Origin: Planctomycetales bacterium 10988
Lineage (GTDB): Bacteria > Planctomycetota > Planctomycetia > Pirellulales > Pb10988
Direction of reading: 5' to 3'
Assembly: GCA_009664345.1 (NCBI GenBank)
Contig: CP043547.1
Span: forward strand, 1,798,001-1,862,000
DNA: 64,000 bases
Below, piece by piece: positions 1 through 64,000 of this stretch. Position numbers and translations under genes: made by a program. The notes under the pieces are model-generated. The model did no database searches, was not told where the DNA came from, and saw only the letters and a program-made list of their open reading frames with translations. Position 1 is the first letter of the stretch. Every line of letters starts with the position of its first letter.

Positions 1-447
1 CAATTGCCCTTCGATTCGAAGCATCAGGTCCAAATTTTACGCAATGGGGAACCGAGAACCCTTTCCGTTTTAGTAAAGGCCCGTCCGAAGGACTTTGGCT
101 TTGCCAGCCTAGAACAAAATGGCCAACAACGCGGACGTCAGCGTACCGATGAAGCGACGCTTTCAGCCTATGGAATGACCGTCACTGCAATGACTCCTGC
201 GATACGACGTAACTTCAAGTATACTGAAGAGGAACAAGGGGTCGTTATTTCGGAAGTCTCCCCAGGGACACCTGCCGAAGAAGCCCGCTTACAGCCAGGA
301 ATGCTGGTCCAAAAAGTGGGGCAATCGACCATTACGAACCTTGATGACTTCGAAGCTGCGGTGGAAAATCAATCTTTGGAAGAAGGAATTCTTTTGGTTG
401 TTCGTACCCAAGAAGGTGGTAGCCGATTTGTAGTCCTCCAGGACTAA
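1..447 (+). CDS. HtrA/DegP-like PDZ-domain protein, C-terminal part
   Basis: The reading frame is open from the first base, so the gene begins upstream of the window and only about 148 C-terminal residues are visible. The visible part ends one PDZ-like unit (strand with QVQILRNGEPRTLSV) and then holds a complete second PDZ domain: GVVISEVSPGTPAEEA, RLQPGMLVQKVG and the following NLDDFEAAV helix are the usual carboxylate-loop, strand and helix signatures. Tandem PDZ domains at the C terminus are typical of HtrA/DegP periplasmic serine proteases, where they bind exposed C termini of misfolded proteins. The protease domain is not in the window, so catalytic activity cannot be confirmed; a non-protease PDZ protein is possible. 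A hairpin with a T-run lies about 160 bases downstream. Confidence 0.8.
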   Translation, partial: QLPFDSKHQVQILRNGEPRTLSVLVKARPKDFGFASLEQNGQQRGRQRTDEATLSAYGMTVTAMTPAIRRNFKYTEEEQGVVISEVSPGTPAEEARLQPGMLVQKVGQSTITNLDDFEAAVENQSLEEGILLVVRTQEGGSRFVVLQD

Positions 448-610
448 ATCAACATAAGGTATTCATTGGAAATAACTTACCAATATCGCAAATTCTAACT
501 CTCAAGGAATTGTGCTCTAGAAAACAGCTGGAGAAACCTTTTTTTCAACCTTTTTTCGAAAAAATCGTATCTCCCCCGTAACTATTTCCCATAAACCGAC
601 AATTATAAGT

Positions 611-648
611 AAACGTGTTCATGCGTAATTGTATGGACACGTTTTTTC
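611..648 (+). terminator. Rho-independent terminator after the PDZ gene
   Basis: Bases 611-622 pair with 633-644 (12 bp including one G-T pair), with a 10-base loop, and are followed directly by a run of T at 642-647. It lies 164 bases after the stop of the PDZ protein gene and upstream of the candidate promoter at 714. Confidence 0.6.
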
Positions 649-713
649 TGTTAGATGGATTCAACCTTTGTGAATCTTTTTGCGTAATAGGATCAGTTTT
701 CACCAAAATAAAC

Positions 714-742
714 TTGACAAAAGTGTGGAAACTTCCTACCAA
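714..742 (+). promoter_or_regulatory. Candidate sigma70-type promoter for the DUF1501 cluster
   Basis: A perfect -35 TTGACA (714-719) is followed after 17 bases by TACCAA (737-742), a weak -10. The position downstream of the terminator at 611-648 and upstream of the cluster fits. The leader would be about 250 nt. Not tested. Confidence 0.35.
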
Positions 743-997
743 TAACACATGAATACATCTTTATATGTTTACCTGCCTGCTTGAACGGCTCCTCCCTCTC
801 TCCATTCGATGGAGGGAACAAGCGACAAAAGTTAGTGAAAATTTTCCTCCTTTGCCGCTTCCTTCAACAGAATTGCAGTGATCTCGGTTTTGCCAACGAA
901 TTGGTTTGTAGCTTTTAATACACGCGATTCTTTCCGACACTCTTCGGCCAATCCGAATTTCACCACCGAAGAGACCTTCATTACTAGGGGATGTGAA

Positions 998-2323
998 ATG
1001 AAACGATCTGGTTGCTCTGGATTTCAACAACTTGCTGCTTCTCGTCGCGACTTCTTGCAAGTCGGTGCGATTGGGGGCCTGGGCCTGACACTTGGTAACT
1101 TTTTCCAAATGCGTCAAGCGCAAGCGGATATCAAAGATTACAAGAGTGTGGAAGGCACCGCCAAATCGGTCATTTCCATCTATCTTCCTGGAGGAATGGC
1201 TCACCAAGAAACCTTCGATCCGAAGCCAATTGCTCCGATTGAATACCGTGGCCCTCTCAAAGCCATTAAAACCAACGTCGAAGGCGTTTACTTTGGAGAA
1301 TACCTCCAAAAGACCGCTCAAATCGCCGACAAGTTGACCGTCATTCGTTCGATGACCCACGGCGAAGCGGCTCACGAACGCGGCACGCATAACATGTTCA
1401 CCGGATATCGTCCGAGTCCTGCTCTGAAATACCCGAGCATGGGAAGTATCGTCGCCCACGAATTCGGACCTCGTAAGGACCTTCCTCCTTATGTCTGCAT
1501 TCCGAATCAACCGAATGAATTCGCCGGCACCGGTTACTTGAGCAGTTCCTATGGACCTTTCAGCCTCGGGTCCGATCCTGCCAGCAAAGGCTTCACCGTC
1601 CGTGACTTGAGCCTGCCGGGTGGAATCAACGAAGATCGTTTCGCCCGACGCCGTAGCATTTTGGACACGGTCAACAGTCACTTCCGCTCGCGTGAAGAAG
1701 CCGATGCCCTCGATGCGATGGACAGCTTCTATCAACGTGCTTACAGCATGATCAGCTCCAAAGACGCCCGCGAAGCTTTCGACATTGATAAAGAAGACAA
1801 GAAGACCCGCGAACAATACGGCATGAACCAAGCCGGTCAACGCCTGTTGATGGCCCGTCGTTTGGTTGAATCCGGCGTTCGCTTCGTCAACCTGACCTAC
1901 GGTGGTTGGGATATGCATCAACGGATTGAATCCGGCATGAAACGCTGGGTTCCGGACCTTGATCGTGCCTTCGCTGCCTTGATCCAAGACCTCTCCCAAC
2001 GTGGGATGTTGGATGAAACCTTAGTTGTGATTTCTTCGGAATTCGGTCGTACTCCGAAAATCAACCCCCAAGCTGGTCGCGATCACTGGCCCAAGGTCTT
2101 CAGTGTCGTCATGGCTGGTGGTGGGATCAAAGGTGGAATGGTCTACGGTTCTTCCGATCCAACCGCTGCTGAACCGGAAGAAAATGCCGTCACCGTCGAA
2201 GATTGGGCCTCGACCGTTTACGATCGTTTGGGCATCGTTGCCGACAAAGAATTGATGGCTCCTGGCGATCGCCCAATCGAAATCATCGATGGCGGAAAGC
2301 CGATCAAAGACATCATGGTCTAG
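998..2323 (+). CDS. DUF1501 protein, Tat-exported
   Basis: 441 residues. The ATG at 998 is chosen because GGGG precedes it and because it starts a clear twin-arginine signal: SRRDFLQ at residues 15-21, then a hydrophobic stretch (VGAIGGLGLTLG) and an AQA cleavage site near 43. A GTG 120 bases upstream in frame would bury the signal. The mature part is DUF1501, a family related to the alkaline phosphatase/sulfatase fold: the C-terminal blocks SSEFGRTP (about residue 348) and GRDHW (about 360) are family hallmarks. Folded export by Tat suggests a cofactor or metal is loaded in the cytoplasm. The enzymatic substrate of DUF1501 proteins is not established. It is the first gene of a co-directional exported set with the PPC, DUF1549/DUF1553 and cytochrome-WD40 genes. 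Confidence 0.92.
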   Translation: MKRSGCSGFQQLAASRRDFLQVGAIGGLGLTLGNFFQMRQAQADIKDYKSVEGTAKSVISIYLPGGMAHQETFDPKPIAPIEYRGPLKAIKTNVEGVYFGEYLQKTAQIADKLTVIRSMTHGEAAHERGTHNMFTGYRPSPALKYPSMGSIVAHEFGPRKDLPPYVCIPNQPNEFAGTGYLSSSYGPFSLGSDPASKGFTVRDLSLPGGINEDRFARRRSILDTVNSHFRSREEADALDAMDSFYQRAYSMISSKDAREAFDIDKEDKKTREQYGMNQAGQRLLMARRLVESGVRFVNLTYGGWDMHQRIESGMKRWVPDLDRAFAALIQDLSQRGMLDETLVVISSEFGRTPKINPQAGRDHWPKVFSVVMAGGGIKGGMVYGSSDPTAAEPEENAVTVEDWASTVYDRLGIVADKELMAPGDRPIEIIDGGKPIKDIMV

Positions 2324-2382
2324 TAACTCTTGACCTCACGAGAGCTTCAGCGTTTGCTTGAAACTCTCCGCTTGAATCTTAT

Positions 2383-2421
2383 TCGGTCGAGGAGGTCTCT
2401 TGGTTAGGCACCCTCGACCGA
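2383..2421 (+). terminator. Hairpin after the DUF1501 gene (no clear T-run)
   Basis: TCGGTCGAGG at 2383-2392 pairs perfectly with CCTCGACCGA at 2412-2421, with a 19-base loop. No uninterrupted T-run follows, so it may attenuate, protect the mRNA 3' end, or be a protein site rather than a strong terminator. It lies between the DUF1501 stop (2323) and the PPC start (2602). Confidence 0.4.
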
Positions 2422-2601
2422 TTCGTTCAAACCTCTCCTTTTGGACACTTTAACGAATACATTCTCAGCGTTTCCAAGCCAGTGGATAAAAGCTGGTCGG
2501 CAAAGCGAAACACCTGAAAAGGTGAATGTCCAACCACTTTTGTCTCTACACAAGAAGTCACAATCTCCCCCATTGATGGTTAGCACCTTTGAGGTGATCT
2601 T

Positions 2602-5025
2602 ATGATGCGGATTGCTTTTGGCAGTCGATTGATTCCAGCAGTTCTCACCGGCCTGAGTCTGCTCCTAGCTTACACAGCGAGCCCCCTTCAGGCTGGCGAC
2701 CCAGAATTCTCGTATATTACCCCTGATGGTGGCCAACGCGGCGTTGTCAACGACATTCGCCTTCGTGGAAATCGACTCGATGATTTTAAATCATTGGTTT
2801 TCTATTCTCCTGGAATTGAAGTGACGGAATTTGAAGTCAAGGACGCTCGCGATGTCCGCATGAAAGTGAAAATCGACAAGAGCGTTCCACTAGGGGAACA
2901 CCCTTTCCGAATTGTAACCGAATCCGGCATCAGTGTACTGGCAACGATGTATGTCGGTCCCTTCCATCAAATTGAAGAAGGAAATGCCAATGATTCGCCC
3001 GAAACCGCTCTGCCTGTGCCTTTAAATACCACAGTGAATGGGCGAATCGATCAGGAAGATTTAGACTACTTCGCCGTGGACTTGGTCGAAGGCGATCGTT
3101 TTTCTGTCGAAGTCGAAGGGATGCGATTAGGCAACACCTTTTTCGATCCAGCTATCTTTATTATGGATGCCGAAGGAACGGAGGTCGCTCGATCCGATGA
3201 TACGCGACTCTACAAACGCGACCCCTTCCTTTCAATGTTGGCTCCTAAAACCGGCAAATATACGATCCTCTTGCGAGACGCTTCCTTCGAAGGAAATAGT
3301 CGTTCAGGCTATCGCCTGCACGTTGGAACCTTCCCGCGGCCAAGAGTTGTCTATCCTGCTGGCGGAAAAGTCGGGACCAGCATCGAGGTTAAGCTCGTTG
3401 GCGATGGCATTCCGAATTCCACCCAACAAGTCAAACTTCCTCAAGAGGTTACGGAAGAATACAGCTTCATCCTAGGAAGTGGTGAAGAAATCGCTCCCTC
3501 GCAAATGCCTTTCCGGCTTTCGCAAGCTCCGAACGTCTTGGAAAAGGAACCGAACAACGTCACGAAAGATGCTACTCCGGCGGAACTTCCCGCCGCTTTC
3601 AATGGTATCATTCAAACGGAAAATGATTTCGACTTCTTCGTTTTCGAAGCCAAGAAAAACGATCGTTACCTCATTCGCTGCTTTGCCCGCCAAGTGGGCT
3701 CCCCGCTCGATGCCGTCTTGACGGTCATGGATGCCAAAGGGAAGAGCATCGTGAGTAACGATGATAAGGTTGCCGTTGATCCAGAAGTTGATTTCAAAGC
3801 TCCCGCCGATGGAAAATACTATGTTCGAGTTTATGATCATCTCCGACGTGGAGGAGAGGACTTTGTCTACCGCGTAGAGTTTGATCGCTTTACTCCTGAA
3901 GTAACCTTCACGATTCCCGAAGTCCGTCGCTATTCGCAAGAACGACATGCCATCGCCGTACCGCAAGGCAATCGTTTCGCGGTCCCAATGAATGTTGCTC
4001 GCCGATATATGAGTGGCGAACTGGATATGATCGCTAAAAATCTTCCCGAAGGTGTCACCATGCACACCATGCCTTTGGACAAGAGTGCCCGTTCGCTTGC
4101 GGTTGTCTTCGAAGCGAAACCGGATGCTCCTCTTGGCTCTTCTCTCGTTGATCTTCAAGCCAAGTTAACAGGAAAAGACACCGTTTATGATGGTGGTTTG
4201 CGGCAGCAAGCCATTCTTGTCCGCGGTCGCGTCAACGAACTTTACTGGACGAATATTGCCAAAACCTTGGCCGTTGCCGTCACCAAAAAAGTACCTTTTG
4301 AAATTACCGTCGAAGAACCGAAGGTGCCAATCGTGCAAAACGGTTCGATGAATCTCAAAGTCAAAGTAAAACGCGAAGAAGGCTTCAACGAAGCGATTCG
4401 CCTTGAATTTCCGTTCCGTCCGCCAGGACTTGGGGCTTCTTATTCGGTCAACATTCCTGCCGGGAAGTCGGAAGCGGACTATCCATTGAATGCCAATAGC
4501 CGTGCCTCGGTTGGAAACTGGCATGTGGTCGTTGTCGGCTCCGCGAATGTTGGGGGAACCACCTGGATTGCTTCTCCCTTAATCCCGCTGGAGATTTCTC
4601 AACCTTTCGCCTCGGTTTCGCTGCAACGAACCGCTGTTGAACAGGGCAAAGAAACCCTAATCACGGGTACCTTCAAAACGATTTCTGACTTTGACAAAGA
4701 TGCCGTTATGCGTTTGATCGGCCTTCCCAGCCGTGTTACCGCGGAAGAGATCAAGATCAACAAAGATACCAAGGAAGTCAGCTTCACTGTGAAAACGGAT
4801 GAAAAAAGCCCCGCAGGACGCCACAAAAGTATTTACGCGGAATTCGTGATCGATCCCAATGGAGAACCGATCAAACATCGACTTAATTCCGTAGAATTGA
4901 GAATCGATAAGCCGCTTCCACCTAAAGATAATCAGCAAGTGAAGAAAGAAGAGCCAAAAAAACCGGCCCCAGCGAAACAGCTTTCTCGCTTGGAACAACT
5001 CCGACTGGAAGCCAAAGGGAATTAA
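2602..5025 (+). CDS. Exported PPC-domain (pre-peptidase C-terminal) repeat protein
   Basis: 807 residues with a Sec signal (basic MMR, hydrophobic AVLTGLSLLLAYTA, cleavage near the QAG at about 31). GAGGTG precedes the ATG at 2602. Two bacterial pre-peptidase C-terminal (PPC) beta-sandwich domains are recognisable, at about residues 130-225 (NDSPETALPVP, DLDYFAVDLVEGD, GKYTILLRD, YRLHVG) and 315-425 (EPNNVTKDATPAELP, DFDFFVFEAKK, GKYYVRVYD, FVYRVEF). The rest is beta-rich with Ig-like or IPT/TIG-like segments (YITPDGGQRG near the start). The tail (about 770-807) is Lys/Pro/Glu-rich and charged. No catalytic domain is seen, so it is most likely an adhesive or carbohydrate-binding periplasmic or surface protein working with the DUF1549/DUF1553 partner that starts 87 bases downstream. 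Confidence 0.88.
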   Translation: MMRIAFGSRLIPAVLTGLSLLLAYTASPLQAGDPEFSYITPDGGQRGVVNDIRLRGNRLDDFKSLVFYSPGIEVTEFEVKDARDVRMKVKIDKSVPLGEHPFRIVTESGISVLATMYVGPFHQIEEGNANDSPETALPVPLNTTVNGRIDQEDLDYFAVDLVEGDRFSVEVEGMRLGNTFFDPAIFIMDAEGTEVARSDDTRLYKRDPFLSMLAPKTGKYTILLRDASFEGNSRSGYRLHVGTFPRPRVVYPAGGKVGTSIEVKLVGDGIPNSTQQVKLPQEVTEEYSFILGSGEEIAPSQMPFRLSQAPNVLEKEPNNVTKDATPAELPAAFNGIIQTENDFDFFVFEAKKNDRYLIRCFARQVGSPLDAVLTVMDAKGKSIVSNDDKVAVDPEVDFKAPADGKYYVRVYDHLRRGGEDFVYRVEFDRFTPEVTFTIPEVRRYSQERHAIAVPQGNRFAVPMNVARRYMSGELDMIAKNLPEGVTMHTMPLDKSARSLAVVFEAKPDAPLGSSLVDLQAKLTGKDTVYDGGLRQQAILVRGRVNELYWTNIAKTLAVAVTKKVPFEITVEEPKVPIVQNGSMNLKVKVKREEGFNEAIRLEFPFRPPGLGASYSVNIPAGKSEADYPLNANSRASVGNWHVVVVGSANVGGTTWIASPLIPLEISQPFASVSLQRTAVEQGKETLITGTFKTISDFDKDAVMRLIGLPSRVTAEEIKINKDTKEVSFTVKTDEKSPAGRHKSIYAEFVIDPNGEPIKHRLNSVELRIDKPLPPKDNQQVKKEEPKKPAPAKQLSRLEQLRLEAKGN

Positions 5026-5112
5026 TCTCTCTTCCAAGTCGGCGTGCGTATTCAATCACCATTGGTCTACCTCATCAATTCCATTGATGTGCCTTCAACG
5101 GGGGCATCCCTT

Positions 5113-7563
5113 ATGAACAAAATTCAACAGACAATTTTCTCCGCCTGGATGTTGGGTGGACTCCTTGCCTTGGGCACAACGCAATCGCTTCAGGCGGCTG
5201 CCTTGGTCCAAGTAGAAGTCTTCCCGCCGGAAGTAAATCTCGAAACCCTTCGTGATCGCCAATCCTTGATTGTGCAAGCAACCTATGCCGATGGCGTGAC
5301 GAAAGATGTGACCGAACAAGCCAAGTTCGTTCCTGAAAATCCCGCCTTGGTCAAACTCCAAGACTCGACCCTTTATCCGGCACAAGATGGCAAAACCACC
5401 ATTCGTGTGCAGTTTGAAGGAAATACCGTCGAAGTTCCTGTCTCGGTCAAAAAAGCCAAACAGGACCGTCCGATCAGCTTCCGCCTCGATGTGATGCCGG
5501 TCTTCACCAAGTCTGGTTGTAACATGGGAAGCTGCCACGGAGCCGCTCGCGGGAAAGATGGTTTCCGCCTTTCGCTCTTTGGTTTCGATCCTGAAGGGGA
5601 TCATTTCCGCCTGACGCGCGAAATCAACGGTCGTCGGATTAATCTCGCCTTGCCCGAAGAGAGCCTCTTGATGGAAAAAGCCATCGGCTCCGTTCCGCAT
5701 ACAGGTGGGAAGCTGTTCGGGAAAGAATCCGAGCTTTATACCGAAATCGTCCGGTGGCTCTCGATGGGTGCCCCAAATGATTCCGGCGAAGTTGCTGAAT
5801 TGGTTGGCTTAGAACTCTATCCTCTCGAAGCCGTCATGCAAGGTCGTGGAACCACCCAAGACCTGACGGTGCGTGCGACCTATTCGGATGGAACCAACCG
5901 AGATGTAACTCACTTGTCCTACTTCATGACGAACAACGAGAACTCCGTTGCAGTCGATCAAGCAGGAATCATGCAAGCTGGCGAACGTGGAGAAGCCTTT
6001 GTTACGGCTCGCTTCATGACGATGACGATTGGGATTCCGATTATTGTCTTGCCGGAAAATGCCGAATTGGAATTTCCCAATCTTCCACAAAATAACTACA
6101 TTGATGAACTCGTTGACCAAAAACTCAAGAAGCTTCGCATTGCTCCTTCGGAACTTGCCGACGATGAAACCTTCTTGCGTCGCGTTTCCATCGACTTGGT
6201 TGGTCAACTTCCCACGGTGGAAGAATATCGGGCCTTCATTGATAATCCGGCACCGAACAAGCGTCGCCAGCTCATTGATGAATTGATCGAGCGCCCTGAA
6301 TTCGTTGACATCTGGGTAATGAAGTGGTCGGAACTGCTCACCGTTCGCAGTGTACGAAATCGTGTCAGTTACAAAGCGATGCTCCTGTATAATAATTGGT
6401 TAAAAGACCAAATCTCCAATAACGTCCCTGTTAGCGAGATGGTCATCGAACTGCTATCTGCCGAAGGAAGTATCTTCGACAATCCCCCGGTGAACTTCTA
6501 TCATGTCGAACGGGATCGCCTGAAGATCGCCGAAAACGTCGCTCAGGTCTTCATGGGAATGCGATTGCAATGTGCCCAGTGCCATAACCATCCCTTCGAT
6601 CGTTGGACGATGGATGATTATTACAGCTTTGCCGCTTTCTTCTCCCAAATTGGTCGTAAAAACGGCGAAGACCCCCGCGAGACGATTTACTACAATCGTC
6701 GTTCCGGTGGTCAACGACACCCTGTCACCAATGAAGTCATGAAGCCCCGCTACCTCGGTGGTGACTTGGCTGAATTCGAAAATGGCGAAGATTATCGGGC
6801 AAACCTGGCTCACTGGCTCGCCTCACCTGAGAATCCTTACTTTGCAAAGAACATTTCCAACATCGCTTGGGCTCACTTCTTCGGCAGAGGGATTATCGAC
6901 GAAGTGGATGACGTTCGTGTGACGAATCCTCCTTCCAACGGTCCGCTGTTGGAAACCTTAGGCGAAAAGTTTGCCGAATCGAATTATGACTTCAAACAAC
7001 TGGTGCGGGACATCTGTAACTCGCGGACATACCAACTTTCGACCCAAGCCAATGCCACCAACTCCACGGATGAAACGAATTTCTCTAAAGCGAAGATTCG
7101 ACGAATTCGTGCGGAAGTCCTCTTGGATTGCTTGGATCAAGTGACCAAATCGCCCAGTAAATTCCGCGGGCTTCCCTTGGGTGCCCGGGCGGTTGAAATT
7201 GCTGATGGTTCGACCTCCACCTACTTCCTACAAACTTTCGGTCGTGCCAGTCGCGAAACGGTTTGCTCTTGTGAAGTGAAGATGGAACCGAACCTTTCGC
7301 AAGCATTGCACTTGCTGAATGGTTCCACGGTTAGCTCCAATATCGTTCGAGGAAAAGTGGTCTCCGATGCTTTGAAAGAGAAGCAAGACCCCAAACAAAT
7401 TCTCGAAACGATTTACTTGCGTGCCCTTTGCCGTAAGCCATCCGTTGATGAAGTCGCTGCCTTCAATCAAATGCTGGCGGAAAAAGGGGCAAACCATCAG
7501 CAAATCTTGGAAGATATCTTCTGGGCGGTGCTGAACTCCCGCGAGTTTATCTTCAATCATTAA
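5113..7563 (+). CDS. DUF1549/DUF1553 protein with Ig-like domains and heme-type motifs
   Basis: 816 residues from the ATG at 5113, which begins a Sec signal (MNKIQQTIFSAWMLGGLLAL, cleavage after about residue 28); an in-frame GTG 69 bases upstream is less likely. Order: a BIG2/Ig-like domain (about 30-115), a block with CNMGSCH at residues 136-142 (CX4CH spacing) followed by RGKDGFRLSLFGFDPEGD, a second Ig-like domain (about 220-315), DUF1549 (about 345-550) containing a canonical CXXCH heme site CAQCH at 487-491, and DUF1553 to the C terminus with SRETVCSCEVK. These families occur almost only in Planctomycetes and relatives and are usually exported and paired with DUF1501 proteins. The function is unknown; covalent heme binding is inferred from the motifs. 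The neighbours suggest an extracytoplasmic complex. Confidence 0.9.
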   Translation: MNKIQQTIFSAWMLGGLLALGTTQSLQAAALVQVEVFPPEVNLETLRDRQSLIVQATYADGVTKDVTEQAKFVPENPALVKLQDSTLYPAQDGKTTIRVQFEGNTVEVPVSVKKAKQDRPISFRLDVMPVFTKSGCNMGSCHGAARGKDGFRLSLFGFDPEGDHFRLTREINGRRINLALPEESLLMEKAIGSVPHTGGKLFGKESELYTEIVRWLSMGAPNDSGEVAELVGLELYPLEAVMQGRGTTQDLTVRATYSDGTNRDVTHLSYFMTNNENSVAVDQAGIMQAGERGEAFVTARFMTMTIGIPIIVLPENAELEFPNLPQNNYIDELVDQKLKKLRIAPSELADDETFLRRVSIDLVGQLPTVEEYRAFIDNPAPNKRRQLIDELIERPEFVDIWVMKWSELLTVRSVRNRVSYKAMLLYNNWLKDQISNNVPVSEMVIELLSAEGSIFDNPPVNFYHVERDRLKIAENVAQVFMGMRLQCAQCHNHPFDRWTMDDYYSFAAFFSQIGRKNGEDPRETIYYNRRSGGQRHPVTNEVMKPRYLGGDLAEFENGEDYRANLAHWLASPENPYFAKNISNIAWAHFFGRGIIDEVDDVRVTNPPSNGPLLETLGEKFAESNYDFKQLVRDICNSRTYQLSTQANATNSTDETNFSKAKIRRIRAEVLLDCLDQVTKSPSKFRGLPLGARAVEIADGSTSTYFLQTFGRASRETVCSCEVKMEPNLSQALHLLNGSTVSSNIVRGKVVSDALKEKQDPKQILETIYLRALCRKPSVDEVAAFNQMLAEKGANHQQILEDIFWAVLNSREFIFNH

Positions 7564-7609
7564 ACAACCCGACAATAGGTGTTGTTGTGAAGATTTGAAA
7601 CGATCCATG

Positions 7610-7669
7610 CCCACAAGCTATGCTAAGAAGGGATCATCCGGTTACCTCTAGTTAGCTTGTGGGATTTTT
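7610..7669 (+). terminator. Long-loop terminator after the DUF1549/DUF1553 gene
   Basis: CCCACAAGCTA at 7610-7620 pairs perfectly with TAGCTTGTGGG at 7653-7663 (11 bp, 32-base loop) and is followed by ATTTTTA. It suggests that the cytochrome-WD40 gene has its own promoter or depends on read-through. Confidence 0.55.
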
Positions 7670-7774
7670 ATAGCCACACGTGTTTTTGTTACCTATCTTG
7701 CTTTGCCAAGCGTTCACGGGAGTGGGATCCGTTCGGTCTTGAAACTTCTCCGTGAATCTTCAGGGGAACATCTT

Positions 7775-9901
7775 ATGAATCACAGCCTCACGATGGAGTA
7801 CCTCACGTTGAAACGTGCCAATCCTTTCCGTCTTGCTCTCAGCCTGTTGATGGTGCTGGGAGTTGCCTCGACGGTTCTTGCCGCAGAGGACAAGAAAAAA
7901 GAAGAGAAAAAAGTTACCTTCGATCAGCATGTCCAATCCATCTTCCGCAGTAAATGCGGAGCCTGTCACAATCCCGACCGAAAGATCGCCGGCTTGGACC
8001 TAACTTCTTACACCAGCACCATGCTTGGGGGAAACTCCGGCGAAGTCGTCATCCCTGGCGATCCGGACAGTAGTTATCTCTTCGGGGTCACCAACCACGA
8101 TTACGAACCATTTATGCCTCCGAATGCCGATCGCATTGCCGATGAAATGGTGGCGACGATTAAAACTTGGATCGAACAAGGGGCCTTGGAAAACGCCGGC
8201 AGTAAAGCGGTCCTTCCCGATAAGCCCAAGGTCAGCTTCTCCCTGGAAACCGTTTCGCTCGATCGTCCCGAAACTCCTCCGATGCCGGAGAACTTGAGCC
8301 TCGATCCAGTGGTTGTGACTTCGCGGCCGAACGCCATTACCGCGATGGCCACGAATCCTTGGTCGCCCCTGGTGGCCGTGGCCGGTTCGAAAGCCGTCTT
8401 GCTCTATCATGGAGAAACCCAAGAACTTATTGGCGTTTTGCCTTTTCCCGAAGGCGTTCCGCATATTTTGAAGTTTAGCCAAAACGGTTCGCTGTTATTG
8501 GCTGGTGGCGGACATGGCGGCCAATCCGGTCGCGTCGTCATTTGGGATGTGAAAACCGGCGAACGCCGCTTCGAAATCGGAAGCGAATTCGATGTCGTCC
8601 TCGGAGCGGATATCAGTTCCGATCAAACCTTGGTCGCCCTCGGGGGACCGGGTAAAGTCGTCCGTGTTTATTCGACCGCCACCGGAGAAGTCCTTTACGA
8701 ACTCCGTAAGCATACTGACTGGATTTATACGTTGGCCTTCAGCCCGGATAGTGTTTTGCTGGCCACTGGCGATCGCTCCGGCGGTCTCTGGGTTTGGGAA
8801 GCACAAACCGGTCGCGAATACCTGACTCTCGAAGGACACAAAGGTTCGATTACCGATGTCTCCTGGCGTTCGGATTCGAATATGCTTGCGTCCGGAAGTG
8901 AAGACGGTTCGGTGAAGCTTTGGGAAGTCATGGATGGCAAGAACATCAAATCCTGGAATGCTCACGGCAGTGGGGTTCTGTCAGTGGAATTCAGCCGCGA
9001 TGGTCGTGTGATGACTTCTGGCCGCGATAAAGAAGTGAAGCTTTTTGATGGGCAAGGGAAGGGGATTCGCACCTTCAAAGGCCTCAAAGACCTCGCTTTA
9101 GAAGTCGCGATGCTCGAAGACGGCTCCCGCATTTTCGGCGGAGACTGGTCGGGTGAGATCAAAATCTGGAATGTTAGCGATGGGAAAGAAATCGGCGTGC
9201 TGACCTCGAATCCTCCTTCGCTGGCGGCTCGTGTGGAAGATGCTCAACAAAAAGCTTCCACCATTAAGAAGAAACTTGATGATGCCCAAAAGCAACTGGA
9301 TTCGATGAAGCAGAAATCTGCCCAAGAAACCGCTGCCATTCAGCAAGCGAATCAGGAAATCACCAAGCTGAATAACTTGCGGAAGCAGCTCAATGCAGAA
9401 GTCGCCAAGCTCAAAGCTGATCTCCCCAAGGAGAAAGCCGCCATTCAGCAAAAGCAAAAAAGTGTGATGGCAATTGATGCGAAAGTCAAAGAATATAGCG
9501 AACTGCTGAGCCACTCCACGGAAGTTCTCTCCGAAAATCCGAATGAAGAAGCCTTGAAGAAAGTGCAAGCCGACCTTCAGGCGTTGAAGCAAAATACGGA
9601 AAAAGAGAAGAACGCCCAACAGGGAGCAATCAAGGCTCATGAAGCGAAAGTCGCTGCCATGGAAAAACAGCTTGCTCTAAAAAATAAGCAGCTGGAGGAA
9701 TCCGCCAAACAGCTTCAATCTTTGCAAACCAAGATCAACACCCATAAAAAGGAAGTGGAGACGATCACAGCGAAGCTGAAAGAGGTCGAATCCTCGATTA
9801 AATCGCTTCAACCTCAGGTCAAGCAAGCGGAAGAACAACTGCAACGGCTAACGGAAGCGCAACAGCGTACGACGGAGAACTTGCAAGCTTCCGCCCAATA
9901 A
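7775..9901 (+). CDS. Exported planctomycete cytochrome C - WD40 - coiled-coil fusion
   Basis: 708 residues from the ATG at 7775 (CAGGGG upstream); an in-frame TTG 72 bases earlier lacks a ribosome site. A signal peptide covers about residues 1-36. A lone cytochrome c domain of the planctomycete type follows: SIFRSKCGACHNPDRK with CXXCH at 61-65 and a distal FMPP methionine about 50 residues later, then TIKTWIEQGALEN. About six or seven WD40 repeats occupy residues 186-475 (ending signatures VVIWDV, GLWVWEA, VKLWEV, EVKLFDG, IKIWNV). The last 225 residues are a long Lys/Glu/Gln-rich coiled coil without membrane segment. The layout suggests a periplasmic heme protein with a beta-propeller scaffold and an oligomerising rod. 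The electron partner is unknown. It lies last in the DUF1501 cluster. Confidence 0.92.
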   Translation: MNHSLTMEYLTLKRANPFRLALSLLMVLGVASTVLAAEDKKKEEKKVTFDQHVQSIFRSKCGACHNPDRKIAGLDLTSYTSTMLGGNSGEVVIPGDPDSSYLFGVTNHDYEPFMPPNADRIADEMVATIKTWIEQGALENAGSKAVLPDKPKVSFSLETVSLDRPETPPMPENLSLDPVVVTSRPNAITAMATNPWSPLVAVAGSKAVLLYHGETQELIGVLPFPEGVPHILKFSQNGSLLLAGGGHGGQSGRVVIWDVKTGERRFEIGSEFDVVLGADISSDQTLVALGGPGKVVRVYSTATGEVLYELRKHTDWIYTLAFSPDSVLLATGDRSGGLWVWEAQTGREYLTLEGHKGSITDVSWRSDSNMLASGSEDGSVKLWEVMDGKNIKSWNAHGSGVLSVEFSRDGRVMTSGRDKEVKLFDGQGKGIRTFKGLKDLALEVAMLEDGSRIFGGDWSGEIKIWNVSDGKEIGVLTSNPPSLAARVEDAQQKASTIKKKLDDAQKQLDSMKQKSAQETAAIQQANQEITKLNNLRKQLNAEVAKLKADLPKEKAAIQQKQKSVMAIDAKVKEYSELLSHSTEVLSENPNEEALKKVQADLQALKQNTEKEKNAQQGAIKAHEAKVAAMEKQLALKNKQLEESAKQLQSLQTKINTHKKEVETITAKLKEVESSIKSLQPQVKQAEEQLQRLTEAQQRTTENLQASAQ

Positions 9902-9944
9902 GCGGTAAGCAATTTGCTTTCGTAACAATCGAGAAACGATTATC

Positions 9945-9981
9945 AGCCATCCTTAGTCCATTGGTTAGGGGTGGCTTTTTT
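9945..9981 (+). terminator. Rho-independent terminator after the cytochrome-WD40 gene
   Basis: AGCCATCCTTAG (9945-9956) pairs with TTAGGGGTGGCT (9965-9976) over about 11-12 bp including G-T pairs, followed by T6 at 9976-9981. It sits between two convergent transcription units. Confidence 0.75.
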
Positions 9982-9999
9982 GATGCCAGCAGGAAAGGA

Positions 10000-10626
10000 T
10001 CAGCGAAGAAGGTCTTGATTGATTCGCTCTAAAATTCTCCGGGCAGCAGCTTCCTTGGTCCCGGTAAATTTCAGAACGACCTCCCCTTGATGATTGAGAA
10101 CTTCGAGAGAAGTATCATGGGCGTGCATCGCTTCGGGACCATTAAGGACGATAAAGTCGCAATTCTTTTTTTGCAACTTGGTCATCGCTCGGAAATGCGT
10201 ATCTTCGGTTTCTAGGGCAAAGCCGACCATCCAGCGATCCCCTTTGATTTTCGCCAGTTCCGCCATGATATCGACAGTCTCGACCAAATCCAATTGAATC
10301 GGCTGGCCCGTCTTGCGGATTTTATGAGGAGAAATCGCCTCCGCTTTATAATCACAAGGGGCAGCGACACCGATCAGACCATCGCATTTTGGAAAGATTT
10401 CTTCGCAAGCCAACAGCATCTCATCCGTCGTCAGTACCCATTGCAGAGAAACTTCCGGCGGATATTGCACTTCAACCGGTCCGGAGACCATGACAACTTC
10501 GTGCCCTTCGGCTAAAGCGGCTTCCGCCAATGCGGCCCCCATCCTGCCACTGGAGGCATTCGTTAGATAGCGGACCGGATCAAGATATTCCCGTGTAGGT
10601 CCGGAAGTAATCAAAATCCTGGCCAT
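10000..10626 (-). CDS. coaB: Phosphopantothenoylcysteine synthetase (separate CoaB)
   Basis: 208 residues, matching the C-terminal CoaB half of bifunctional CoaBC. It joins cysteine to 4'-phosphopantothenate with CTP (coenzyme A synthesis, step two). Visible motifs: ITSGPTREYLDPVRYL nucleotide-site strand, TNASSGRMG (the Asn that binds the acyl intermediate), AAPCDYKA followed by KIRK (catalytic lysine region), and GFALETED. The ATG at 10626 lies 12 bases after the CoaC stop, and the two genes are in the same reading frame, separated by TAG plus four codons. No good Shine-Dalgarno precedes this ATG, so translation by coupling or by stop read-through is possible. Last gene of the minus-strand housekeeping block. 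Confidence 0.95.
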   Translation of the reverse strand: MARILITSGPTREYLDPVRYLTNASSGRMGAALAEAALAEGHEVVMVSGPVEVQYPPEVSLQWVLTTDEMLLACEEIFPKCDGLIGVAAPCDYKAEAISPHKIRKTGQPIQLDLVETVDIMAELAKIKGDRWMVGFALETEDTHFRAMTKLQKKNCDFIVLNGPEAMHAHDTSLEVLNHQGEVVLKFTGTKEAAARRILERINQDLLR

Positions 10627-10638
10627 GCGAATAACTTT

Positions 10639-11247
10639 CTAGTTCGGAGAGGGAGGGCGAGAGGCAAAGAGTTCATTGACGTGAAGAAGTAACTTTTCCG
10701 GCTCAACCAGGCGACCGGCCCCGCGAGTGCGGCAACTGAGCCAACCTTCTTCCGGTCCGACGATCTGAACTCCATCTTCTCGGAGTTGGGCAATGTTCCG
10801 CTGAACAGCTGGCTTTTGCCACATTTCGACATTCATTGCCGGGGCGACTACCACAGGGCAAGTTGCACAAAGATAGAGCGTACTTAAAAGATCATCGGCC
10901 AGCCCATGGGCGAACTTGGCGAGAATATCCGCCGTTGCAGGTGTGACGCAAAGAAGTTCCGCTTGGCGGGCAAGTTCAATATGTGCCCCCAGCGGAAAGC
11001 GGGGATCGAAGAGAGAATGCGTGACAGATTTGCCAGAGAGAGCGGCCAAGGTGGCGGGTTGAATGAATTTCTCCGCGGCCGCGGTCATCACGACTGAAAC
11101 GTTGGCCCCTTGCTGAGCCAACTTGCTCACAAACTGGGCGGCTTTGTAAGCGGCGACACCTCCGGAGACCCCAACAAGAATAGCTCGACCCGCAACCGGG
11201 GATTGCGAATCGAGCCTTTGATCCGAAGGTGTTTCGGGACTGGTCAC
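10639..11247 (-). CDS. coaC: Phosphopantothenoylcysteine decarboxylase (separate CoaC)
   Basis: 202 residues of the FMN-dependent HFCD flavoprotein family, which decarboxylates 4'-phosphopantothenoylcysteine in CoA synthesis. After about 20 variable residues comes [14 protein letters not shown] (FMN phosphate site), then GAHIELAR with the catalytic His, the [20 protein letters not shown] helix, the APAMN motif with the substrate Asn, and [12 protein letters not shown] with the Cys proton donor. All active-site residues of CoaC are therefore present. It ends with TAG exactly where fused CoaBC proteins have the linker to the synthetase half. rpoZ ends 25 bases upstream. Confidence 0.95.
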
Positions 11248-11272
11248 GAAAAGATTCCAGGAAGGGGAATAA

Positions 11273-11530
11273 CTAGACGAGGTTTAAATCGTCCGCTTCT
11301 TCAAAATCATCGGTTTGGCCGGTGATCTTGAGGTTGTTGGAATTGTCGAGATAGATTTTATCTTGCAAGATTTCTTGCACCACGGTCGCCATTTTGTCTT
11401 GGTTTTTGACATCGACCAGCGGGCGAGCGCCGGCATTCAAGGCGACCAAGCGTTTTTGAATCAACGTCGAAAGTTTAAAGCGTCCGCCAACTTTCTTGAC
11501 GATTTCTTCTTCTTTGAGTTCATCGAGCAT
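11273..11530 (-). CDS. rpoZ: RNA polymerase omega subunit
   Basis: 85 residues. The [22 protein letters not shown] block is the omega helix core that wraps the C-terminal tail of beta-prime; [16 protein letters not shown] follows. The ATG at 11530 is chosen because it starts the conserved part and because the frame further upstream only overlaps gmk. It overlaps the end of gmk by 11 bases, so the two are translationally coupled. The gmk-rpoZ-coaBC order is a widespread bacterial arrangement, which supports the call despite the short length. Confidence 0.9.
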
Positions 11531-12176
11531 CGTGTTCCTCCATTCCAGGTTGCAAATCGGAGATTGGTTCGGCTTCTTTTTGTAAAATGTCGCAGATTTC
11601 TCGCACGGCACGATCGACCTGATCATTGATGACTTGATATTGGTAGCGGTCGGCTTGATCGAGTTCACGGTGGGCGGCTTCGAGGCGTCGTGCCATTTGT
11701 TCAGGACTTTCAGTGGCCCTCGCTTTTAAGCGGGTTTCCAGAACCTCTCGATCTTGAGGCATCACAAAGATGGTGATCGCAGCAGGATAATGATGCAGGA
11801 CTTCGAGTGCCCCTTGCACATCGATCTCTAAAACGACCCATTGTCCCCGTTCGAGGTTCGTTTGGACTTCCGACCAGAGGGTGCCGTACCAATACCCTTT
11901 GCCGTAGACCTCAAAGCATTCAAGAAACTCTCCAGCAGCTTGTTTCTGTTGAAACTTTTCAGGAGAGAGAAAGTAATAGTGTACCCCATCTTGCTCTTGA
12001 GGGCGAGGGGTCCGCGTTGTCGCAGAGACAGAAAAAACGAGCGGAAGGGGGCAAATCTGCATCACCTGACGCAGAATGGTCGACTTGCCGGAGCCGGAAG
12101 GTCCAGAAATGATCACGAGTTTTCCAGGGACAGGCGTCTCTGAAAGGGGATTATGTTGGTTGTCGTGCGTCGTCAT
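11520..12176 (-). CDS. gmk: Guanylate kinase
   Basis: 218 residues. It phosphorylates GMP to GDP with ATP. The P-loop is GPSGSGKST at about residues 25-33, followed by SVSATTRTPRPQEQDGVHYYF (GMP-binding region) and FLECFEVYGKGYWYGT, and VVLEIDVQGA as the Walker B-like strand. Length and order are normal for the family, with a slightly longer N terminus. It lies 20 bases after the yicC-like gene and overlaps rpoZ by 11 bases. Confidence 0.97.
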   Translation of the reverse strand: MTTHDNQHNPLSETPVPGKLVIISGPSGSGKSTILRQVMQICPLPLVFSVSATTRTPRPQEQDGVHYYFLSPEKFQQKQAAGEFLECFEVYGKGYWYGTLWSEVQTNLERGQWVVLEIDVQGALEVLHHYPAAITIFVMPQDREVLETRLKARATESPEQMARRLEAAHRELDQADRYQYQVINDQVDRAVREICDILQKEAEPISDLQPGMEEHDAR

Positions 12177-12196
12177 TCGCTTTCCAGCTCGGAGCG

Positions 12197-13093
12197 TTAC
12201 TCTAGATTTTGGACCATTTCACGCATTTTTTCGACCACGGCTTTCATTTCCACGACTTCTTGTGCGATCTCGACATCGTTGGCCTTGCTGCCGATCGTGT
12301 TGATTTCGCGATACATCTCTTGGGTGAGGAAATCGAGCTTGCGGCCCGAACTTTCCTGATCTTGAATCGTTTTGTGATACTGCTCCAGATGCGACCGCAA
12401 GCGGACGACCTCTTCGGAAATATCCGCCCGTTCCGTGAAGATGGCGACTTCGCGAATCAGGTCTTCGGTGGAAATCGTCACTTCGTGCGGTTCGAGGGCT
12501 TGGCGAACGCGTTCCAAGAGCCGATCACGAAAGACCTCGGAAATCACCCCACGACGCTCATCGACCGTTTGTAAATGCGAAGCAATCTCGTTGCAGTTCG
12601 ACTCAAGATCGCGTTGCATGGCTTGGCCTTCACGCAGCCGCATGGCCTGGAGATTCTCCACCGCTTCGGCCAGGGTTTTCTGAACGATGGGCCATTCTTT
12701 CTCAACTCGTTGCGAAGGATCACGCTGATCTAAGATCAAGCCCGGCAAATGCAACAAACTATCCAGCCGCACACTTTCTACTGGATTGAGTTCCTTGGCA
12801 AGCTTCGTTCGGAGTTTCTCCGCTTGAAGATAATAACTCTCCAAGGCCGTCACATTCAGGGTATAATCTTCCGGCTGCGGATCGCGATTGAGGCGAATCG
12901 TTAGCTGAACCGTACCACGGCGAATCACCTGCTTGATCTGCGATTCAATCTCTGATTCAAGATGGCGGTAACCGTCGGGAAGCCGTCCATTCAGTTTGAA
13001 ATAGCGATTATTGACCGTTCGCAATTCCACGGACGTACTGAAGCCATCCGCCTGGTGACGTGCTTCCCCATAACCTGTCATACTTAGCAGCAA
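12197..13093 (-). CDS. YicC/YloC-family endoribonuclease
   Basis: 298 residues. The N terminus MLLSMTGYGEARH and SVELRTVNNRYFKLNGRLPD are the diagnostic start of the YicC_N domain; the C-terminal DUF1732 domain carries GRKLDFLTQEMYREINTIGSKAND and the end helix. In Enterobacteria and Bacillus the family is reported to act as an endoribonuclease that influences small-RNA turnover. The usual neighbour gmk lies directly downstream, which matches the common yicC-gmk-rpoZ order. Starts at the first or second Met (13093 or 13081) cannot be told apart; the first is used. Confidence 0.95.
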   Translation of the reverse strand: MLLSMTGYGEARHQADGFSTSVELRTVNNRYFKLNGRLPDGYRHLESEIESQIKQVIRRGTVQLTIRLNRDPQPEDYTLNVTALESYYLQAEKLRTKLAKELNPVESVRLDSLLHLPGLILDQRDPSQRVEKEWPIVQKTLAEAVENLQAMRLREGQAMQRDLESNCNEIASHLQTVDERRGVISEVFRDRLLERVRQALEPHEVTISTEDLIREVAIFTERADISEEVVRLRSHLEQYHKTIQDQESSGRKLDFLTQEMYREINTIGSKANDVEIAQEVVEMKAVVEKMREMVQNLE

Positions 13094-13120
13094 GTCGAAA
13101 ACTCCCTAACGAGCCAGGAA

Positions 13121-13561
13121 CTATTCAGAAGCTTCTTCGGAAGAAGCGTCCGTCGATTCCGAGGAAGTCTCCGAGTCATCCGCAGAAGAATCATCAGAGG
13201 AAGTATCATCCGACGATTCTTCCTCGGAGGTATTCGCGGAACCGTCAGGATTCATGGGGGGAACGTCTTCCGAGGACCCCGCACCGGCTCCAGTCCCTTG
13301 GGTAATCGTCGGTTCATCAACTTGGACGACTTCATCCCCTTGGTTAAGAATCCATACGGTCAACATGCAGGTGAAAATCCAAAAGGAAGCCAACCCGACG
13401 GTGATCTTGGTAAAGACATCGCCCGCTTTTGCACCGAAGGCACTTTGCGAACCGGCTCCACCGAACGCTCCGGTCAATCCGCCACCCTTTCCTTTTTGGA
13501 CCAGGATGATCAGGATCAGCAAGAGGGCGGAACTCCCCATTAAAAACATGAGAAAAAACAT
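13121..13561 (-). CDS. secG: Preprotein translocase subunit SecG with long acidic tail
   Basis: 146 residues. Two membrane segments, at about 1-22 and 55-75, flank the SecG loop [23 protein letters not shown], which is the strongest family signature. SecG assists the SecYE channel. Unlike the usual 70-110-residue protein, this one continues for about 70 residues with a tail of almost only Asp, Glu and Ser (from about residue 85). The tail would face the periplasm if topology is normal. Its role is unknown. It lies between tpiA (69 bases) and the yicC-like gene (28 bases). Confidence 0.95.
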
Positions 13562-13629
13562 TTTTCTATTCCTTATCTCATTCGTTTGAACTCGATCTTC
13601 CAGATGAGTTCCAATAATCTCAACGCGTG

Positions 13630-14397
13630 TTATTTACTTGATTTAGCGGCAGCGATGATGGCGGCGAAGTCATCGGCTTTGAGACTTGCTCCGCCGACTA
13701 AGGCCCCATCGACGTTCTTTTGCGACAGTAATTCTTCGGCGTTGCCTGGTTTGACGCTTCCGCCATATTGAATGCGAATTTGCTCGGCAATCTCGGAATT
13801 ATACTGATTGGTCATCACCTTGCGAAGATGGGCATGCACGGCTTCCGCTTGGTCGGGAGTCGCGACTTTCCCGGTTCCGATGGCCCAGACCGGTTCGTAA
13901 GCAATCACGCATTTCAGCATGTCCACTTCTTCGATGCCAGAAAAAGAACCTTCGAATTGCGTTTCGACAATCGATTCGGTTTGGCCAAATTCGCGTTCTT
14001 CCAAAGTCTCGCCAACACAAACAATCGGAGTCAATCCGGCAGCGAGGGCGGCTTTGAGTTTCTCATTGATGGAAGCATCCGTCTCGCCGAAGAGCTGACG
14101 TCGTTCGCTATGGCCGAGAATGACGTACTTGCAACCGAGGTCGAGGAGCATGGCGGCACTCAATTCGCCTGTAAAGGCTCCACTTTCCTCATGATACATG
14201 TTTTGAGCACCCAAGCCGATTTCGGAACCTATGACGACCGAACCGACTGCTTCCAGATAACAAGCTGGAGGGCAGACACCGATCTCAACCTCCCCGCTGC
14301 TTTCCGCGACAAGCTCAGCAAGCTGGACGACAAGTGCCACCGAAGAGGCACGATCGAGGTTCATTTTCCAGTTACCAGCGATAAAAGGTTGTCTCAT
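13630..14397 (-). CDS. tpiA: Triosephosphate isomerase
   Basis: 255 residues. It interconverts dihydroxyacetone phosphate and glyceraldehyde 3-phosphate. Substrate Asn/Lys are in GNWKMN (residues 8-13), the catalytic His in ILGHSERR, the catalytic Glu in [11 protein letters not shown] at the start of flexible loop 6, and the phosphate loop in [10 protein letters not shown] and GALVGGASL. Complete and of normal length. Its start overlaps the end of aroF by four bases (ATGA), indicating coupled translation. Confidence 0.98.
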
Positions 14398-15434
14398 GAA
14401 GAAATTGCTCCGGCCAAGGGTGAAATTTGTTTACCGAGTAATTGGGCAAGCCCCTGCATTTGCTGCATGACTTCTTCGTATTGAGAAGGCAGCAGCGACT
14501 GTGGTCCGTCCGACAGGGCCTCTTCGGGGCAATCGTGGACTTCGATATGAACCCCATCGGCACCAGCCGCAATTCCGGCCAAGGCACAAGGAGGAATCAA
14601 GCTGGGTTTCCCGGTCGCATGGCTCGGATCGACGATGATCGGCAAGTGCGAAAGTTCCTTCACGATCGGAACACAGGCTACATCGTAGAGATTGCGGGTG
14701 TAAGAATCGAAGCCGCGAAGACCACGTTCGCAGAGGATAACTTGCGAATTTCCTTTGGAAAGAATGTATTCCGCACACATCAAGAGGTCTTGCACCGTGG
14801 CACTCATGCCGCGTTTGAGCAGGACAGGTCGCGTGCTGTCTCCCACTTCTTTGAGAAGCGAGAAGTTCTGCATATTGCGGGCACCGATTTGCAAAAGATC
14901 GGCATATTCCGCGACGAGTTCGACATCCCGGGGGTCCATCACTTCGGTGACAACGGGGATATTGTGCCGCTGTCCGACATCTCGCAGGATTCGCAAACCC
15001 TCTTTGCCCATCCCTTGAAATGCATAAGGGCTCGTTCGCGGTTTGAAAGCCCCGCCGCGAAGGATATTTGCTCCGGCATCGACAATCGCCGCGGCGATGC
15101 GGTCCATCCGTTCTTCTTCTTCAACGGCACAAGGACCGGCAATCATGGCGAGGTTTCCCCCACCGACTTTCACCCCGGAGACATCGACCACGCTGGGTTG
15201 GGGATGGGCATCGAGGCTGGCTAATTTATAAGGTTTCATAATCGCAACGACTTGATCGACGCCGGGAAGAGCCTCAAGGGGTGCCACTTGGGCCTTGGCC
15301 TCATCTCCAATGACTCCGATCACCGTGCGAAACGTCCCTCGACTCAGATGAGCCATCAGGTCCATCTTTTCAATCCGATCACAGATATGTTGGATCTGCT
15401 CTTCGGAGGCATTTGTTTTGAGAACAATGATCAT
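14394..15434 (-). CDS. aroF: 3-deoxy-7-phosphoheptulonate synthase (DAHP synthase)
   Basis: 346 residues. First step of the shikimate pathway: phosphoenolpyruvate plus erythrose 4-phosphate. The N-terminal ferredoxin-like regulatory domain ([29 protein letters not shown]) is followed by the barrel with [47 protein letters not shown] and [11 protein letters not shown]. This is the Thermotoga/Bacillus-type enzyme, in which the N-terminal domain mediates feedback control. The ATG at 15434 is used because it starts the regulatory domain; a TTG 54 bases upstream is in frame but poor. It shares a four-base overlap with tpiA and follows pheA by about 190 bases, so aromatic synthesis genes are clustered. 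Confidence 0.97.
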
Positions 15435-15623
15435 GATCGTGGCAGGCTCTGTTGGGGGAAAACTCGAAAAGGAGTCTAAATGTTCCAAATTGAAACTCTT
15501 CGCAAGAAAAGCTATCCCCTTAACTTAGCCGAATCCGGTCGTAAACCAAAGAGGGATTTTGCGGTTCCTACCTATTTTCGCAGGACTTTTATGAAAAGGA
15601 AGGATTGAGAAGGCAGGAAGAAA

Positions 15624-16742
15624 CTAACATTCGGAAGGTTGGCTGCGGGGGAAGGAGCCGAGAACTTCGAATCGCAGGGAAAGCCCCATCAGTTGTTCTA
15701 AAGCTTTTGCAACCTTGGGTTCGCTCTCATGGCCCCAAAATTCGATGAAGAAGAGATACCCTTCTCCTTCGGGAATCGGAAAGGATTCAATCCAAGTCAA
15801 ATTTAAGTCACTGCTCTTAAACAAGTTAAGAGCATCGGCCAAAGAACCGGGTTGATGGGCCACTTGAAACATCACGGCGGTTTTATCGTTTCCGGTCAGT
15901 TCATGAGCGTCCTCGCCGATCACCGCGAATCGGGTGATATTGGAAGGATTGTCCTCAATATTTTCGCCATGAATATCGAGACCCCAACGGGTGCCGGCTT
16001 CTTTGCTAGCAATGGCAGCAACGCCGGGTTCCTTACACGCCCGCTCGGCGGCTCCGGCGGTACTTCCGGCGGGAGTGACTTTGGCATTCGGGAGATTCCT
16101 GCTCAGCCAATCTCGACACTGAGAAAGGGCCTGCGGCTTGCTGGTGACTTCGTGGATATCTTCCCATCGCCCACGCGCGAGCAAGCAATGATGAATCCGC
16201 AAGAAGACTTCTCCGCAAATCTTCACCGGAATCCGCGTGAACATATCGAGCGTATCGACGATCCGCCCATCGGTCGAATTTTCCAAAGGAACAATGCCAT
16301 AATCGACATCGCCTCGATTCACCGCTTCGAAAACGGCGGCGATGTTACTGACGCCCACCCAATCGACACATTGGCCAAAGCGTTCCAAGGCCGCCAGATA
16401 GCTGTAACTAAAGGTAGGGCCAAGAAATCCGACGCGGAGCTTTTTCTGTAACGCCCGCGATCCGCTCATTAATTCACGAAAAATCGCCTGCAAACAATCT
16501 TTGGGAAGCGGTCCGGTGCTGTTTTCGAGAGCCTGCTGAATGACCTGATCTTCGCGTTCAGGGGCATAGATGGTTTGGCCGCGTTCCCCCTTAATCTTCC
16601 CGATTTGGACCGCTAGTTTCGCCCTATCATTGACCAATTGAACGAGCTTTCGATCCAGCTCATCAATCTGACAGCGTAATTCGGCCAAGGAGGAATCCGA
16701 AGAGACCTCGATATTCGTTGCTTGCGAAGGATTTTCAGCCAT
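15624..16742 (-). CDS. pheA: Bifunctional chorismate mutase / prephenate dehydratase
   Basis: 372 residues from the ATG at 16742. An AroQ chorismate mutase domain (about 17-95: AELRCQIDELDRKLVQLVNDR, IGKIKGERGQ) precedes the prephenate dehydratase domain (about 100-280) and a C-terminal ACT domain (about 285-365). It converts chorismate through prephenate to phenylpyruvate. The dehydratase carries VPLENSTDGRI and the NITRFAVIG threonine motif. Two deviations stand out: the first motif reads FLGPTFSYSYLAA, two residues shorter than the usual GPxGTFSxxAA, and the ACT motif ESRP, which contacts phenylalanine, reads ESFP. Upstream in-frame Met codons exist but lack family similarity. Confidence 0.95.
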   Translation of the reverse strand: MAENPSQATNIEVSSDSSLAELRCQIDELDRKLVQLVNDRAKLAVQIGKIKGERGQTIYAPEREDQVIQQALENSTGPLPKDCLQAIFRELMSGSRALQKKLRVGFLGPTFSYSYLAALERFGQCVDWVGVSNIAAVFEAVNRGDVDYGIVPLENSTDGRIVDTLDMFTRIPVKICGEVFLRIHHCLLARGRWEDIHEVTSKPQALSQCRDWLSRNLPNAKVTPAGSTAGAAERACKEPGVAAIASKEAGTRWGLDIHGENIEDNPSNITRFAVIGEDAHELTGNDKTAVMFQVAHQPGSLADALNLFKSSDLNLTWIESFPIPEGEGYLFFIEFWGHESEPKVAKALEQLMGLSLRFEVLGSFPRSQPSEC

Positions 16743-17050
16743 CCCTAAGTTCTCATGGAATGAGAGGGAAACGAATTGCATGGAAGAGGAGAAAGTTTTT
16801 GCGATCGAATGCCACAAAAAATCTGCCCAACTTCTGATTGCAAGAGAGCATCAGATGTCTCATTTATCCCGAAACGGAAAACAAAAACCCAGTCAACTTG
16901 CCTACTTCCGTTCGCTGCCGCTGGCGATTTTGTCCCTTAACTAATAATAGTCAAACGCCTCACTGTCAAGTTACCGGCGGAAAGTTCAGGACTTCTCTCA
17001 ATCGACTCCCTTTACTTTTTCCCTCCGCTCGATTGCAGGAGAAAAGAAAC

Positions 17051-17065
17051 CTGTCAAATTGACAG
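17051..17065. promoter_or_regulatory. CTGTCAA palindrome upstream of dnaK
   Basis: CTGTCAA (17051-17057), one central base, then TTGACAG (17059-17065): a perfect 7-base inverted repeat. A related half-site CTGTCAAGTT is at 16963 and a degenerate TGTCA-N3-TGGCA at 17086-17098. Reads as a candidate repressor or activator site; the cognate regulator is unknown. Confidence 0.35.
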
Positions 17066-17288
17066 CAGGCAAGGTGCGGTGTCTGTGTCAGATTGGCAGC
17101 ATCGAGAAGGGTTTGGAAAGAGCCAAATTTCAACACAAACAAAAAAACAACCTAAAGCCATACTATATAGTTATTTAAGCCTAATCCAAAGAGAAAAAAC
17201 AATTGGCATCTAAATTGCTTTTAGAAGAGGTGGAAACATTGATCTGAGTCTATTTTTCGAGAGATCACCCCAGGCTCAGTGAGATTTG

Positions 17289-17349
17289 CCGGCGAATCGA
17301 AACGATTTTCCCTTAATGGCTTCAAGCCGAATCAAACGAGATTCGCCGG
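17289..17349. repeat. Inverted repeat CCGGCGAATC upstream of dnaK
   Basis: CCGGCGAATC (17289-17298) is perfectly complementary to GATTCGCCGG (17340-17349), separated by 41 bases. It ends about 90 bases before the dnaK start, so it could form a stem in the dnaK leader RNA or be a two-site operator. Confidence 0.45.
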
Positions 17350-17440
17350 AAATACGAAATACCAAGTCATTTAAACACAAGGCCGTTTCTCTCAAGAAGA
17401 CGCAGACTTGAGCGGGAGCGAGGAAGAAAGGAAACCTCTG

Positions 17441-19375
17441 ATGGCATCAGGTGAAAAAATTATCGGGATCGACTTAGGAACCACGAACTCCGTGGTCGCC
17501 GTGATGGAAGGTTCCGAACCAAAAGTCATTCCCAACGCGGAAGGAAATCGCACGACCCCCAGTGTCGTCGCTTTCACCGACAAAGGGGATGTCTTGGTCG
17601 GCGAACCTGCCAAGCGGCAAGCCGTGACCAACCCGAACAAAACGATCTACTCCGTCAAACGCTTCATGGGACGACGACATAACGAAGTCTCTCAAGAAGA
17701 AAAAATGGTCCCTTACACTGTCGAAGGGGCCGCGGATGAATATGTCAAAATCAAAGCTGGCGATGAATCGTTTACCCCGCCGGAAATCTCCGCTCGCGTT
17801 CTTCGCAAATTGAAAGAAGCCGCGGAAGCTTATTTGGGTCATAAAGTAAACAGTGCGGTCATTACCGTGCCGGCTTACTTTAACGATGCTCAACGTCAAG
17901 CGACCAAAGACGCTGGCGTCGTCGCCGGGCTGGAAGTCAAACGGATCATCAACGAACCGACCGCTGCCGCTTTGGCCTACGGTTTGGACAAGAAAAAGAA
18001 TCAACAAATCGCCGTCTTCGACCTCGGGGGTGGTACGTTTGATATCTCGATTCTTGAACTTTCCGAAGATGAAGGCGAATCGGTCTATCAAGTGATTAGC
18101 ACCAACGGGGATACCCACCTCGGGGGCGATGATTTCGATGAAGCCTTGATCGATTACGTTGCCGATGAGTTCGAAAAAGAACATGGCATCGACCTGCGAA
18201 AAGACACGACCGCCTTGCAACGTCTGCAAGAAGCTTGCGAAAAAGCAAAGAAAGAACTGAGTTCGACCACTTCGACCGATATCAACTTACCGTTTATTAT
18301 CGTGCCGGAGTCGGGTCCGAAACACGTGCAACAAACAATCACCCGAGCGAAATTCGAACAATTGATCGATCCGCTCATCGAGCGTTGCCGTCAACCGGTT
18401 TTGCAAGCCTTGAAAGATGCGAAGCTCGAAGCTTCCGATGTTGATGAAGTGATCCTCGTCGGGGGTTCGACCCGCGTTCCGAAGGTGCTGGAGACCGTCA
18501 AGAAAGTCTTCGGCAAGGAACCGCACAAAGGAGTCAACCCGGATGAAGTCGTAGCCCTCGGGGCTGCCGTTCAAGGGGGTGTCCTTTCTGGTGATGTCAG
18601 CGATGTCCTGTTGTTGGATGTCACGCCGCTTTCCTTGGGAATTGAAACCCTCGGTGGCGTCATGACGAAGCTTGTCGAACGGAACACCACCATCCCGACC
18701 GAACGCAAACAGACCTTCAGCACCGCTGCTGATAACCAAACGGCCGTGACCGTGAAGGTCTACCAAGGCGAACGCGAGATGGCGAAGGATAACCGGTTGC
18801 TCGATGAATTCGATCTTTCCGGCATTCCGCCCGCGCCGCGAGGCATGCCGCAAATCGAAGTCGTCTTCGACCTCGATGAAAATGGGATTTTGAACGTCAA
18901 AGCCAAGGACTTAGGAACTGGCACCGAACAGAAAATCACCATTAAGCAATCGAGCGGTCTCAGCGAAAGCGAGATCGAGTCGATGAAGAAAGACGCGGAG
19001 CTTCACGCGGAAGAAGACAAGAAACGTCGAGAACTTGCGGATGCGAAAAACCAAGCCGACTCGATGGCTTACGAAACCGAAAAGCTCTTGAAAGAACATG
19101 GCGACAAACTGTCGGACGCCGACAAAGAGGCCGTCAATCAAGCTGTGGAAACGGTTCGCGAGAAAACCAAAACGGAAAATCTCGACGAAATCAAATCCGC
19201 ACTCGAAGGTTTAGAGCAAGCAACGCACGCCCTCAGCAAAGCGATGTACGAGCAACAAGCCCGTGAAGCAGGCGAAGCCGGGGAAGGGACCGCTCCTCAA
19301 GGCGAACCCGAATCCAGCGACGCTGGCGAAGAGGAAGCGATCGACGCGGAATACGAAGTTAAAAAGGACAGCTAA
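17441..19375 (+). CDS. dnaK: Chaperone DnaK (Hsp70)
   Basis: 644 residues. The nucleotide-binding domain carries [71 protein letters not shown] and [12 protein letters not shown]. The linker and substrate domain start at [19 protein letters not shown]; the tail ends in the acidic [10 protein letters not shown] typical of DnaK. The ATG at 17441 follows AAAGGAAA; an in-frame TTG 33 bases upstream is less likely. grpE and dnaJ are not adjacent; the next gene on the same strand is clpB, the disaggregase that works with DnaK, after a structured non-coding gap. Confidence 0.98.
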
Positions 19376-19440
19376 TCCTTTTCGCTTCAAAAAGCTAGCT
19401 TGCTTTTCACATAAAGAGTCGAAGGGATGACAAAGAGCCA

Positions 19441-19580
19441 GTGGTCAAAACTCCACAGAGTCAGGCTAGTACCTGATTAAGGAAATTTTTCAATGGATTG
19501 ACCACGACTTCAAAAAAACCTTCGCAGCAAGGATCTCGACCGGACAGTTCACTGCGTCCCTTCCGGTCGAGATTTTTTTC
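19441..19580 (+). ncRNA. Structured transcribed region between dnaK and clpB (possible sRNA or 3' UTR)
   Basis: An outer stem GTGGTCAA (19441-19448) / TTGACCAC (19498-19505) encloses a second stem TCAGG (19461-19465) / CCTGA (19472-19476). Thirty bases further lies a strong terminator (19533-19579). Such nested stems followed by an intrinsic terminator are what a small RNA or processed 3' UTR looks like. No convincing promoter of its own was identified and no RNA family was recognised. Confidence 0.35.
19533..19580 (+). terminator. Strong terminator between dnaK and clpB
   Basis: ATCTCGACCGGA (19533-19544) pairs perfectly with TCCGGTCGAGAT (19562-19573), 12 bp with a 17-base loop, and runs into T7 (19573-19579). 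It lies 160 bases after the dnaK stop and separates dnaK from clpB transcription. Confidence 0.88.
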
Positions 19581-19678
19581 TGCCCGGACCTTGTCCACTT
19601 TCAAAAAATTCAAAAACCACTTTTTAGATTCAACAAGGTAACGACCTATAAACAAATCAAAACTTACGGAGGGAACCC

Positions 19679-22336
19679 ATGGCCTTTCGCATGGATAAAT
19701 TAACCATCAAAGCCCAAGAAGCCGTCGGCCGTGCCCGCGACCTGGCCGCCGATGGCCGCAATTCTCGCATTCAACCACTTCATCTTTTAGCGGGACTCTT
19801 GGCGGAAACGAGCGGGGCCGTTCGCCCTTTACTCGAAGTAATCGGAGTCGATTTCAAGCAGCTGGATCAAACAGTTCAAGCGGAACTCAAACATCTTCCG
19901 ACCGTTGCCAATCCGACCGAACCGCCCGCCAGCAACGAACTGGCACAAGTCCTCGATGCTTCAACGCGAGAAGCGGACCGCCTCAAAGACGAATTTGTAT
20001 CAACCGAACATTTATTTTTAGCCCTTGCCAAGATCGATTCCGAAGCCGCCCGCATCTTGAAACTCAATGCCATTGGGGAAAAGGAAATCCTAGCGGGCCT
20101 GAAAGAAGTCAGGGGGACATCACGGGTGTCTGACCAAAATCCAGAAGAAAAATACCAAGCATTACAGAAATACGGCATCGACTTGGTCGCTCAAGCCGAG
20201 AAGGGAAAGCTCGATCCGGTCATTGGCCGCGACCAAGAGATTCGCCGTGTCATTCAAGTTTTAAGCCGACGCACGAAGAACAACCCGGTCCTCATCGGAG
20301 CACCAGGCGTCGGAAAGACGGCCATTGCCGAAGGGCTTGCCTTGCGAATCAATCAAGGCGACGTGCCGGAAAGTCTGAAGAATAAAAAGGTGATTGCCCT
20401 TGATTTAGGGGCTTTGATCGCCGGAACACAATTTCGCGGACAATTTGAAGAACGCCTCAAGGCAGTTTTGAAGGAAGTGCAAGAAGCCGCTGGCGGAATC
20501 ATTCTCTTCATCGACGAGCTTCACACCATGGTCGGCGCTGGCAAAACCGAAGGTTCCGTCGATGCGGCGAATCTCCTCAAGCCTGCTTTGGCTCGTGGGG
20601 AACTCCGCTGTATCGGGGCTACCACCCTCGATGAATACCGAAAGTACATCGAGAAAGATGCCGCCTTGGAACGTCGTTTCCAACCGGTCTTCGTCGATCA
20701 ACCTTCGGTCGAGGATACCATCGCCATCTTGCGAGGGCTCAAAGGCCGCTACGAAGCACATCACCAAGGGGTGAAGATTAAGGACTCCGCCTTGGTGGCT
20801 GCGGCTCGCCTTTCGCATCGTTACATTGCGGATCGATTCCTGCCGGATAAAGCGATCGACTTGGTCGATGAAGCCGCCAGCCGTTTGGCGATGGAACTCG
20901 AAAGCGTGCCGGGCGAGATCGACGAAGTGCAACGCCGCATCATGCAACTTGAGCTTGCCGAGCGTCAGCTTTCCGAGGAATCCGATCCTTCGGCCAAAAG
21001 CCAATTGGAGGACATTCGCGAGGAAAAAGCCCAGCAAGAAGCGGAGTTAAAAGTGCTTCGCAAACAGTGGGAAGCCGAAAAGCAAGGGGCCGGCGACGTC
21101 GGGCAGATTCAACAACGCCTCGATCAAGTCGAGCATGAATTCCGCCAGTTGCAGGCAAATATCAGTCAACGGCAATCCGGGGGCGAGATGGTTTCCGAGT
21201 CGGATTACCAACAGCTTTACAAGTTGGAACAACAACGCCGTCAGCTCGCGGAGCAGTTGGAAGCGACCGGCTCTCAGGAAGAAACCTCGCAGCAAGCAAC
21301 TCCCGAAAAGCGCTTATTGCGTCAAGTCGTCGATGAAGACGTCATCGCGGAGATCGTCAGTCAATGGACCGGCGTCCCCGTCAGTCGCATGATCGAAGGC
21401 GAACGCGAGAAACTTTTGAAGCTCGAAGAACGCCTTCATCAGCGCGTTGTCGGTCAGGATGAAGCGGTCGAAGCGGTGGCCAATGCGGTTCGTCGTAGCC
21501 GTTCCGGGCTGCAAGACCCGAGCCGCCCGATCGGTTCGTTCCTCTTCCTCGGGCCGACGGGGGTCGGAAAGACCGAGCTTTGTAAAGCCTTGGCGGAAGT
21601 CCTCTTCGATGATCAAAACGCCATGGTTCGGCTTGATATGACCGAGTTCATGGAGCGGCATTCCGTTAGCCGCTTGATCGGTGCCCCTCCAGGATATGTT
21701 GGATATGAAGAAGGGGGCCGCTTGACCGAAGCCGTTCGCCGCCGACCTTACTCGGTGGTCCTGCTCGATGAGATTGAAAAGGCTCATAAAGATGTCTTCA
21801 ATATCTTACTGCAAGTCCTCGATGATGGGCGATTGACGGATAATCTCGGCCATACGGTTGACTTCACCAACACGATTGTGGTCATGACCTCGAATGTCGG
21901 AAGTGCCGCGATTCAAGAAATCGGCCGCACTGGCGGATCGGAAGAATTGATGCAACAAGCGGTGAAAGATGCCTTGCGAGAATACTTCTTGCCCGAGTTC
22001 CTCAATCGGATTGATGATACGATCCTCTTCCATTCGTTGACCGAATCGGAAGTGGCTCAAGTTGCCCGCTTCCAAATCGATCACCTGAGGAAACACTTGG
22101 CAGATCGCAACATTGATTTAATTGTCACCGACGAAGCGATTCGTGAAATCGGCGTGATGGGTTATGATCCGACTTTCGGTGCCCGACCGCTACGCCGTGT
22201 GATTCAACAACAAATTCAAAACCCGCTTGCTAGTTATCTATTAAGTGGAGAATTTGAAGAAGGTTCCACAGTGAAAATCGATTTCGCCACGGATCATTTC
22301 ACTTTCAATAAAGTCGAAGAAGTGAGTAGTGTGTAA
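19679..22336 (+). CDS. clpB: ATP-dependent disaggregase ClpB
   Basis: 885 residues. A Clp N-terminal domain (about 1-145) is followed by AAA+ module 1 with Walker [10 protein letters not shown] (about 208) and Walker [10 protein letters not shown], a coiled-coil middle domain (about 405-530; Gln/Glu/Arg-rich), and AAA+ module 2 with Walker [10 protein letters not shown] (about 625), Walker [12 protein letters not shown] and the sensor region EFLNRIDD. The long middle domain identifies ClpB rather than ClpA or ClpC. GGAGGG precedes the ATG at 19679. It cooperates with DnaK, encoded just upstream, to reactivate aggregated proteins. Confidence 0.98.
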
Positions 22337-22440
22337 AGGGTGGAAGGTGGGGTGTGGAGAGTGGAAAGTTTTTGGAATTCAATCGTGTAGAATATCCGAA
22401 ACTTTTTGATACTTCACATTGAATCGACACTTTTAAATAG

Positions 22441-22478
22441 AAAGACCTCTGTAGAATTTCTATAGGGGTCTTTTCTTT
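22441..22478. terminator. Bidirectional terminator between clpB and the DHPS-like gene
   Basis: Bases 22441-22455 pair with 22459-22473 (15 bp with a few G-T pairs, 3-base loop), followed by TTTTCTTTT on the plus strand and preceded by A-rich sequence that gives U-rich RNA on the minus strand. The stem includes the stop codon of the minus-strand gene. Confidence 0.75.
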
Positions 22479-23890
22479 TGTTTCTTGATAGCGCGTTGTT
22501 CAATCTTTTCTTGGCGTTTCTTTTCTAGAAAGCTTTGTTCTTCTTCCGTTAAGAAACCCCAGGTAAGGGCTTGATCCTGAGAGTAGCTTTTTCCTAACGT
22601 TCGGGCAGTCACCGCTTTTGCCATTTCATAGCCTAAATAAAAGGCGTGACCTGCATCAATTGTTACCTTCGTCTTTTTCAAGACTTGTTCAAAGAGTTCA
22701 AAAGGGTCTTCGTGTGAAAGATTCATTTCTGAATTGATAACATAAAGTAAACCTTGTGATAGAAAGAGACGAAAATTTTTATCAGTAATTTGTTCTGCTA
22801 GTTTATTGATTTCTTCTGTTGATAACTCTCGTTGTTTAGCATCGCGAAGTAAAAGAAGTTCCGCGGTTAAATGTTTAGGAAGATTTTGATGATGAATAGC
22901 GTAATAAACCATCCGGCGGGCAATGTCACATTCTTTGACACTTGATCGCGCCCAGTTGATAACCTCGGTTGTTAAGATACTATCGATTTGCCATTCCTGA
23001 CAAATTCCTAACAATAGAAAATTGACTCCACTAGAATCGACTTCTGACAGTTCTGACAGATTGCCGATTCCCATCATGATGTCCGTTTCCGGCCATTGTT
23101 TTCTTGCTTTTTGATAACGGATTAAACTTTCCGCAAAGCCAAAGCCAATCGGTTCTAGAATGGGATCGATGCGATGAAGTATTTTTTTTGTTTCTAAATA
23201 GTCAACGGTTTCTTCTAGACTTTTCCAATCTTCGGGTGAGTCGGGAATGGCAACGACTTCGACTTCCCAATCTTGGGCAAATTCACGATTGGAAGAATTG
23301 ACCGAAAGGACGAGTTCCGCCCCGGCTTGGGTGGCGAGTTCGATTTCTTGGGGATTGAGGCTATCGACCGAGACCCGATGGCCGTCGTCTCGCAAGGCCT
23401 GCACCACTTCGCCAACACCTGCCCAAGTCACACCGGGATCGCAACCGACATCGATCAGGTTTGCCCCTTCGGCCCGCCATCTTTTGGCTTGTTTGAGAAT
23501 CTCTGGAATCGTCCAACTGGCGGCATGATTGATCTCCGCGAGGATTTCAATGTCGTACGGGCCGTAATGTTTGAGACGCTCGGACTTTTTGCCAAAATAT
23601 TCCGGCAGATCACGGTAGTCTCCAGGCCCGCGGACTACCGGAATTTTTAGCTGTTCTTCAAGCGTGGAAAGCGAACCTCGACAACGACCCGGCAGCATGA
23701 GATGGGTGACATTGGCGGAAAGTTCCAACCGAGGAGCCACCCAATCGGCCGTCATCAAGGCCGCCACTTTGACAGGCAGGACTTGCAACGAGTAATCAAA
23801 ATTCGCCTGCGGAGCGAGTTCTTTCAGGAGATTTGCCAGGGAATCCGCGGCGAGCTTTCCCGTAACGAAATGCCAATGAGGCCGACTCAT
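22460..23890 (-). CDS. Dihydropteroate-synthase-like pterin-binding protein
   Basis: 476 residues from the ATG at 23890 (MSRPHWHFVTGKLAA); about 100 in-frame codons upstream overlap the SDR gene and are not conserved-looking. The central part resembles the pterin-binding TIM barrel of dihydropteroate synthase: GANLIDVGCDPG, GHRVSVDSLNPQEIE, ELVLSVNSSN, DIMMGIGNLSEL. The N-terminal part is a separate domain and the C-terminal 130 residues are lysine-rich and helical. Such DHPS-related proteins (archaeal and planctomycete type) are associated with tetrahydromethanopterin or folate metabolism, but the reaction is not proven. The gene is compositionally mosaic: the 3' half (about 22460-23200) is far more AT-rich than the 5' half. 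It follows the SDR gene by 19 bases. Confidence 0.85.
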   Translation of the reverse strand: MSRPHWHFVTGKLAADSLANLLKELAPQANFDYSLQVLPVKVAALMTADWVAPRLELSANVTHLMLPGRCRGSLSTLEEQLKIPVVRGPGDYRDLPEYFGKKSERLKHYGPYDIEILAEINHAASWTIPEILKQAKRWRAEGANLIDVGCDPGVTWAGVGEVVQALRDDGHRVSVDSLNPQEIELATQAGAELVLSVNSSNREFAQDWEVEVVAIPDSPEDWKSLEETVDYLETKKILHRIDPILEPIGFGFAESLIRYQKARKQWPETDIMMGIGNLSELSEVDSSGVNFLLLGICQEWQIDSILTTEVINWARSSVKECDIARRMVYYAIHHQNLPKHLTAELLLLRDAKQRELSTEEINKLAEQITDKNFRLFLSQGLLYVINSEMNLSHEDPFELFEQVLKKTKVTIDAGHAFYLGYEMAKAVTARTLGKSYSQDQALTWGFLTEEEQSFLEKKRQEKIEQRAIKKQKKRPL

Positions 23891-23909
23891 GCCGGGGTGT
23901 TCGCCTTGG

Positions 23910-24773
23910 TTAGGGTTTGCCGTTGGTGACAGGTTGACTGGCCATTTGCCCGTTGATACCCGCTGGATTGAAGCCCCCGTTGAGCCGGAGAATCTGCCCA
24001 TTGACGAAGCTTGCTTGCGGGGAAACAAGGAAACAAGCAGCATTGGCAACTTCTTCAGGAAGCCCCCAGCGGCCGAGCATCGACTCGCGTTTGGCCCGAT
24101 CTTGCCAGACCTCCGAGGTTGTTTCTCCCCAAGCGGTTTTGATCCAACCGGGGGCAATGCAATTGACGCGGACTTCTGGAGCGAGCGAAAGGGCAAGGCT
24201 TCGCGTGAAGGACATAATCGCCCCTTTGGCCATCGCGTAGAGTTCTCCGCTATCGCCAGCCATGCCGAATTCCGCTTGATCCCAGCCGATATTGATCATG
24301 GCTCCTTGGCCGTTTTCTTTCATCCGCTTGCCGACTTCGCGGCTGATCCGGACCGTCGAAGCCACATCGACCTCAAGCAGGGTTTGGAGTTTTTGATCGA
24401 AGGACCATTCGGTAGCATCGCCGGTCAGGAGGTCCGCTCCGGCATTATTCACCCAAATATCAATGGATTCCCGCCATTCAAAAGCAGTTTCCACGAAATC
24501 ATCTTGTTCGGCGACGTGGGTGAAATCGGCTAAAACCGCTTTGGTTTCCAGCCCTAGTTGTTGAATTTGAGAAGCTACCTTGGCGAGAGGCTCCGCTGAT
24601 TTACGGGCATGGACTAAAACCGAAGCCCCAGAACGAGCGAAGGCCAGGGCAACCGCTCTGCCGATTCCACTCGAAGAACCAGTAACAACAGCGGTTTGAC
24701 CAAGCAAAGGCCGGGCAGGGTCCCAAGCGGGTCTCAACGTCGTTTTTCTTTTGCAATCATCAGGAGTTTTCAT
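23910..24773 (-). CDS. SDR-family reductase, candidate pteridine reductase
   Basis: 287 residues of the classical short-chain dehydrogenase/reductase fold. The cofactor loop is TGSSSGIG (31-38), the structural NNAG is at 109-112, and the catalytic YxxxK is Y179-K183 (YAMAK). The position of the usual catalytic Ser is not Ser: the strand reads NIGWDQAEFG with Asp165 fourteen residues before the Tyr. Pteridine reductases (PTR1, FolM) have Asp in the Ser position, thirteen before Tyr, and the flanking YAMAKGA and TRSLALSLAPEVRVN also resemble them. The neighbour downstream is a pterin-binding DHPS-like protein, 19 bases away, so a role in pterin reduction is plausible. A generic 3-oxoacyl-type reductase remains possible. 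AGGA precedes the ATG at 24773. Confidence 0.88.
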   Translation of the reverse strand: MKTPDDCKRKTTLRPAWDPARPLLGQTAVVTGSSSGIGRAVALAFARSGASVLVHARKSAEPLAKVASQIQQLGLETKAVLADFTHVAEQDDFVETAFEWRESIDIWVNNAGADLLTGDATEWSFDQKLQTLLEVDVASTVRISREVGKRMKENGQGAMINIGWDQAEFGMAGDSGELYAMAKGAIMSFTRSLALSLAPEVRVNCIAPGWIKTAWGETTSEVWQDRAKRESMLGRWGLPEEVANAACFLVSPQASFVNGQILRLNGGFNPAGINGQMASQPVTNGKP

Positions 24774-24916
24774 CGTATCCTAGTTTTAACTCGAAGAAAT
24801 GAAATGCTTTCGTGAAACAAAAAGCAGAAAGTTAGAACGGGAGAGAAAGGAGTTCGATTAGACACTCGACGTCTTTTTCTTAGGCCTCGTTGTTTCGTAG
24901 AGGAAAGGGAAAGAGA

Positions 24917-25042
24917 ATGGGTAAAATATCCGTAACAGCATCTGGAATTCTACTCATATTTCATCTTTTGCGTAGAGGCCAACCAAGAGATTTTGAAAAT
25001 TCAATCACTCTCTGGAGGGGATTTTGTACGCAAAGTCAGTAG
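24917..25042 (+). CDS. Possible small protein, 41 residues
   Basis: ATG at 24917 preceded by AAAGGGAAAGAGA, open for 41 codons to TAG at 25040-25042. The start region has a short hydrophobic stretch (SGILLIFHLL) followed by charged residues. Nothing is recognised in it and it may be a chance frame. It lies upstream of the GT9 gene on the same strand. Confidence 0.15.
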   Translation: MGKISVTASGILLIFHLLRRGQPRDFENSITLWRGFCTQSQ

Positions 25043-25065
25043 ATTCCTTAGAGGTTTTGCCTTTA

Positions 25066-25095
25066 TTGCTGAATCCTCTTTCCTCTGAATAGTAT
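25066..25095 (+). promoter_or_regulatory. Possible promoter for the GT9 gene
   Basis: TTGCTG (25066-25071) and TAGTAT (25090-25095) with 18-base spacing, in an AT-rich TATATATA context. It would give a leader of about 130 nt. Weak consensus match only. Confidence 0.25.
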
Positions 25096-25232
25096 ATATA
25101 AATTCATTAATCTGACGCTTTTCTATCCGTGGAGGCGAACTGATCTAGACGTAATTTTCCTTTCCAGGCACACTTCTGACAATCACTTCAATCATTAAAC
25201 CTGTCTCTCCCCCATTCTTCTGGGAGCTGAGG

Positions 25233-26504
25233 ATGCCGGAACCTCTTGATCCGAAACAAGTTAAGAATGTCCTCATTGTCAAAATGAGTTCCATGGGCGA
25301 TGTACTCCATACATTTCCTTCAGCGCTGGCTTTACGTAAATTGTTTCCCAAAGCCCATTTAGCGTGGACGGTCGAGGCAACACATGCCGGGGTTTTGGAA
25401 GGCCAGGCTTGGCTAGATGAAACCATCATCTGGAAACGACGCACCAGCTGGGCGGCGTGGAGGACGTTTCGCAGTCAATTGAATGCCCGAAAATGGGATT
25501 TGGCAATCGATTTTCAGGGGTTATTGCGAAGCGGGTGGATTACTTGGTTGAGTGGGGCCGAGCATCGAGTTGGCTTTTCCGGACTGCGAGAGAGACCTCA
25601 CTGGTTCTATAATAACATCATTCCCGTCAAGAGTTGGGATTGCCACGCTGTGGAGCGGCTTGCTTGGTTAGTTGAGCACCTGGGAGGGGAACTGGACACT
25701 TTGCCGATTGAACGACCTTATCTTACGCAACAGCCTCCACAGAATTGCTCTGCCGCAAAATATCTCTTTCCGCTCTGTCCACAGCCATCGGATCGTCAGG
25801 CCGTCAGCCAGTGGCTGCAAAAGAAGGGCTTTGACGAAGTGAAACATCGGCTTGTTCTGTTGGCTCCCCATTGCCGTCGTGAGGCCAATCGCTGGCCACT
25901 TGCTCGTTTTGCCAATTTGGCGGATAGATTATTATCTGATTCTCGGATCAAGGTAGCTCTCTTAGGAGGACCGGGAGCGAAAACTTTTTGCGATCAGATC
26001 GAAGCTTCCGCTTCCAGCGATTTATGGCGGGCCGATGGACAGTTTAGCCTTCTCGGCTCGGCCGCGTTAATGCAGCGGAGCGATATGCTGCTCACCGGAG
26101 ATACGGGGCCGATGCACTTGGCGGCAGGCATGGGATTGCCGATGGTTGTGCTGTTTGGAGCGACGAATCCCGTTCGTACTGGTCCTTACACAAGTCAAGC
26201 CGTCGGGCTCAACGCCGGGCTTTCTTGCTCTCCTTGCTATGCGAAGAAGTGTCCTTTGGGGGATCGCATTCCGCGTTGCATGCAACAGATCGAAGTCGAA
26301 GAAGTCTATCAGGCGATTCGCGGACAGCTCCATTTTGGGGAACTTCCCGCTGAGACCAGCTTCTTTCAACTGAATCAATCTACCTACACCCATCACGCCG
26401 GGCACTCGGGAGGTTCCTCGAAAGGGCAGGGGCCTCATCGAATGGCCTCTCCTCCTTCGACATCTTCTCCCAAACAATCTCCAGAAACCGATGCGAAGTC
26501 ATAA
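25233..26504 (+). CDS. Glycosyltransferase family 9 (heptosyltransferase-like)
   Basis: 423 residues. The start ILIVKMSSMGDVLHTFPSALALR (from about residue 13) is the N-terminal signature of GT9 enzymes such as WaaC/WaaF, which transfer ADP-heptose to lipopolysaccharide core. The C-terminal nucleotide-binding half has LLGGPGAKTFCDQIE and LTGDTGPMHLAAGMGLPMVVLFGATNP, the family's D/GTGPMHLA motif. A Cys-containing segment (SCSPCYAKKCPL) follows, as in many GT9 proteins, then about 45 low-complexity Ser/Pro/His-rich residues with no known role. It probably acts at the cytoplasmic face on a lipid or surface glycan. The ATG follows GCTGAGG. It stands alone. Confidence 0.93.
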   Translation: MPEPLDPKQVKNVLIVKMSSMGDVLHTFPSALALRKLFPKAHLAWTVEATHAGVLEGQAWLDETIIWKRRTSWAAWRTFRSQLNARKWDLAIDFQGLLRSGWITWLSGAEHRVGFSGLRERPHWFYNNIIPVKSWDCHAVERLAWLVEHLGGELDTLPIERPYLTQQPPQNCSAAKYLFPLCPQPSDRQAVSQWLQKKGFDEVKHRLVLLAPHCRREANRWPLARFANLADRLLSDSRIKVALLGGPGAKTFCDQIEASASSDLWRADGQFSLLGSAALMQRSDMLLTGDTGPMHLAAGMGLPMVVLFGATNPVRTGPYTSQAVGLNAGLSCSPCYAKKCPLGDRIPRCMQQIEVEEVYQAIRGQLHFGELPAETSFFQLNQSTYTHHAGHSGGSSKGQGPHRMASPPSTSSPKQSPETDAKS

Positions 26505-26896
26505 CGTGATTCACATTCGCTACTATTTCTCGTTGAAATCTTTCTTTTCTACCACAAAAACGAGAGTTGCGATCACTGGGCCACTTGGTTCGCTTTACCA
26601 TCTCTGTTGACTTATTTAGAATAGCCGATGAGTAAGGGTTTCTCTTTCGGAAACAATTTTCCCCTTAGAATTTCCTTCTCTTCGAAATCTGGAGAAACTT
26701 CCCGGACAGTTTGGGGTTTCAACTATTAAGCGGATTGAAGATTGTGGAAGAACGGCAAATAGAAATTCATGATTTCTTTTGCGAATTTTCCTCATTTCTT
26801 CATCGCTTAAAAAATTGAGCTTCATCTCTCCGAGTGGATCACTTTTTGGAATCCTAGACGCTGATCAATAGCGTCCCTTGAGGCGGTGAGGCATCC
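26505..26896. other. 392-base intergenic region before the sigma factor gene
   Basis: AT-rich, without a supported gene. A TTGACT at 26610 could be a -35 but no good -10 sits at the right distance. GGAAACAATTTTCC near 26660 is a loose palindrome. No terminator for the GT9 gene was seen. Confidence 0.4.
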
Positions 26897-27535
26897 TTGG
26901 ACGGAAATGATTCCTCTTCCAATGCATACGAGTTGCGCGATCCGGATGTGCGACTGATGCTCGAGGTACGTGATGACAATGCGGCCGCCTTCGAGGAATT
27001 GGTGCTGCGTTATCAGAATCGTCTCGTAGCCATCTTAGAACATCTGGTCGGAAATCGCGACTTGGCCGAAGACTTGGCTCAAGAGGTATTCCTCCGGGTG
27101 TATCGTGCTCGAGGGCGTTACGAACCGACCGCGAAGTTTTCGACCTGGCTGTTCACGATTGCCAATAATGTTGCCTCCAATGCTTTGCGAACCAAATCTC
27201 GGCGGAAAGAGGTCAACTGGGACTCGCAGGAAGATGGCTCGCAAGCGATCGGCTTCGATCAACTGTTGCAAGTTTCCAGCGGGCAAATGCCGGCGAGACA
27301 ACTCGATAAAGCCGAAATGAAAGATATTGTCAGCGCGGCCATGTTGACTCTCAATGAACGTCAAAGGATGGCTGTGCTTTTGAATAAATTTGAAAGTATG
27401 AGTTATGCGGATATTGGAGAAGTCATGGAACTTTCTCCAAAAGCGATTAAGTCCTTGCTTTCTCGCGCCCGAGGAAAACTTAAAGAAATCATCGAACCTT
27501 ATGTCGAACAAGGCCAGAAACCGCGCGTACAATAA
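26897..27535 (+). CDS. ECF-type RNA polymerase sigma factor
   Basis: 212 residues. Region 2 is clear (AFEELVLRYQNRLVAILEHLVGN, DLAEDLAQEVFLRVYRARGRY, KFSTWLFTIANNVASNALR) and region 4 follows a linker of about 55 residues (TLNERQRMAVLLNKFESMSYADIGEVM, SPKAIKSLLSRARGKLKE). No Met fits the conserved start, so the TTG at 26897 behind GGCGGTGAGG is used. It would direct RNA polymerase to a specific promoter set. A membrane-anchored anti-sigma-like protein is encoded 118 bases downstream, and a third membrane protein overlaps that one, which makes a sigma/anti-sigma/sensor unit. Confidence 0.93.
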   Translation: MDGNDSSSNAYELRDPDVRLMLEVRDDNAAAFEELVLRYQNRLVAILEHLVGNRDLAEDLAQEVFLRVYRARGRYEPTAKFSTWLFTIANNVASNALRTKSRRKEVNWDSQEDGSQAIGFDQLLQVSSGQMPARQLDKAEMKDIVSAAMLTLNERQRMAVLLNKFESMSYADIGEVMELSPKAIKSLLSRARGKLKEIIEPYVEQGQKPRVQ

Positions 27536-27653
27536 GAGTCGGTGATTGAAATCGATTCAACGAACTAGCTAAGGAAGGGAATTTTCCTTCGTTTTGATCC
27601 CGTTTCGGATCACAGTAGATTTCCCCTAAGGAAGTCGTTTGGGACGTAATAGA

Positions 27654-28169
27654 ATGTCTGATAAACAATTTGCGGACACCGGGCCTTTATTTTCTTCGGA
27701 AGATTTAGTGGCCTACCTGGATGGCGAACTTCCCGCCGATCAGCAGGCGTTGTTGGAACAGCAACTCTCCTATGATCCGGCGATGCGTCGCGAATTGCAG
27801 TCCCTGGAATCCGTGTGGGATATGCTCGATGTCTTGCCACGTACCGAAGTCGACGAGCGATTTACCACCACGACGATTGAAATGGTTTCCCATAAGGTTG
27901 ATGAATCACTCACGACGGCCTTTGAGGAACTTCCCACCAAACGCCGGAGAACGTGGCTCATGCTCCTTGGGGCATCTCTCTTGATGGCGGTTTTTGGATA
28001 TGCCTTCGGAAGATGGCTCTGGAGCGATCCCAACGACGAGCTGTTACGCGATCTGCCTGTATTGCAGCGAATGGACTCCTATCGCAAAATTGAAACACTC
28101 CCCGCGCTGAAAACCTTGGCCGAAAGTGGAGTCTTTGATGAAAAAACCAATGAATCCCCGAAAGAGTAA
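27654..28169 (+). CDS. Putative membrane-anchored anti-sigma factor
   Basis: 171 residues. The N-terminal DLVAYLDGELPADQQALLEQQLSYDP is the usual opening of anti-sigma and zf-HC2-like proteins, but the zinc ligands (HxxxCxxC) are absent. One membrane segment lies at about 105-124 (WLMLLGASLLMAVFGYAFG), followed by about 45 residues outside the cytoplasm. Position directly after an ECF sigma gene supports an anti-sigma role; binding to the sigma factor is inferred. The ATG at 27654 is preferred over an in-frame TTG 15 bases upstream. Its end overlaps the next gene by 32 bases. Confidence 0.8.
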   Translation: MSDKQFADTGPLFSSEDLVAYLDGELPADQQALLEQQLSYDPAMRRELQSLESVWDMLDVLPRTEVDERFTTTTIEMVSHKVDESLTTAFEELPTKRRRTWLMLLGASLLMAVFGYAFGRWLWSDPNDELLRDLPVLQRMDSYRKIETLPALKTLAESGVFDEKTNESPKE

Positions 28170-29355
28170 TCTCCTCTGGAATCGTCGCAAGCGAATAGCC
28201 GTTTCCTTTCTGCTATTGTTCGCATTCGGACTGCTTCCTTTTTTATTAGGAGCCATGTCTCCTGGGAAAGATAACGACTGGCGTCAAGATTGGATCGAGA
28301 TGGTTGACTCCATGAGTCCTGCCGAAAAGGAACAACTCAAACGGCAATGGGAATGGCTCCGTTCCAACGAAGCGGATAAGCAACGCCATGAGTTGAAGAA
28401 TCTCGATTTCGCGATCCGCGTCGGAGCACAAGGGGATTACTATCGAAAAGTCCTTGATAACTATGCGACTTGGTTCGATGACCTTCCTTTTGATGAACAA
28501 CGAAAGTTAATGGATTTGCCTCCTCAACTTCGTGCCGAAAGAGCGATCGAGTTACGCAAGGAGCAAATGCAACGCGAACATGATGCTCAAATGCTCTCCG
28601 AGGAAGAACTCAAAGCGATTGTCGAATCCTTTGTGGAGAAAGGTCGGGAACTGTCGAAAACCGGCCCGCGGATTTTCCAACAACAACAAGGCCGCCGCGT
28701 TCGAGGTTTTCAAGAATACTTCTCTCGAAAGCTTGAAGAAGAGGCCGAGGGGAAGCATTCCCCGGATCATTTCCGACGCATGTTCGCTTTTTCGGCCAAA
28801 GAGTGGGGGCCAGGAGACGTCAGCATCATCAGGGTCATCATGGGTGCGGTTCAGGATGATCCAAGCTTCTGGAAAAGCACGATTGATAAATTGACCCCCA
28901 AGACCCAAGAAACTCTTGCAGATCAAGGGAATCTTGAGCAACAAGCCAACCTCTTGCGGACTTGGATGCGTGCCACCGTTGAGGAATATTGGACCGAACG
29001 CCGTGACGAGTTTTCCCAAAAGCCTTTCGATCTATTACGCGGCTATTACGAAGAACTCACCGAAGAAGAACGCGAACGGCTCGATTCACTGCCCCCGGAA
29101 GATGTCTTCCAAGTGCTGCCGCGTTTGATCCAAGAACGCGATCCAGACCGCCGCACCTTTGGGCATCCTTTTTTCTCGAATAACCGCAATAACAGAAGAG
29201 CCGGACCGCCACCTCCAAACGGACGTGATCCTTTTGATGGACCACCCCGTCGCGGACCAGGCATGAATCGTCCGCCAGGGGGGCCGGGTCCGCCCGACCT
29301 TTTTCCCGGACCGGACGATCCCCCTGAAGATCGCACTCCCCTCCCACGAACCTAA
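28138..29355 (+). CDS. Membrane-anchored hypothetical protein, helical with Pro/Gly-rich tail
   Basis: 405 residues, not assigned to a named family. After a basic N terminus a membrane segment (about 22-42, IAVSFLLLFAFGLLPFLLG) is followed by a long charged, mostly helical region with repeated short units of the form MSPAEKEQLKRQWEWLRS, LPFDEQRKLMDLPPQLRAE and LTEEERERLDSLPPEDVFQ, reminiscent of DUF3106-like repeats in anti-sigma-linked proteins. The last 60 residues are rich in Pro, Gly, Arg and Asp. The ATG at 28138 follows GGAG and lies inside the anti-sigma gene (32-base overlap), so translation is coupled. Likely an accessory or sensor of the sigma/anti-sigma pair. Confidence 0.85.
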   Translation: MKKPMNPRKSNLLWNRRKRIAVSFLLLFAFGLLPFLLGAMSPGKDNDWRQDWIEMVDSMSPAEKEQLKRQWEWLRSNEADKQRHELKNLDFAIRVGAQGDYYRKVLDNYATWFDDLPFDEQRKLMDLPPQLRAERAIELRKEQMQREHDAQMLSEEELKAIVESFVEKGRELSKTGPRIFQQQQGRRVRGFQEYFSRKLEEEAEGKHSPDHFRRMFAFSAKEWGPGDVSIIRVIMGAVQDDPSFWKSTIDKLTPKTQETLADQGNLEQQANLLRTWMRATVEEYWTERRDEFSQKPFDLLRGYYEELTEEERERLDSLPPEDVFQVLPRLIQERDPDRRTFGHPFFSNNRNNRRAGPPPPNGRDPFDGPPRRGPGMNRPPGGPGPPDLFPGPDDPPEDRTPLPRT

Positions 29356-29393
29356 AGACTGCTGCCGGCTTTTCGATTCTTGTCGGTCTTTTC
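29354..29393 (+). terminator. Probable terminator after the sigma operon
   Basis: AAAGACTG (29354-29361) pairs with CGGTCTTT (29384-29391), with one G-T pair, and internal pairing CCGG/TCGG; T-rich sequence follows. It starts at the stop codon of the membrane protein gene. Confidence 0.4.
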
Positions 29394-29549
29394 TCGCACC
29401 TTCGTTCAACGCTCCCTATAATGGTTGGAGTTGAAACTACCGGAACGCATTCAAGAGCTTTCCTCACCAACGATGTTAAGGAAACCCTTCTTTTTCGGTA
29501 GAGCTAGCATGACGAGAATGAAGCAAGCGGGAACGAGGTAGGAGAGCGA

Positions 29550-30533
29550 ATGACCGATCCAATTGTGCAAACCCATCAACTGACCAAACGTTATGGGAAC
29601 TTCACCGCACTTGATCATTGCAACCTGGAAGTCGACCGTGGCGAAGTGTTTGGCCTGTTGGGACCAAATGGGGCAGGGAAGACGACCCTCATTCGCACCA
29701 TGCTCGGCTATATTCAACCGACCGCAGGCGAAGCGTTTCTCGATGGATTGCATTGCCATCGGCAGACTCTGGAGGTCCATCGACGAGTCGCCTATCTACC
29801 GGGAGAAGTTCGTCTCTTTCGTCGCATGCGAGGCAGGGATGTCCTTCAGTTTTTGACCCAACTCCGGGCGGATGGGAATGTCGAAAGGGCCTACCGAATC
29901 GCGGATCGGCTGGATACGGATCTTTCGCGGCGAGTTGCTCAATGTTCTTCCGGGATGCGGCAAAAGCTGGGTTTGGCAGCGGTTTTCGCTTTGGATACGC
30001 CCTTGTTGATCCTCGACGAGCCGACCACGCATCTGGACCCCACCGCCCGCAATGAAGTCGTGCAGCTTGTCCGCGAAGCCCATGATCGTGGGCAAACGGT
30101 CCTCTTTTCATCGCATGTTTTAAGTGAAGTCGAGGCTGTTTCGCACCGGACTGTCGTCCTCCGTCGGGGCAAACTTGTCCACATTCAAAAGATGGACGAA
30201 CTCCGCAAACAGCACCGCATTTCCGCTCAGTTCTCTGGAGAACTTCCCCCGCTGCCCGATTCGTTGGATGGCGTCAGCGGGTGGCAAACCCGGACGGAAG
30301 GGGCTTTTGTGCTCGATGTTCGAGGGGATTTGACTCCGCTGTTGGGATGGCTGGCGACCTTGCCCATCAAACAAATTTCTATCCAACCCTTGGGGCTTGC
30401 CAGCGTCTATGAACGGTATCACGCCTCTTCGCTGGAAGACGATCCTTCGCCACAAAACGGAATTCAACCCGGCGAAGCTTCTGCCACTTCTTCCTCCACT
30501 GAACCTTCCGAAGAGGTCACCGCCTCCTCTTAA
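29550..30533 (+). CDS. ABC transporter ATP-binding protein
   Basis: 327 residues. Walker A GPNGAGKTT (38-46), Walker B LLILDEPTTHLDP (from about 150) and the switch His in FSSHVLSEVE are present. The signature loop reads CSSGMRQKLGLA rather than LSGGMRQR, which keeps the SG core. About 100 extra C-terminal residues form a regulatory domain and end in a Ser/Glu/Thr-rich tail. This is the CcmA/DRA-type ATPase that pairs with ABC-2 permeases for export of lipids, drugs or proteins. The permease gene follows after 24 bases, so the two form one exporter of unknown substrate. Confidence 0.95.
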   Translation: MTDPIVQTHQLTKRYGNFTALDHCNLEVDRGEVFGLLGPNGAGKTTLIRTMLGYIQPTAGEAFLDGLHCHRQTLEVHRRVAYLPGEVRLFRRMRGRDVLQFLTQLRADGNVERAYRIADRLDTDLSRRVAQCSSGMRQKLGLAAVFALDTPLLILDEPTTHLDPTARNEVVQLVREAHDRGQTVLFSSHVLSEVEAVSHRTVVLRRGKLVHIQKMDELRKQHRISAQFSGELPPLPDSLDGVSGWQTRTEGAFVLDVRGDLTPLLGWLATLPIKQISIQPLGLASVYERYHASSLEDDPSPQNGIQPGEASATSSSTEPSEEVTASS

Positions 30534-30557
30534 TCATTTCCAAGATAGGAATTTCCC

Positions 30558-31442
30558 ATGAGTCATGCCGTGGAGACTCTGCCTCCTGAGACGACCCCAT
30601 CGAGATCGAATCCACCCCTTTTCTGGGTTCTCTGGCGAAAGCTGTGGGGAGATGCCTGCTTACAATTGGTCGCCAGTTCGATTCTGCTTTTCAGTTTCGG
30701 TTGGATTTTTGTCTGGGTCGTTGGGCAATTGAAACCGGGGGCCTGGTCGGCAATTTTAAAGCTGATGCCGAATTTTATGCTGCCTATCTTTGGCGTTCCG
30801 ATCAATGAATTGGCCAGCCTCAATAGTCATCTAAGTATGCTTTATCTCGATGTCGTCGTGTTGGTCACCTGCATTGCTTGGGCGATTGGGCGTGGTTCCG
30901 ATCCGATTTCGGGAGAGCTTGGCCGGGGGACGCTTGAGATGTTGCTCGCCCAGCCGATCCGCCGCGTGACGTGGCTGAGCCTTCACCTGAGTGTTTCGAT
31001 TCTTGGTGGCGTTCTCTTAGCAGCTTCGCTGATCGTCGGGCAAACGTTGGGGATTTTTATGATCGAACTTCCCGAAAAAATCGATCCGCTCTACTACCTT
31101 CCCGCAGCGATGAACTTGGCCTGTCTTACCGTTTGCGTCTTGGGAATCACGACGCTTTTCTCTGCCTGGGAAGTCGAACGATGGCGGACGATCGGCCTGA
31201 TGACAGGGTTTTACATCGTTAGCCTGATTATGAAAGTGGTCGGTCGCCTCTGGGAACCGGGCGAGTGGCTCCACTATTTTACTTTCCTGACCGCCTATGA
31301 ACCGCAAATCCTCGTCCTGCGGCAAGCAGAAGGGTGGGGCATGGTCTTCTCACATTGCGGCATCTTGCTGGGAATTGGCCTCGTGTGCATGACCCTTGCG
31401 TTGATCATCTTTCACAAACGTGACCTGCCTGCCCCACTTTAA
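30558..31442 (+). CDS. ABC-2 type transporter permease
   Basis: 294 residues with about six membrane helices. The block ELGRGTLEMLLAQPIRRVTWLSLHLSVS (with GTLE-LL-PI) is the hallmark of ABC-2 permeases of the YhhJ/NosY kind. The first helix starts near residue 30 after a short cytoplasmic segment. It works with the ATPase encoded 24 bases upstream. Its TAA stop overlaps the stop of the convergent DUF971 gene by four bases. Confidence 0.93.
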   Translation: MSHAVETLPPETTPSRSNPPLFWVLWRKLWGDACLQLVASSILLFSFGWIFVWVVGQLKPGAWSAILKLMPNFMLPIFGVPINELASLNSHLSMLYLDVVVLVTCIAWAIGRGSDPISGELGRGTLEMLLAQPIRRVTWLSLHLSVSILGGVLLAASLIVGQTLGIFMIELPEKIDPLYYLPAAMNLACLTVCVLGITTLFSAWEVERWRTIGLMTGFYIVSLIMKVVGRLWEPGEWLHYFTFLTAYEPQILVLRQAEGWGMVFSHCGILLGIGLVCMTLALIIFHKRDLPAPL

Positions 31443-31771
31443 GAAGGCGTTTCCGAAGGGATTTCCTTGCCTAGATTAAGCAGGGTCTCCAAGTTGTAGA
31501 TACCTCGGTCACAACCTCGATTAAAGGTGAAAGAGTAGGCATAGTTGCCGACGGGATGAACGGCGAGAAGTCGCAAAGGTTCATTTTCTCCCGGCTGAAG
31601 CACGGGAAGTGCCAGCTTTGGTTTCGGCTTAGAACGTTTCTCCCGACAACCAGCACAGGGGCAGTTATCCAAAATCTCCGGATAGCGATACTCTCTTAAT
31701 TGCCCATTGCTCCACTCAATTTGAAGCCGATCCGGTTCCACCTTCGCCAACTTGGTCGGATAAATCTCCAT
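31439..31771 (-). CDS. DUF971-domain protein
   Basis: 110 residues from the Met at 31771; a GTG at 31849 would add 26 residues without family similarity. The core LQIEWSNGQLREYRYPEILDNCPCAGCREKR and the end VGNYAYSFTF-NRGCDRGIYNLETLLNLG match the DUF971 domain, also found as the N-terminal part of gamma-butyrobetaine hydroxylases, where its Cys residues bind zinc. Stand-alone copies often lie near iron-sulfur or P-loop ATPase genes; here it lies next to a P450 gene. The function is unknown. Confidence 0.88.
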   Translation of the reverse strand: MEIYPTKLAKVEPDRLQIEWSNGQLREYRYPEILDNCPCAGCREKRSKPKPKLALPVLQPGENEPLRLLAVHPVGNYAYSFTFNRGCDRGIYNLETLLNLGKEIPSETPS

Positions 31772-31916
31772 AAAACTCTGCTCGATTCCAAAAAGCGCTT
31801 TTTGACATATTAAAAAGAGGAGGTTCTCTTGTTCATCATAGCTCGCCACTATCTTCCATTATAGAAATGATGCAGCAAGAGAACATCCTCTCTCATTGGA
31901 ATCGAAAAAGACCGAC

Positions 31917-33320
31917 TCAGTTTAGCGTCGTCGGCATTTCAACGAGATCGACCATTTGATGGATATTGCCTCGAATAAAACTCGCTTTCGGCTCCGTCGA
32001 GGGATCGAGCAGTCGCATCGGCACCGAACTTGTCGGATTGAGCATCGTGGAAATGACCTTCCCATTGATCTCGGCATTTGGTTCGATTTGCAAATTGAAC
32101 TTACGCAAAATCATCGGCAAGGTAATTCGCAAGATCATGGATGCCAGCGGCCCGCCCAAGCACATCCGCGGCCCGGTCGCAAACGGGAGATACGCGTACG
32201 GCGAAGGCTGAATCGTTTCCCAACGACTTGGGATGAAGCGTTCCGGTTCCTCAAAGAGCGATTCCATGTGATGCGTGATGAACTGGCTAAAGATCACCGG
32301 AGTCCCTGGTTTGAATTGAATCCCACCAAGTTCCACGGGGAGATTGACAATCCGTTGCGAATAACTCGATGCCGGCAAGACACGCATACTCTCTTTGATG
32401 ACTCGCTCCAAGACGGGCATTTCATCCCGGCCATAAACGGTGATCTCTTCCTGCGGTACGGCGTTCAACTCTTTGCGAACTTCCCGCATTACCGAAGGGT
32501 GTTGAGCCAAGAGCAACATCGTCCAAGTAAACGTATGGGCTGTCGTCAGATGGGCCGCTCCAAAAACCAATGCGGTATGGCCAATCAAGGCGTCTTCACT
32601 CAGCGAACCTCGCTCGTCGTGAGCACGTAGCATCAAGCTGAGGACATCGGTTCCCGGCTTGCCCGACTGGCGGAGTTTGATCATCTCGCGGATACGAGCT
32701 TCCAGCTTTTCCGCGTAATCGATCAGTTCTTGATAAGAATCTCGACTTTGATGATTGGAAACCAAAGCACCGATGCCGACTTCGTGATTCATCGCGACCC
32801 AGCGATCGAGCATCCGCCCGATTTCAAGCGCGAGGTCGGGAACATCAAACCCAAAGAGCATCGTGCTGGTCACGCGCAGCATGTACTCAACCATCTCGGT
32901 ATGAATATCGCGAGTTTCTCCGACCTTCCAGGTGTCAAGCGTCGATTTCGCCAGTTCCACCAGAGGCTCGTGATAAGAAACAAACGAGTTTTTTTGAAAG
33001 GGGCGTGCGACCATTCGCCGGTTTCGACGATGCGTCTGCTCATTCATACTCAGCAAACCACTGGTCAACCGACGTTGCGCACTCTTCTTCGGTCCTCGAA
33101 TGACGAAGAAGCGTGAGTGAAAGGTCTTCATATCACTCAGAACTTGTTGATTCAATTCCGGACCAAAGACGAAAACGACTTGCTGATCTCCATCTTCCAA
33201 AATCGCAAGTTCCCCGTGTTCCTGATGAAGCTTCCGCATGCAAGCTAACGGGTCTTTGGGAAAATCGGTAAGGTCGCCATAAGTAATAGGAAGCTGCTTG
33301 GCGCCAAATTTCGGGGCCAT
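31917..33320 (-). CDS. Cytochrome P450
   Basis: 467 residues from the ATG at 33320, which follows GAAGGAAC; an in-frame TTG 30 bases upstream is less likely. The oxygen-binding I-helix reads FGAAHLTT (about 253-260), the K-helix ExxR is ESMR (310-313), and the heme loop is FATGPRMCLGG with the thiolate Cys at about 387. Length and lack of an N-terminal membrane anchor point to a soluble bacterial P450. The substrate is unknown. No ferredoxin or ferredoxin reductase is encoded nearby. Upstream lies a perfect 14-base palindrome that could be its operator. Confidence 0.96.
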   Translation of the reverse strand: MAPKFGAKQLPITYGDLTDFPKDPLACMRKLHQEHGELAILEDGDQQVVFVFGPELNQQVLSDMKTFHSRFFVIRGPKKSAQRRLTSGLLSMNEQTHRRNRRMVARPFQKNSFVSYHEPLVELAKSTLDTWKVGETRDIHTEMVEYMLRVTSTMLFGFDVPDLALEIGRMLDRWVAMNHEVGIGALVSNHQSRDSYQELIDYAEKLEARIREMIKLRQSGKPGTDVLSLMLRAHDERGSLSEDALIGHTALVFGAAHLTTAHTFTWTMLLLAQHPSVMREVRKELNAVPQEEITVYGRDEMPVLERVIKESMRVLPASSYSQRIVNLPVELGGIQFKPGTPVIFSQFITHHMESLFEEPERFIPSRWETIQPSPYAYLPFATGPRMCLGGPLASMILRITLPMILRKFNLQIEPNAEINGKVISTMLNPTSSVPMRLLDPSTEPKASFIRGNIHQMVDLVEMPTTLN

Positions 33321-33466
33321 ATTCGGAGTTCCTTCTATATCGTATCTCAAATTGAGGATGTATCCTTCGTTTCCAGGCGTTCGTTACAATGGGCAATGCC
33401 TGAAAATCATCCCTCCTATCTTCATAATATGGGGGCTTTAGTAAAAATGGATAAATTTATTTTGGC

Positions 33467-33480
33467 TTTCTGTACAGAAA
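33467..33480. promoter_or_regulatory. Perfect palindrome TTTCTGTACAGAAA upstream of the P450 gene
   Basis: A 14-base perfect inverted repeat about 150 bases before the P450 start. It looks like a dimeric regulator site. It resembles CTGT/ACAG operators only in part, and no regulator is encoded next to it. Confidence 0.4.
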
Positions 33481-33646
33481 AAGGGGGTAAAAAAAACCAA
33501 ATAGAAGGAATAGTAGTTCTTTAAGGATTAAAAACCCGTCAAACCCGCTTGCTGTTGAAAGAAATGGGAATTAAAAACAAGTATTCGACTGGCATTTAAT
33601 CCTTTATTGGTTGAGGAAATGATCCACTGATTGACAGGGAGGAACC

Positions 33647-33754
33647 GTGGAAGATTCTTCCGCCAGCAGCGAAGAAAACGATAAATTCGCAGCGAAAGCG
33701 AATAAAGCAACCCTCCACTGGATCGGGGAGGTTGACAATTGGGAAAGGAGATGA
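33647..33754 (+). CDS. Possible small protein, 35 residues
   Basis: GTG at 33647 preceded by GGGAGG at a good distance, open for 35 codons to TGA at 33752-33754. The product is hydrophilic, acidic and serine-rich at first, then lysine/alanine-rich, ending in Trp/Arg. Nothing is recognised in it; a chance frame cannot be excluded. Confidence 0.2.
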   Translation: MEDSSASSEENDKFAAKANKATLHWIGEVDNWERR

Positions 33755-33946
33755 CAGGGTATTTTTTTAGCGATAGGGAGAGTCTCCGGTCAAAAGGGAT
33801 TCAAGAGTCAATGCCATCAAGGGTTTCCCTGTTTCTACAGGTTTTTGACCAGACACTCTCACCGTCGTTTTTCGCATTGTCGGCTCTATAATAGGGTTGC
33901 TTGGGTCAGATGATCAATTCTCCGAGAACATTGGTTTACTACACTT

Positions 33947-35179
33947 ATGTCTAATGCAACATGGTATCTTCGGCTGCCTGCCGGGAATCAATATGGTCCG
34001 ATCACCGAGGACCAAGTCCGCCAATGGGTTCGTGAACGGCGTGTCACTCCCGATTCGATGATTTGGAACCAAGGCTGGCCCAACTGGAAAAAGGCGAGCG
34101 AGGTCTTCCCTGAATTGGCAGGGGGAAGCACTCCTTCGTCTGCTCCTGGGCCCCCGCAAGTCAATCTCCCACGCCCTGGCACCTCTGCTCCTGTCGCTCC
34201 AGGGGCAGGGCCCGGCAAGATTCCGGGAAGCGGCATGGCTCCAGCTCCCGGTTTGCCTCCGATGCCGACCCCTCCTTCGCCGGGAAGTACGCCTTCAGGA
34301 CAACCTACCGCTCGACCTGCGATGGCCCAACCGGCCGTTGCCCGCCCCGCGATGGCACGACCTGCCGGGGGTCCTACTTCGGGAGAGGAACAATTCTTCT
34401 CCGATATTCAAGAGCGAGAAACTTCCTCAAAAGTCCAAGGTTACACGCGCCGCCGTGGGTCCAATCTCCCCATGGTCATCGCGGGGGTCGTCTTCTTCGG
34501 CGGCGGGCTGATCGCACTCGGAGTCCTTCTGTTTATGCTTCTCACGAAGGAAGAAGAACGCAAACCGGAATTGACCAATGTGCTGAAAGTCCCTGAGTTG
34601 GGATTCGAAGTGGATATCGCCGGAGCCGCTACGGCTTTACCTTCGCAGACCATCAATCTTGATAGTGTCGGGTCGATGCGAATCGCTTCCTTTGTGGATG
34701 ATTCCCGCGTTTTGAAGGGCTATATGTTCATGGTAATCTCTGGGGATGATTTCAATGCCAGTCGGGCGAATGACAATAAATCAGCCCTCTTTGCGGAATA
34801 TGCCAAGTTCGTCGGCAAAAATTATGAAGCCCAAAATATCTCCCAACAAAAAAGCGTGCAGCTTGGGAATCATGCCGGCGAAGAGTTCACTCTAGAAGGG
34901 GATGAACACCGTATTCGCGCGCAAGTCTATCTCATTTTCAAACGCCTCTTCTTTGTCGGAGTTCTCGATTCGGGAGAAGGAAAAGGCCTGCAAGCACCGA
35001 TCGTGGAAGAATATTTTAAGTCGTTTCGCATGCAATCCGAGCCGGACGTTCGTTTCAAATATACGTCACTCCCACCATCGCCCCTTCTTCCGCTGGCGGG
35101 AAGAGACGAACATCCGCTGCAATCTGATCCTCCTTTCTCCCCCTCTTGGGGACTTTCTGCGATTGCCCCCTCTTTCTAA
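33947..35179 (+). CDS. GYF_2-domain membrane protein
   Basis: 410 residues. The first 60 form a GYF_2 (DUF4339-like) domain: WYLRLPAGNQYGPITEDQV, WVRERRVTPDSMIWNQGWPNWKKASEV. These modules bind proline-rich peptides. A Pro/Ala/Gly-rich linker (about 65-150) leads to one membrane segment (about 175-200, NLPMVIAGVVFFGGGLIALG). The part outside the membrane (about 205-370) is an unassigned alpha/beta domain. The last 35 residues are Pro/Ser-rich and unlike the rest. The proline-rich linker could be an internal GYF ligand. Topology with the GYF domain in the cytoplasm is inferred. It stands alone before the pyruvate-kinase-like gene. Confidence 0.88.
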   Translation: MSNATWYLRLPAGNQYGPITEDQVRQWVRERRVTPDSMIWNQGWPNWKKASEVFPELAGGSTPSSAPGPPQVNLPRPGTSAPVAPGAGPGKIPGSGMAPAPGLPPMPTPPSPGSTPSGQPTARPAMAQPAVARPAMARPAGGPTSGEEQFFSDIQERETSSKVQGYTRRRGSNLPMVIAGVVFFGGGLIALGVLLFMLLTKEEERKPELTNVLKVPELGFEVDIAGAATALPSQTINLDSVGSMRIASFVDDSRVLKGYMFMVISGDDFNASRANDNKSALFAEYAKFVGKNYEAQNISQQKSVQLGNHAGEEFTLEGDEHRIRAQVYLIFKRLFFVGVLDSGEGKGLQAPIVEEYFKSFRMQSEPDVRFKYTSLPPSPLLPLAGRDEHPLQSDPPFSPSWGLSAIAPSF

Positions 35180-35254
35180 AGGCGGGATCGCGATAAACTG
35201 ATATTAAGCATTTCCATTTTTATCATTCACTAGTAATAGAGTCGGAGTAGAGTA

Positions 35255-37126
35255 ATGCCTCAACGCTATCAGCCCCAAATGCTTGAGGATGTTTGGAGGA
35301 AGATGCTTCAACTCAGAGAGTACGCGGTTGAGTTTGAAGAGGAATTTGCCCGACTGCTGGACGAAGTGGATGATTCTCGCAAATCAAGTGCCCGCAACTT
35401 GCTGCATTACCTTGGCATTCGACAACACGATATGCGGGAGTTGCAACTCAGCTTGGCCGAATTGGGGTTGAGTTCCTTAGGTCGCATGGAATCCCATGTT
35501 TTGGCAACCATCGATTCGGTCCTTGGGGCCTTGGCGAAACTGACCGGAAATGAACTTGTTCGCAAAGAACGCCACATCCCGCCGTGTACGTTTACCGAAG
35601 GCGAAAAGCTTCTCAACCAGTGTGCTCAAGAACTTTTGGGAGAATCCCCGGAAGGCCGGAATGTCCGCTTGATGGTCACGATGCCGTCAGAGGCCGGCGA
35701 AGACCCACAAGTGATCGATCGCTACATGGAAGCCGGGATGGAATTGGTTCGCATCAATTGTGCGCATGATAATAAAACGGTTTGGAGTAAGATGCTGGAG
35801 TATCTTCACCAAGCCGAAGAAAAGCACGGCCGCAAATGTCGGGTGTTGTTCGATCTCGCCGGGCCGAAACTCCGAACAGGCCCCATTTCGCCTTTGGAAG
35901 GAATTTTGCGGCTACGACCGCATCGTGATTATCGCGGACGAACCCAACAACCGGCCTATGTCTGGCTCACGCAAGTCAATGAAAAAGCCCCCGTCACGCG
36001 GCCACCGGAAGATGTCGACGAAGTGATTCCGCTGCTTCCGACAGATTTACTCAAGGAAGTTCAACCTGGCGACCGCTGGCGAATGTTTGATCTACGAGGT
36101 CAACGCCGACAGTTCACCGTACAACGAGTTGAATCGAATGGCTGTTTGGTAACGACAAAAAAGACGAGTTACCTTCATGCCGGGACTTCGTTGAATCTTG
36201 TCCGGGATCGTCAGCTATTGGGCAAGGCCCGCGTCGCGAAGTTGCCCGCTACGGCCCAATCCATTCCGCTCATCGCTGGCGATCATTTGATGTTGATGCC
36301 TGACAATTGCCCCGGAGAGCTGGCGGAATATGGAGAAGATGGAGAATTGATCAAGCCGGCGATGATCGGCTGCACGCTGCCGGAAGTCTTCCGAGATGCC
36401 CGTGTGAGAGAGCGAATCTTCTTCGATGATGGCAAAATCGGTGGCAAGATCGTGATGGCCAGCGCTCAAATGTTGCTGGTAGAGATCCAACGCCCAGTCC
36501 TTAAACCTGCCAAATTGAAGAGTGACAAAGGGATCAATCTGCCGGATACCCGTTTGAATTTGCCTTCGATTACGCAAAAGGACCTGCGGGACCTCGACTT
36601 CATCACGCAACATGCGGATATGGTCGGCCTTTCCTTTGTGCGGCATGCCTACGACCTTCGCCCGCTCCAAGATGAACTGGTTCGTCGCAAGGCCGATCAT
36701 TTGGGAATCGTCCTCAAGATCGAAACCAAAGAAGCCTTTGATCAATTCCCCCGGCTTCTGCTCACCGGTCTGCGTCGACCTCCTTTGGGAGTGATGATTG
36801 CCCGCGGCGATTTAGGCGTAGAGTTAGGATTCGAACGCCTCGCCGAGGTCCAAGAGGAATTATTATGGCTTTGCGAAGTCGCTCACGTTCCGGTGATTTG
36901 GGCCACGCAAGTGCTGGAAAGTCTGGCGAAGAAGGGAATGCCTTCGCGGGCGGAAGTCACCGATGCGGCCATGAGTGGGCGTGCCGAATGCGTGATGCTT
37001 AACAAAGGTCCGCACATCGAAGAAGCAATTTCTTTCCTTGATGATGTGTTGAAACGCATGCAACAGCATCAAATCAAAAAGCGAAATATGCTTCGCCCCC
37101 TCTCGATCAGCAAGCTTGATTCCTGA
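35255..37126 (+). CDS. Atypical pyruvate-kinase-like protein
   Basis: 623 residues, larger than a normal pyruvate kinase (about 470). About 130 N-terminal helical residues of unknown role precede a pyruvate kinase barrel: VRLMVTMPSEAGED in place of the usual TIGPAS strand, GMELVRINCAHD for MNVARLNFSHG, LFDLAGPKLRTG, DFITQHADMVGLSFVR, IARGDLGVELG, and ATQVLESLAKKGMPSRAEVTDAAMSGRAECVMLNKG. The lid domain is expanded (about 210-390). The Arg of the active-site RxN motif, DLxGPK and ARGDLGV are conserved, but the C-terminal regulatory domain is missing and MLNKG replaces MLSGETA. It may be a real pyruvate kinase variant or a paralogue with another phosphoenolpyruvate-related reaction. GGAG precedes the ATG at 35255. 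Confidence 0.9.
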   Translation: MPQRYQPQMLEDVWRKMLQLREYAVEFEEEFARLLDEVDDSRKSSARNLLHYLGIRQHDMRELQLSLAELGLSSLGRMESHVLATIDSVLGALAKLTGNELVRKERHIPPCTFTEGEKLLNQCAQELLGESPEGRNVRLMVTMPSEAGEDPQVIDRYMEAGMELVRINCAHDNKTVWSKMLEYLHQAEEKHGRKCRVLFDLAGPKLRTGPISPLEGILRLRPHRDYRGRTQQPAYVWLTQVNEKAPVTRPPEDVDEVIPLLPTDLLKEVQPGDRWRMFDLRGQRRQFTVQRVESNGCLVTTKKTSYLHAGTSLNLVRDRQLLGKARVAKLPATAQSIPLIAGDHLMLMPDNCPGELAEYGEDGELIKPAMIGCTLPEVFRDARVRERIFFDDGKIGGKIVMASAQMLLVEIQRPVLKPAKLKSDKGINLPDTRLNLPSITQKDLRDLDFITQHADMVGLSFVRHAYDLRPLQDELVRRKADHLGIVLKIETKEAFDQFPRLLLTGLRRPPLGVMIARGDLGVELGFERLAEVQEELLWLCEVAHVPVIWATQVLESLAKKGMPSRAEVTDAAMSGRAECVMLNKGPHIEEAISFLDDVLKRMQQHQIKKRNMLRPLSISKLDS

Positions 37127-37589
37127 GCCCGGCTCCTTCTTTCGATCCATTCCCTTCCAGGGTGTAAACCGTGGAAAGCGGGGAAGCTGCGTTCACTTTA
37201 CTTATTGGTAAAACCCCACTTCTCAAAAACTTGCTCATGAGGGCGAAGGTTTCTCAACCAACTTAACGAACGGCAACACTTCTGCCGATAACGATTATGC
37301 CGTTGTTGCTTGGTTACTCGGCCTTCCGAAAGCCTCCCGGACCCGCCTTCCTCTTCCCACCAATGATCAGCCGTCTTCGACGGTCAGCCTTGTTGTGGCC
37401 TTGTGGTTCAAGGTTTTCTTTCGGTTTCTCCTTGGGACTTTCTGAGGAGATCGCCTGGCAGCTTGAAGCTCTGATAAACTGATTTGAGAAAGACGACCAA
37501 ACGCGAGCGTTGTTGCTCAAAATAAAAAGGTTTTGTCAGAGCTACCCAGTAACCTTCCGACTTTCGTCCTGCCTGAGAAGGAGAGATTT
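37127..37589. other. 463-base intergenic region
   Basis: No supported gene or strong terminator. A small hairpin CCGTC-TTC-GACGG is near 37376. A 61-codon frame at 37297-37482 has no ribosome site and an unlikely composition. Confidence 0.4.
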
Positions 37590-37856
37590 GTGGCTCAAGA
37601 AATTAACGTCCTGGCCCTGGTTAAAGGGGAAGAACGCTACGTCTTTCTTTACGATGATTCCAATCGTGCGGAAACCCTCCGGCAGTTGGGTCGCTTCGCG
37701 GCCAATCCTGAATTGAGCTTCACTTGGTATGACGCGGCGGTTTTGAGTCAAAAGGTTCGTCAACAAGCCCCGATGGAAGAGATCACCGGACGCATTCAAT
37801 CGCCGGCTCCTCCGCAGGGCCCCAGCTTTCCCACCGAAGAAAGCGACTTTTCTTAG
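37590..37856 (+). CDS. Small hypothetical protein
   Basis: 88 residues from a GTG at 37590 that follows AAGGAGAG at five bases; the frame is open further upstream but without a ribosome site. The product MAQEINVLALVKGEERYVFLYDD, ETLRQLGRFAANPELSFTWYDAAVLSQKVRQ looks like a compact alpha/beta protein with a Pro-rich tail. No named family was recognised. It precedes the tyrosine recombinase gene by about 130 bases. Confidence 0.75.
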   Translation: MAQEINVLALVKGEERYVFLYDDSNRAETLRQLGRFAANPELSFTWYDAAVLSQKVRQQAPMEEITGRIQSPAPPQGPSFPTEESDFS

Positions 37857-37986
37857 AGTTTGTGGTAAAAGTAAATTGGAAGTCACCTTTTCCCGGTGTT
37901 TACTTGGTTCTGAAGAATTTTGACCGCTGGCTCCTAGTCGTCTCACCGTTTAGTAAAATTTCCCTTCGAGGATTTTGCCGAAGCAA

Positions 37987-38889
37987 ATGCAAGCAACGAT
38001 AGGCCGATTCTTGCGTTATTTGGAAGTCGAACGCCATGCTTCCGAACATACCATGAAAGCGTACCGCGAAGATTTATTTGCCTTGGTCGAATATCTCCAA
38101 GCGAGCTATGGCAATCATCTACCAAATCCCGGCCAACTCACGACGTTGGATTTGCGGGGGTATTTGGCATCGCTGCATGATCAAGGCTATGCCAAGACCA
38201 CGATTGCCCGCCGCTTGGCCAGCTTGCGTAGTTTCTTCAAGCACGGCCAACGAGAAGGTTGGGCCGAGAGTAATCCCGCCAAAGCGTTGCGAAATCCTCG
38301 GAAACAACGCAAGTTGCCGCATTTTCTTTCCTCTCAAGAAATCGGCCAACTCCTCGAAGCCCCCGATCATTCCACCGACGCCGGCAAGCGAGACCGAGCG
38401 ATTCTGGAAACCTTTTACTCCTCTGGATTACGGGTGAGTGAACTCGTCGGCCTCAACGATAGTGATTGGGATCGCGTCTCCGGCGTCGCCCGCATTCGAG
38501 GAAAAGGTCGCAAAGAACGCCTGGCCCCGATCGGTTCCTATGCGGAAAAAGCCCTCGATGAATGGCTAACCGTTCGCACGTTGCATCCTCAAGAGGCGAG
38601 CGGCCCTGCCGCTCCGATCTTTGTCAATCGCTTTGGCAAGCGGCTTACCACCCGTAGTATCGCCAGGATGTTGGACAAATATCTCAAGGAGCTAGGCTTC
38701 GACAGCCGGACGACCCCGCATACCCTGCGGCATACTTTTGCCACCCATCTGCTTGATAGCGGGGCGGATATCCGCAGTGTTCAAGAACTTCTCGGACACA
38801 AAAACATCATCACCACACAAATCTACACCCACGTCAGCACCGCCGGCCTCAAAGCCATCTATGAAAAGGCCCACCCCCGCGCCAGCTAA
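37987..38889 (+). CDS. XerC/XerD-type tyrosine recombinase
   Basis: 300 residues from the ATG at 37987; a TTG at 37975 in frame with GAGGA just before it would add four residues and is equally possible. The N-terminal SAM-like core-binding domain (FLRYLEVERHASEHTMKAYREDL) is followed by the catalytic domain with all residues of the family: Arg in SGLRVSEL, Lys in RGKGRKERL, HTLRHTFATHLL (His-x-x-Arg), LGHKN (His) and IYTHVS (nucleophilic Tyr). Length and motifs match the chromosome-dimer resolvases XerC or XerD rather than phage integrases. Which of the two it is cannot be decided here. No partner or dif site was identified in the window. Confidence 0.94.
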   Translation: MQATIGRFLRYLEVERHASEHTMKAYREDLFALVEYLQASYGNHLPNPGQLTTLDLRGYLASLHDQGYAKTTIARRLASLRSFFKHGQREGWAESNPAKALRNPRKQRKLPHFLSSQEIGQLLEAPDHSTDAGKRDRAILETFYSSGLRVSELVGLNDSDWDRVSGVARIRGKGRKERLAPIGSYAEKALDEWLTVRTLHPQEASGPAAPIFVNRFGKRLTTRSIARMLDKYLKELGFDSRTTPHTLRHTFATHLLDSGADIRSVQELLGHKNIITTQIYTHVSTAGLKAIYEKAHPRAS

Positions 38890-38914
38890 AGCGTTTTCTT
38901 TTCTACAAAACGCT
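38890..38914 (+). terminator. Hairpin after the recombinase gene
   Basis: AGCGTTTT (38890-38897) and AAAACGCT (38907-38914) form a perfect 8-bp stem with a 9-base loop directly after the stop codon. No T-run follows, so termination is uncertain. Confidence 0.35.
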
Positions 38915-39057
38915 CTGGGTATAGAATTTGCTTAAGGAAGAATTGTCGATTATTCTTTCAATTTCAACAATTCAACCTACCAACTGCGTGAATCTTGTTT
39001 GACAGACGATCAATGCAACGGATCTCACGTCAGTTTAAATAAGCGGAGGTCGATCAG

Positions 39058-40014
39058 GTGGACCGATCTATTTTGGTGATGTGGAACTCGAATGCCGGCT
39101 CGACCGATCAAGCCCAGGCTTTGTTGGAACAACTCAAAGGGGACGCTCGGGTCAAGATTCATTCCCCCGAGGGAGATCAGGAAGCGATCAACTATGTCAA
39201 AGAGGCGGCGACCGAGTTCGACGCGGTTATTGCCGCCGGTGGAGATGGAACGGTCAATACCACGGTCAACGGCTTGGCTGCTTCCAAGGCGGAAAGTCCC
39301 ATCATGGGCGTGTTGCCTTTAGGGACGGCGAATGATCTCTCTTTTACGTTGAGCACGCCCCCTCAGCTTGAACGCTGGTTGGCTTTGATGCTCGATCAGT
39401 CAATTCAGCAAGACAAAAATTTCGTCCGTCCTTGTGACATTATTCAAACGAAAACCAAGGACGGAGTGAGCTACTTCGCGAATGTGGCCACCGGCGGAAA
39501 TAGCGACCGTGTCACCGAGCAGATGACCAATGAAATCAAACAGCAGTGGGGGGCCTTGGCCTATTTGCGTGGGGCTCTTGATGTGCTGCAAGACTTGAAA
39601 GGCTTCGAACTTGTAGTGCAATTCGATGAGGAAGAAGCCTTTGATTGCACAGCCTGGAATGTCATTGTCGCCAATGGTCGTGCTTGTGGAGGACATTTAC
39701 TCGTCGCCCCGCAAGCGAGTTTGGAAGATGGCTTGATCGATGTGATGATCATCCGCGACGGCACCTCGATCGACTTGGCATCGCTGACGGCTCAGCTTTT
39801 CTTGAGTGATTACTTGCTGAGCGAGCAGGTCATTTATCGGCAAGTGAAACAGTTCAAAGTTTCCTCGGACCCGCCGCTCCGATTCTCTGCTGATGGAAAT
39901 CTTTTGCCGGAATCTTCAGTTTCGTTTGAGATTCAAGCTTCGCGAATCCGTGTCTTGGTCGGTCCGGAATATGTTCGCAAACCGCCCAAGACAACCCGGA
40001 GTTCGGCGGTCTAA
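39058..40014 (+). CDS. Diacylglycerol/lipid kinase family protein (YegS-like)
   Basis: 318 residues. The catalytic loop AAGGDGTVNTTVNGL (about 59-73) and PLGTANDLSFTL (about 88) define the DAGK_cat fold, shared by diacylglycerol, ceramide and YegS phosphatidylglycerol kinases. ANVATGGNSDRV and the C-terminal beta-sandwich (FKVSSDPPLRFSADGNLL) complete the two-domain protein. It is soluble and acts at membranes. The GTG at 39058 is used because GCGGAGG lies at the right distance and no ATG fits. The lipid substrate is unknown. Confidence 0.93.
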   Translation: MDRSILVMWNSNAGSTDQAQALLEQLKGDARVKIHSPEGDQEAINYVKEAATEFDAVIAAGGDGTVNTTVNGLAASKAESPIMGVLPLGTANDLSFTLSTPPQLERWLALMLDQSIQQDKNFVRPCDIIQTKTKDGVSYFANVATGGNSDRVTEQMTNEIKQQWGALAYLRGALDVLQDLKGFELVVQFDEEEAFDCTAWNVIVANGRACGGHLLVAPQASLEDGLIDVMIIRDGTSIDLASLTAQLFLSDYLLSEQVIYRQVKQFKVSSDPPLRFSADGNLLPESSVSFEIQASRIRVLVGPEYVRKPPKTTRSSAV

Positions 40015-40015
40015 C

Positions 40016-41059
40016 TTAGTTCGTGGCAGCGATCGGCAGGGCAAAATCCCCTTGCATATCTCGCCAAACGGCATGGGCATGATTGGCGGGATTGCCTTCC
40101 GGGTCCGGCTGGGTGTTGACGAATTCGATCAAGAACGTCGGACCCTGCACGCGATAATAATGGCCAATGCCCGGAGTATCCGCCCCGGCCCAAGCAAAAT
40201 GGACTTCTTTCCAACCCGACTTTTGAATAGCCTGCATTCGCTGTTTGGCCACATCTTGCGGGGCGTTTTGAATGTAAGTCCGCACGAGCTTCTGCAAGAG
40301 TTTACGTTGTTCCGGCTCCATTTTATTGGCCGTCAAACCGATGGCGGCTTCGGTGGGAGGTTGAATTTCCCCAGGGGCACGAATCTCACGCGGGGCTTTC
40401 TCGTCGAAGATCGCTTCGGCCCGTTGATCACTAGTGAGTGAACCCAACAGTTCAAAAGCGAGGGCTTCTTCTTGCTTCAAAACTTCCGTACCTCGCGGAA
40501 TGCTATCGACGGCATCCGACTTGACGACCGCAGGATTGGAACCAAAGAAGAACGGCGTCGCATCGAGGACCTCGCCCCCTTCGATGGTGAAGTTCATGGA
40601 AAGATGGTGACCTTCGACACTGAGCGACCAGCGTTCTTTGCCGGGCTCCCCGAAGATGGCAAACCAGTAACGCTCCGGATCGCGGATCGGCCCCGAACGG
40701 CCTTGTTGCAATTCATGCAGCAGCGTTTCCAACTCCATGATGCCGGTCGCTTTCTTATATCCGGCTTTGCTCAAGGATTGTTGCAAAAGATGAAAGGCCG
40801 CTTTGCGTTGCTTCTTATTGAGGTCCTTGACCATCATCCCTTCGCGAGGGGCTTGCGGGACGAAATGCCATTGCGTTCGCTTCATGGAATCGTAAGGCAT
40901 GACGGCTGTCTGGCGTTGTTCCTCGCTCAGTGTTTCCAGATAACTCCGTGCGGCGGAGGTCATCGCTTCCCCGGTGGACATCGCTTTGAGCGACCAGGCG
41001 ATACTTCCCAGCGAGAGGAAACACAAAGCACAAGCGGCAATTTTCCAAGACGTTTTCAT
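40016..41059 (-). CDS. DUF3500-domain exported protein
   Basis: 347 residues with a Sec signal ([23 protein letters not shown]). The mature part matches DUF3500: [95 protein letters not shown], and the end [39 protein letters not shown]. The conserved His and Trp residues suggest an enzyme or ligand-binding protein; the function is unknown. The ATG at 41059 starts the signal. It converges with the lipid kinase gene (1-base gap). Confidence 0.93.
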   Translation of the reverse strand: [347 protein letters not shown]

Positions 41060-41113
41060 CGGCAACCCTATCTAGCGAACGCAAAAACCAGTTTTTAATT
41101 ATCTAAGCAGACA

Positions 41114-44100
41114 TTAACTCAACAGTAATTGTAAATCATCCGAGGTGAGTTTTGCAATCAAACTGTTATCCGCCGTGATAATTGCTTCCGCCAGGCGGCG
41201 TTTGTCCGATTGCAGTTGCAAGATTTTTTCTTCCACCGTATTGCGAGCAATCAAGCGATATGCGAAAACCCGGCGGGTTTGGCCGATGCGGTGTGCCCGG
41301 TCAACCGCTTGAGCTTCGACGGCAGGGTTCCACCAGGGATCGAGAATGAAGACATAATCGGCAGCCGTCAGATTCAACCCTTGGCCTCCGGCCTTGAGAC
41401 TAATCAAGAAGACGCGGCAATCCGGGTCATTCTGGAACCAATCGACCTGCTCCTTCCGCTTCCGCGTGCGACCATCGAGATAAGCATAGGTCACGCCTTC
41501 GCGATCAAGTTGATCTCGCACGATCGACAGCAAGCTCGTGAACTGCGAGAAGATCAGGGCTTTATGACCTTCTTCCAAAATCGAACGCAACTGCTCATGC
41601 AACGTCTCCAGCTTGGCACTCGATTCGTGACGCAAATCGGGATCGATCAAGCCAGGGTGACAGGCCACTTGTCGCAAGCGGAGCAGGGCTTCGAGGACTT
41701 GGATCTTCGATCGTTCGATACCGACTTCGCCGATCTGTTTGCCCAAAGCCGTGCGATAGTGGGCTCGCAAGCTATCGTAATGCTTCCGCTGTTCGGTTCC
41801 CAATTCGCAATACAGCGTTTGCTCGGTTTTCTCGGGAAGTTCGCTGAGGACTTGCTCCTTGGTACGGCGAAGCAGGAACGGTCGCAAGGCTTTGGCCAAA
41901 AGTTGCAGCGAACGTTCATCGACGGGTTCGCCTTTATTTCCCGCTTGGGAGAGAAGTTTGCGTTGGCTCGCTCGGCCTAACATGCCGGGATTGAGAAACT
42001 CAAAGATCGACCATAGCTCGCCCAGGTGATTTTCCACCGGCGTCCCGGTCAGGGCCAGATGATATTGCGAGTTGATCAAGCGGCAAGCTTTGGATGCCTG
42101 CGAGCCGGAGTTTTTGATCGCCTGGGCTTCATCGAGAATCGTGTATTCAAATTCCAATTTTTGCAAGTCCATGATATCACGGCGAAGTGTTCCGTAAGTG
42201 GTGATAATCAAATCACACTCGGCGAATTGCTCAATCAACGGAATCCGCCCGGTTCCGGTATAGTCCAAGACTCGCAGTTCCGGCACGAATTGACCGGCTT
42301 CCTCGATCCAGTTGTGAACCAAACTGCGGGGCACAATCACCAAGCTCGGGCGGCGTTTTTGATCTTCTTTTAAATTGGAATAATGCTGTTGGAGCAGGGC
42401 CAGCACCTGCACGGTCTTTCCCAACCCCATGTCATCGGCTAGGCAACCGCCGAAGCGGAAGCGTTGCAAAAAGAGCAGCCAACCCAAGCCTTCTTGTTGA
42501 TAGTGTCGCAAGGAACCTAAGAAGCCTTTCGGTTCATCGGCGCACTTTACGCCTTCGAAGGAGCGGAGTTGTTCGCGAATCTCTTGGAATTTTTCATCAA
42601 TATTGACATGCGGTTGGGCTGCCAAGAGGGCGTCGAGAATGGCGGCTTGCGATTTGGAGAATTTAAGCTTGTCGCCATCGACTTTGCCCAATCGCACCAA
42701 CGAGGCATATTGCTGCAACCAGCTTTCCGGCAGCATCCCACGGGAGCCATCTTCCAGCGTTAGCAAGGTATCGCCGCGTTCGGCAGCTTCGAGCAAGGCC
42801 GGCATACTCGCTTGCACGCCCCCGAAATCAACCTTGCCATCCAGCTCAAACCAGTCGATTACGGAAGAGACACTGAGGCTGACATCGCCAGCTTGGCGGA
42901 TTTCATGACCATCGGTTTCCACAATCCAATCAGTCGGAACAAGTTGGCGAACGACCTCGGGAAGGAGTTCCACACTCAAGAGAAAATCAAACTTTTCCCT
43001 GCGATAACGTTCCTGGGGGATCGTGAAGCCGAGTTGTGTCAAGGTCTCAATCGATTTGCGTTCCGCTTCCCGATCCCGTTGCAAGACTTGCCTCTTGTCA
43101 CGATCGACGACGGCGGCTTCCAGACCTCGCCAGGGGACGACTTCTCCTCCATAATCGAAAGCGACGGTTGCCCCTAAGGTGCGGTGGTCCGTTGGGCCAG
43201 CCTGCACGAGCATAACTTTCGGACGCGGCTTGAAGCGTTGGCAATTCCAACGGAGTTCATCCGGCAAATCAACCGAGGGCAGGGCGGGCATTCGCCACAA
43301 GGATTCCAAGAGATGATCCTGTTGATCACGAGGAACCGCGATCGGCCCTTGCGAACGAAGATGAACAATCCAGCCAAAAGAAGAACCGACCTCCAATCGG
43401 CTGACCGTGGTTTTCATAATGGCCAGGCCGTCTTTCAGCAGCAGCACCGGATCGGCCAAGTCCATTCGCTCGGCCCCACGCTGGAGATATCCCCAGAGCT
43501 GCCAACGGTCTTCCTCTTCATGATGCTGAACTTCGAGGCCCAATCGCCACGGCTCTCCGTTGTCCCATTCCAACGCCCGAAAGGTATCCGGCGTGCGATC
43601 ATCGGTCCAACCAAATCGACCCGTTCCACAAAGCCGCGGCATGATGAAATCGGTCATCGCCGAGCGGAGCAGGGCCTTGGTGACCTTTTGCTCATTGGCA
43701 TTTCGATAAGGATAGCTGTCCTGATCTTCGTATTCAGGAATATTGCCAAGGAGCAAACTCAGCAGTTCTTGATCTTCAGGATCGGAAAATTGTTCGAGTT
43801 CTTCCGGGGCCAGCTTGAGGGCTTTAATCTTGCCGAACTGGCCGTTCTTGCGGGTTTCGCGATGAAAGAGATCGATCATCACTTCGCCACGTTGCCGGGA
43901 ATCTTCCAAGTTCAGAAAGTACCACGCTTGGCGATTTTTGCTCGTTTGTAATAGCTCGCCGTGTAGCTCTTGCCCAACATCGACGGCAGAGAGTTGGCGA
44001 ATCGAATGCAATCGCTGTTCCCATTCCGGACCTTGCGGAAGCTCGGACGCCACGCCCATCGAGGTCGTCATCGCATTGAGAAAAGCCTCTTGAGAATCAT

Positions 44101-44584
44101 CCTCATCGTCGCCATCGTCTTCTTCGGGAACTTCATCTTCCACATAGGCATGCTTGACCCGAACGGTAGAATAGCCAGGCACATAGCCGTCCCAACCCTC
44201 GCGGTCAGCAATCAACAGGGCAGCCCAAACATGTTCGCAAAGGACCAACTCCTCGACAAACTTGGCACAGGTACAACAGACCTCGAGGCAAACATTTTGC
44301 TGAGGTTCAAGCCTCCATTCCAGCCAAACGTTGTAGACCTCTTGGCGTCCTAATTGGATTCGGGTTTCGAAGTACTCAGAGGTACAATCTCCCAGAATAG
44401 TACGATGATTATTAAGAAGCTCCTGCCCCTTGGATTGAATCTCGGCAGGAAACGATTGAGTACAGCGATTCGCGAGCGACAAGGTGTCCCTCCCATAGGA
44501 TAGGCTATTTGCCAAACGAGCGATTGGAATGCAATCTACGATAGTTTGTAAGTTGAAGGCAAAACAAACGAGCAAACTTGCCAT
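41114..44584 (-). CDS. SWIM zinc finger - SNF2/Swi2 family helicase-like ATPase
   Basis: 1156 residues from the Met at 44584. A SWIM zinc finger (CTC then CEH, about 98-115) is followed by a long middle region and the SNF2 ATPase core in the last 450 residues: LADDMGLGKTVQVL (motif I, about 715), DEAQ (about 816), LTGTPVENHLGELWSIFEF (motif III), SLKAGGQGLNLTAADYVF (motif V) and QAVDRAHRIGQTRRV (motif VI, about 1098). These proteins translocate on double-stranded DNA to remodel bound proteins; bacterial SWIM-SNF2 proteins are RapA/HepA relatives whose biological role is little known. No nuclease or restriction partner is adjacent, so a defence role is not supported by the context. Confidence 0.95.
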   Translation of the reverse strand: MASLLVCFAFNLQTIVDCIPIARLANSLSYGRDTLSLANRCTQSFPAEIQSKGQELLNNHRTILGDCTSEYFETRIQLGRQEVYNVWLEWRLEPQQNVCLEVCCTCAKFVEELVLCEHVWAALLIADREGWDGYVPGYSTVRVKHAYVEDEVPEEDDGDDEDDSQEAFLNAMTTSMGVASELPQGPEWEQRLHSIRQLSAVDVGQELHGELLQTSKNRQAWYFLNLEDSRQRGEVMIDLFHRETRKNGQFGKIKALKLAPEELEQFSDPEDQELLSLLLGNIPEYEDQDSYPYRNANEQKVTKALLRSAMTDFIMPRLCGTGRFGWTDDRTPDTFRALEWDNGEPWRLGLEVQHHEEEDRWQLWGYLQRGAERMDLADPVLLLKDGLAIMKTTVSRLEVGSSFGWIVHLRSQGPIAVPRDQQDHLLESLWRMPALPSVDLPDELRWNCQRFKPRPKVMLVQAGPTDHRTLGATVAFDYGGEVVPWRGLEAAVVDRDKRQVLQRDREAERKSIETLTQLGFTIPQERYRREKFDFLLSVELLPEVVRQLVPTDWIVETDGHEIRQAGDVSLSVSSVIDWFELDGKVDFGGVQASMPALLEAAERGDTLLTLEDGSRGMLPESWLQQYASLVRLGKVDGDKLKFSKSQAAILDALLAAQPHVNIDEKFQEIREQLRSFEGVKCADEPKGFLGSLRHYQQEGLGWLLFLQRFRFGGCLADDMGLGKTVQVLALLQQHYSNLKEDQKRRPSLVIVPRSLVHNWIEEAGQFVPELRVLDYTGTGRIPLIEQFAECDLIITTYGTLRRDIMDLQKLEFEYTILDEAQAIKNSGSQASKACRLINSQYHLALTGTPVENHLGELWSIFEFLNPGMLGRASQRKLLSQAGNKGEPVDERSLQLLAKALRPFLLRRTKEQVLSELPEKTEQTLYCELGTEQRKHYDSLRAHYRTALGKQIGEVGIERSKIQVLEALLRLRQVACHPGLIDPDLRHESSAKLETLHEQLRSILEEGHKALIFSQFTSLLSIVRDQLDREGVTYAYLDGRTRKRKEQVDWFQNDPDCRVFLISLKAGGQGLNLTAADYVFILDPWWNPAVEAQAVDRAHRIGQTRRVFAYRLIARNTVEEKILQLQSDKRRLAEAIITADNSLIAKLTSDDLQLLLS

Positions 44585-44930
44585 TTTCACTCGATCCGCA
44601 TGTCTTGCCTGACTGGGTCCAGTTGGACTTTCTCGCAACTTTTGATCAAAGAGCCAGTTTACTCTCTTTTGTATTTTCGAAACAGGGGGCTTTCTTTCTC
44701 AAAGGGCTTCCTAGGAAAAATCTTGAACTTTCTGCGAGATCGTCCCCCGCCGGCGGAGAAACTTCCTTCGCTTCCAAAGGTCGATCTGTTTCAAGAAATG
44801 CCTGATTTTGAGTCGGATTGACTGGAATCCTGCTACGCCAGGAGATAGAGTAGGAAGGAACCATCAAGGTTCGTTGTTCCGTTCGTTCACGATGCTCTGT
44901 GTTACCAAATATATATTTCAGGAGAAAATC
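44585..44930. other. 346-base divergent region between the SNF2 and peroxiredoxin genes
   Basis: No gene supported. GGAACC-ATCAA-GGTTCG near 44857-44873 is a small hairpin in front of the peroxiredoxin gene. TTGACT at 44818 could be a -35, but the -10 is unclear. Confidence 0.4.
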
Positions 44931-45461
44931 ATGATGAACCAATGGGCGGTTGCCCTTCTTTTCGGTCTTTCCACGTTAGGATTCACGACGATGGCAGAAG
45001 CCGCGATGCCGCAAAAAGGGGACGAAGCCCCTGACTTTTCGCTGAAGGCCTCCGATGGCAAGGTCTACACCCTCTCCGATTTCGAAGGGGAAAAGATCGT
45101 CGTCGTCGCTTGGTATCCGAAAGCCTTCACCGGCGGTTGCACCAAGGAATGCAAATCCTTCGCGGAAAACGGTGACAAAATGGACAAGTATGACGTCGCT
45201 TACTTTACCGCCAGTTGCGATACTCCAGAATTGAACGCCCAGTTCGCCGAATCCCTCGGAGCGGATTACCCCATCTTGAGCGATCCCACTCGAGCTACCG
45301 CCATGCAATATGGCTTGGTCAGCTCGCCGCGTGGAAACGCCAAACGCGTCACCTTCATCATTGGCAAAGATGGCAAAATCTTGGAAGTGATCACGAAGGT
45401 CAACACTTCCAATCACGCCGAACAAGTCGCTGAAACCTTGGAATCGCTGAACGTCCAATAG
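44931..45461 (+). CDS. Exported peroxiredoxin (AhpC/TSA family, PrxQ/Bcp-like)
   Basis: 176 residues. The ATG at 44931 follows AGGAG and begins a Sec signal (MMNQWAVALLFGLSTLGFTTMAEA) cleaved before AMPQKGDEAPDFSL. The thioredoxin-fold domain has WYPKAFTGGCTKECKSF: the peroxidatic Cys is the first Cys, and a second Cys follows three residues later (Cx3C, against Cx4C in typical Bcp). It reduces hydroperoxides with thiol electrons; here probably in the periplasm. The redox partner is not encoded nearby. A good terminator follows. Confidence 0.94.
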   Translation: MMNQWAVALLFGLSTLGFTTMAEAAMPQKGDEAPDFSLKASDGKVYTLSDFEGEKIVVVAWYPKAFTGGCTKECKSFAENGDKMDKYDVAYFTASCDTPELNAQFAESLGADYPILSDPTRATAMQYGLVSSPRGNAKRVTFIIGKDGKILEVITKVNTSNHAEQVAETLESLNVQ

Positions 45462-45486
45462 GACACGACTTCGAAACGGATTGTAT

Positions 45487-45525
45487 AAAAAAGAGTTGGC
45501 TATCCCTGATGGTCAACTCTTTTTC
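45487..45525 (+). terminator. Terminator after the peroxiredoxin gene
   Basis: AAAAAAGAGTTG (45487-45498) pairs with CAACTCTTTTT (45514-45524), followed by further T. The A/T-rich stem base and T-run make it an intrinsic terminator. Confidence 0.8.
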
Positions 45526-45654
45526 TTTGGAAGTCCAGGAAGAAACGCATGAGCAAAATACAAACCCTTTGCTTGACCGGGGGAAATTCCGAAGTTTACA
45601 ATCTTTCCCGAGACTCACTTGGCTTTTGAAGAGAATTATAGAGTAAGGAGTGGA

Positions 45655-47025
45655 ATGTTGATTGCTCAATGCCTTCGGACGAACTGGCTCGGTGTCGCGT
45701 GCTCGATGTTGATTTTATTTTCCGGAGCGTCGCTTTTCTCCCAGGAAAAAAGTTCGGCTTGGGAGAAATATCAACAGCGGGTCGAGGTGGTCACACAAAT
45801 GCCGGGGCTAGCGGCCTTTTGGGATTTCGTCCAACGGCAAGATGGAATCGATGGCGGAGGCCGCTTCGTGGCACTGACGGCGGATAGCCAAACGCCGCAG
45901 TTTCCGCTGGAGCCTCGCAATATCTCCCGCGACTTTTGGCAGGATGGCCCCGAAGCAACGATGGCGGATTTTCCCTTGATGGGTCGCGGACCGTTCGGGC
46001 AAGCGATTCAATTCAGTACGCCCAAGGCTCTCAATGAACTCCCCGTCTTGATGATCCCGCGTGCGGAAATGCACGACACACCGCTTGATGTCAAAGGCCC
46101 CGGCAAGTCGGTTTCGATGGTCGTGTGGCTCATCTATCAACAGGGCGGTCATGCCATCGCCGGACTTTGGCACGAAGGGACGGATACGAAAAAGTCGAAA
46201 CCTCCGAAACCGGCAGTGATCGAACGTGGTCATCGCCAGTATTGTATCTTCGCTGGCTTGGGAGCCAAAAACGGGGCCTCCGCCGCGCATGTCTCCGAAA
46301 ACGGGTTGGCTTCCTTTGGCGATATCTATGCCCGCCATCTCTCAGTTACTCCAGACCGCATGCAGCAAGTAAAATTGAAGGCATCCGCGAAGGAACTCGA
46401 TGCCGGCTGGCTCACAGTAGGGATGGTCTTTGACAATGAAGAGAAGACTGTCACTTCCTATTTAAATGGTCAAGCGAAAGAATATTGGGCGGAAAACCCA
46501 GAGAAAGACCGGTTCTATCGCCACCTTGCCCGAGCCTGGCGGCAAGCGAAACTCGCTCAAACTCCCGGCCAGCAACCAGGCGAAGACCCGAATTTTCCCA
46601 CCGATCAATATTATAGCCCTCCCGAAGAAACGCCGCTCGCTGAAGAGGTCCTTTCCGAAACCGGCGACAAGCGAGTACTGCTGCGAAGCTATCCTTATAC
46701 AAAAGTCCAAATGACGCAGGTGCGGACCACAAGCGGGAAGTTCAAAGATAGTAACAACTTTCAATTGAAAGCGGTGAAAGCGAATCCTTATTGGTTTGGG
46801 CACGATCTCTATAGTGCTCCGAGTCCCGAAGAAGGAAGCCCTTTCACGATCGGCCGGGTGATTCATAGCAATCGCCATCCGACGCTCTCCGCCTGGATCG
46901 GTGGGGTCGCCGTCTATGCTGAGGCCCTCACTTCCGAGCAGATGAAAACCTTATCGAACCTCGGTAAAAAGTCCGACCCCGAGGCGATTGGCATCCTTCA
47001 TCTCAAAGCGATTCAAGAAAAATAA
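45655..47025 (+). CDS. Exported LamG-like hypothetical protein
   Basis: 456 residues. AAGGAGTGGA precedes the ATG at 45655, which begins a signal peptide or anchor (LIAQCLRTNWLGVACSMLILFSGASLFS). The remainder resembles concanavalin A/LamG sandwich proteins: GLAAFWDFVQR, FGQAIQFSTPKAL, VSMVVWLIYQQ, GWLTVGMVFDNEEKTVTSYLNG, HPTLSAWIGGVAVYAEALTSEQMKTL. Such domains bind carbohydrate or other surface ligands and are abundant in planctomycetes. No catalytic residues were recognised. It stands alone. Confidence 0.8.
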   Translation: MLIAQCLRTNWLGVACSMLILFSGASLFSQEKSSAWEKYQQRVEVVTQMPGLAAFWDFVQRQDGIDGGGRFVALTADSQTPQFPLEPRNISRDFWQDGPEATMADFPLMGRGPFGQAIQFSTPKALNELPVLMIPRAEMHDTPLDVKGPGKSVSMVVWLIYQQGGHAIAGLWHEGTDTKKSKPPKPAVIERGHRQYCIFAGLGAKNGASAAHVSENGLASFGDIYARHLSVTPDRMQQVKLKASAKELDAGWLTVGMVFDNEEKTVTSYLNGQAKEYWAENPEKDRFYRHLARAWRQAKLAQTPGQQPGEDPNFPTDQYYSPPEETPLAEEVLSETGDKRVLLRSYPYTKVQMTQVRTTSGKFKDSNNFQLKAVKANPYWFGHDLYSAPSPEEGSPFTIGRVIHSNRHPTLSAWIGGVAVYAEALTSEQMKTLSNLGKKSDPEAIGILHLKAIQEK

Positions 47026-47202
47026 TCGCACAGTGACCAGCATCGGTTCGTAGAAAGAAGGGGAGGAAATAAAATCTTCCTTGCCGTGAAAGACGATTTA
47101 AAGAATAATAGAGGAGACTGCGGGAAGTTTATTCAACTCTTCCACACAGTTTTTCCGATATAATCGGCAAGAAGGATGATCGACTGCTCATTCCATAGGG
47201 AA

Positions 47203-47745
47203 ATGATGTTTTACTCGGCAATTTGGACAAAATGCATTATCTGGCTGGCGGCTCTGCTCTCTCCGTTGCAGACGCTCCAAGGTATGCACGTCTTTTGCCT
47301 GCTGGCATCTACCCCTGCTTCGATAGAAACTAGTGAGCATCTCGATTCCGATCCCTCTCCTCATCTGACTCACGAAGCAACTTCAGAGATTCGCTCGTCG
47401 AAGTCATGTGGATGTTTCACTTGTCACTGTTTTCCAAGGAAGCCCTCTGCCAATCGTTCTGCCGATGCGAAAACCTCCACGTCTGAGCAAGCGATCAGTT
47501 TGGAAAATTTGATTCACCACTGTCCGGTGAAGGAGTGCGATTGCCTCAATCCGAAGCAGCATTTTCACACTTCGGAACGCTTCCTTCCCTCGGAACATCT
47601 AACGCAACTTTGGGCTGTGTCGGCACTCTCGGCGATGATTGAGCCGACGCTTTCCACCGCTTGGCGAACACCCAAAGGTCTGCGTTCTCCCCATCCAATC
47701 TCCGCGCAACATTTCTGCGCGGTTCTCTGCCGCTTTTTGGCCTAA
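47203..47745 (+). CDS. Cys/His-rich exported hypothetical protein
   Basis: 180 residues from the ATG at 47203; an in-frame ATG at 47176 adds nine residues and is also possible (neither has an ideal ribosome site). A hydrophobic start (WTKCIIWLAALLSPLQTLQG) suggests export. The middle is rich in Cys and His: SCGCFTCHCFPRK, HHCPVKECDCLNPKQHFH. This spacing suggests metal binding. No family was recognised. It precedes a lipoprotein and an ABC export system on the same strand, so it may be part of that system, for example as a metal-sensing or metal-carrying component. Confidence 0.7.
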   Translation: MMFYSAIWTKCIIWLAALLSPLQTLQGMHVFCLLASTPASIETSEHLDSDPSPHLTHEATSEIRSSKSCGCFTCHCFPRKPSANRSADAKTSTSEQAISLENLIHHCPVKECDCLNPKQHFHTSERFLPSEHLTQLWAVSALSAMIEPTLSTAWRTPKGLRSPHPISAQHFCAVLCRFLA

Positions 47746-47960
47746 CGAATGCCGTTCTCTCGCATTCGTCGATAATCACATGGAGTTCGCAGCACCCATT
47801 CTCTTAGGGTCTTCGCGCTTCGTGATCTCTTTCTTTGCGAATCAATCGTCTCCCTTTGGTGCTCTCCTCCGCTGAGGGCATTCGTTGGGCGATCGATGCA
47901 TGATTCTCATTCAACCTATGCTTACGTTTAACCTCTTCATTCCTTGAAAAGGAGTTTCCT

Positions 47961-48497
47961 ATGTTGCGTTCTATCCTCGGCTTTGGACTGCTTTCGCTTT
48001 CGCTCGCCAGCATGATTGGTTGCGGGCAAACTTCGCTCCAAGCCACCGTCGATGCAAGTGAATCCGCAAGCGTTGACGGAACCCAATATCTATTGACCGA
48101 AGAACCCGAAGGTGCTGTCGGTGTTTTGATCGCAAAAGAAGATGCCAAAGACCAAGACGAAATTGTCTTGCTGGGCCGCATCGGGGGGCAAGCAGAACCG
48201 TTTATCAAAGACCGGTCCGCTTTCATGGTGATCGATCCTACTATTGGCATGATGTCCGAAGAAGCCGTCGATGAGTCGGGCGAAATCTGCATGGATGACT
48301 GCTGTGCCAGTCTGCGAACTGCTTGCTCAACGCTTGTGAAGGTCGTCGATGCCTCCGGCAAACCGCTGGAAGTCGATGCCCGCAAGTTGTTGAAAGTGAA
48401 GGAAAATGACTTGGTCGTGGTGAAAGGAAAGGTGCAACGCAACGACGAAGCCGGCACGTTCACCATCGCAGCCAATGCCGTTTTTGTCCGTCAATAA
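47961..48497 (+). CDS. Lipoprotein, hypothetical
   Basis: 178 residues with a lipoprotein signal: MLRSILGFGLLSLSLASMIGCG, lipobox SMIG-C with the lipidated Cys at 21. The body is beta-rich and may be an OB-like fold; it contains CMDDCCASLRTAC, four Cys within 13 residues, and ends in LLKVKENDLVVVKGKVQRN-FTIAANAVFVR. GGAG precedes the ATG. It lies 46 bases before the first FtsX permease gene, suggesting a subunit of the export system or a metal-binding accessory. Confidence 0.85.
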   Translation: MLRSILGFGLLSLSLASMIGCGQTSLQATVDASESASVDGTQYLLTEEPEGAVGVLIAKEDAKDQDEIVLLGRIGGQAEPFIKDRSAFMVIDPTIGMMSEEAVDESGEICMDDCCASLRTACSTLVKVVDASGKPLEVDARKLLKVKENDLVVVKGKVQRNDEAGTFTIAANAVFVRQ

Positions 48498-48543
48498 GTA
48501 TTTCGTCTATCAAGGACCTCCCCCTTCAATCGAGGAAGCGGCC

Positions 48544-49713
48544 ATGTTGAAACTGCGACTACTCCCTTGGGAATACGGCGTGCGAAATCTCTTTCGCCGA
48601 CCAACGCGAAGCCTGTTGACGCTCGCCGGGCTGACCATGGTCATCTTTTTGATCTTCGTCGTCGTCGCATTTATTCGTGGTCTCGAAAACTCCCTAGCCG
48701 TCAGCGGAGAGGAGGATGTCGTGCTGGTGTACTCGATGAGTTCCGGAGCGGATATCGAAAATTCCTCCATTCCGGCACGTACACCCGCTCTGCTGTCGGC
48801 CAGTGTTGAAGGGATTCAAGAGCGATTTGATGTCGAAGCGATTTCACCGGAGCTTTACCTAGGCACGCGTATCACCGTACCGGAAGAGGAAGTGACCGGG
48901 TTGGGACTCGTTCGCGGCGTCACGATTCAGGCACCGCTGGTACGTAGCAAGGTCCAAGTCATCGATGGAAAATGGCCCGGCCCCGGCGAAGTCCTCGTCG
49001 GCAAGCTGGCCTATTCCAAACTCGGCAGTTCGCAAAATGCCTTGGAAATCGGTAAGCAAGTCGAGTTTGACAATCAACGGTGGCGGATCAGCGGGCATTT
49101 CGCCGCTGGAGGATCAGCCTTTGAATCCGAACTTTGGTGCCCGCTTGAAGAAATGCAATCCGCGCTGAAACGGCAAGACATCAGCCTAACCGCGCTCAAG
49201 CTCGGCTCCGGCGGGTCCATTTCCGATATCGAAATGTTTTGCAGTGAACGGCTTGATTTAGAGCTGCGGGCCATTGGCGAAACGGCCTATTACGATTCAT
49301 TGCAAGCCTACTATCGGCCGGTTCGAATGCTGGGGTGGCTGGTAGTTTGTTTGGTCGCCGGAGCCGGAGTCTTTGCCGGTCTCAATACCATGTACGGAGC
49401 CGTCGTTGGCCGGATTCGCGAGCTTTCCAGCTTGCAGGCCATGGGTTTTCGCCGCCGTGCGATTACGCTTAGCCTCATTCAAGAAGCCCTACTCTTGGCA
49501 ATCGGCGGTTCGCTCCTGGCAGCGGTCTTTGCCTTTTGGCTAATCAACGGCTTGGCGGTCCGCTTTACGATGGGTTCGTTTACACTCCGCGTCGATAGCG
49601 TGGCGGTCCTGGTCGCTTGTGGAACGGGCTTTTTGCTCGGTTTCTTAGGCGCCATTCCTCCGGCAATCAAGGCGATGCGAGTTTCCGTGGTGCAGGGGAT
49701 TAAAGCGGTTTAA
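48544..49713 (+). CDS. FtsX/MacB-type ABC transporter permease 1
   Basis: 389 residues from the ATG at 48544 (GAGG upstream; the frame is open 69 bases further). Typical MacB-like layout: one membrane helix at about 25-47 after RNLFRRPTRSLLTLAGL, a periplasmic domain (about 50-265), then three helices, with RIRELSSLQAMGFRRRAI as the coupling helix and NTMYGAVV before it. The stop TAA precedes the adaptor gene by 46 bases. It belongs to a system with a second permease, an ATPase and an adaptor. Confidence 0.93.
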   Translation: MLKLRLLPWEYGVRNLFRRPTRSLLTLAGLTMVIFLIFVVVAFIRGLENSLAVSGEEDVVLVYSMSSGADIENSSIPARTPALLSASVEGIQERFDVEAISPELYLGTRITVPEEEVTGLGLVRGVTIQAPLVRSKVQVIDGKWPGPGEVLVGKLAYSKLGSSQNALEIGKQVEFDNQRWRISGHFAAGGSAFESELWCPLEEMQSALKRQDISLTALKLGSGGSISDIEMFCSERLDLELRAIGETAYYDSLQAYYRPVRMLGWLVVCLVAGAGVFAGLNTMYGAVVGRIRELSSLQAMGFRRRAITLSLIQEALLLAIGGSLLAAVFAFWLINGLAVRFTMGSFTLRVDSVAVLVACGTGFLLGFLGAIPPAIKAMRVSVVQGIKAV

Positions 49714-49759
49714 AGCCGATCGCTGCTGAATAATTAGTTCTCAATCAAAGTAGTAGAGA

Positions 49760-51343
49760 ATGAGTGAACCAATAGATTTAAGCCAATTGGCCGTCAATCG
49801 AGAAACACCGGAAGAGAAAACGCCCGCTCCCCCGAAACGTCGCTGGGTAACTCGGTATCTGTTGCCGATGTTGCTGGTGATCGCCTTCGGTGGGCTGTTC
49901 GCCTGGGCGGCCAAAGATAGCTTGCTTCCATCGCAACCTGTTACGGTCGTGCCAGTCGTTCTTTCCAAAGTCCAGACTCAGCAAGCCGGCACACCGCTCT
50001 TTCATGCCGCTGGTTGGATCGAGCCGCGCCCTTCCGCTGTTGTTCTCTCTTCGTTAGCACCAGGCATGGTTGAATCCGTCCTCGTTGTCGAAGGGCAATT
50101 GGTCAAAGAGGGCCAGCCGCTGGCTCAACTGCTCGACATCGACGCCAAGATCATGTTGCGGGAAGCCGAAGCAGAAAAACTTCTCCGCGAGGCAGAGTTA
50201 CAAGCGGCCCAATCAGAGTTGGAATCCGCTCAAAAAAATTATGACAAACCGATCGCTTCTCAGGCAGAGCTTGCCGAGGCGGAATCGTCTCTCGCTCAAC
50301 TGGAAGCAGAGTTGAATGCGATCCCCGCGAAACTAAATAACGCCCGCAAGAAACAAGAAGTCGCCCAGGAGAATTTAGAGAGAAAACAGCAAGCCGGCGA
50401 TGCGGTCTCCGGGCGGGCTCTGCGAGAAGCGGAAGCCGAGATGGTCGGAGCGACCGCAGAAGTCGAACAACTTTCCCAGCGGGAACCCGTTCTCAAAAGA
50501 CAACAGCAAGCCTTGCAACGCAAAGTAGAAGCCTTGCGTGAACAACTCGAATTGAAGCTGGAAGAAACCCGCCGACTGGCAAGTGCCAAGGCCGAGGTCA
50601 AAGCCGCCGAAGCCCGTCTGCTACAGGCAAAGCTCGCCGTCGAGACCAGCGAGTTGCAACTCAAGCGTATGAAGGTCTATTCGCCCATCAATGGCCGGGT
50701 GCTTTCCATTCAAGCCACACCCGGCATGCGGGTGGTCGGGATCGATCCGCATTCGGAAAAAGGGGCAAGTGCCATCATGACCCTTTATGACCCGCAAAAA
50801 CTTCAAGTTCGCGTCGATGTGCGATTGGAAGACATCCCTCAAATCCGCGATTCGCAGTGGGCGACCATCGAATCGGCTTCCATCCCTGAAGACCTCAAAG
50901 GTCAAGTGATCGGCGTGACCTCGGTAGCGGATATTCAGAAAAACACCTTGCAAGTCAAAGTCGCAATTGAAAATCCGCCTGATCTCATTCGCCCTGAGAT
51001 GCTTGCTCAAGTGACCTTCTTGGCTCCGGAACAAGAAATCTCCGAAGAATCCAAGGAACGACTTCGCATGCTCGTTCCACGTCAACTCGTCTCGCAAGAG
51101 GCGAACTCCGCCACCGTTTGGATCGCCGATCGACAAGGAAATGTCGCTCAGCGACGTTCCATTATCTTAGGCTCCGCCGGCACCGCTGAGTTGATTGAAG
51201 TCACTTCCGGTTTGCAACCTACGGACAAGTTAATTTTCTCCGGCAGAGAAAGTCTAACGGAAGGAGACCGCATTTCCATCAAGGAAGACCCCACCCTGGG
51301 CGTCGAACAAGCTGGCTTTCAACGGATCGCCAGTAGTGAATAA
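49760..51343 (+). CDS. HlyD/MacA-type periplasmic adaptor
   Basis: 527 residues. One N-terminal membrane helix (about 34-52, YLLPMLLVIAFGGLFAWA) is followed by a split lipoyl/barrel-sandwich (SLAPGMVESVLVVEGQLVKEGQPLAQL ... YSPINGRVLSIQATPG), a long alpha-hairpin coiled coil (about 125-310) and beta-barrel domains (AEITVE...). The hairpin bridges to an outer-membrane exit duct such as TolC, which is not encoded here. It fits the permeases and ATPase around it as a tripartite export pump. Confidence 0.94.
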   Translation: MSEPIDLSQLAVNRETPEEKTPAPPKRRWVTRYLLPMLLVIAFGGLFAWAAKDSLLPSQPVTVVPVVLSKVQTQQAGTPLFHAAGWIEPRPSAVVLSSLAPGMVESVLVVEGQLVKEGQPLAQLLDIDAKIMLREAEAEKLLREAELQAAQSELESAQKNYDKPIASQAELAEAESSLAQLEAELNAIPAKLNNARKKQEVAQENLERKQQAGDAVSGRALREAEAEMVGATAEVEQLSQREPVLKRQQQALQRKVEALREQLELKLEETRRLASAKAEVKAAEARLLQAKLAVETSELQLKRMKVYSPINGRVLSIQATPGMRVVGIDPHSEKGASAIMTLYDPQKLQVRVDVRLEDIPQIRDSQWATIESASIPEDLKGQVIGVTSVADIQKNTLQVKVAIENPPDLIRPEMLAQVTFLAPEQEISEESKERLRMLVPRQLVSQEANSATVWIADRQGNVAQRRSIILGSAGTAELIEVTSGLQPTDKLIFSGRESLTEGDRISIKEDPTLGVEQAGFQRIASSE

Positions 51344-51397
51344 GTCAAAACTTTTAAACAATAAAACTGAGACGTTACTTTCTTTAATAGGTGTGAA

Positions 51398-52150
51398 ATG
51401 TCATTAGTTGAAGTGAAAGAAGTCACCAAACAATTTGCCAGTGGAAGTGAAGTGATCACTCCTTTAAAAGAAGTGAGTTTAAACATTCAGCGAGGGGACT
51501 TTGTTTCCTTGATGGGAGCGAGCGGCTCTGGAAAAAGCACCTTGTTAAATTTAATCGCCGGCATCGATCGCGTGACTTCCGGACAAATTTTGGTGGAAGG
51601 AACCGACATCACGAAACTATCACGCGGCAAGCTGGCTGATTGGCGAGCGGCTCATGTAGGTTATATCTTTCAAACCCATAATTTAATCCCCGTGTTGACT
51701 GCTTATGAAAATGTAGAGATGCCGCTACTGTTATTAAAAATGTCAGCTTCCGAACGAAGAAAAAGAATTGGCATCGCCTTGGAAGCAGTCGGCCTCTCAG
51801 ACAGAGCAAGTCACTATCCACGGCAACTTTCTGGGGGACAAGAGCAGCGAATCGGGATTGCCAGAGCGATTGTGGCAAGTCCTACCCTTGTTGTGGCGGA
51901 CGAACCCACCGGAAATCTCGACGAGGAAACAACTGAGAACATTTTAAAATTGCTCGGCCGTGTCAATACAGAACTTGGCATGACACTATTAATGGTCACG
52001 CATGATATTGAAGCCGCTGAAATTGCCAAGCGTCAGATTCGGTTGGAACGTGGAAAACTCGTTGAAGATCAACAAAAACAAAATCCTGTCCCCGCCCCTC
52101 ATTCGACACTTTCAGAAGTACAAACTTCTTCACTAACTGAAAATGTTTAA
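51398..52150 (+). CDS. ABC transporter ATP-binding protein (LolD/MacB family)
   Basis: 250 residues. Walker [10 protein letters not shown], the signature [16 protein letters not shown], Walker [14 protein letters not shown] and the switch His in [10 protein letters not shown] are all present, as in the LolD/FtsE/MacB group that drives FtsX-type permeases by mechanotransmission. GTGTG before the ATG at 51398 is a weak ribosome site. The gene is AT-richer than the adaptor before it. It and the permease that follows would form one exporter. Confidence 0.95.
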
Positions 52151-52192
52151 TAAGCATCAATCTGACACTATCTATTTCAAGAGAAGATAAAA

Positions 52193-53338
52193 ATGTTTAA
52201 ATATTTCCCCTATCTTATAAAAGGCTTGTGGGGGCACCGGACACGAACCCTTTTAACGGTAAGTGGGACGGCAGTCGCTTTGTTTGTTTTTTGTTTTGTC
52301 AATGCCGTGCAACACGGCTTGAGTGAATTGACAAACAATAAACAAGCCGAACGGACCCTGATTGTCTTTCAAGAAAATCGCTTTTGCCCACAGAGTAGTA
52401 AACTTCCGCAAGACTATACTCGTTATCTTTCTGAGCAGCCAGAAATTACCGATGTGGTTCCGATTAAAGTCTTTACTAACAATTGTCGAGCAAGTCTTGA
52501 TTCGATTGTTTTTCAAGGAATGCCTGCGGAAAAATTAAAAAAGCACCGCCAGCTTGAAATCGTTGCCGGGCAATGGTCGGCCTTTGAACAACAACAAGAT
52601 GCGGCTTTAATGGGGCAAGCGGTTGCCCAACGCCGAGGGATTCAAGTTGGCGAAAAGTTTACCATCGGCGATGTCTCCGTGGTTGTTGCCGGGGTCTTCA
52701 CTTCGAATGTTGCTGCTGAAGAAAGTTTAATTTATACCCACTTGGATTTTCTTCAACGGGCCAAAGGACAAAATGAAGTCGGCATCGTGACGCAACTGGA
52801 AGTGCATACCACTGAGAAGGCAAATGTTGACAGTTTGGCCGCGCGGATTGATCAACAATTTCGGGGCGGACCGGTTTCTACAACGACCAGAACCAAAGGC
52901 ATGTTTCAAACCGATACGCTGGCCGACTTGGCGGAGCTAATCGGCTTCATTCATTATTTAGGTTTTGCTTGTGTCGGTTTGGTGTTGGGTCTCGTTGCAA
53001 CGACTACCGTGATGAGCGTTCAAGATCGCATCCAAGAACACGGCGTTTTACAAACGATCGGGCTGCGACCGAGGCGTATTTTTCAACTCGTGGTCTTTGA
53101 AAGCACTTTGTTGAGCACCCTCGGAGGTATCTTGGGAATTGGCTTGGGAATGCTCTATCTTTATATAAGTGGGCTTTCGGTTTCTGTGGAAGGAATCACG
53201 ATCGCCTTTCGCCCTTCGTGGGAGTGGGGCATTCTTGGTTTGTTAACTTCCATCCTCGCCGGGCTTCTCGCCGGACTTGTCCCCGGCATGCAAGCCGCCC
53301 AAACAAAAATCGTCAACGCTTTGCAACATGTAGGTTAG
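52193..53338 (+). CDS. FtsX/MacB-type ABC transporter permease 2
   Basis: 381 residues. The N-terminal helix LIKGLWGHRTRTLLTVSGTAVALFVFCFVNAVQHG, a periplasmic domain, and three C-terminal helices with the coupling segment RIQEHGVLQTIGLRPRRIF give the same topology as the first permease, suggesting a heterodimeric membrane part. The C-terminal stop is one base from the stop of the convergent kinase gene. The first part is AT-richer than the second, with the change near 52550. Confidence 0.93.
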   Translation: MFKYFPYLIKGLWGHRTRTLLTVSGTAVALFVFCFVNAVQHGLSELTNNKQAERTLIVFQENRFCPQSSKLPQDYTRYLSEQPEITDVVPIKVFTNNCRASLDSIVFQGMPAEKLKKHRQLEIVAGQWSAFEQQQDAALMGQAVAQRRGIQVGEKFTIGDVSVVVAGVFTSNVAAEESLIYTHLDFLQRAKGQNEVGIVTQLEVHTTEKANVDSLAARIDQQFRGGPVSTTTRTKGMFQTDTLADLAELIGFIHYLGFACVGLVLGLVATTTVMSVQDRIQEHGVLQTIGLRPRRIFQLVVFESTLLSTLGGILGIGLGMLYLYISGLSVSVEGITIAFRPSWEWGILGLLTSILAGLLAGLVPGMQAAQTKIVNALQHVG

Positions 53339-53339
53339 T

Positions 53340-55199
53340 TTACAAACTTGATTGCACGAGATCGGCGACGGCGGGCTTTGAGCCGCGTTCTTTGGTATGC
53401 TTGGCTTGAATGTAATATTTCAAACCAGGAATAAAGAAGGCCAGGCCGCAGATAATTCCAAACAGCAACAGCCCGATTTGGGGCCATTGTGCCATCGCGA
53501 GGGTGGTGGCAAAGAGAATCGTCGCGTGGAAGTAAAAGCGGCCGGACAGGATGGCAGCCTTCACCAGGAAAGCCGTTCCGCCGAGAATCGCCAACACCGG
53601 CGAGAGGGTCAGCACCGGCAGTTTTAATTGCCATTCCACGACATAGAGGAGCACGCTGGCCAGCATACTCGCTCCCCAAACGTGGGCGATTTGGCGTTCG
53701 ACAAAGGTAATCGGCCCGGCTCGGCGGCGAAGATTCCAGAAGATCATCGCCCAAGTCCCCAATCCCAACGTCCACCAACCAAGATAAGCGAAACGGCTTT
53801 CCACGCCAGTGACATGAAAATAATTGGTCGTCACACAGAGCACCAACAAGACGAGGCTATGCCAAATCCAAAGCAAGCCCCAGTTCTCCAAGACCCCGGC
53901 ATGGTGCGTTTCCCCAAACAATCGGCCAATGATTTGCCGCCAACTTGAGGATCGAGCGGAGATCGGTTCGCTATGGAGGAAGTTCTCCAAGTCTTGAGCT
54001 AAATCTTCTGCCATTTCATACCGAAGCTCACTCGGCTTCTGCAAACACTTCAAACAAATCAATTCGAGATCGGGATCGACTTGCGGATTGAGCAGCCGTG
54101 GGGGGAGCGGGTCTTGTTCTAGAACCAGAAGAATCGTGTCAACGTGCGAATCGGCTTGAAAGGGGGGATGTCCGACGAGGATATGATAGAGAATCGCCCC
54201 GAGACTATAAATGTCGCTGGCAGGCCCAAGCTTCCCGCGACGTCCAGCGGCTTGCTCCGGGGGCATATAACTTGGCGTGCCGACAATCGACCCGGTGCCG
54301 GTCAGACTGATTCGCTTATCGGGTCCGATCCGTTTGGCCAACCCGAAGTCACTTAAAAACGGCGTCCCTTCCTGATCCAGCAAAATATTGGAAGGCTTCA
54401 AATCGCGGTGAAGAACCCCTTGTTGATGAGCGGAGGCCATCCCTCGGCAGACCGGAAGCAACAACTCCGCCGCTTGCCGAGAGGGAAGGGGGCCATGACT
54501 CAAGAGTTGAGCCAAGTTCGTTCCTTCCACAAATTTCATCGAGAAAAAAGGTTGCCCGCGGAGTTCGCCGATTTCATAGAGCGGAACGATATTGGGATGA
54601 TCGAGACGCCCGACCGCTTCCGCTTCTTGGCGAAAACGGACGATTTCCTCCGGTCCCGCCAGTTCGCCACTGCGGATCATCTTCAAGGCCACCCGGCGAT
54701 CCAGAGAAATCTGTCGGGCACGGAAAACAATCCCCATGCCGCCGCGACCAACTTCTTCAATCAACTCATAATCTCCCCAAGTCCAAGGGAGCGAGTCTTC
54801 AAGCTGGAGAAAAGGAAAGGATTTTCGTGAAGGATTATGTTCGGGGGCCGTTGAGGAATCGCCTTCGCCAGGATCGACAGCGCCGGATTCGTTGGAAGGA
54901 GAACGACTTGAATAAATGAGCGTCGTTTGATCCCCTTCGGGCTGTGAAGCACGGGAGGAAGGGGACTTTTCTTGAGCTTTTGCCGCGGCAGATAATGGGG
55001 AGTCACCGGGCGTCGAGGAGAAACTTGAATCCGAAAAGAGATCACAAGTCAGACTGGCCGTTGCCCAAAGTTGTCGTAATTCCTCCGCCAACTGAGGATG
55101 GTCTTTCGTCATGGACTCCAAACGGGCCGGCTGCCCCAACTCGGGGCAATCGAGCAGTTCATTTAAAAGCGTTGCTAGTTGCTCATCTCGATCGGGCAT
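53340..55199 (-). CDS. Transmembrane Ser/Thr protein kinase
   Basis: 619 residues. After about 140 N-terminal residues, Ser/Pro-rich, the Hanks-type kinase domain holds the Gly loop GRGGMGIVFRA, catalytic Lys in VALKMI (K173), the HRDLKPSN loop (D266), DFG (284-286) and the APE-like PPEQ. About five or six hydrophobic helices follow the kinase (about 435-600). No extracellular sensor domain is seen, so the membrane part may sense or anchor. An ECF sigma factor is encoded 93 bases upstream on the same strand; pairing of such kinases with ECF factors is common in planctomycetes. Signal and substrates are unknown. Confidence 0.95.
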   Translation of the reverse strand: MPDRDEQLATLLNELLDCPELGQPARLESMTKDHPQLAEELRQLWATASLTCDLFSDSSFSSTPGDSPLSAAAKAQEKSPSSRASQPEGDQTTLIYSSRSPSNESGAVDPGEGDSSTAPEHNPSRKSFPFLQLEDSLPWTWGDYELIEEVGRGGMGIVFRARQISLDRRVALKMIRSGELAGPEEIVRFRQEAEAVGRLDHPNIVPLYEIGELRGQPFFSMKFVEGTNLAQLLSHGPLPSRQAAELLLPVCRGMASAHQQGVLHRDLKPSNILLDQEGTPFLSDFGLAKRIGPDKRISLTGTGSIVGTPSYMPPEQAAGRRGKLGPASDIYSLGAILYHILVGHPPFQADSHVDTILLVLEQDPLPPRLLNPQVDPDLELICLKCLQKPSELRYEMAEDLAQDLENFLHSEPISARSSSWRQIIGRLFGETHHAGVLENWGLLWIWHSLVLLVLCVTTNYFHVTGVESRFAYLGWWTLGLGTWAMIFWNLRRRAGPITFVERQIAHVWGASMLASVLLYVVEWQLKLPVLTLSPVLAILGGTAFLVKAAILSGRFYFHATILFATTLAMAQWPQIGLLLFGIICGLAFFIPGLKYYIQAKHTKERGSKPAVADLVQSSL

Positions 55200-55292
55200 C
55201 TTACGCTTTCACAAGTTCAATAAGTGGGTCAACGGAGCCAGTGCCTGCCTTTACTAGAAAACCGAACAATAGAGTGTTGTAACTCCAGTCGA

Positions 55293-55946
55293 TCAAGCAT
55301 CCGGTGGAGGAGGGTAGTGCGGTTTGGAAAGCTGGGTCTTCACACGGCGTAAGGCTCGTAAATACCGCATGGCGGCCGCGGCAGGAGTCAGCTCCAAAAT
55401 CTGAGCCGCTTCGGCATTTCCCAAATGTTCGAAATGTCGCAAGAGAATAATCTCGCGATCATCTTCGCTTAACCGTTCCAATACCCCGAGAAATCGCCGT
55501 GTCAGCTCGCGCCGCATGGCTTGGGTGGCAGGCGTAAGCCCTGAATCCGCAAGTTCTTGCGACCAGTCGATGGGGCCGTTTTCATCTTCGCCGTGAACGA
55601 GCGGTTGCTCGCGATCCATGCTTCGCCGCTGTGCCCCACGATGACGGCGATGGGCATCGATCATCTGATCCCTCGCCATGTGCCTGAGCCAAACATGGAA
55701 GGGCATCTTGGGGTCTTCCAGATAATTGGGCAAACGGCGGCTGGCTTCAATCAAGACCTCTTGAACAATATCGCTGGCATCCACCCGAGCGGATAAATTG
55801 CGATCGAGCCTTAATCGAACCGCTCGAATGAGGCCATCGCGATGCTGTTCCAGCAATTCCTCGACTGCTTCTTGGCGGCCGGCTTTGGCATCCTCAAGGA
55901 GTTTCTGGGTCGATTCTGAATTATCCCGAGGGGCTCGCGAGGTCAT
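55293..55946 (-). CDS. ECF sigma factor of the planctomycete kinase-associated type
   Basis: 217 residues. Region 2 is KAGRQEAVEELLEQHRDGLIRAVRLRLDRNLSARVDASDIVQEVLIEASRRL with MPFHVWLRHMARDQMIDAHRRHRGAQRR; region 4 is RLSEDDREIILLRHFEHLGNAEAAQILELTPAAAAMRYLRALRRVK. This class is often encoded next to a membrane Ser/Thr kinase, as here, and phosphorylation-controlled activity is a reasonable inference. It lies 93 bases before the kinase start. Confidence 0.94.
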   Translation of the reverse strand: MTSRAPRDNSESTQKLLEDAKAGRQEAVEELLEQHRDGLIRAVRLRLDRNLSARVDASDIVQEVLIEASRRLPNYLEDPKMPFHVWLRHMARDQMIDAHRRHRGAQRRSMDREQPLVHGEDENGPIDWSQELADSGLTPATQAMRRELTRRFLGVLERLSEDDREIILLRHFEHLGNAEAAQILELTPAAAAMRYLRALRRVKTQLSKPHYPPPPDA

Positions 55947-56325
55947 AAAATTGCTCTATGGGGTTATTTCACAGTAACTTAGTCTCGATAGGCAAGCTAG
56001 GGGATGCCAAGAGATGCCGTTGGCGATCGCCGTTAATCATTGTGTGCCGTTCGTTTATTTTTAGTTAGATCGAAAGAAGTTTCAAGCAGTTGGCAGACGA
56101 AATCGATAGGAAAGGTATAGCAGATGCTGCATCGCTGTGGAGTGGCATTGCTCTTGTTGCCTGGATGGGAATTGCGATAAGATGCCGATTGCCCTTCTTG
56201 CTCAATTCTCATCCACACCGCCCGATAGCAGGTGGTGTCGTTTCATTTCCTTACGATTGCATGATTGATTCCGATAGAGATCGCGGCTTGCGCGTTCTTG
56301 AGGCGGAATCTCCAGGAGTCTCACT
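55947..56325. other. 379-base divergent region between the ECF sigma and TPR genes
   Basis: No gene or clear promoter consensus recognised. It must carry the starts of both divergent units. Confidence 0.4.
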
Positions 56326-57282
56326 ATGCCACGCAGGAGCGAACGAACGATTTCGATCGACGCCTGCTCCTGGTGTTTGAGGCTACCCTCTCGCTGTGCA
56401 ATGTTAATCTTGATGGTCTTGCCCTGGAGTGTCGCTGGTTGCCGGTGGCCGTTTTGTTCGGTTCGTGACCCCGTTCCCTTTCAAGTTGCCCGCTGTCGGG
56501 AATTGACGAACGAAGGGGAAAAAGCTTTGGATAAAGAAGCTTGGGACGATGCGGCCCGCTATTTTGAAGAGGCACTTTCCCACAGTCCCCATGATATCGA
56601 TACCCGTCGACTTTATGTGGAAGCCTTGTGGAATCAAGGAGAGAGGACGCGATCGATTCAGGCGTTGCGGGAAACAGTCGAACTCGATCCGGACAACGCA
56701 CAACTCCGACTTCGTCTCGCGGAGATGGGATATGCGACTGGCGACATGCGAACGGCTTCGCATGAGATTCGCGAGGCTCTGGAAATCAAACCGAAAAACC
56801 AAGCCGCCTGGACGCTGCGAGGGCTGATCTTTGAAGCACTCAACAGTCCGGAGCAGGCACTTGCCGATTATCATCGGGCATTGCAACTTGATCCGACGAA
56901 TCAGCGAACGCTCTTTCTCCTGGCGGAATTGCATTATCGCATGAATCGCCATCACTCGGCATTGGCGAGTTTGCATCTGCTCTCCGATACGTATCCTCCC
57001 GGGGAGCAACCGATTCGGCTTTATGAGTTGGAAGGTTTGAATTACCTGGCGAGCGGCCAATATGGCAAGGCATCGCGAAGTCTCACCATCGCCTTGCAGC
57101 AGGGCGAGCCATCTCCGTTTCTTTGGCAGTCGTTGGCCCGTGCGGAATTTATGCGTGGCGAGCCGATGGCCGCTGAACGGGCTTTACAAGCATCGTTAGC
57201 CATGCAACCCGATCACCCTGCGAGTTTGGAACTGCTGCAACAGATCCGCATCACCCAAGCCCAAGCGAGAGAATTCCGATAG
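56326..57282 (+). CDS. TPR-repeat protein, probable lipoprotein
   Basis: 318 residues. CCAGGAG at seven bases before the ATG at 56326 supports the start. A lipoprotein-like signal ends at SVAG-C with Cys39; an internal Met at 26 would give a shorter signal. About six tetratricopeptide repeats follow (AWDDAARYFEEALSHSPHD, LRETVELDPDNAQL, HEIREALEIKPKNQAAW, ALADYHRALQLDPTNQRTL, ASRSLTIALQQGE, AERALQASLAMQPDHPAS), a protein-interaction scaffold. The partner is unknown. Its end is 20 bases from the convergent CNNM-like gene. Confidence 0.87.
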   Translation: MPRRSERTISIDACSWCLRLPSRCAMLILMVLPWSVAGCRWPFCSVRDPVPFQVARCRELTNEGEKALDKEAWDDAARYFEEALSHSPHDIDTRRLYVEALWNQGERTRSIQALRETVELDPDNAQLRLRLAEMGYATGDMRTASHEIREALEIKPKNQAAWTLRGLIFEALNSPEQALADYHRALQLDPTNQRTLFLLAELHYRMNRHHSALASLHLLSDTYPPGEQPIRLYELEGLNYLASGQYGKASRSLTIALQQGEPSPFLWQSLARAEFMRGEPMAAERALQASLAMQPDHPASLELLQQIRITQAQAREFR

Positions 57283-57302
57283 GGTGTGATATTTCCCGAG
57301 GG

Positions 57303-58295
57303 CTAACTTCCGCGAAAGAGAGAATCGACAAGGCGGTGGGTGGTGACCAGGCCTTGGGTGCGGTCACGTGAATCGACAATGCGGGCGAAAGGCTCTCGCA
57401 TCTTATGGAGATATTGCAAGGCCTGAAGGTGCGACATTCCCACAGGCAGGGCAGGGATCTCTCGCAGGATTGCCTTGACGCGACCTTCCGCCGATTCGTG
57501 CTGAGGAGGGTCCTGCTTGCAATCCAACACACGAACGTACCCGATAATCAAACGCCGGTCTTGTGGGTTTTCGACCGGGAAATAAGAGAGATGATATCGC
57601 TTGGCCAACCGGATCACTTCCTGCTGCGGAGTCTCCAATCGCACCCGCATGAACTTGGAAACGGTTAACGCCGATTCGGCAATCGGTCGGTTAGCAATTA
57701 ACAAGAGCGATTGCGTTAGTTGCCGCTGAGCGTTGGACAACAGGCCCGCTTCATGCCCTTCGACAAGAAATTGCTCCAGTTCCTCCCGGGCGATAATCAA
57801 TTCCACTTGCGGCGGGGCTTGCCCCGTCAGGCGTTCCAAGAAACGGCTGAGGGTCCATAGCATCATACTGATCGGAGCCAACAAAAAGGTGAAGAGCAGT
57901 ACCAACGGCCCGGTCCGCTTGAGCATCAAATTCGGGGCTTGATAATAAACGTGCTTGGGAACAAGCTCGCCATATAAGAAAAGGAGCGGTGCCAAGAGCA
58001 CCGGGGCCAGCAGTTCTCCCGTGGGAACCATCGCGGCGGGGAGAACACTCGGCACTCCCAAAACCACGGCCAAACTAGTCAGGTAATTAGCCACATTATT
58101 GCCGACCAAAATCGTCGCGACAAAGAGCGATGGTTGATTCGTCAGCCAAAGAAGCCAACCCGCCAAGCGATCTCCATCCAGGCTATCCAGCACAATACGC
58201 ATTCGATTGGCTCGATAAAATCCCGTCTCCGAGCCGCTAAAGAAAGCACTCAGCACCACCCCGACGACAAAGAGAATGACCGCGGTCCAGAACAT
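57303..58295 (-). CDS. CNNM/CorC-family membrane protein 1 (DUF21 and CBS)
   Basis: 330 residues. The N-terminal DUF21 transmembrane domain (about 1-150, FSGSETGFYRANRMRI, NNVANYLTSLAVV) is followed by a CBS pair (about 200-325). The C-terminal CorC/HlyC domain of the fuller family members is missing. Family proteins act in magnesium or cation transport or membrane repair (CorB/CorC, hemolysin-like). The start is two bases after the stop of the second paralogue, so the two are co-translated. Confidence 0.92.
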   Translation of the reverse strand: MFWTAVILFVVGVVLSAFFSGSETGFYRANRMRIVLDSLDGDRLAGWLLWLTNQPSLFVATILVGNNVANYLTSLAVVLGVPSVLPAAMVPTGELLAPVLLAPLLFLYGELVPKHVYYQAPNLMLKRTGPLVLLFTFLLAPISMMLWTLSRFLERLTGQAPPQVELIIAREELEQFLVEGHEAGLLSNAQRQLTQSLLLIANRPIAESALTVSKFMRVRLETPQQEVIRLAKRYHLSYFPVENPQDRRLIIGYVRVLDCKQDPPQHESAEGRVKAILREIPALPVGMSHLQALQYLHKMREPFARIVDSRDRTQGLVTTHRLVDSLFRGS

Positions 58296-58297
58296 GC

Positions 58298-59575
58298 TTA
58301 CTCCCCGTCCGTTTCCGTTTCGAGATCAGGGCTGAGTTTATCGAACTGAATGGTGAATCCCCCTTTGGAATCCGTTTCGAGCACGGTTAAACGAAAGCCA
58401 TTCCAGATGCTCTCGTCATCGACCTCGGGCAGGCGTCCCAATAATTCTTGCATGAGCCCGGCGACGGTCTTACTCTTGGCAGAGACCTTTTCCAAACCGA
58501 AAAATTCTTCAATCCGCCGCAAGTTCGCCATGCCGCTGACCCGCCAAGTATCTTCTCCCAAAGGAACAATCGGAGCGACTTTCAACAGGCGTTGGCTGCG
58601 GCTGGGGCTTTCACCAAGAATCGTATCGAGCAAATCCTCCAGCGTCAGCACCCCGATGGTTTCGCCAAATTCATTGACCACCGCCGTCACGGAAAGCCGA
58701 TCGATTTGCATCTTTTCCAAGGCATCCGCGGCCAAGGCACACCAGGGCAAATAGAGAACTTTTTCGATATAGCGTTCCAAATGCTTTTCGGGAACTTCCG
58801 CCAATCGCATCAAAGGAATGACCCCGGCAACCTCTTCACTATCTTCTTCCAAGATCATCACATAGCCATCCGGCGGCGGATCGTTGATGACTTCCTGCCG
58901 AGAAATCGGAGGGCGATAGGCTTGAATCCGCGTCCGGGGTTGCATCAGTTCTTCGATGCGAATTTCAGACAGATCGAGCAGATGATGGAGAACCTTCTGC
59001 TCACTCTCTTTCAAAGAAGCATCCGTCGTCGATTGCTCCACGGCTCGGTCGAGGTCATCCACGGTGAGATACGCCTCTGGTTGAAACTTCGGCCACAGAA
59101 CTCGCAACGACATGATGTGCAGCGTGCGAAAGAGTGGCAAGAGCGGCCCGGCGATCTTCACCGCCAAGGAGAGAGGCAACCCGATGATGGTAGTAAAAGT
59201 ATTGCGGAGAGTCACCGCCATCGTCTTCGGCAGCATCTCCCCGAGGACAATGATAGAGAACAGAGCCAAGATACTGACTGCGGAGGCGAGACCCGTTTCC
59301 CCTTCTCGATCAAGATGGAGGCTGACAACCGATGCCAAGGCAAAATAGGTGACATTGATCATCAAGTTCCAAAAGAGAATCGCCGTCAATAATCGATCCG
59401 GCGATTGCAACAATTGGGCCGCGACGCGTTGGGCACGATTCCCCGAAGCCAAAGCTCGCCGCTCCAAGGGACTCAGCGAGAAAAGGGCCGCTTCGCTGGA
59501 AGAGAAAAAACCCGAAAACCCTATCAAGGCAACCATGGCAAGGAACCAAGGAGTCTGAGATGCCAACGCTTGCAC
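58298..59575 (-). CDS. CNNM/CorC-family membrane protein 2 (DUF21, CBS, CorC/HlyC)
   Basis: 425 residues. DUF21 (about 1-190, GFFSSSEAALFSLSPLERRAL), a CBS pair (about 210-330, MQPRTRIQAYRP, VNEFGETIGVLTLEDLLDTILGE) and the C-terminal CorC/HlyC domain (about 340-415, WRVSGMANLRRIEEFFGLE). Related to CorB/CNNM cation transport proteins. The start is a GTG (59575). Directly upstream of, and coupled to, the shorter paralogue. Confidence 0.93.
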   Translation of the reverse strand: MQALASQTPWFLAMVALIGFSGFFSSSEAALFSLSPLERRALASGNRAQRVAAQLLQSPDRLLTAILFWNLMINVTYFALASVVSLHLDREGETGLASAVSILALFSIIVLGEMLPKTMAVTLRNTFTTIIGLPLSLAVKIAGPLLPLFRTLHIMSLRVLWPKFQPEAYLTVDDLDRAVEQSTTDASLKESEQKVLHHLLDLSEIRIEELMQPRTRIQAYRPPISRQEVINDPPPDGYVMILEEDSEEVAGVIPLMRLAEVPEKHLERYIEKVLYLPWCALAADALEKMQIDRLSVTAVVNEFGETIGVLTLEDLLDTILGESPSRSQRLLKVAPIVPLGEDTWRVSGMANLRRIEEFFGLEKVSAKSKTVAGLMQELLGRLPEVDDESIWNGFRLTVLETDSKGGFTIQFDKLSPDLETETDGE

Positions 59576-59672
59576 GGTTGTCGCCTAAGCCAGGAGGAAA
59601 GAAATTCGGGCCGTTCAGTACGCAAATTGTACTCTCTTTCCAAAGAAGAACAACGACCAGCGGGCTTTTCGC

Positions 59673-61613
59673 TCAGACCTCTTCGCCGCTCGTTCGGCCC
59701 ATCGTCCCGTCATGCGAAGACAAGGCCGGAATCATCATCGAAACGGTCGCAAAGCCATACGTGAAGACACTGACCAAGAAAACATTCAACGTCTGGTCCA
59801 AGAGAAAACTAGAGATCGCATAGAACGTCGCGAAGGGACAAAGAAAGGAAGTAATCAGCAGAGCAGGGGAGGGATTGCGGGAGCCGAGTGCCGCAAACAG
59901 TCCGACCCCGCCACCCAACATAAACGCCAAGAAGGGATAAAGCTGAAGCTCAAACGAACCGGCAAACGTGATGATCATTCGAATACAGGTGAAAATCCCT
60001 ACGAACAAAAAGATCACCGTGCCCAGACTAATCGAGATCGCCAAGCGAGAATTGTCATATGTCATCCCTGCATGAAGGCCCAGGACCGTGACAAAGAGAT
60101 ACAAAACCGCCAGCCCAACGACCATATAAAACAGCGATTCCCAGGTGAGGATCGGCAGGGCGTCTTCATTCTGAATAAAGACCAACCCCAGGCAGAAAAG
60201 CATCGGCACCAGCCAAAGTTCCCAGGTGTTATAGAAACAGCCGCCGATCTTGCCATAGACGATCTCTTGCTCGGTTAAAGGGGAGACCAACAACAGGTCG
60301 AGCGTTTTGCCATCACGTTCACTACAAAAAGAAGTCACCGCTTGGGCATTCACTAGCACCATGCTCAGCACAAAGAGCGGCGAAAGGATGGTCGAAACGG
60401 TATCCGCATTGAGACTCTCATTGGTTTGATAGGCCCCGATGAGAATCCCAAGACAGGCGATGCTCAGCAAAACAAAGGCCGCTCGGACAATGAGGATGCG
60501 TTTTCCATACGCCCAAGTACGCAACTCCCGCCACAGAATCGGTTGATCCCAAACATGTCGCTGCCGACCAGGGGCCGCATGAATCGAAGGTTTTGTAGAA
60601 ACGCTTGCCGGCTTCGTTGCGTCGCTGGTGGGCTCGACGTGCGTCTCTTCTTGAAAAATCGAACGGAGACTGGTCTTCGGAGGGGCGGGACTTTCAGTTG
60701 GAGAAGCTGACTCGGCCGCGGCAGTTATGGCTGTTGTCTGATCCGTGACTTGTGTGGTTGTTAAAGCTGTTTGGCTTTCTCGTTCCTCGGCAGATCGTCG
60801 GGCATCGCTGGTGAGATTCCACGCCCTGACGCCGAGCATCGAAATCCCATTCAAAACCAAGACCACTCCTAAGGAAAATAAGGCACATCCGTGCGCCGGG
60901 TGTTGCAGCCATGCGGTGATCGAAGCAGGTTCCGGAGTCGGAATCGTCGCGGCATCGAGGGCTCGCAAGGGACTAAACAGATTCGCCCATTGATAGAGTT
61001 CCCCTCCGGCGACAACCTGCGAACCAAAGCCGAAGTAAACGACTTCCCATAAAATCAAATAAGCTACCAAGCTCAGCATCGTCATGGAAAGGGCCTGAAA
61101 GGTCTTTTCTCGCCAAAAAGCCAACAGCCCTCCCAAACTCCCTGCTGCCAAGGAAGCCGTCACGGTAATCAAAAAGACTCTGGTGATCTGCGAAAAAGAG
61201 ACTCCGCCCCACAGCGCACAGATAGCGAAGATCGGAAGAGCGGTCGCCAGCAAGACCAAGACGGTGAGCAAACTTGCCAAGAGTTTTCCCAGGACAAGTT
61301 CCGCATTCGTCAATCTTGTCATCAGCAAGAGGATCAACGTGCGGCGATCTTTCTCCTGAGCCACCGATGCCGCCACGAAAAGACCGGAAAAAAGCAATGC
61401 CAAGACGAGTTGCACCGGCGCTAGAAACTGAAAGAGCAGCAGATGAAACTGAGCCGTCTCGCCGACAGTCTCCAGCAGCTTTTGCCCAGTCACCAACATC
61501 GAAGCCGTGGCAATAATAATCAACAATGCCGCCCCGTAGGCAGCCCTGGTAATATATAAACTGGTCTTTCGCGGAGCGGTTAGAAATTCACGATTAAAAA
61601 CTGGACCGATCAA
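59673..61613 (-). CDS. ABC-2 type permease with internal duplication
   Basis: 646 residues and about twelve membrane helices in two sets. The N half holds NREFLTAPRKTSLYITRA and AQEKDRRTLILLLMTRLTNAELVLGK; the C half holds WRELRTWAYGKRILIVRA and SERDGKTLDLLLVSPLTEQEIVYGK. The matching order of these blocks (RELx...; ERDxxTLxLLLxxxLTxxEIVxGK) shows a tandem duplication of an ABC-2 permease. A Ser/Thr/Pro-rich linker of about 100 residues (about 275-370) joins them. The domain type is that of ABC-2 exporters such as GldF. No ATPase is adjacent; the one at 29550 could be its partner or it may pair elsewhere. Substrate unknown. Confidence 0.92.
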   Translation of the reverse strand: MIGPVFNREFLTAPRKTSLYITRAAYGAALLIIIATASMLVTGQKLLETVGETAQFHLLLFQFLAPVQLVLALLFSGLFVAASVAQEKDRRTLILLLMTRLTNAELVLGKLLASLLTVLVLLATALPIFAICALWGGVSFSQITRVFLITVTASLAAGSLGGLLAFWREKTFQALSMTMLSLVAYLILWEVVYFGFGSQVVAGGELYQWANLFSPLRALDAATIPTPEPASITAWLQHPAHGCALFSLGVVLVLNGISMLGVRAWNLTSDARRSAEERESQTALTTTQVTDQTTAITAAAESASPTESPAPPKTSLRSIFQEETHVEPTSDATKPASVSTKPSIHAAPGRQRHVWDQPILWRELRTWAYGKRILIVRAAFVLLSIACLGILIGAYQTNESLNADTVSTILSPLFVLSMVLVNAQAVTSFCSERDGKTLDLLLVSPLTEQEIVYGKIGGCFYNTWELWLVPMLFCLGLVFIQNEDALPILTWESLFYMVVGLAVLYLFVTVLGLHAGMTYDNSRLAISISLGTVIFLFVGIFTCIRMIITFAGSFELQLYPFLAFMLGGGVGLFAALGSRNPSPALLITSFLCPFATFYAISSFLLDQTLNVFLVSVFTYGFATVSMMIPALSSHDGTMGRTSGEEV

Positions 61614-62082
61614 CAGGCCACGCCTCCTGTCACGTTATACTTCCCTCGACGAACGAATGTTCCCTCTCGCCGAGACTAATTACGCAAAGGCTCAAGTATA
61701 GACCGAGTTGGACAGTTCGAAAAGTGAACCTGCTTCATTCCGGGCATCCTTTCCTATTTCCCAAGATTTCCGAGGCTCGCCTAGCTCCTCCAGTTCACTA
61801 AGCAGCACACTTCAAAAAATCCCTTTTTACAAAAAAATTGAAAGAAGTGTTAAAATCGGCTAAGCGTTTGAATTTTCCGGGTCGATACAAGGAAGGAAGT
61901 GGTTCCCTTTAGAGAATCAAGGCAAGAATGCCAAAGTTTTCCGCCTTGATCTGTAAAGAACTTAGGAACCGATCTTGACGTTCTCCTGCTTCCTTCCTAC
62001 CTTCGCCGATCAACGGCCGGGGGTCTCGAATGAGGTAGGGTTGCCACTCTTGGCTTCCGGATTGTCAGCAAAGGGAGTTGCC
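61614..62082. other. 469-base divergent region before the DegT gene
   Basis: No gene supported. A possible promoter for the aminotransferase is TTTACA (61826-61831) with TAAAAT (61851-61856), spacing 19 bases. The remainder contains short A/T runs only. Confidence 0.4.
61826..61856 (+). promoter_or_regulatory. Possible promoter for the DegT-family aminotransferase gene
   Basis: TTTACA (61826-61831) and TAAAAT (61851-61856) with 19-base spacing, somewhat long. The leader would be about 220 nt. Confidence 0.25.
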
Positions 62083-63357
62083 ATGTCTGATCAGCCCGTC
62101 CGCACCACCAATTCACATCCTGAAAATGCTTCTGCGATCGAGGCACCTGTACCTCTGATCGATATCCATGAGCAGTATTTGGAACTAGCCGAAGAAATTC
62201 GCGAAGCAATTGGGCGGGTCTGCGATAGCGGTCGTTTTGTGCTCGGCCCAGATGTCGAGGAATTAGAAGCGTCCATCGCCGACTACTGCGATGCAAAATA
62301 TGCGTTAGGCTGTGGCTCGGGTTCCGATGCCTTGATCTTAGCCCTCTTGGCTTTAGAGATCGGCAGCGGAGACGAAGTCATTTTGCCCAGTTATACCTTC
62401 TTCGCCACAGCAGGGGCTGTCTGGCAAGTCGGTGCGACCCCGGTCTTCTGCGATATCGATCCGGATACCTACTTGATGGATGCCGAATCAGTCGCCGCGA
62501 AGGTCACTTCGAAAACAAAAGCCATCATTCCTGTCCATCTATATGGGCAGTGTGTCGAGATGGAACCTCTGTGGCGTTTGGCCTCGGAACATCATATCGC
62601 CATCATTGAAGATGCCGCTCAAGCAATCGGAGCTGAATATCGCGGCCGACGCGCTGGCGTGTTGGGCGATATCGCCTGTTTCAGCTTCTATCCGACCAAA
62701 AATCTCGGCGGTTTCGGTGACGGGGGGATGATCACCACCGACGATCCGATTCTAGCCGAACGCTTGCGACTCTTGCGAGTTCACGGGATGAAGCCGCGTT
62801 ATTATCACAAGATTGTCGGCATCAATAGCCGCTTGGATTCGATTCAAGCCGCTGTGTTGAATATCAAGATGCCACACCTGGAACGATGGACCCGCATGCG
62901 TTTAACCAATGCGATGCGTTATCAATCGCTCTTCTTTGAATGCGGCTTGGATCAAATTCTGAAGTTGCCGGAAGTGGCTCCCGATCGCCGCCATGTGTGG
63001 AATCAATACATTGTCGCGGTTCCGGATGGAAAGCGGGATGCCCTACGTGCCCATCTTGCGAAACATAAGATCGGCAGCGAGATTTACTATCCGGTCCCGG
63101 TTCATAAACAAGAATGCTTCAACGATCTGGAAACGGCTCAAGTCGATCTTCCCATCACGGACGAAGCAGCCTTGTCGACAATTGCCTTGCCGATCTTTCC
63201 CGAACTGAAACCGGTTCAACAATGGCAGGTGGTCAGTGCAATTGCGGAGTTCTTTCAAGTGAAAGCTCCTACCAAGCCCGCCGTTCCTGAAACTTTAAAA
63301 GGTCCGAACTTTCTAAAATTTCCCACCCGAGCGATCTCGGACAAGAAAACCTTTTAA
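62083..63357 (+). CDS. DegT/DnrJ/EryC1/StrS aminotransferase
   Basis: 424 residues from the ATG at 62083 behind AAGGGAG; the frame upstream to 61975 has no ribosome site. PLP-dependent fold type I: the GCGSGSDALILALLAL cofactor phosphate loop, DEVILPSYTFFATAGAV, EDAAQAIGAEYRG with the pyridine-N Asp, and the Schiff-base lysine in FYPTKNLGGFGDGGM (K206). Members transaminate 4-keto sugar nucleotides to amino sugars for surface polysaccharides or antibiotics. No nucleotide-sugar partner is seen in the window. The last 40 residues are an extra tail. Confidence 0.96.
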   Translation: MSDQPVRTTNSHPENASAIEAPVPLIDIHEQYLELAEEIREAIGRVCDSGRFVLGPDVEELEASIADYCDAKYALGCGSGSDALILALLALEIGSGDEVILPSYTFFATAGAVWQVGATPVFCDIDPDTYLMDAESVAAKVTSKTKAIIPVHLYGQCVEMEPLWRLASEHHIAIIEDAAQAIGAEYRGRRAGVLGDIACFSFYPTKNLGGFGDGGMITTDDPILAERLRLLRVHGMKPRYYHKIVGINSRLDSIQAAVLNIKMPHLERWTRMRLTNAMRYQSLFFECGLDQILKLPEVAPDRRHVWNQYIVAVPDGKRDALRAHLAKHKIGSEIYYPVPVHKQECFNDLETAQVDLPITDEAALSTIALPIFPELKPVQQWQVVSAIAEFFQVKAPTKPAVPETLKGPNFLKFPTRAISDKKTF

Positions 63358-63411
63358 AGACAAAGAATAAAATCTAGCTTCTGTAAACAGGGAGTAAATC
63401 GAATAGAAATC

Positions 63412-63457
63412 CGGTAGCGTTGACACCAAACAAGGTTGTTAACGCTGCCGTTTTTTT
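63412..63457 (+). terminator. Terminator after the DegT-family gene
   Basis: CGGTAGCGTT (63412-63421) pairs with AACGCTGCCG (63441-63450), one G-T pair, 19-base loop, then T7 (63451-63457). 55 bases after the stop codon. Confidence 0.85.
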
Positions 63458-63832
63458 ATGTTTAACAAAAACTAAAGTCGAGCAAGCCTACAAATTAACA
63501 AGCGAAAACTTGCTTTCACCTAACAAGCCTATTTATCAAAACAAAAATTTTCAAAATAGGAAAACCTTTACGATTCTACTGTAAGCGAGCATCAACAACT
63601 TAACAAAATGGTTTAACTTTTTGTCCCACCGAGTTCGCTTTTCCAAGCCTTTCACTTCACCGAAATTCACTTCTTTTTGTGAAAAAACACTCGGTTTCAA
63701 CGACATTTTCGTTACACACTGGACGAAAGGAAACTGAACTTCCAGGCTCATTTTAAAGTCGCGAGTTTCCGAAAATTTAGAAAGTGAAATAAGCGACTCT
63801 TCGCAACCCTGCCGCTTTCTGGATGACCACCA

Positions 63833-63863
63833 GGAAAGGATTCCCCCTTTCCGCGAATTTTTT
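63833..63863 (+). terminator. Hairpin with T-run in the final intergenic region
   Basis: GGAAAGG (63833-63839) pairs with CCTTTCC (63846-63852), 6-base loop; TTTTTT at 63858-63863. No gene precedes it directly, so it could end an unannotated transcript or be fortuitous. Confidence 0.3.
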
Positions 63864-64000
63864 CCCGCCTATGAATTATTCGTGGTCAATCGCACGATGG
63901 CTACCTCCCCCCGGAGTCCAGGAAAAGCAGACAAGGCTCTTGATGGATGGCCTCGCGAGAGTAATGCCTGACGACTGTAAGGGTGTTGAAATAGTGACAA

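What the first reader, a model, noticed from the sequence alone, without database searches (positions are those of the whole stretch)
22460..24773. SDR with an Asp-type active site next to a pterin-binding DHPS-like gene
Seen: the SDR has TGSSSGIG, NNAG and YAMAK, but no Ser precedes the Tyr where a classical SDR has its catalytic Ser; instead Asp165 sits in NIGWDQ, 14 residues before Tyr179. Known: PTR1 and FolM pteridine reductases have Asp in this position, 13 before Tyr, and PTR1-like neighbours of the YxxxK motif (MAKGA, LAP-x-VRVN) recur here. The next gene, 19 bases downstream, is a DHPS-like pterin-binding protein. Inference: this pair may be a pterin reduction and conjugation module, possibly for a tetrahydromethanopterin-type cofactor. 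The one-residue offset is the main doubt.
Basis: partly seen in the sequence, partly recalled or inferred. Interest (0 to 1): 0.6.

Follow-up and report, generated by a model that had tools for sequence, protein, structure and literature searches.

The report
Candidate planctomycete dihydromethanopterin reductase (unusual SDR)
A gene of a very common enzyme family, but with three of its four usual catalytic residues replaced, travels with the genes that make the one-carbon carrier tetrahydromethanopterin in planctomycete bacteria, and is a good candidate for the final reductase of that pathway, which has been missing in this group.

Summary
The pair is real: an SDR (23910-24773, -) and, 19 bp downstream, a DHPS-fold protein (22460-23890, -; DUF6513 + Pterin_bind + DUF4346). 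The H4MPT inference is strongly supported. In 294 Planctomycetota genomes the SDR occurs in 27 of 28 with mch and in 0 of 266 without. In named planctomycete genomes it heads operons SDR-DHPSL-pabB-pabA-DUF447-beta-RFAP synthase, or sits beside mch, an MptN-like ligase, PTPS and PCD. In three proteobacterial plasmids the gene in the same position, just before DHPSL-DUF447, is an AfpA/DmrB-type flavoprotein, the enzyme class that makes H4MPT from dihydromethanopterin. That gene is reported missing from planctomycetes (PMC5020050), and I found none. Best reading: the SDR is a non-homologous dihydromethanopterin reductase.

The PTR1-type active site is not supported. Across 105 orthologues Trp164 fills the Ser/Asp position, Asp165 is invariant one residue on, the tetrad Asn is Asp136 (104/105), and Tyr179 is Phe in 103. 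Only Lys183 remains of N-S-Y-K. The window's Tyr is the exception. Loss of Tyr fits an enzyme doing only dihydro-to-tetrahydro reduction, which in PTR1 uses water rather than Tyr. No activity has been shown; pathway membership is near certain, the exact step inferred.

The parts
23910..24773 (-). SDR gene, 287 aa (stop codon included); proposed dihydromethanopterin reductase
   Evidence: ORF and translation; Pfam adh_short_C2; AlphaFold2 mean pLDDT 93.5, FabG-type fold; orthologues in 27 of 28 mch-positive planctomycete genomes
24660..24683 (-). TGSSSGIG (residues 31-38), dinucleotide-binding glycine motif
   Evidence: translation; Gly32, Gly36, Gly38 invariant in 105 orthologues
24366..24368 (-). 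Asp136, at the position of the fourth tetrad residue (Asn in FabG and PTR1)
   Evidence: Asp in 104 and Glu in 1 of 105 orthologues; alignment with FabG, PTR1 and paralogues
24276..24287 (-). Gly163-Trp164-Asp165-Gln166 signature; Trp164 at the catalytic Ser/Asp position, Asp165 proposed acid or water-activating residue
   Evidence: GWD invariant in 105 orthologues; Trp164 aligns with FabG Ser and PTR1/FolM Asp
24225..24239 (-). Tyr179-Ala-Met-Ala-Lys183; position 179 is Phe in nearly all orthologues, Lys183 invariant
   Evidence: Phe in 103, Tyr in 2 (window and L082); Lys in 105 of 105
23891..23909 (.). 19-bp gap between the two genes; likely one transcript
   Evidence: coordinates; SDR directly before DHPSL in 29 of the 80 best named loci
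22460..23890 (-). DHPS-like pterin-binding gene (DHPSL), 476 aa; proposed to join the pterin pyrophosphate to beta-RFAP
   Evidence: TIGR00284, DUF6513, Pterin_bind, DUF4346; AlphaFold2 pLDDT 84.1, best PDB matches are dihydropteroate synthases, E 1e-9
23624..23875 (-). DUF6513 N-terminal domain (residues 6-89)
   Evidence: Pfam E 2.5e-22
23282..23506 (-). Pterin_bind region of the barrel (residues 129-203)
   Evidence: Pfam E 3.3e-8
22574..22732 (-). PterinBD-DUF4346 C-terminal domain (residues 387-439)
   Evidence: Pfam E 4.2e-7

Best explanation
The SDR is the dihydromethanopterin reductase of Planctomycetota, non-homologous to DmrA, DmrB/AfpA and archaeal DmrX. The neighbouring DHPS-fold protein joins 6-hydroxymethyl-7,8-dihydropterin pyrophosphate to beta-RFAP. 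After the side chain is completed, the SDR would pass hydride from NADPH to C6 of the 7,8-dihydropterin, with a proton arriving at N5 from water activated by Asp165, giving tetrahydromethanopterin. Lys183 and the Gly motif hold the cofactor, Asp136 replaces the usual Asn partner of the Lys, and Trp164 and other invariant Trp may stack on the pterin or aryl ring. Shown: co-occurrence, operon linkage, slot equivalence with AfpA/DmrB, conserved altered active site, SDR fold. Inferred: substrate, cofactor, direction and each residue's role.
For: Of 294 phylum genomes: mch 28, SDR 27 (all inside the mch set), 0 SDR in 266 mch-less genomes (Fisher p about 2e-37, ignoring shared ancestry). In 179 class genomes: 163 both, 7 neither, 5 mch only, 4 SDR only, with both lost in near-complete genomes of two families. 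Operon SDR-DHPSL-pabB-pabA-DUF447-beta-RFAP synthase in about ten named genomes; mch-MptN-like-CitG-(PTPS)-SDR-(PCD)-DHPSL-pabB in others. Azoarcus, Thiodictyon and Phyllobacterium have an AfpA/DmrB-type flavoprotein directly before DHPSL-DUF447 (TIGR02700 86-98 bits). In the 29 planctomycetes scanned the best TIGR02700 match is 43 bits, most matches covering only the second half of the profile, and 20 of 29 lack any DHFR_1. PMC5020050 states that the Afp gene is not recognised in planctomycete genomes; PMC6193120 places all planctomycete DHFR homologues of its tree with DfrA, none with DmrA. PTR1's dihydro-to-tetrahydro step uses water, not Tyr (PMC8996148, PMC1618733), which fits Tyr-to-Phe.
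Against: No biochemical or genetic data. G185 has mch and DHPSL but no SDR; five mch-positive MAGs also lack it. G334 and G448 keep a family member with GWD-F-K but have no detected mch or DHPSL. Position alone cannot tell the last reduction from another reductive step of H4MPT synthesis. PF00186 was not checked against a real DmrA, and proteobacterial Afp proteins themselves fall below the curated TIGR02700 cut-off. mtdC, fae and beta-RFAP synthase were not searched for in the window's own genome.
Confidence: 0.62

Rival explanations
1. The SDR acts at another reductive step of H4MPT synthesis, such as the opening and reduction of the ribofuranosyl ring of the coupled intermediate to the deoxyribitol side chain.
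For: Same operon and co-occurrence evidence; it lies next to the DHPS-like and beta-RFAP synthase genes. That such a step exists and has no assigned enzyme is from my own knowledge of the pathway, not tested here.
Against: That step is needed in every H4MPT organism, whereas the 80 best family loci are all planctomycete and the best plasmid matches are ordinary SDRs at 39% or less. The planctomycete-specific gap documented in the literature is the final reductase (PMC5020050).
Confidence: 0.17
2. A PTR1/FolM-type pteridine reductase with an Asp-Tyr-Lys triad.
For: Asp165 invariant; the window copy has Tyr179 and Lys183.
Against: Asp165 is one residue past the PTR1 Asp position, which holds invariant Trp164; Tyr is Phe in 103 of 105 orthologues. 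Family profile: PTR1 81 bits and FolM 64, against FabG 149 and all 11 paralogues compared above PTR1.
Confidence: 0.06
3. A dihydrofolate reductase substitute serving folate in organisms without folA.
For: The window genome and 19 of the other 28 DHPSL-bearing genomes lack DHFR_1.
Against: DHFR_1 is about as common in mch-positive (9/28) as in mch-negative (96/266) planctomycetes; genomes without DHFR_1 and without mch also lack the SDR.
Confidence: 0.04
4. A catalytically weak or inactive SDR that serves as a partner or regulator of the DHPS-like enzyme or of cofactor binding.
For: Three of four catalytic tetrad residues are replaced; adjacent to DHPSL in many genomes.
Against: Gly motif, NNAG, Lys183 and a new invariant set (D114, D136, W164, D165, five Trp in all) point to selection on an active site; in some genomes it lies far from DHPSL (for example G048, G181, G238).
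Confidence: 0.06
5. A lineage-specific methylene-H4MPT dehydrogenase or other catabolic H4MPT enzyme.
For: Co-occurs with mch.
Against: Planctomycetes already have MtdC for that reaction (PMC3505017); the SDR is linked mainly to biosynthetic genes.
Confidence: 0.05

Closest known systems
DmrB/AfpA (TIGR02700/TIGR02699), FMN dihydromethanopterin reductase
   Same: Gene slot directly before DHPSL-DUF447 in H4MPT operons; proposed reaction
   Different: Flavoprotein fold against NADPH-type SDR fold; no homology
DmrA of Methylobacterium extorquens (DHFR homologue; PMC6193120)
   Same: Proposed reaction; NADPH-type donor; no flavin
   Different: DHFR fold against SDR fold
PTR1 (Leishmania) and FolM (E. 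coli), SDR pteridine reductases
   Same: SDR fold, catalytic Lys, an Asp near the end of beta-5, pterin context
   Different: Trp at their Asp position, Asp one residue later, Phe for Tyr, Asp for the Asn of PTR1; low profile scores
FabG-type classical SDRs (2p68, 3ftp)
   Same: Nearest in sequence profile and fold
   Different: Ser, Tyr and Asn of the catalytic tetrad are all replaced in this family
TIGR00284 DHPS-like proteins / dihydropteroate synthase
   Same: The neighbour has the DHPS-type barrel and Pterin_bind motif
   Different: Extra DUF6513 and DUF4346 domains; below the TIGR00284 curated cut-off

Membership tests
SDR superfamily | Rossmann fold with TGxxxGxG, NNAG and an active-site Lys | tested here: met
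   Pfam PF13561 5.7e-49; motifs conserved; FabG-type fold
Classical SDR (catalytic N-S-Y-K tetrad) | Asn, Ser, Tyr and Lys at the tetrad positions | tested here: not met
   Asp136, Trp164, Phe179 (103/105), Lys183
PTR1/FolM pteridine reductases | Asp at the Ser position, 13 residues before Tyr | tested here: not met
   Trp164 at that column; Asp165 is 14 before
PTR1/FolM pteridine reductases | Catalytic Tyr | tested here: not met
   Phe in 103 of 105; Tyr only in the window copy and L082
PTR1/FolM pteridine reductases | Closer in sequence to PTR1/FolM than to other SDRs | tested here: not met
   Profile bits FabG 149, PTR1 81, FolM 64; the tree leaves PTR1/FolM on long, unsure branches
DmrA (DHFR fold) or DmrB/AfpA (flavoprotein fold) | Sequence match to DHFR_1 or Flavoprotein families | tested here: not met
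   Only SDR-type families match
Dihydromethanopterin reductase (function) | NAD(P)H-dependent reduction of dihydromethanopterin | not testable with these tools
   Supported only by genomic context
H4MPT biosynthesis gene | Co-occurs and clusters with H4MPT genes | tested here: met
   27/28 against 0/266; operons
DHPS-like TIGR00284 (neighbour gene) | Score above the curated cut-off | tested here: not met
   173 bits against 257, though E 6.6e-51; fold closest to DHPS

The most novel reading that the evidence does not exclude
A further, independently evolved class of dihydromethanopterin reductase: an SDR that lost the Asn, Ser and Tyr of its catalytic tetrad in favour of a D-W(D)-F-K site suited to reducing only the 5,6 C=N bond of dihydropterins.
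Probability: 0.58. Interest if true: 0.72.

Novelty: new variant of a known kind. Interest (0 to 1): 0.64.

Why it matters
Planctomycetes are central to the debate on how H4MPT-linked one-carbon chemistry spread between Archaea and Bacteria, and their dihydromethanopterin reductase is a published gap (PMC5020050). A single testable gene that fills it would complete the pathway, show another non-homologous solution to the same step, and add an SDR with an almost wholly replaced catalytic tetrad. It would also give a phylum-wide marker gene that general family models see only as a generic SDR or FabG-like reductase.

Tried and rejected
PTR1/FolM membership: rejected by residue columns and profile scores. 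Folate DHFR substitute: rejected because DHFR absence does not track the SDR. Unrelated housekeeping SDR sitting there by chance: rejected by co-occurrence and conserved linkage. DmrB/AfpA elsewhere in planctomycete genomes: TIGR02700 gave only short matches of 43 bits or less, mostly in the second half of the profile. G319 first looked mch-positive and SDR-negative; the profile search recovered its SDR. The structural overlay on PTR1 was not possible because coordinates are not returned. Literature searches for a planctomycete SDR in the H4MPT pathway and for DUF6513 found nothing in the held library. Searching plasmids with the SDR gave, among the rows listed, only ordinary SDRs at 39% identity or less.

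Full report
OBSERVATION. The window holds, on the minus strand, an SDR gene (23910-24773, 287 aa) followed 19 bp later by a 476-aa protein with DUF6513, Pterin_bind and DUF4346 domains (22460-23890). The pair stands between a clpB-like gene and a gene transcribed the other way; no further pathway gene was recognised beside it in this window.

CO-OCCURRENCE. The window's own genome has mch, methenyl-H4MPT cyclohydrolase. In 294 Planctomycetota genomes, mch was found in 28, DHPSL in 29 and close SDR homologues (E <= 1e-50) in 27. Every SDR genome has mch; none of the 266 mch-less genomes has the SDR. The one mch genome without the SDR is G185; G167 has a divergent DHPSL (36%) but neither mch nor SDR. 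The positives come from seven family labels, so this is not one clade alone, though Fisher's p of 2e-37 ignores shared ancestry. A denser sample of the class (179 genomes) gave 163 with both, 7 with neither, 5 with mch only (all MAG-like assemblies, 68-95% complete) and 4 with SDR only (after the profile search recovered the SDR of G319). Both genes are absent together from near-complete genomes of two families (f3: G167, G322; f96: G392, G412, G440). The profile separates the family sharply: in the 16 genomes searched, members score at least 340 bits and every other SDR at most 177.

NEIGHBOURHOOD. SDR and DHPSL are adjacent, or parted only by a PCD gene, in about half of the 29 first-round genomes. 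Some loci read mch - MptN-like ATP-grasp - CitG-like - (PTPS) - SDR - (PCD) - DHPSL - pabB; identities come from Pfam and NCBIfam (mch over its curated cut-off, MptN 259 bits and beta-RFAP synthase 120 bits below theirs). Among the 80 best named loci from public genomes, all planctomycete by title, 37 have DHPSL in the locus, 29 directly after the SDR, and about ten show the full run SDR - DHPSL - pabB - pabA - DUF447 - beta-RFAP synthase. These are the genes for pABA, RFAP and pterin coupling. In other genomes (for example G048, G181, G238) the SDR lies elsewhere and a PCD gene stands next to DHPSL.

THE SLOT. DHPSL also occurs on proteobacterial plasmids. In Azoarcus, Thiodictyon and Phyllobacterium the gene directly before DHPSL-DUF447 is a flavoprotein whose best NCBIfam match is TIGR02700, dihydromethanopterin reductase (acceptor), followed by AfpA (86-98 bits, below the curated cut-off). 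The two Azospirillum loci have another gene there. So in planctomycetes the SDR stands where the dihydromethanopterin reductase stands in several Proteobacteria. In the 29 planctomycete genomes TIGR02700 gave at best 43 bits, most matches covering only the second half of the profile. PMC5020050 says that the Afp gene is not recognised in planctomycete genomes and that DmrA is its non-homologous substitute in Methylobacterium. In PMC6193120 all planctomycete DHFR homologues of the tree group with DfrA, none with DmrA. Twenty of the 29 genomes have no DHFR_1 at all.

NOT FOLATE. DHFR_1 occurs in 9 of 28 mch-positive and 96 of 266 mch-negative genomes. The SDR therefore does not stand in for folA: many genomes lack both folA and the SDR.

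ACTIVE SITE. In 105 orthologues (two further rows were truncated) Gly163-Trp164-Asp165 and Lys183 are invariant, position 136 (Asn in FabG and PTR1) is Asp in 104, and position 179 is Phe in 103; Tyr is found only in the window copy and L082. Aligned with FabG, PTR1 and FolM, Trp164 falls in the Ser/Asp column and Asp165 one residue later. So three of the four N-S-Y-K residues are replaced; the window protein lies inside the family tree (family support 98/99), so its Tyr is probably a reversion. AlphaFold2 gives a confident SDR fold (pLDDT 93.5) whose listed PDB matches are FabG, hydroxysteroid dehydrogenase and similar enzymes. Profile scores put PTR1 (81 bits) and FolM (64) below FabG and all 11 window-genome paralogues compared. 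The PTR1 letters used were recalled and then confirmed against PDB 1e92; FolM and FabG came from the E. coli K-12 record.

MECHANISM (inferred). In PTR1 the first reduction uses an Asp-Tyr proton relay; the second, dihydro to tetrahydro, takes hydride from the nicotinamide and a proton from activated water, as postulated for DHFR (PMC8996148, PMC1618733). An SDR that only meets 7,8-dihydropterins could do without the Tyr and keep an acid to activate water, here Asp165, with Lys183 still holding the cofactor. No acidic residue is conserved at the end of beta-2, and residues 57-59 (often R-R/K-S) align with PTR1's 2'-phosphate pocket His38-Arg39-Ser40, so NADPH is the likely donor.

DHPSL. Its model (pLDDT 84.1) matches dihydropteroate synthases best (E 1e-9); coupling of the pterin to beta-RFAP is the likely role, inferred from fold and context.

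STRENGTH. Membership of H4MPT biosynthesis is close to certain (about 0.95). That the step is the last reduction rests on slot equivalence, the documented gap and the fit of the active site (about 0.6). Exceptions remain: G185 and five MAGs with mch but no SDR, and G334/G448, which keep GWD-F-K family members without detected mch or DHPSL.

Noticed in passing
L199 (G448), L200 (G334), L224: One genus keeps an SDR of this family with GWD-F-K intact but NNAG changed to LCAG, with no detected mch or DHPSL; in G334 it still sits directly before pabB. A relic or a changed role.
   Followed up: partly
L042, L044, L047, L049, L157, L164, L178, L179: A pterin-4a-carbinolamine dehydratase gene lies between SDR and DHPSL, and next to DHPSL where the SDR has moved away; its role in H4MPT synthesis is unexplained.
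   Followed up: partly
L030/L058 (G167): A divergent DHPSL (36%) with pabB downstream in a complete genome without mch or the SDR.
   Followed up: no
window 24237-24239: The window SDR is one of only two of 105 orthologues with Tyr rather than Phe at position 179, probably a reversion.
   Followed up: partly
SDR residues 164, 210, 215, 223, 236 (window 23910-24773): Five Trp residues are invariant across the family, unusual for an SDR; possible pterin or aryl stacking.
   Followed up: no
L198 (G319): An SDR orthologue with a 25-residue insertion just before beta-5, the likely reason it fell below the single-sequence cut-off.
   Followed up: no
L042, L044, L047, L049, L051, L057; L229, L232: A CitG-like gene (PF01874) clusters with mch in planctomycetes, and a triphosphoribosyl-dephospho-CoA synthase gene does so in Proteobacteria, suggesting a conserved role in H4MPT or methanofuran metabolism.
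   Followed up: no
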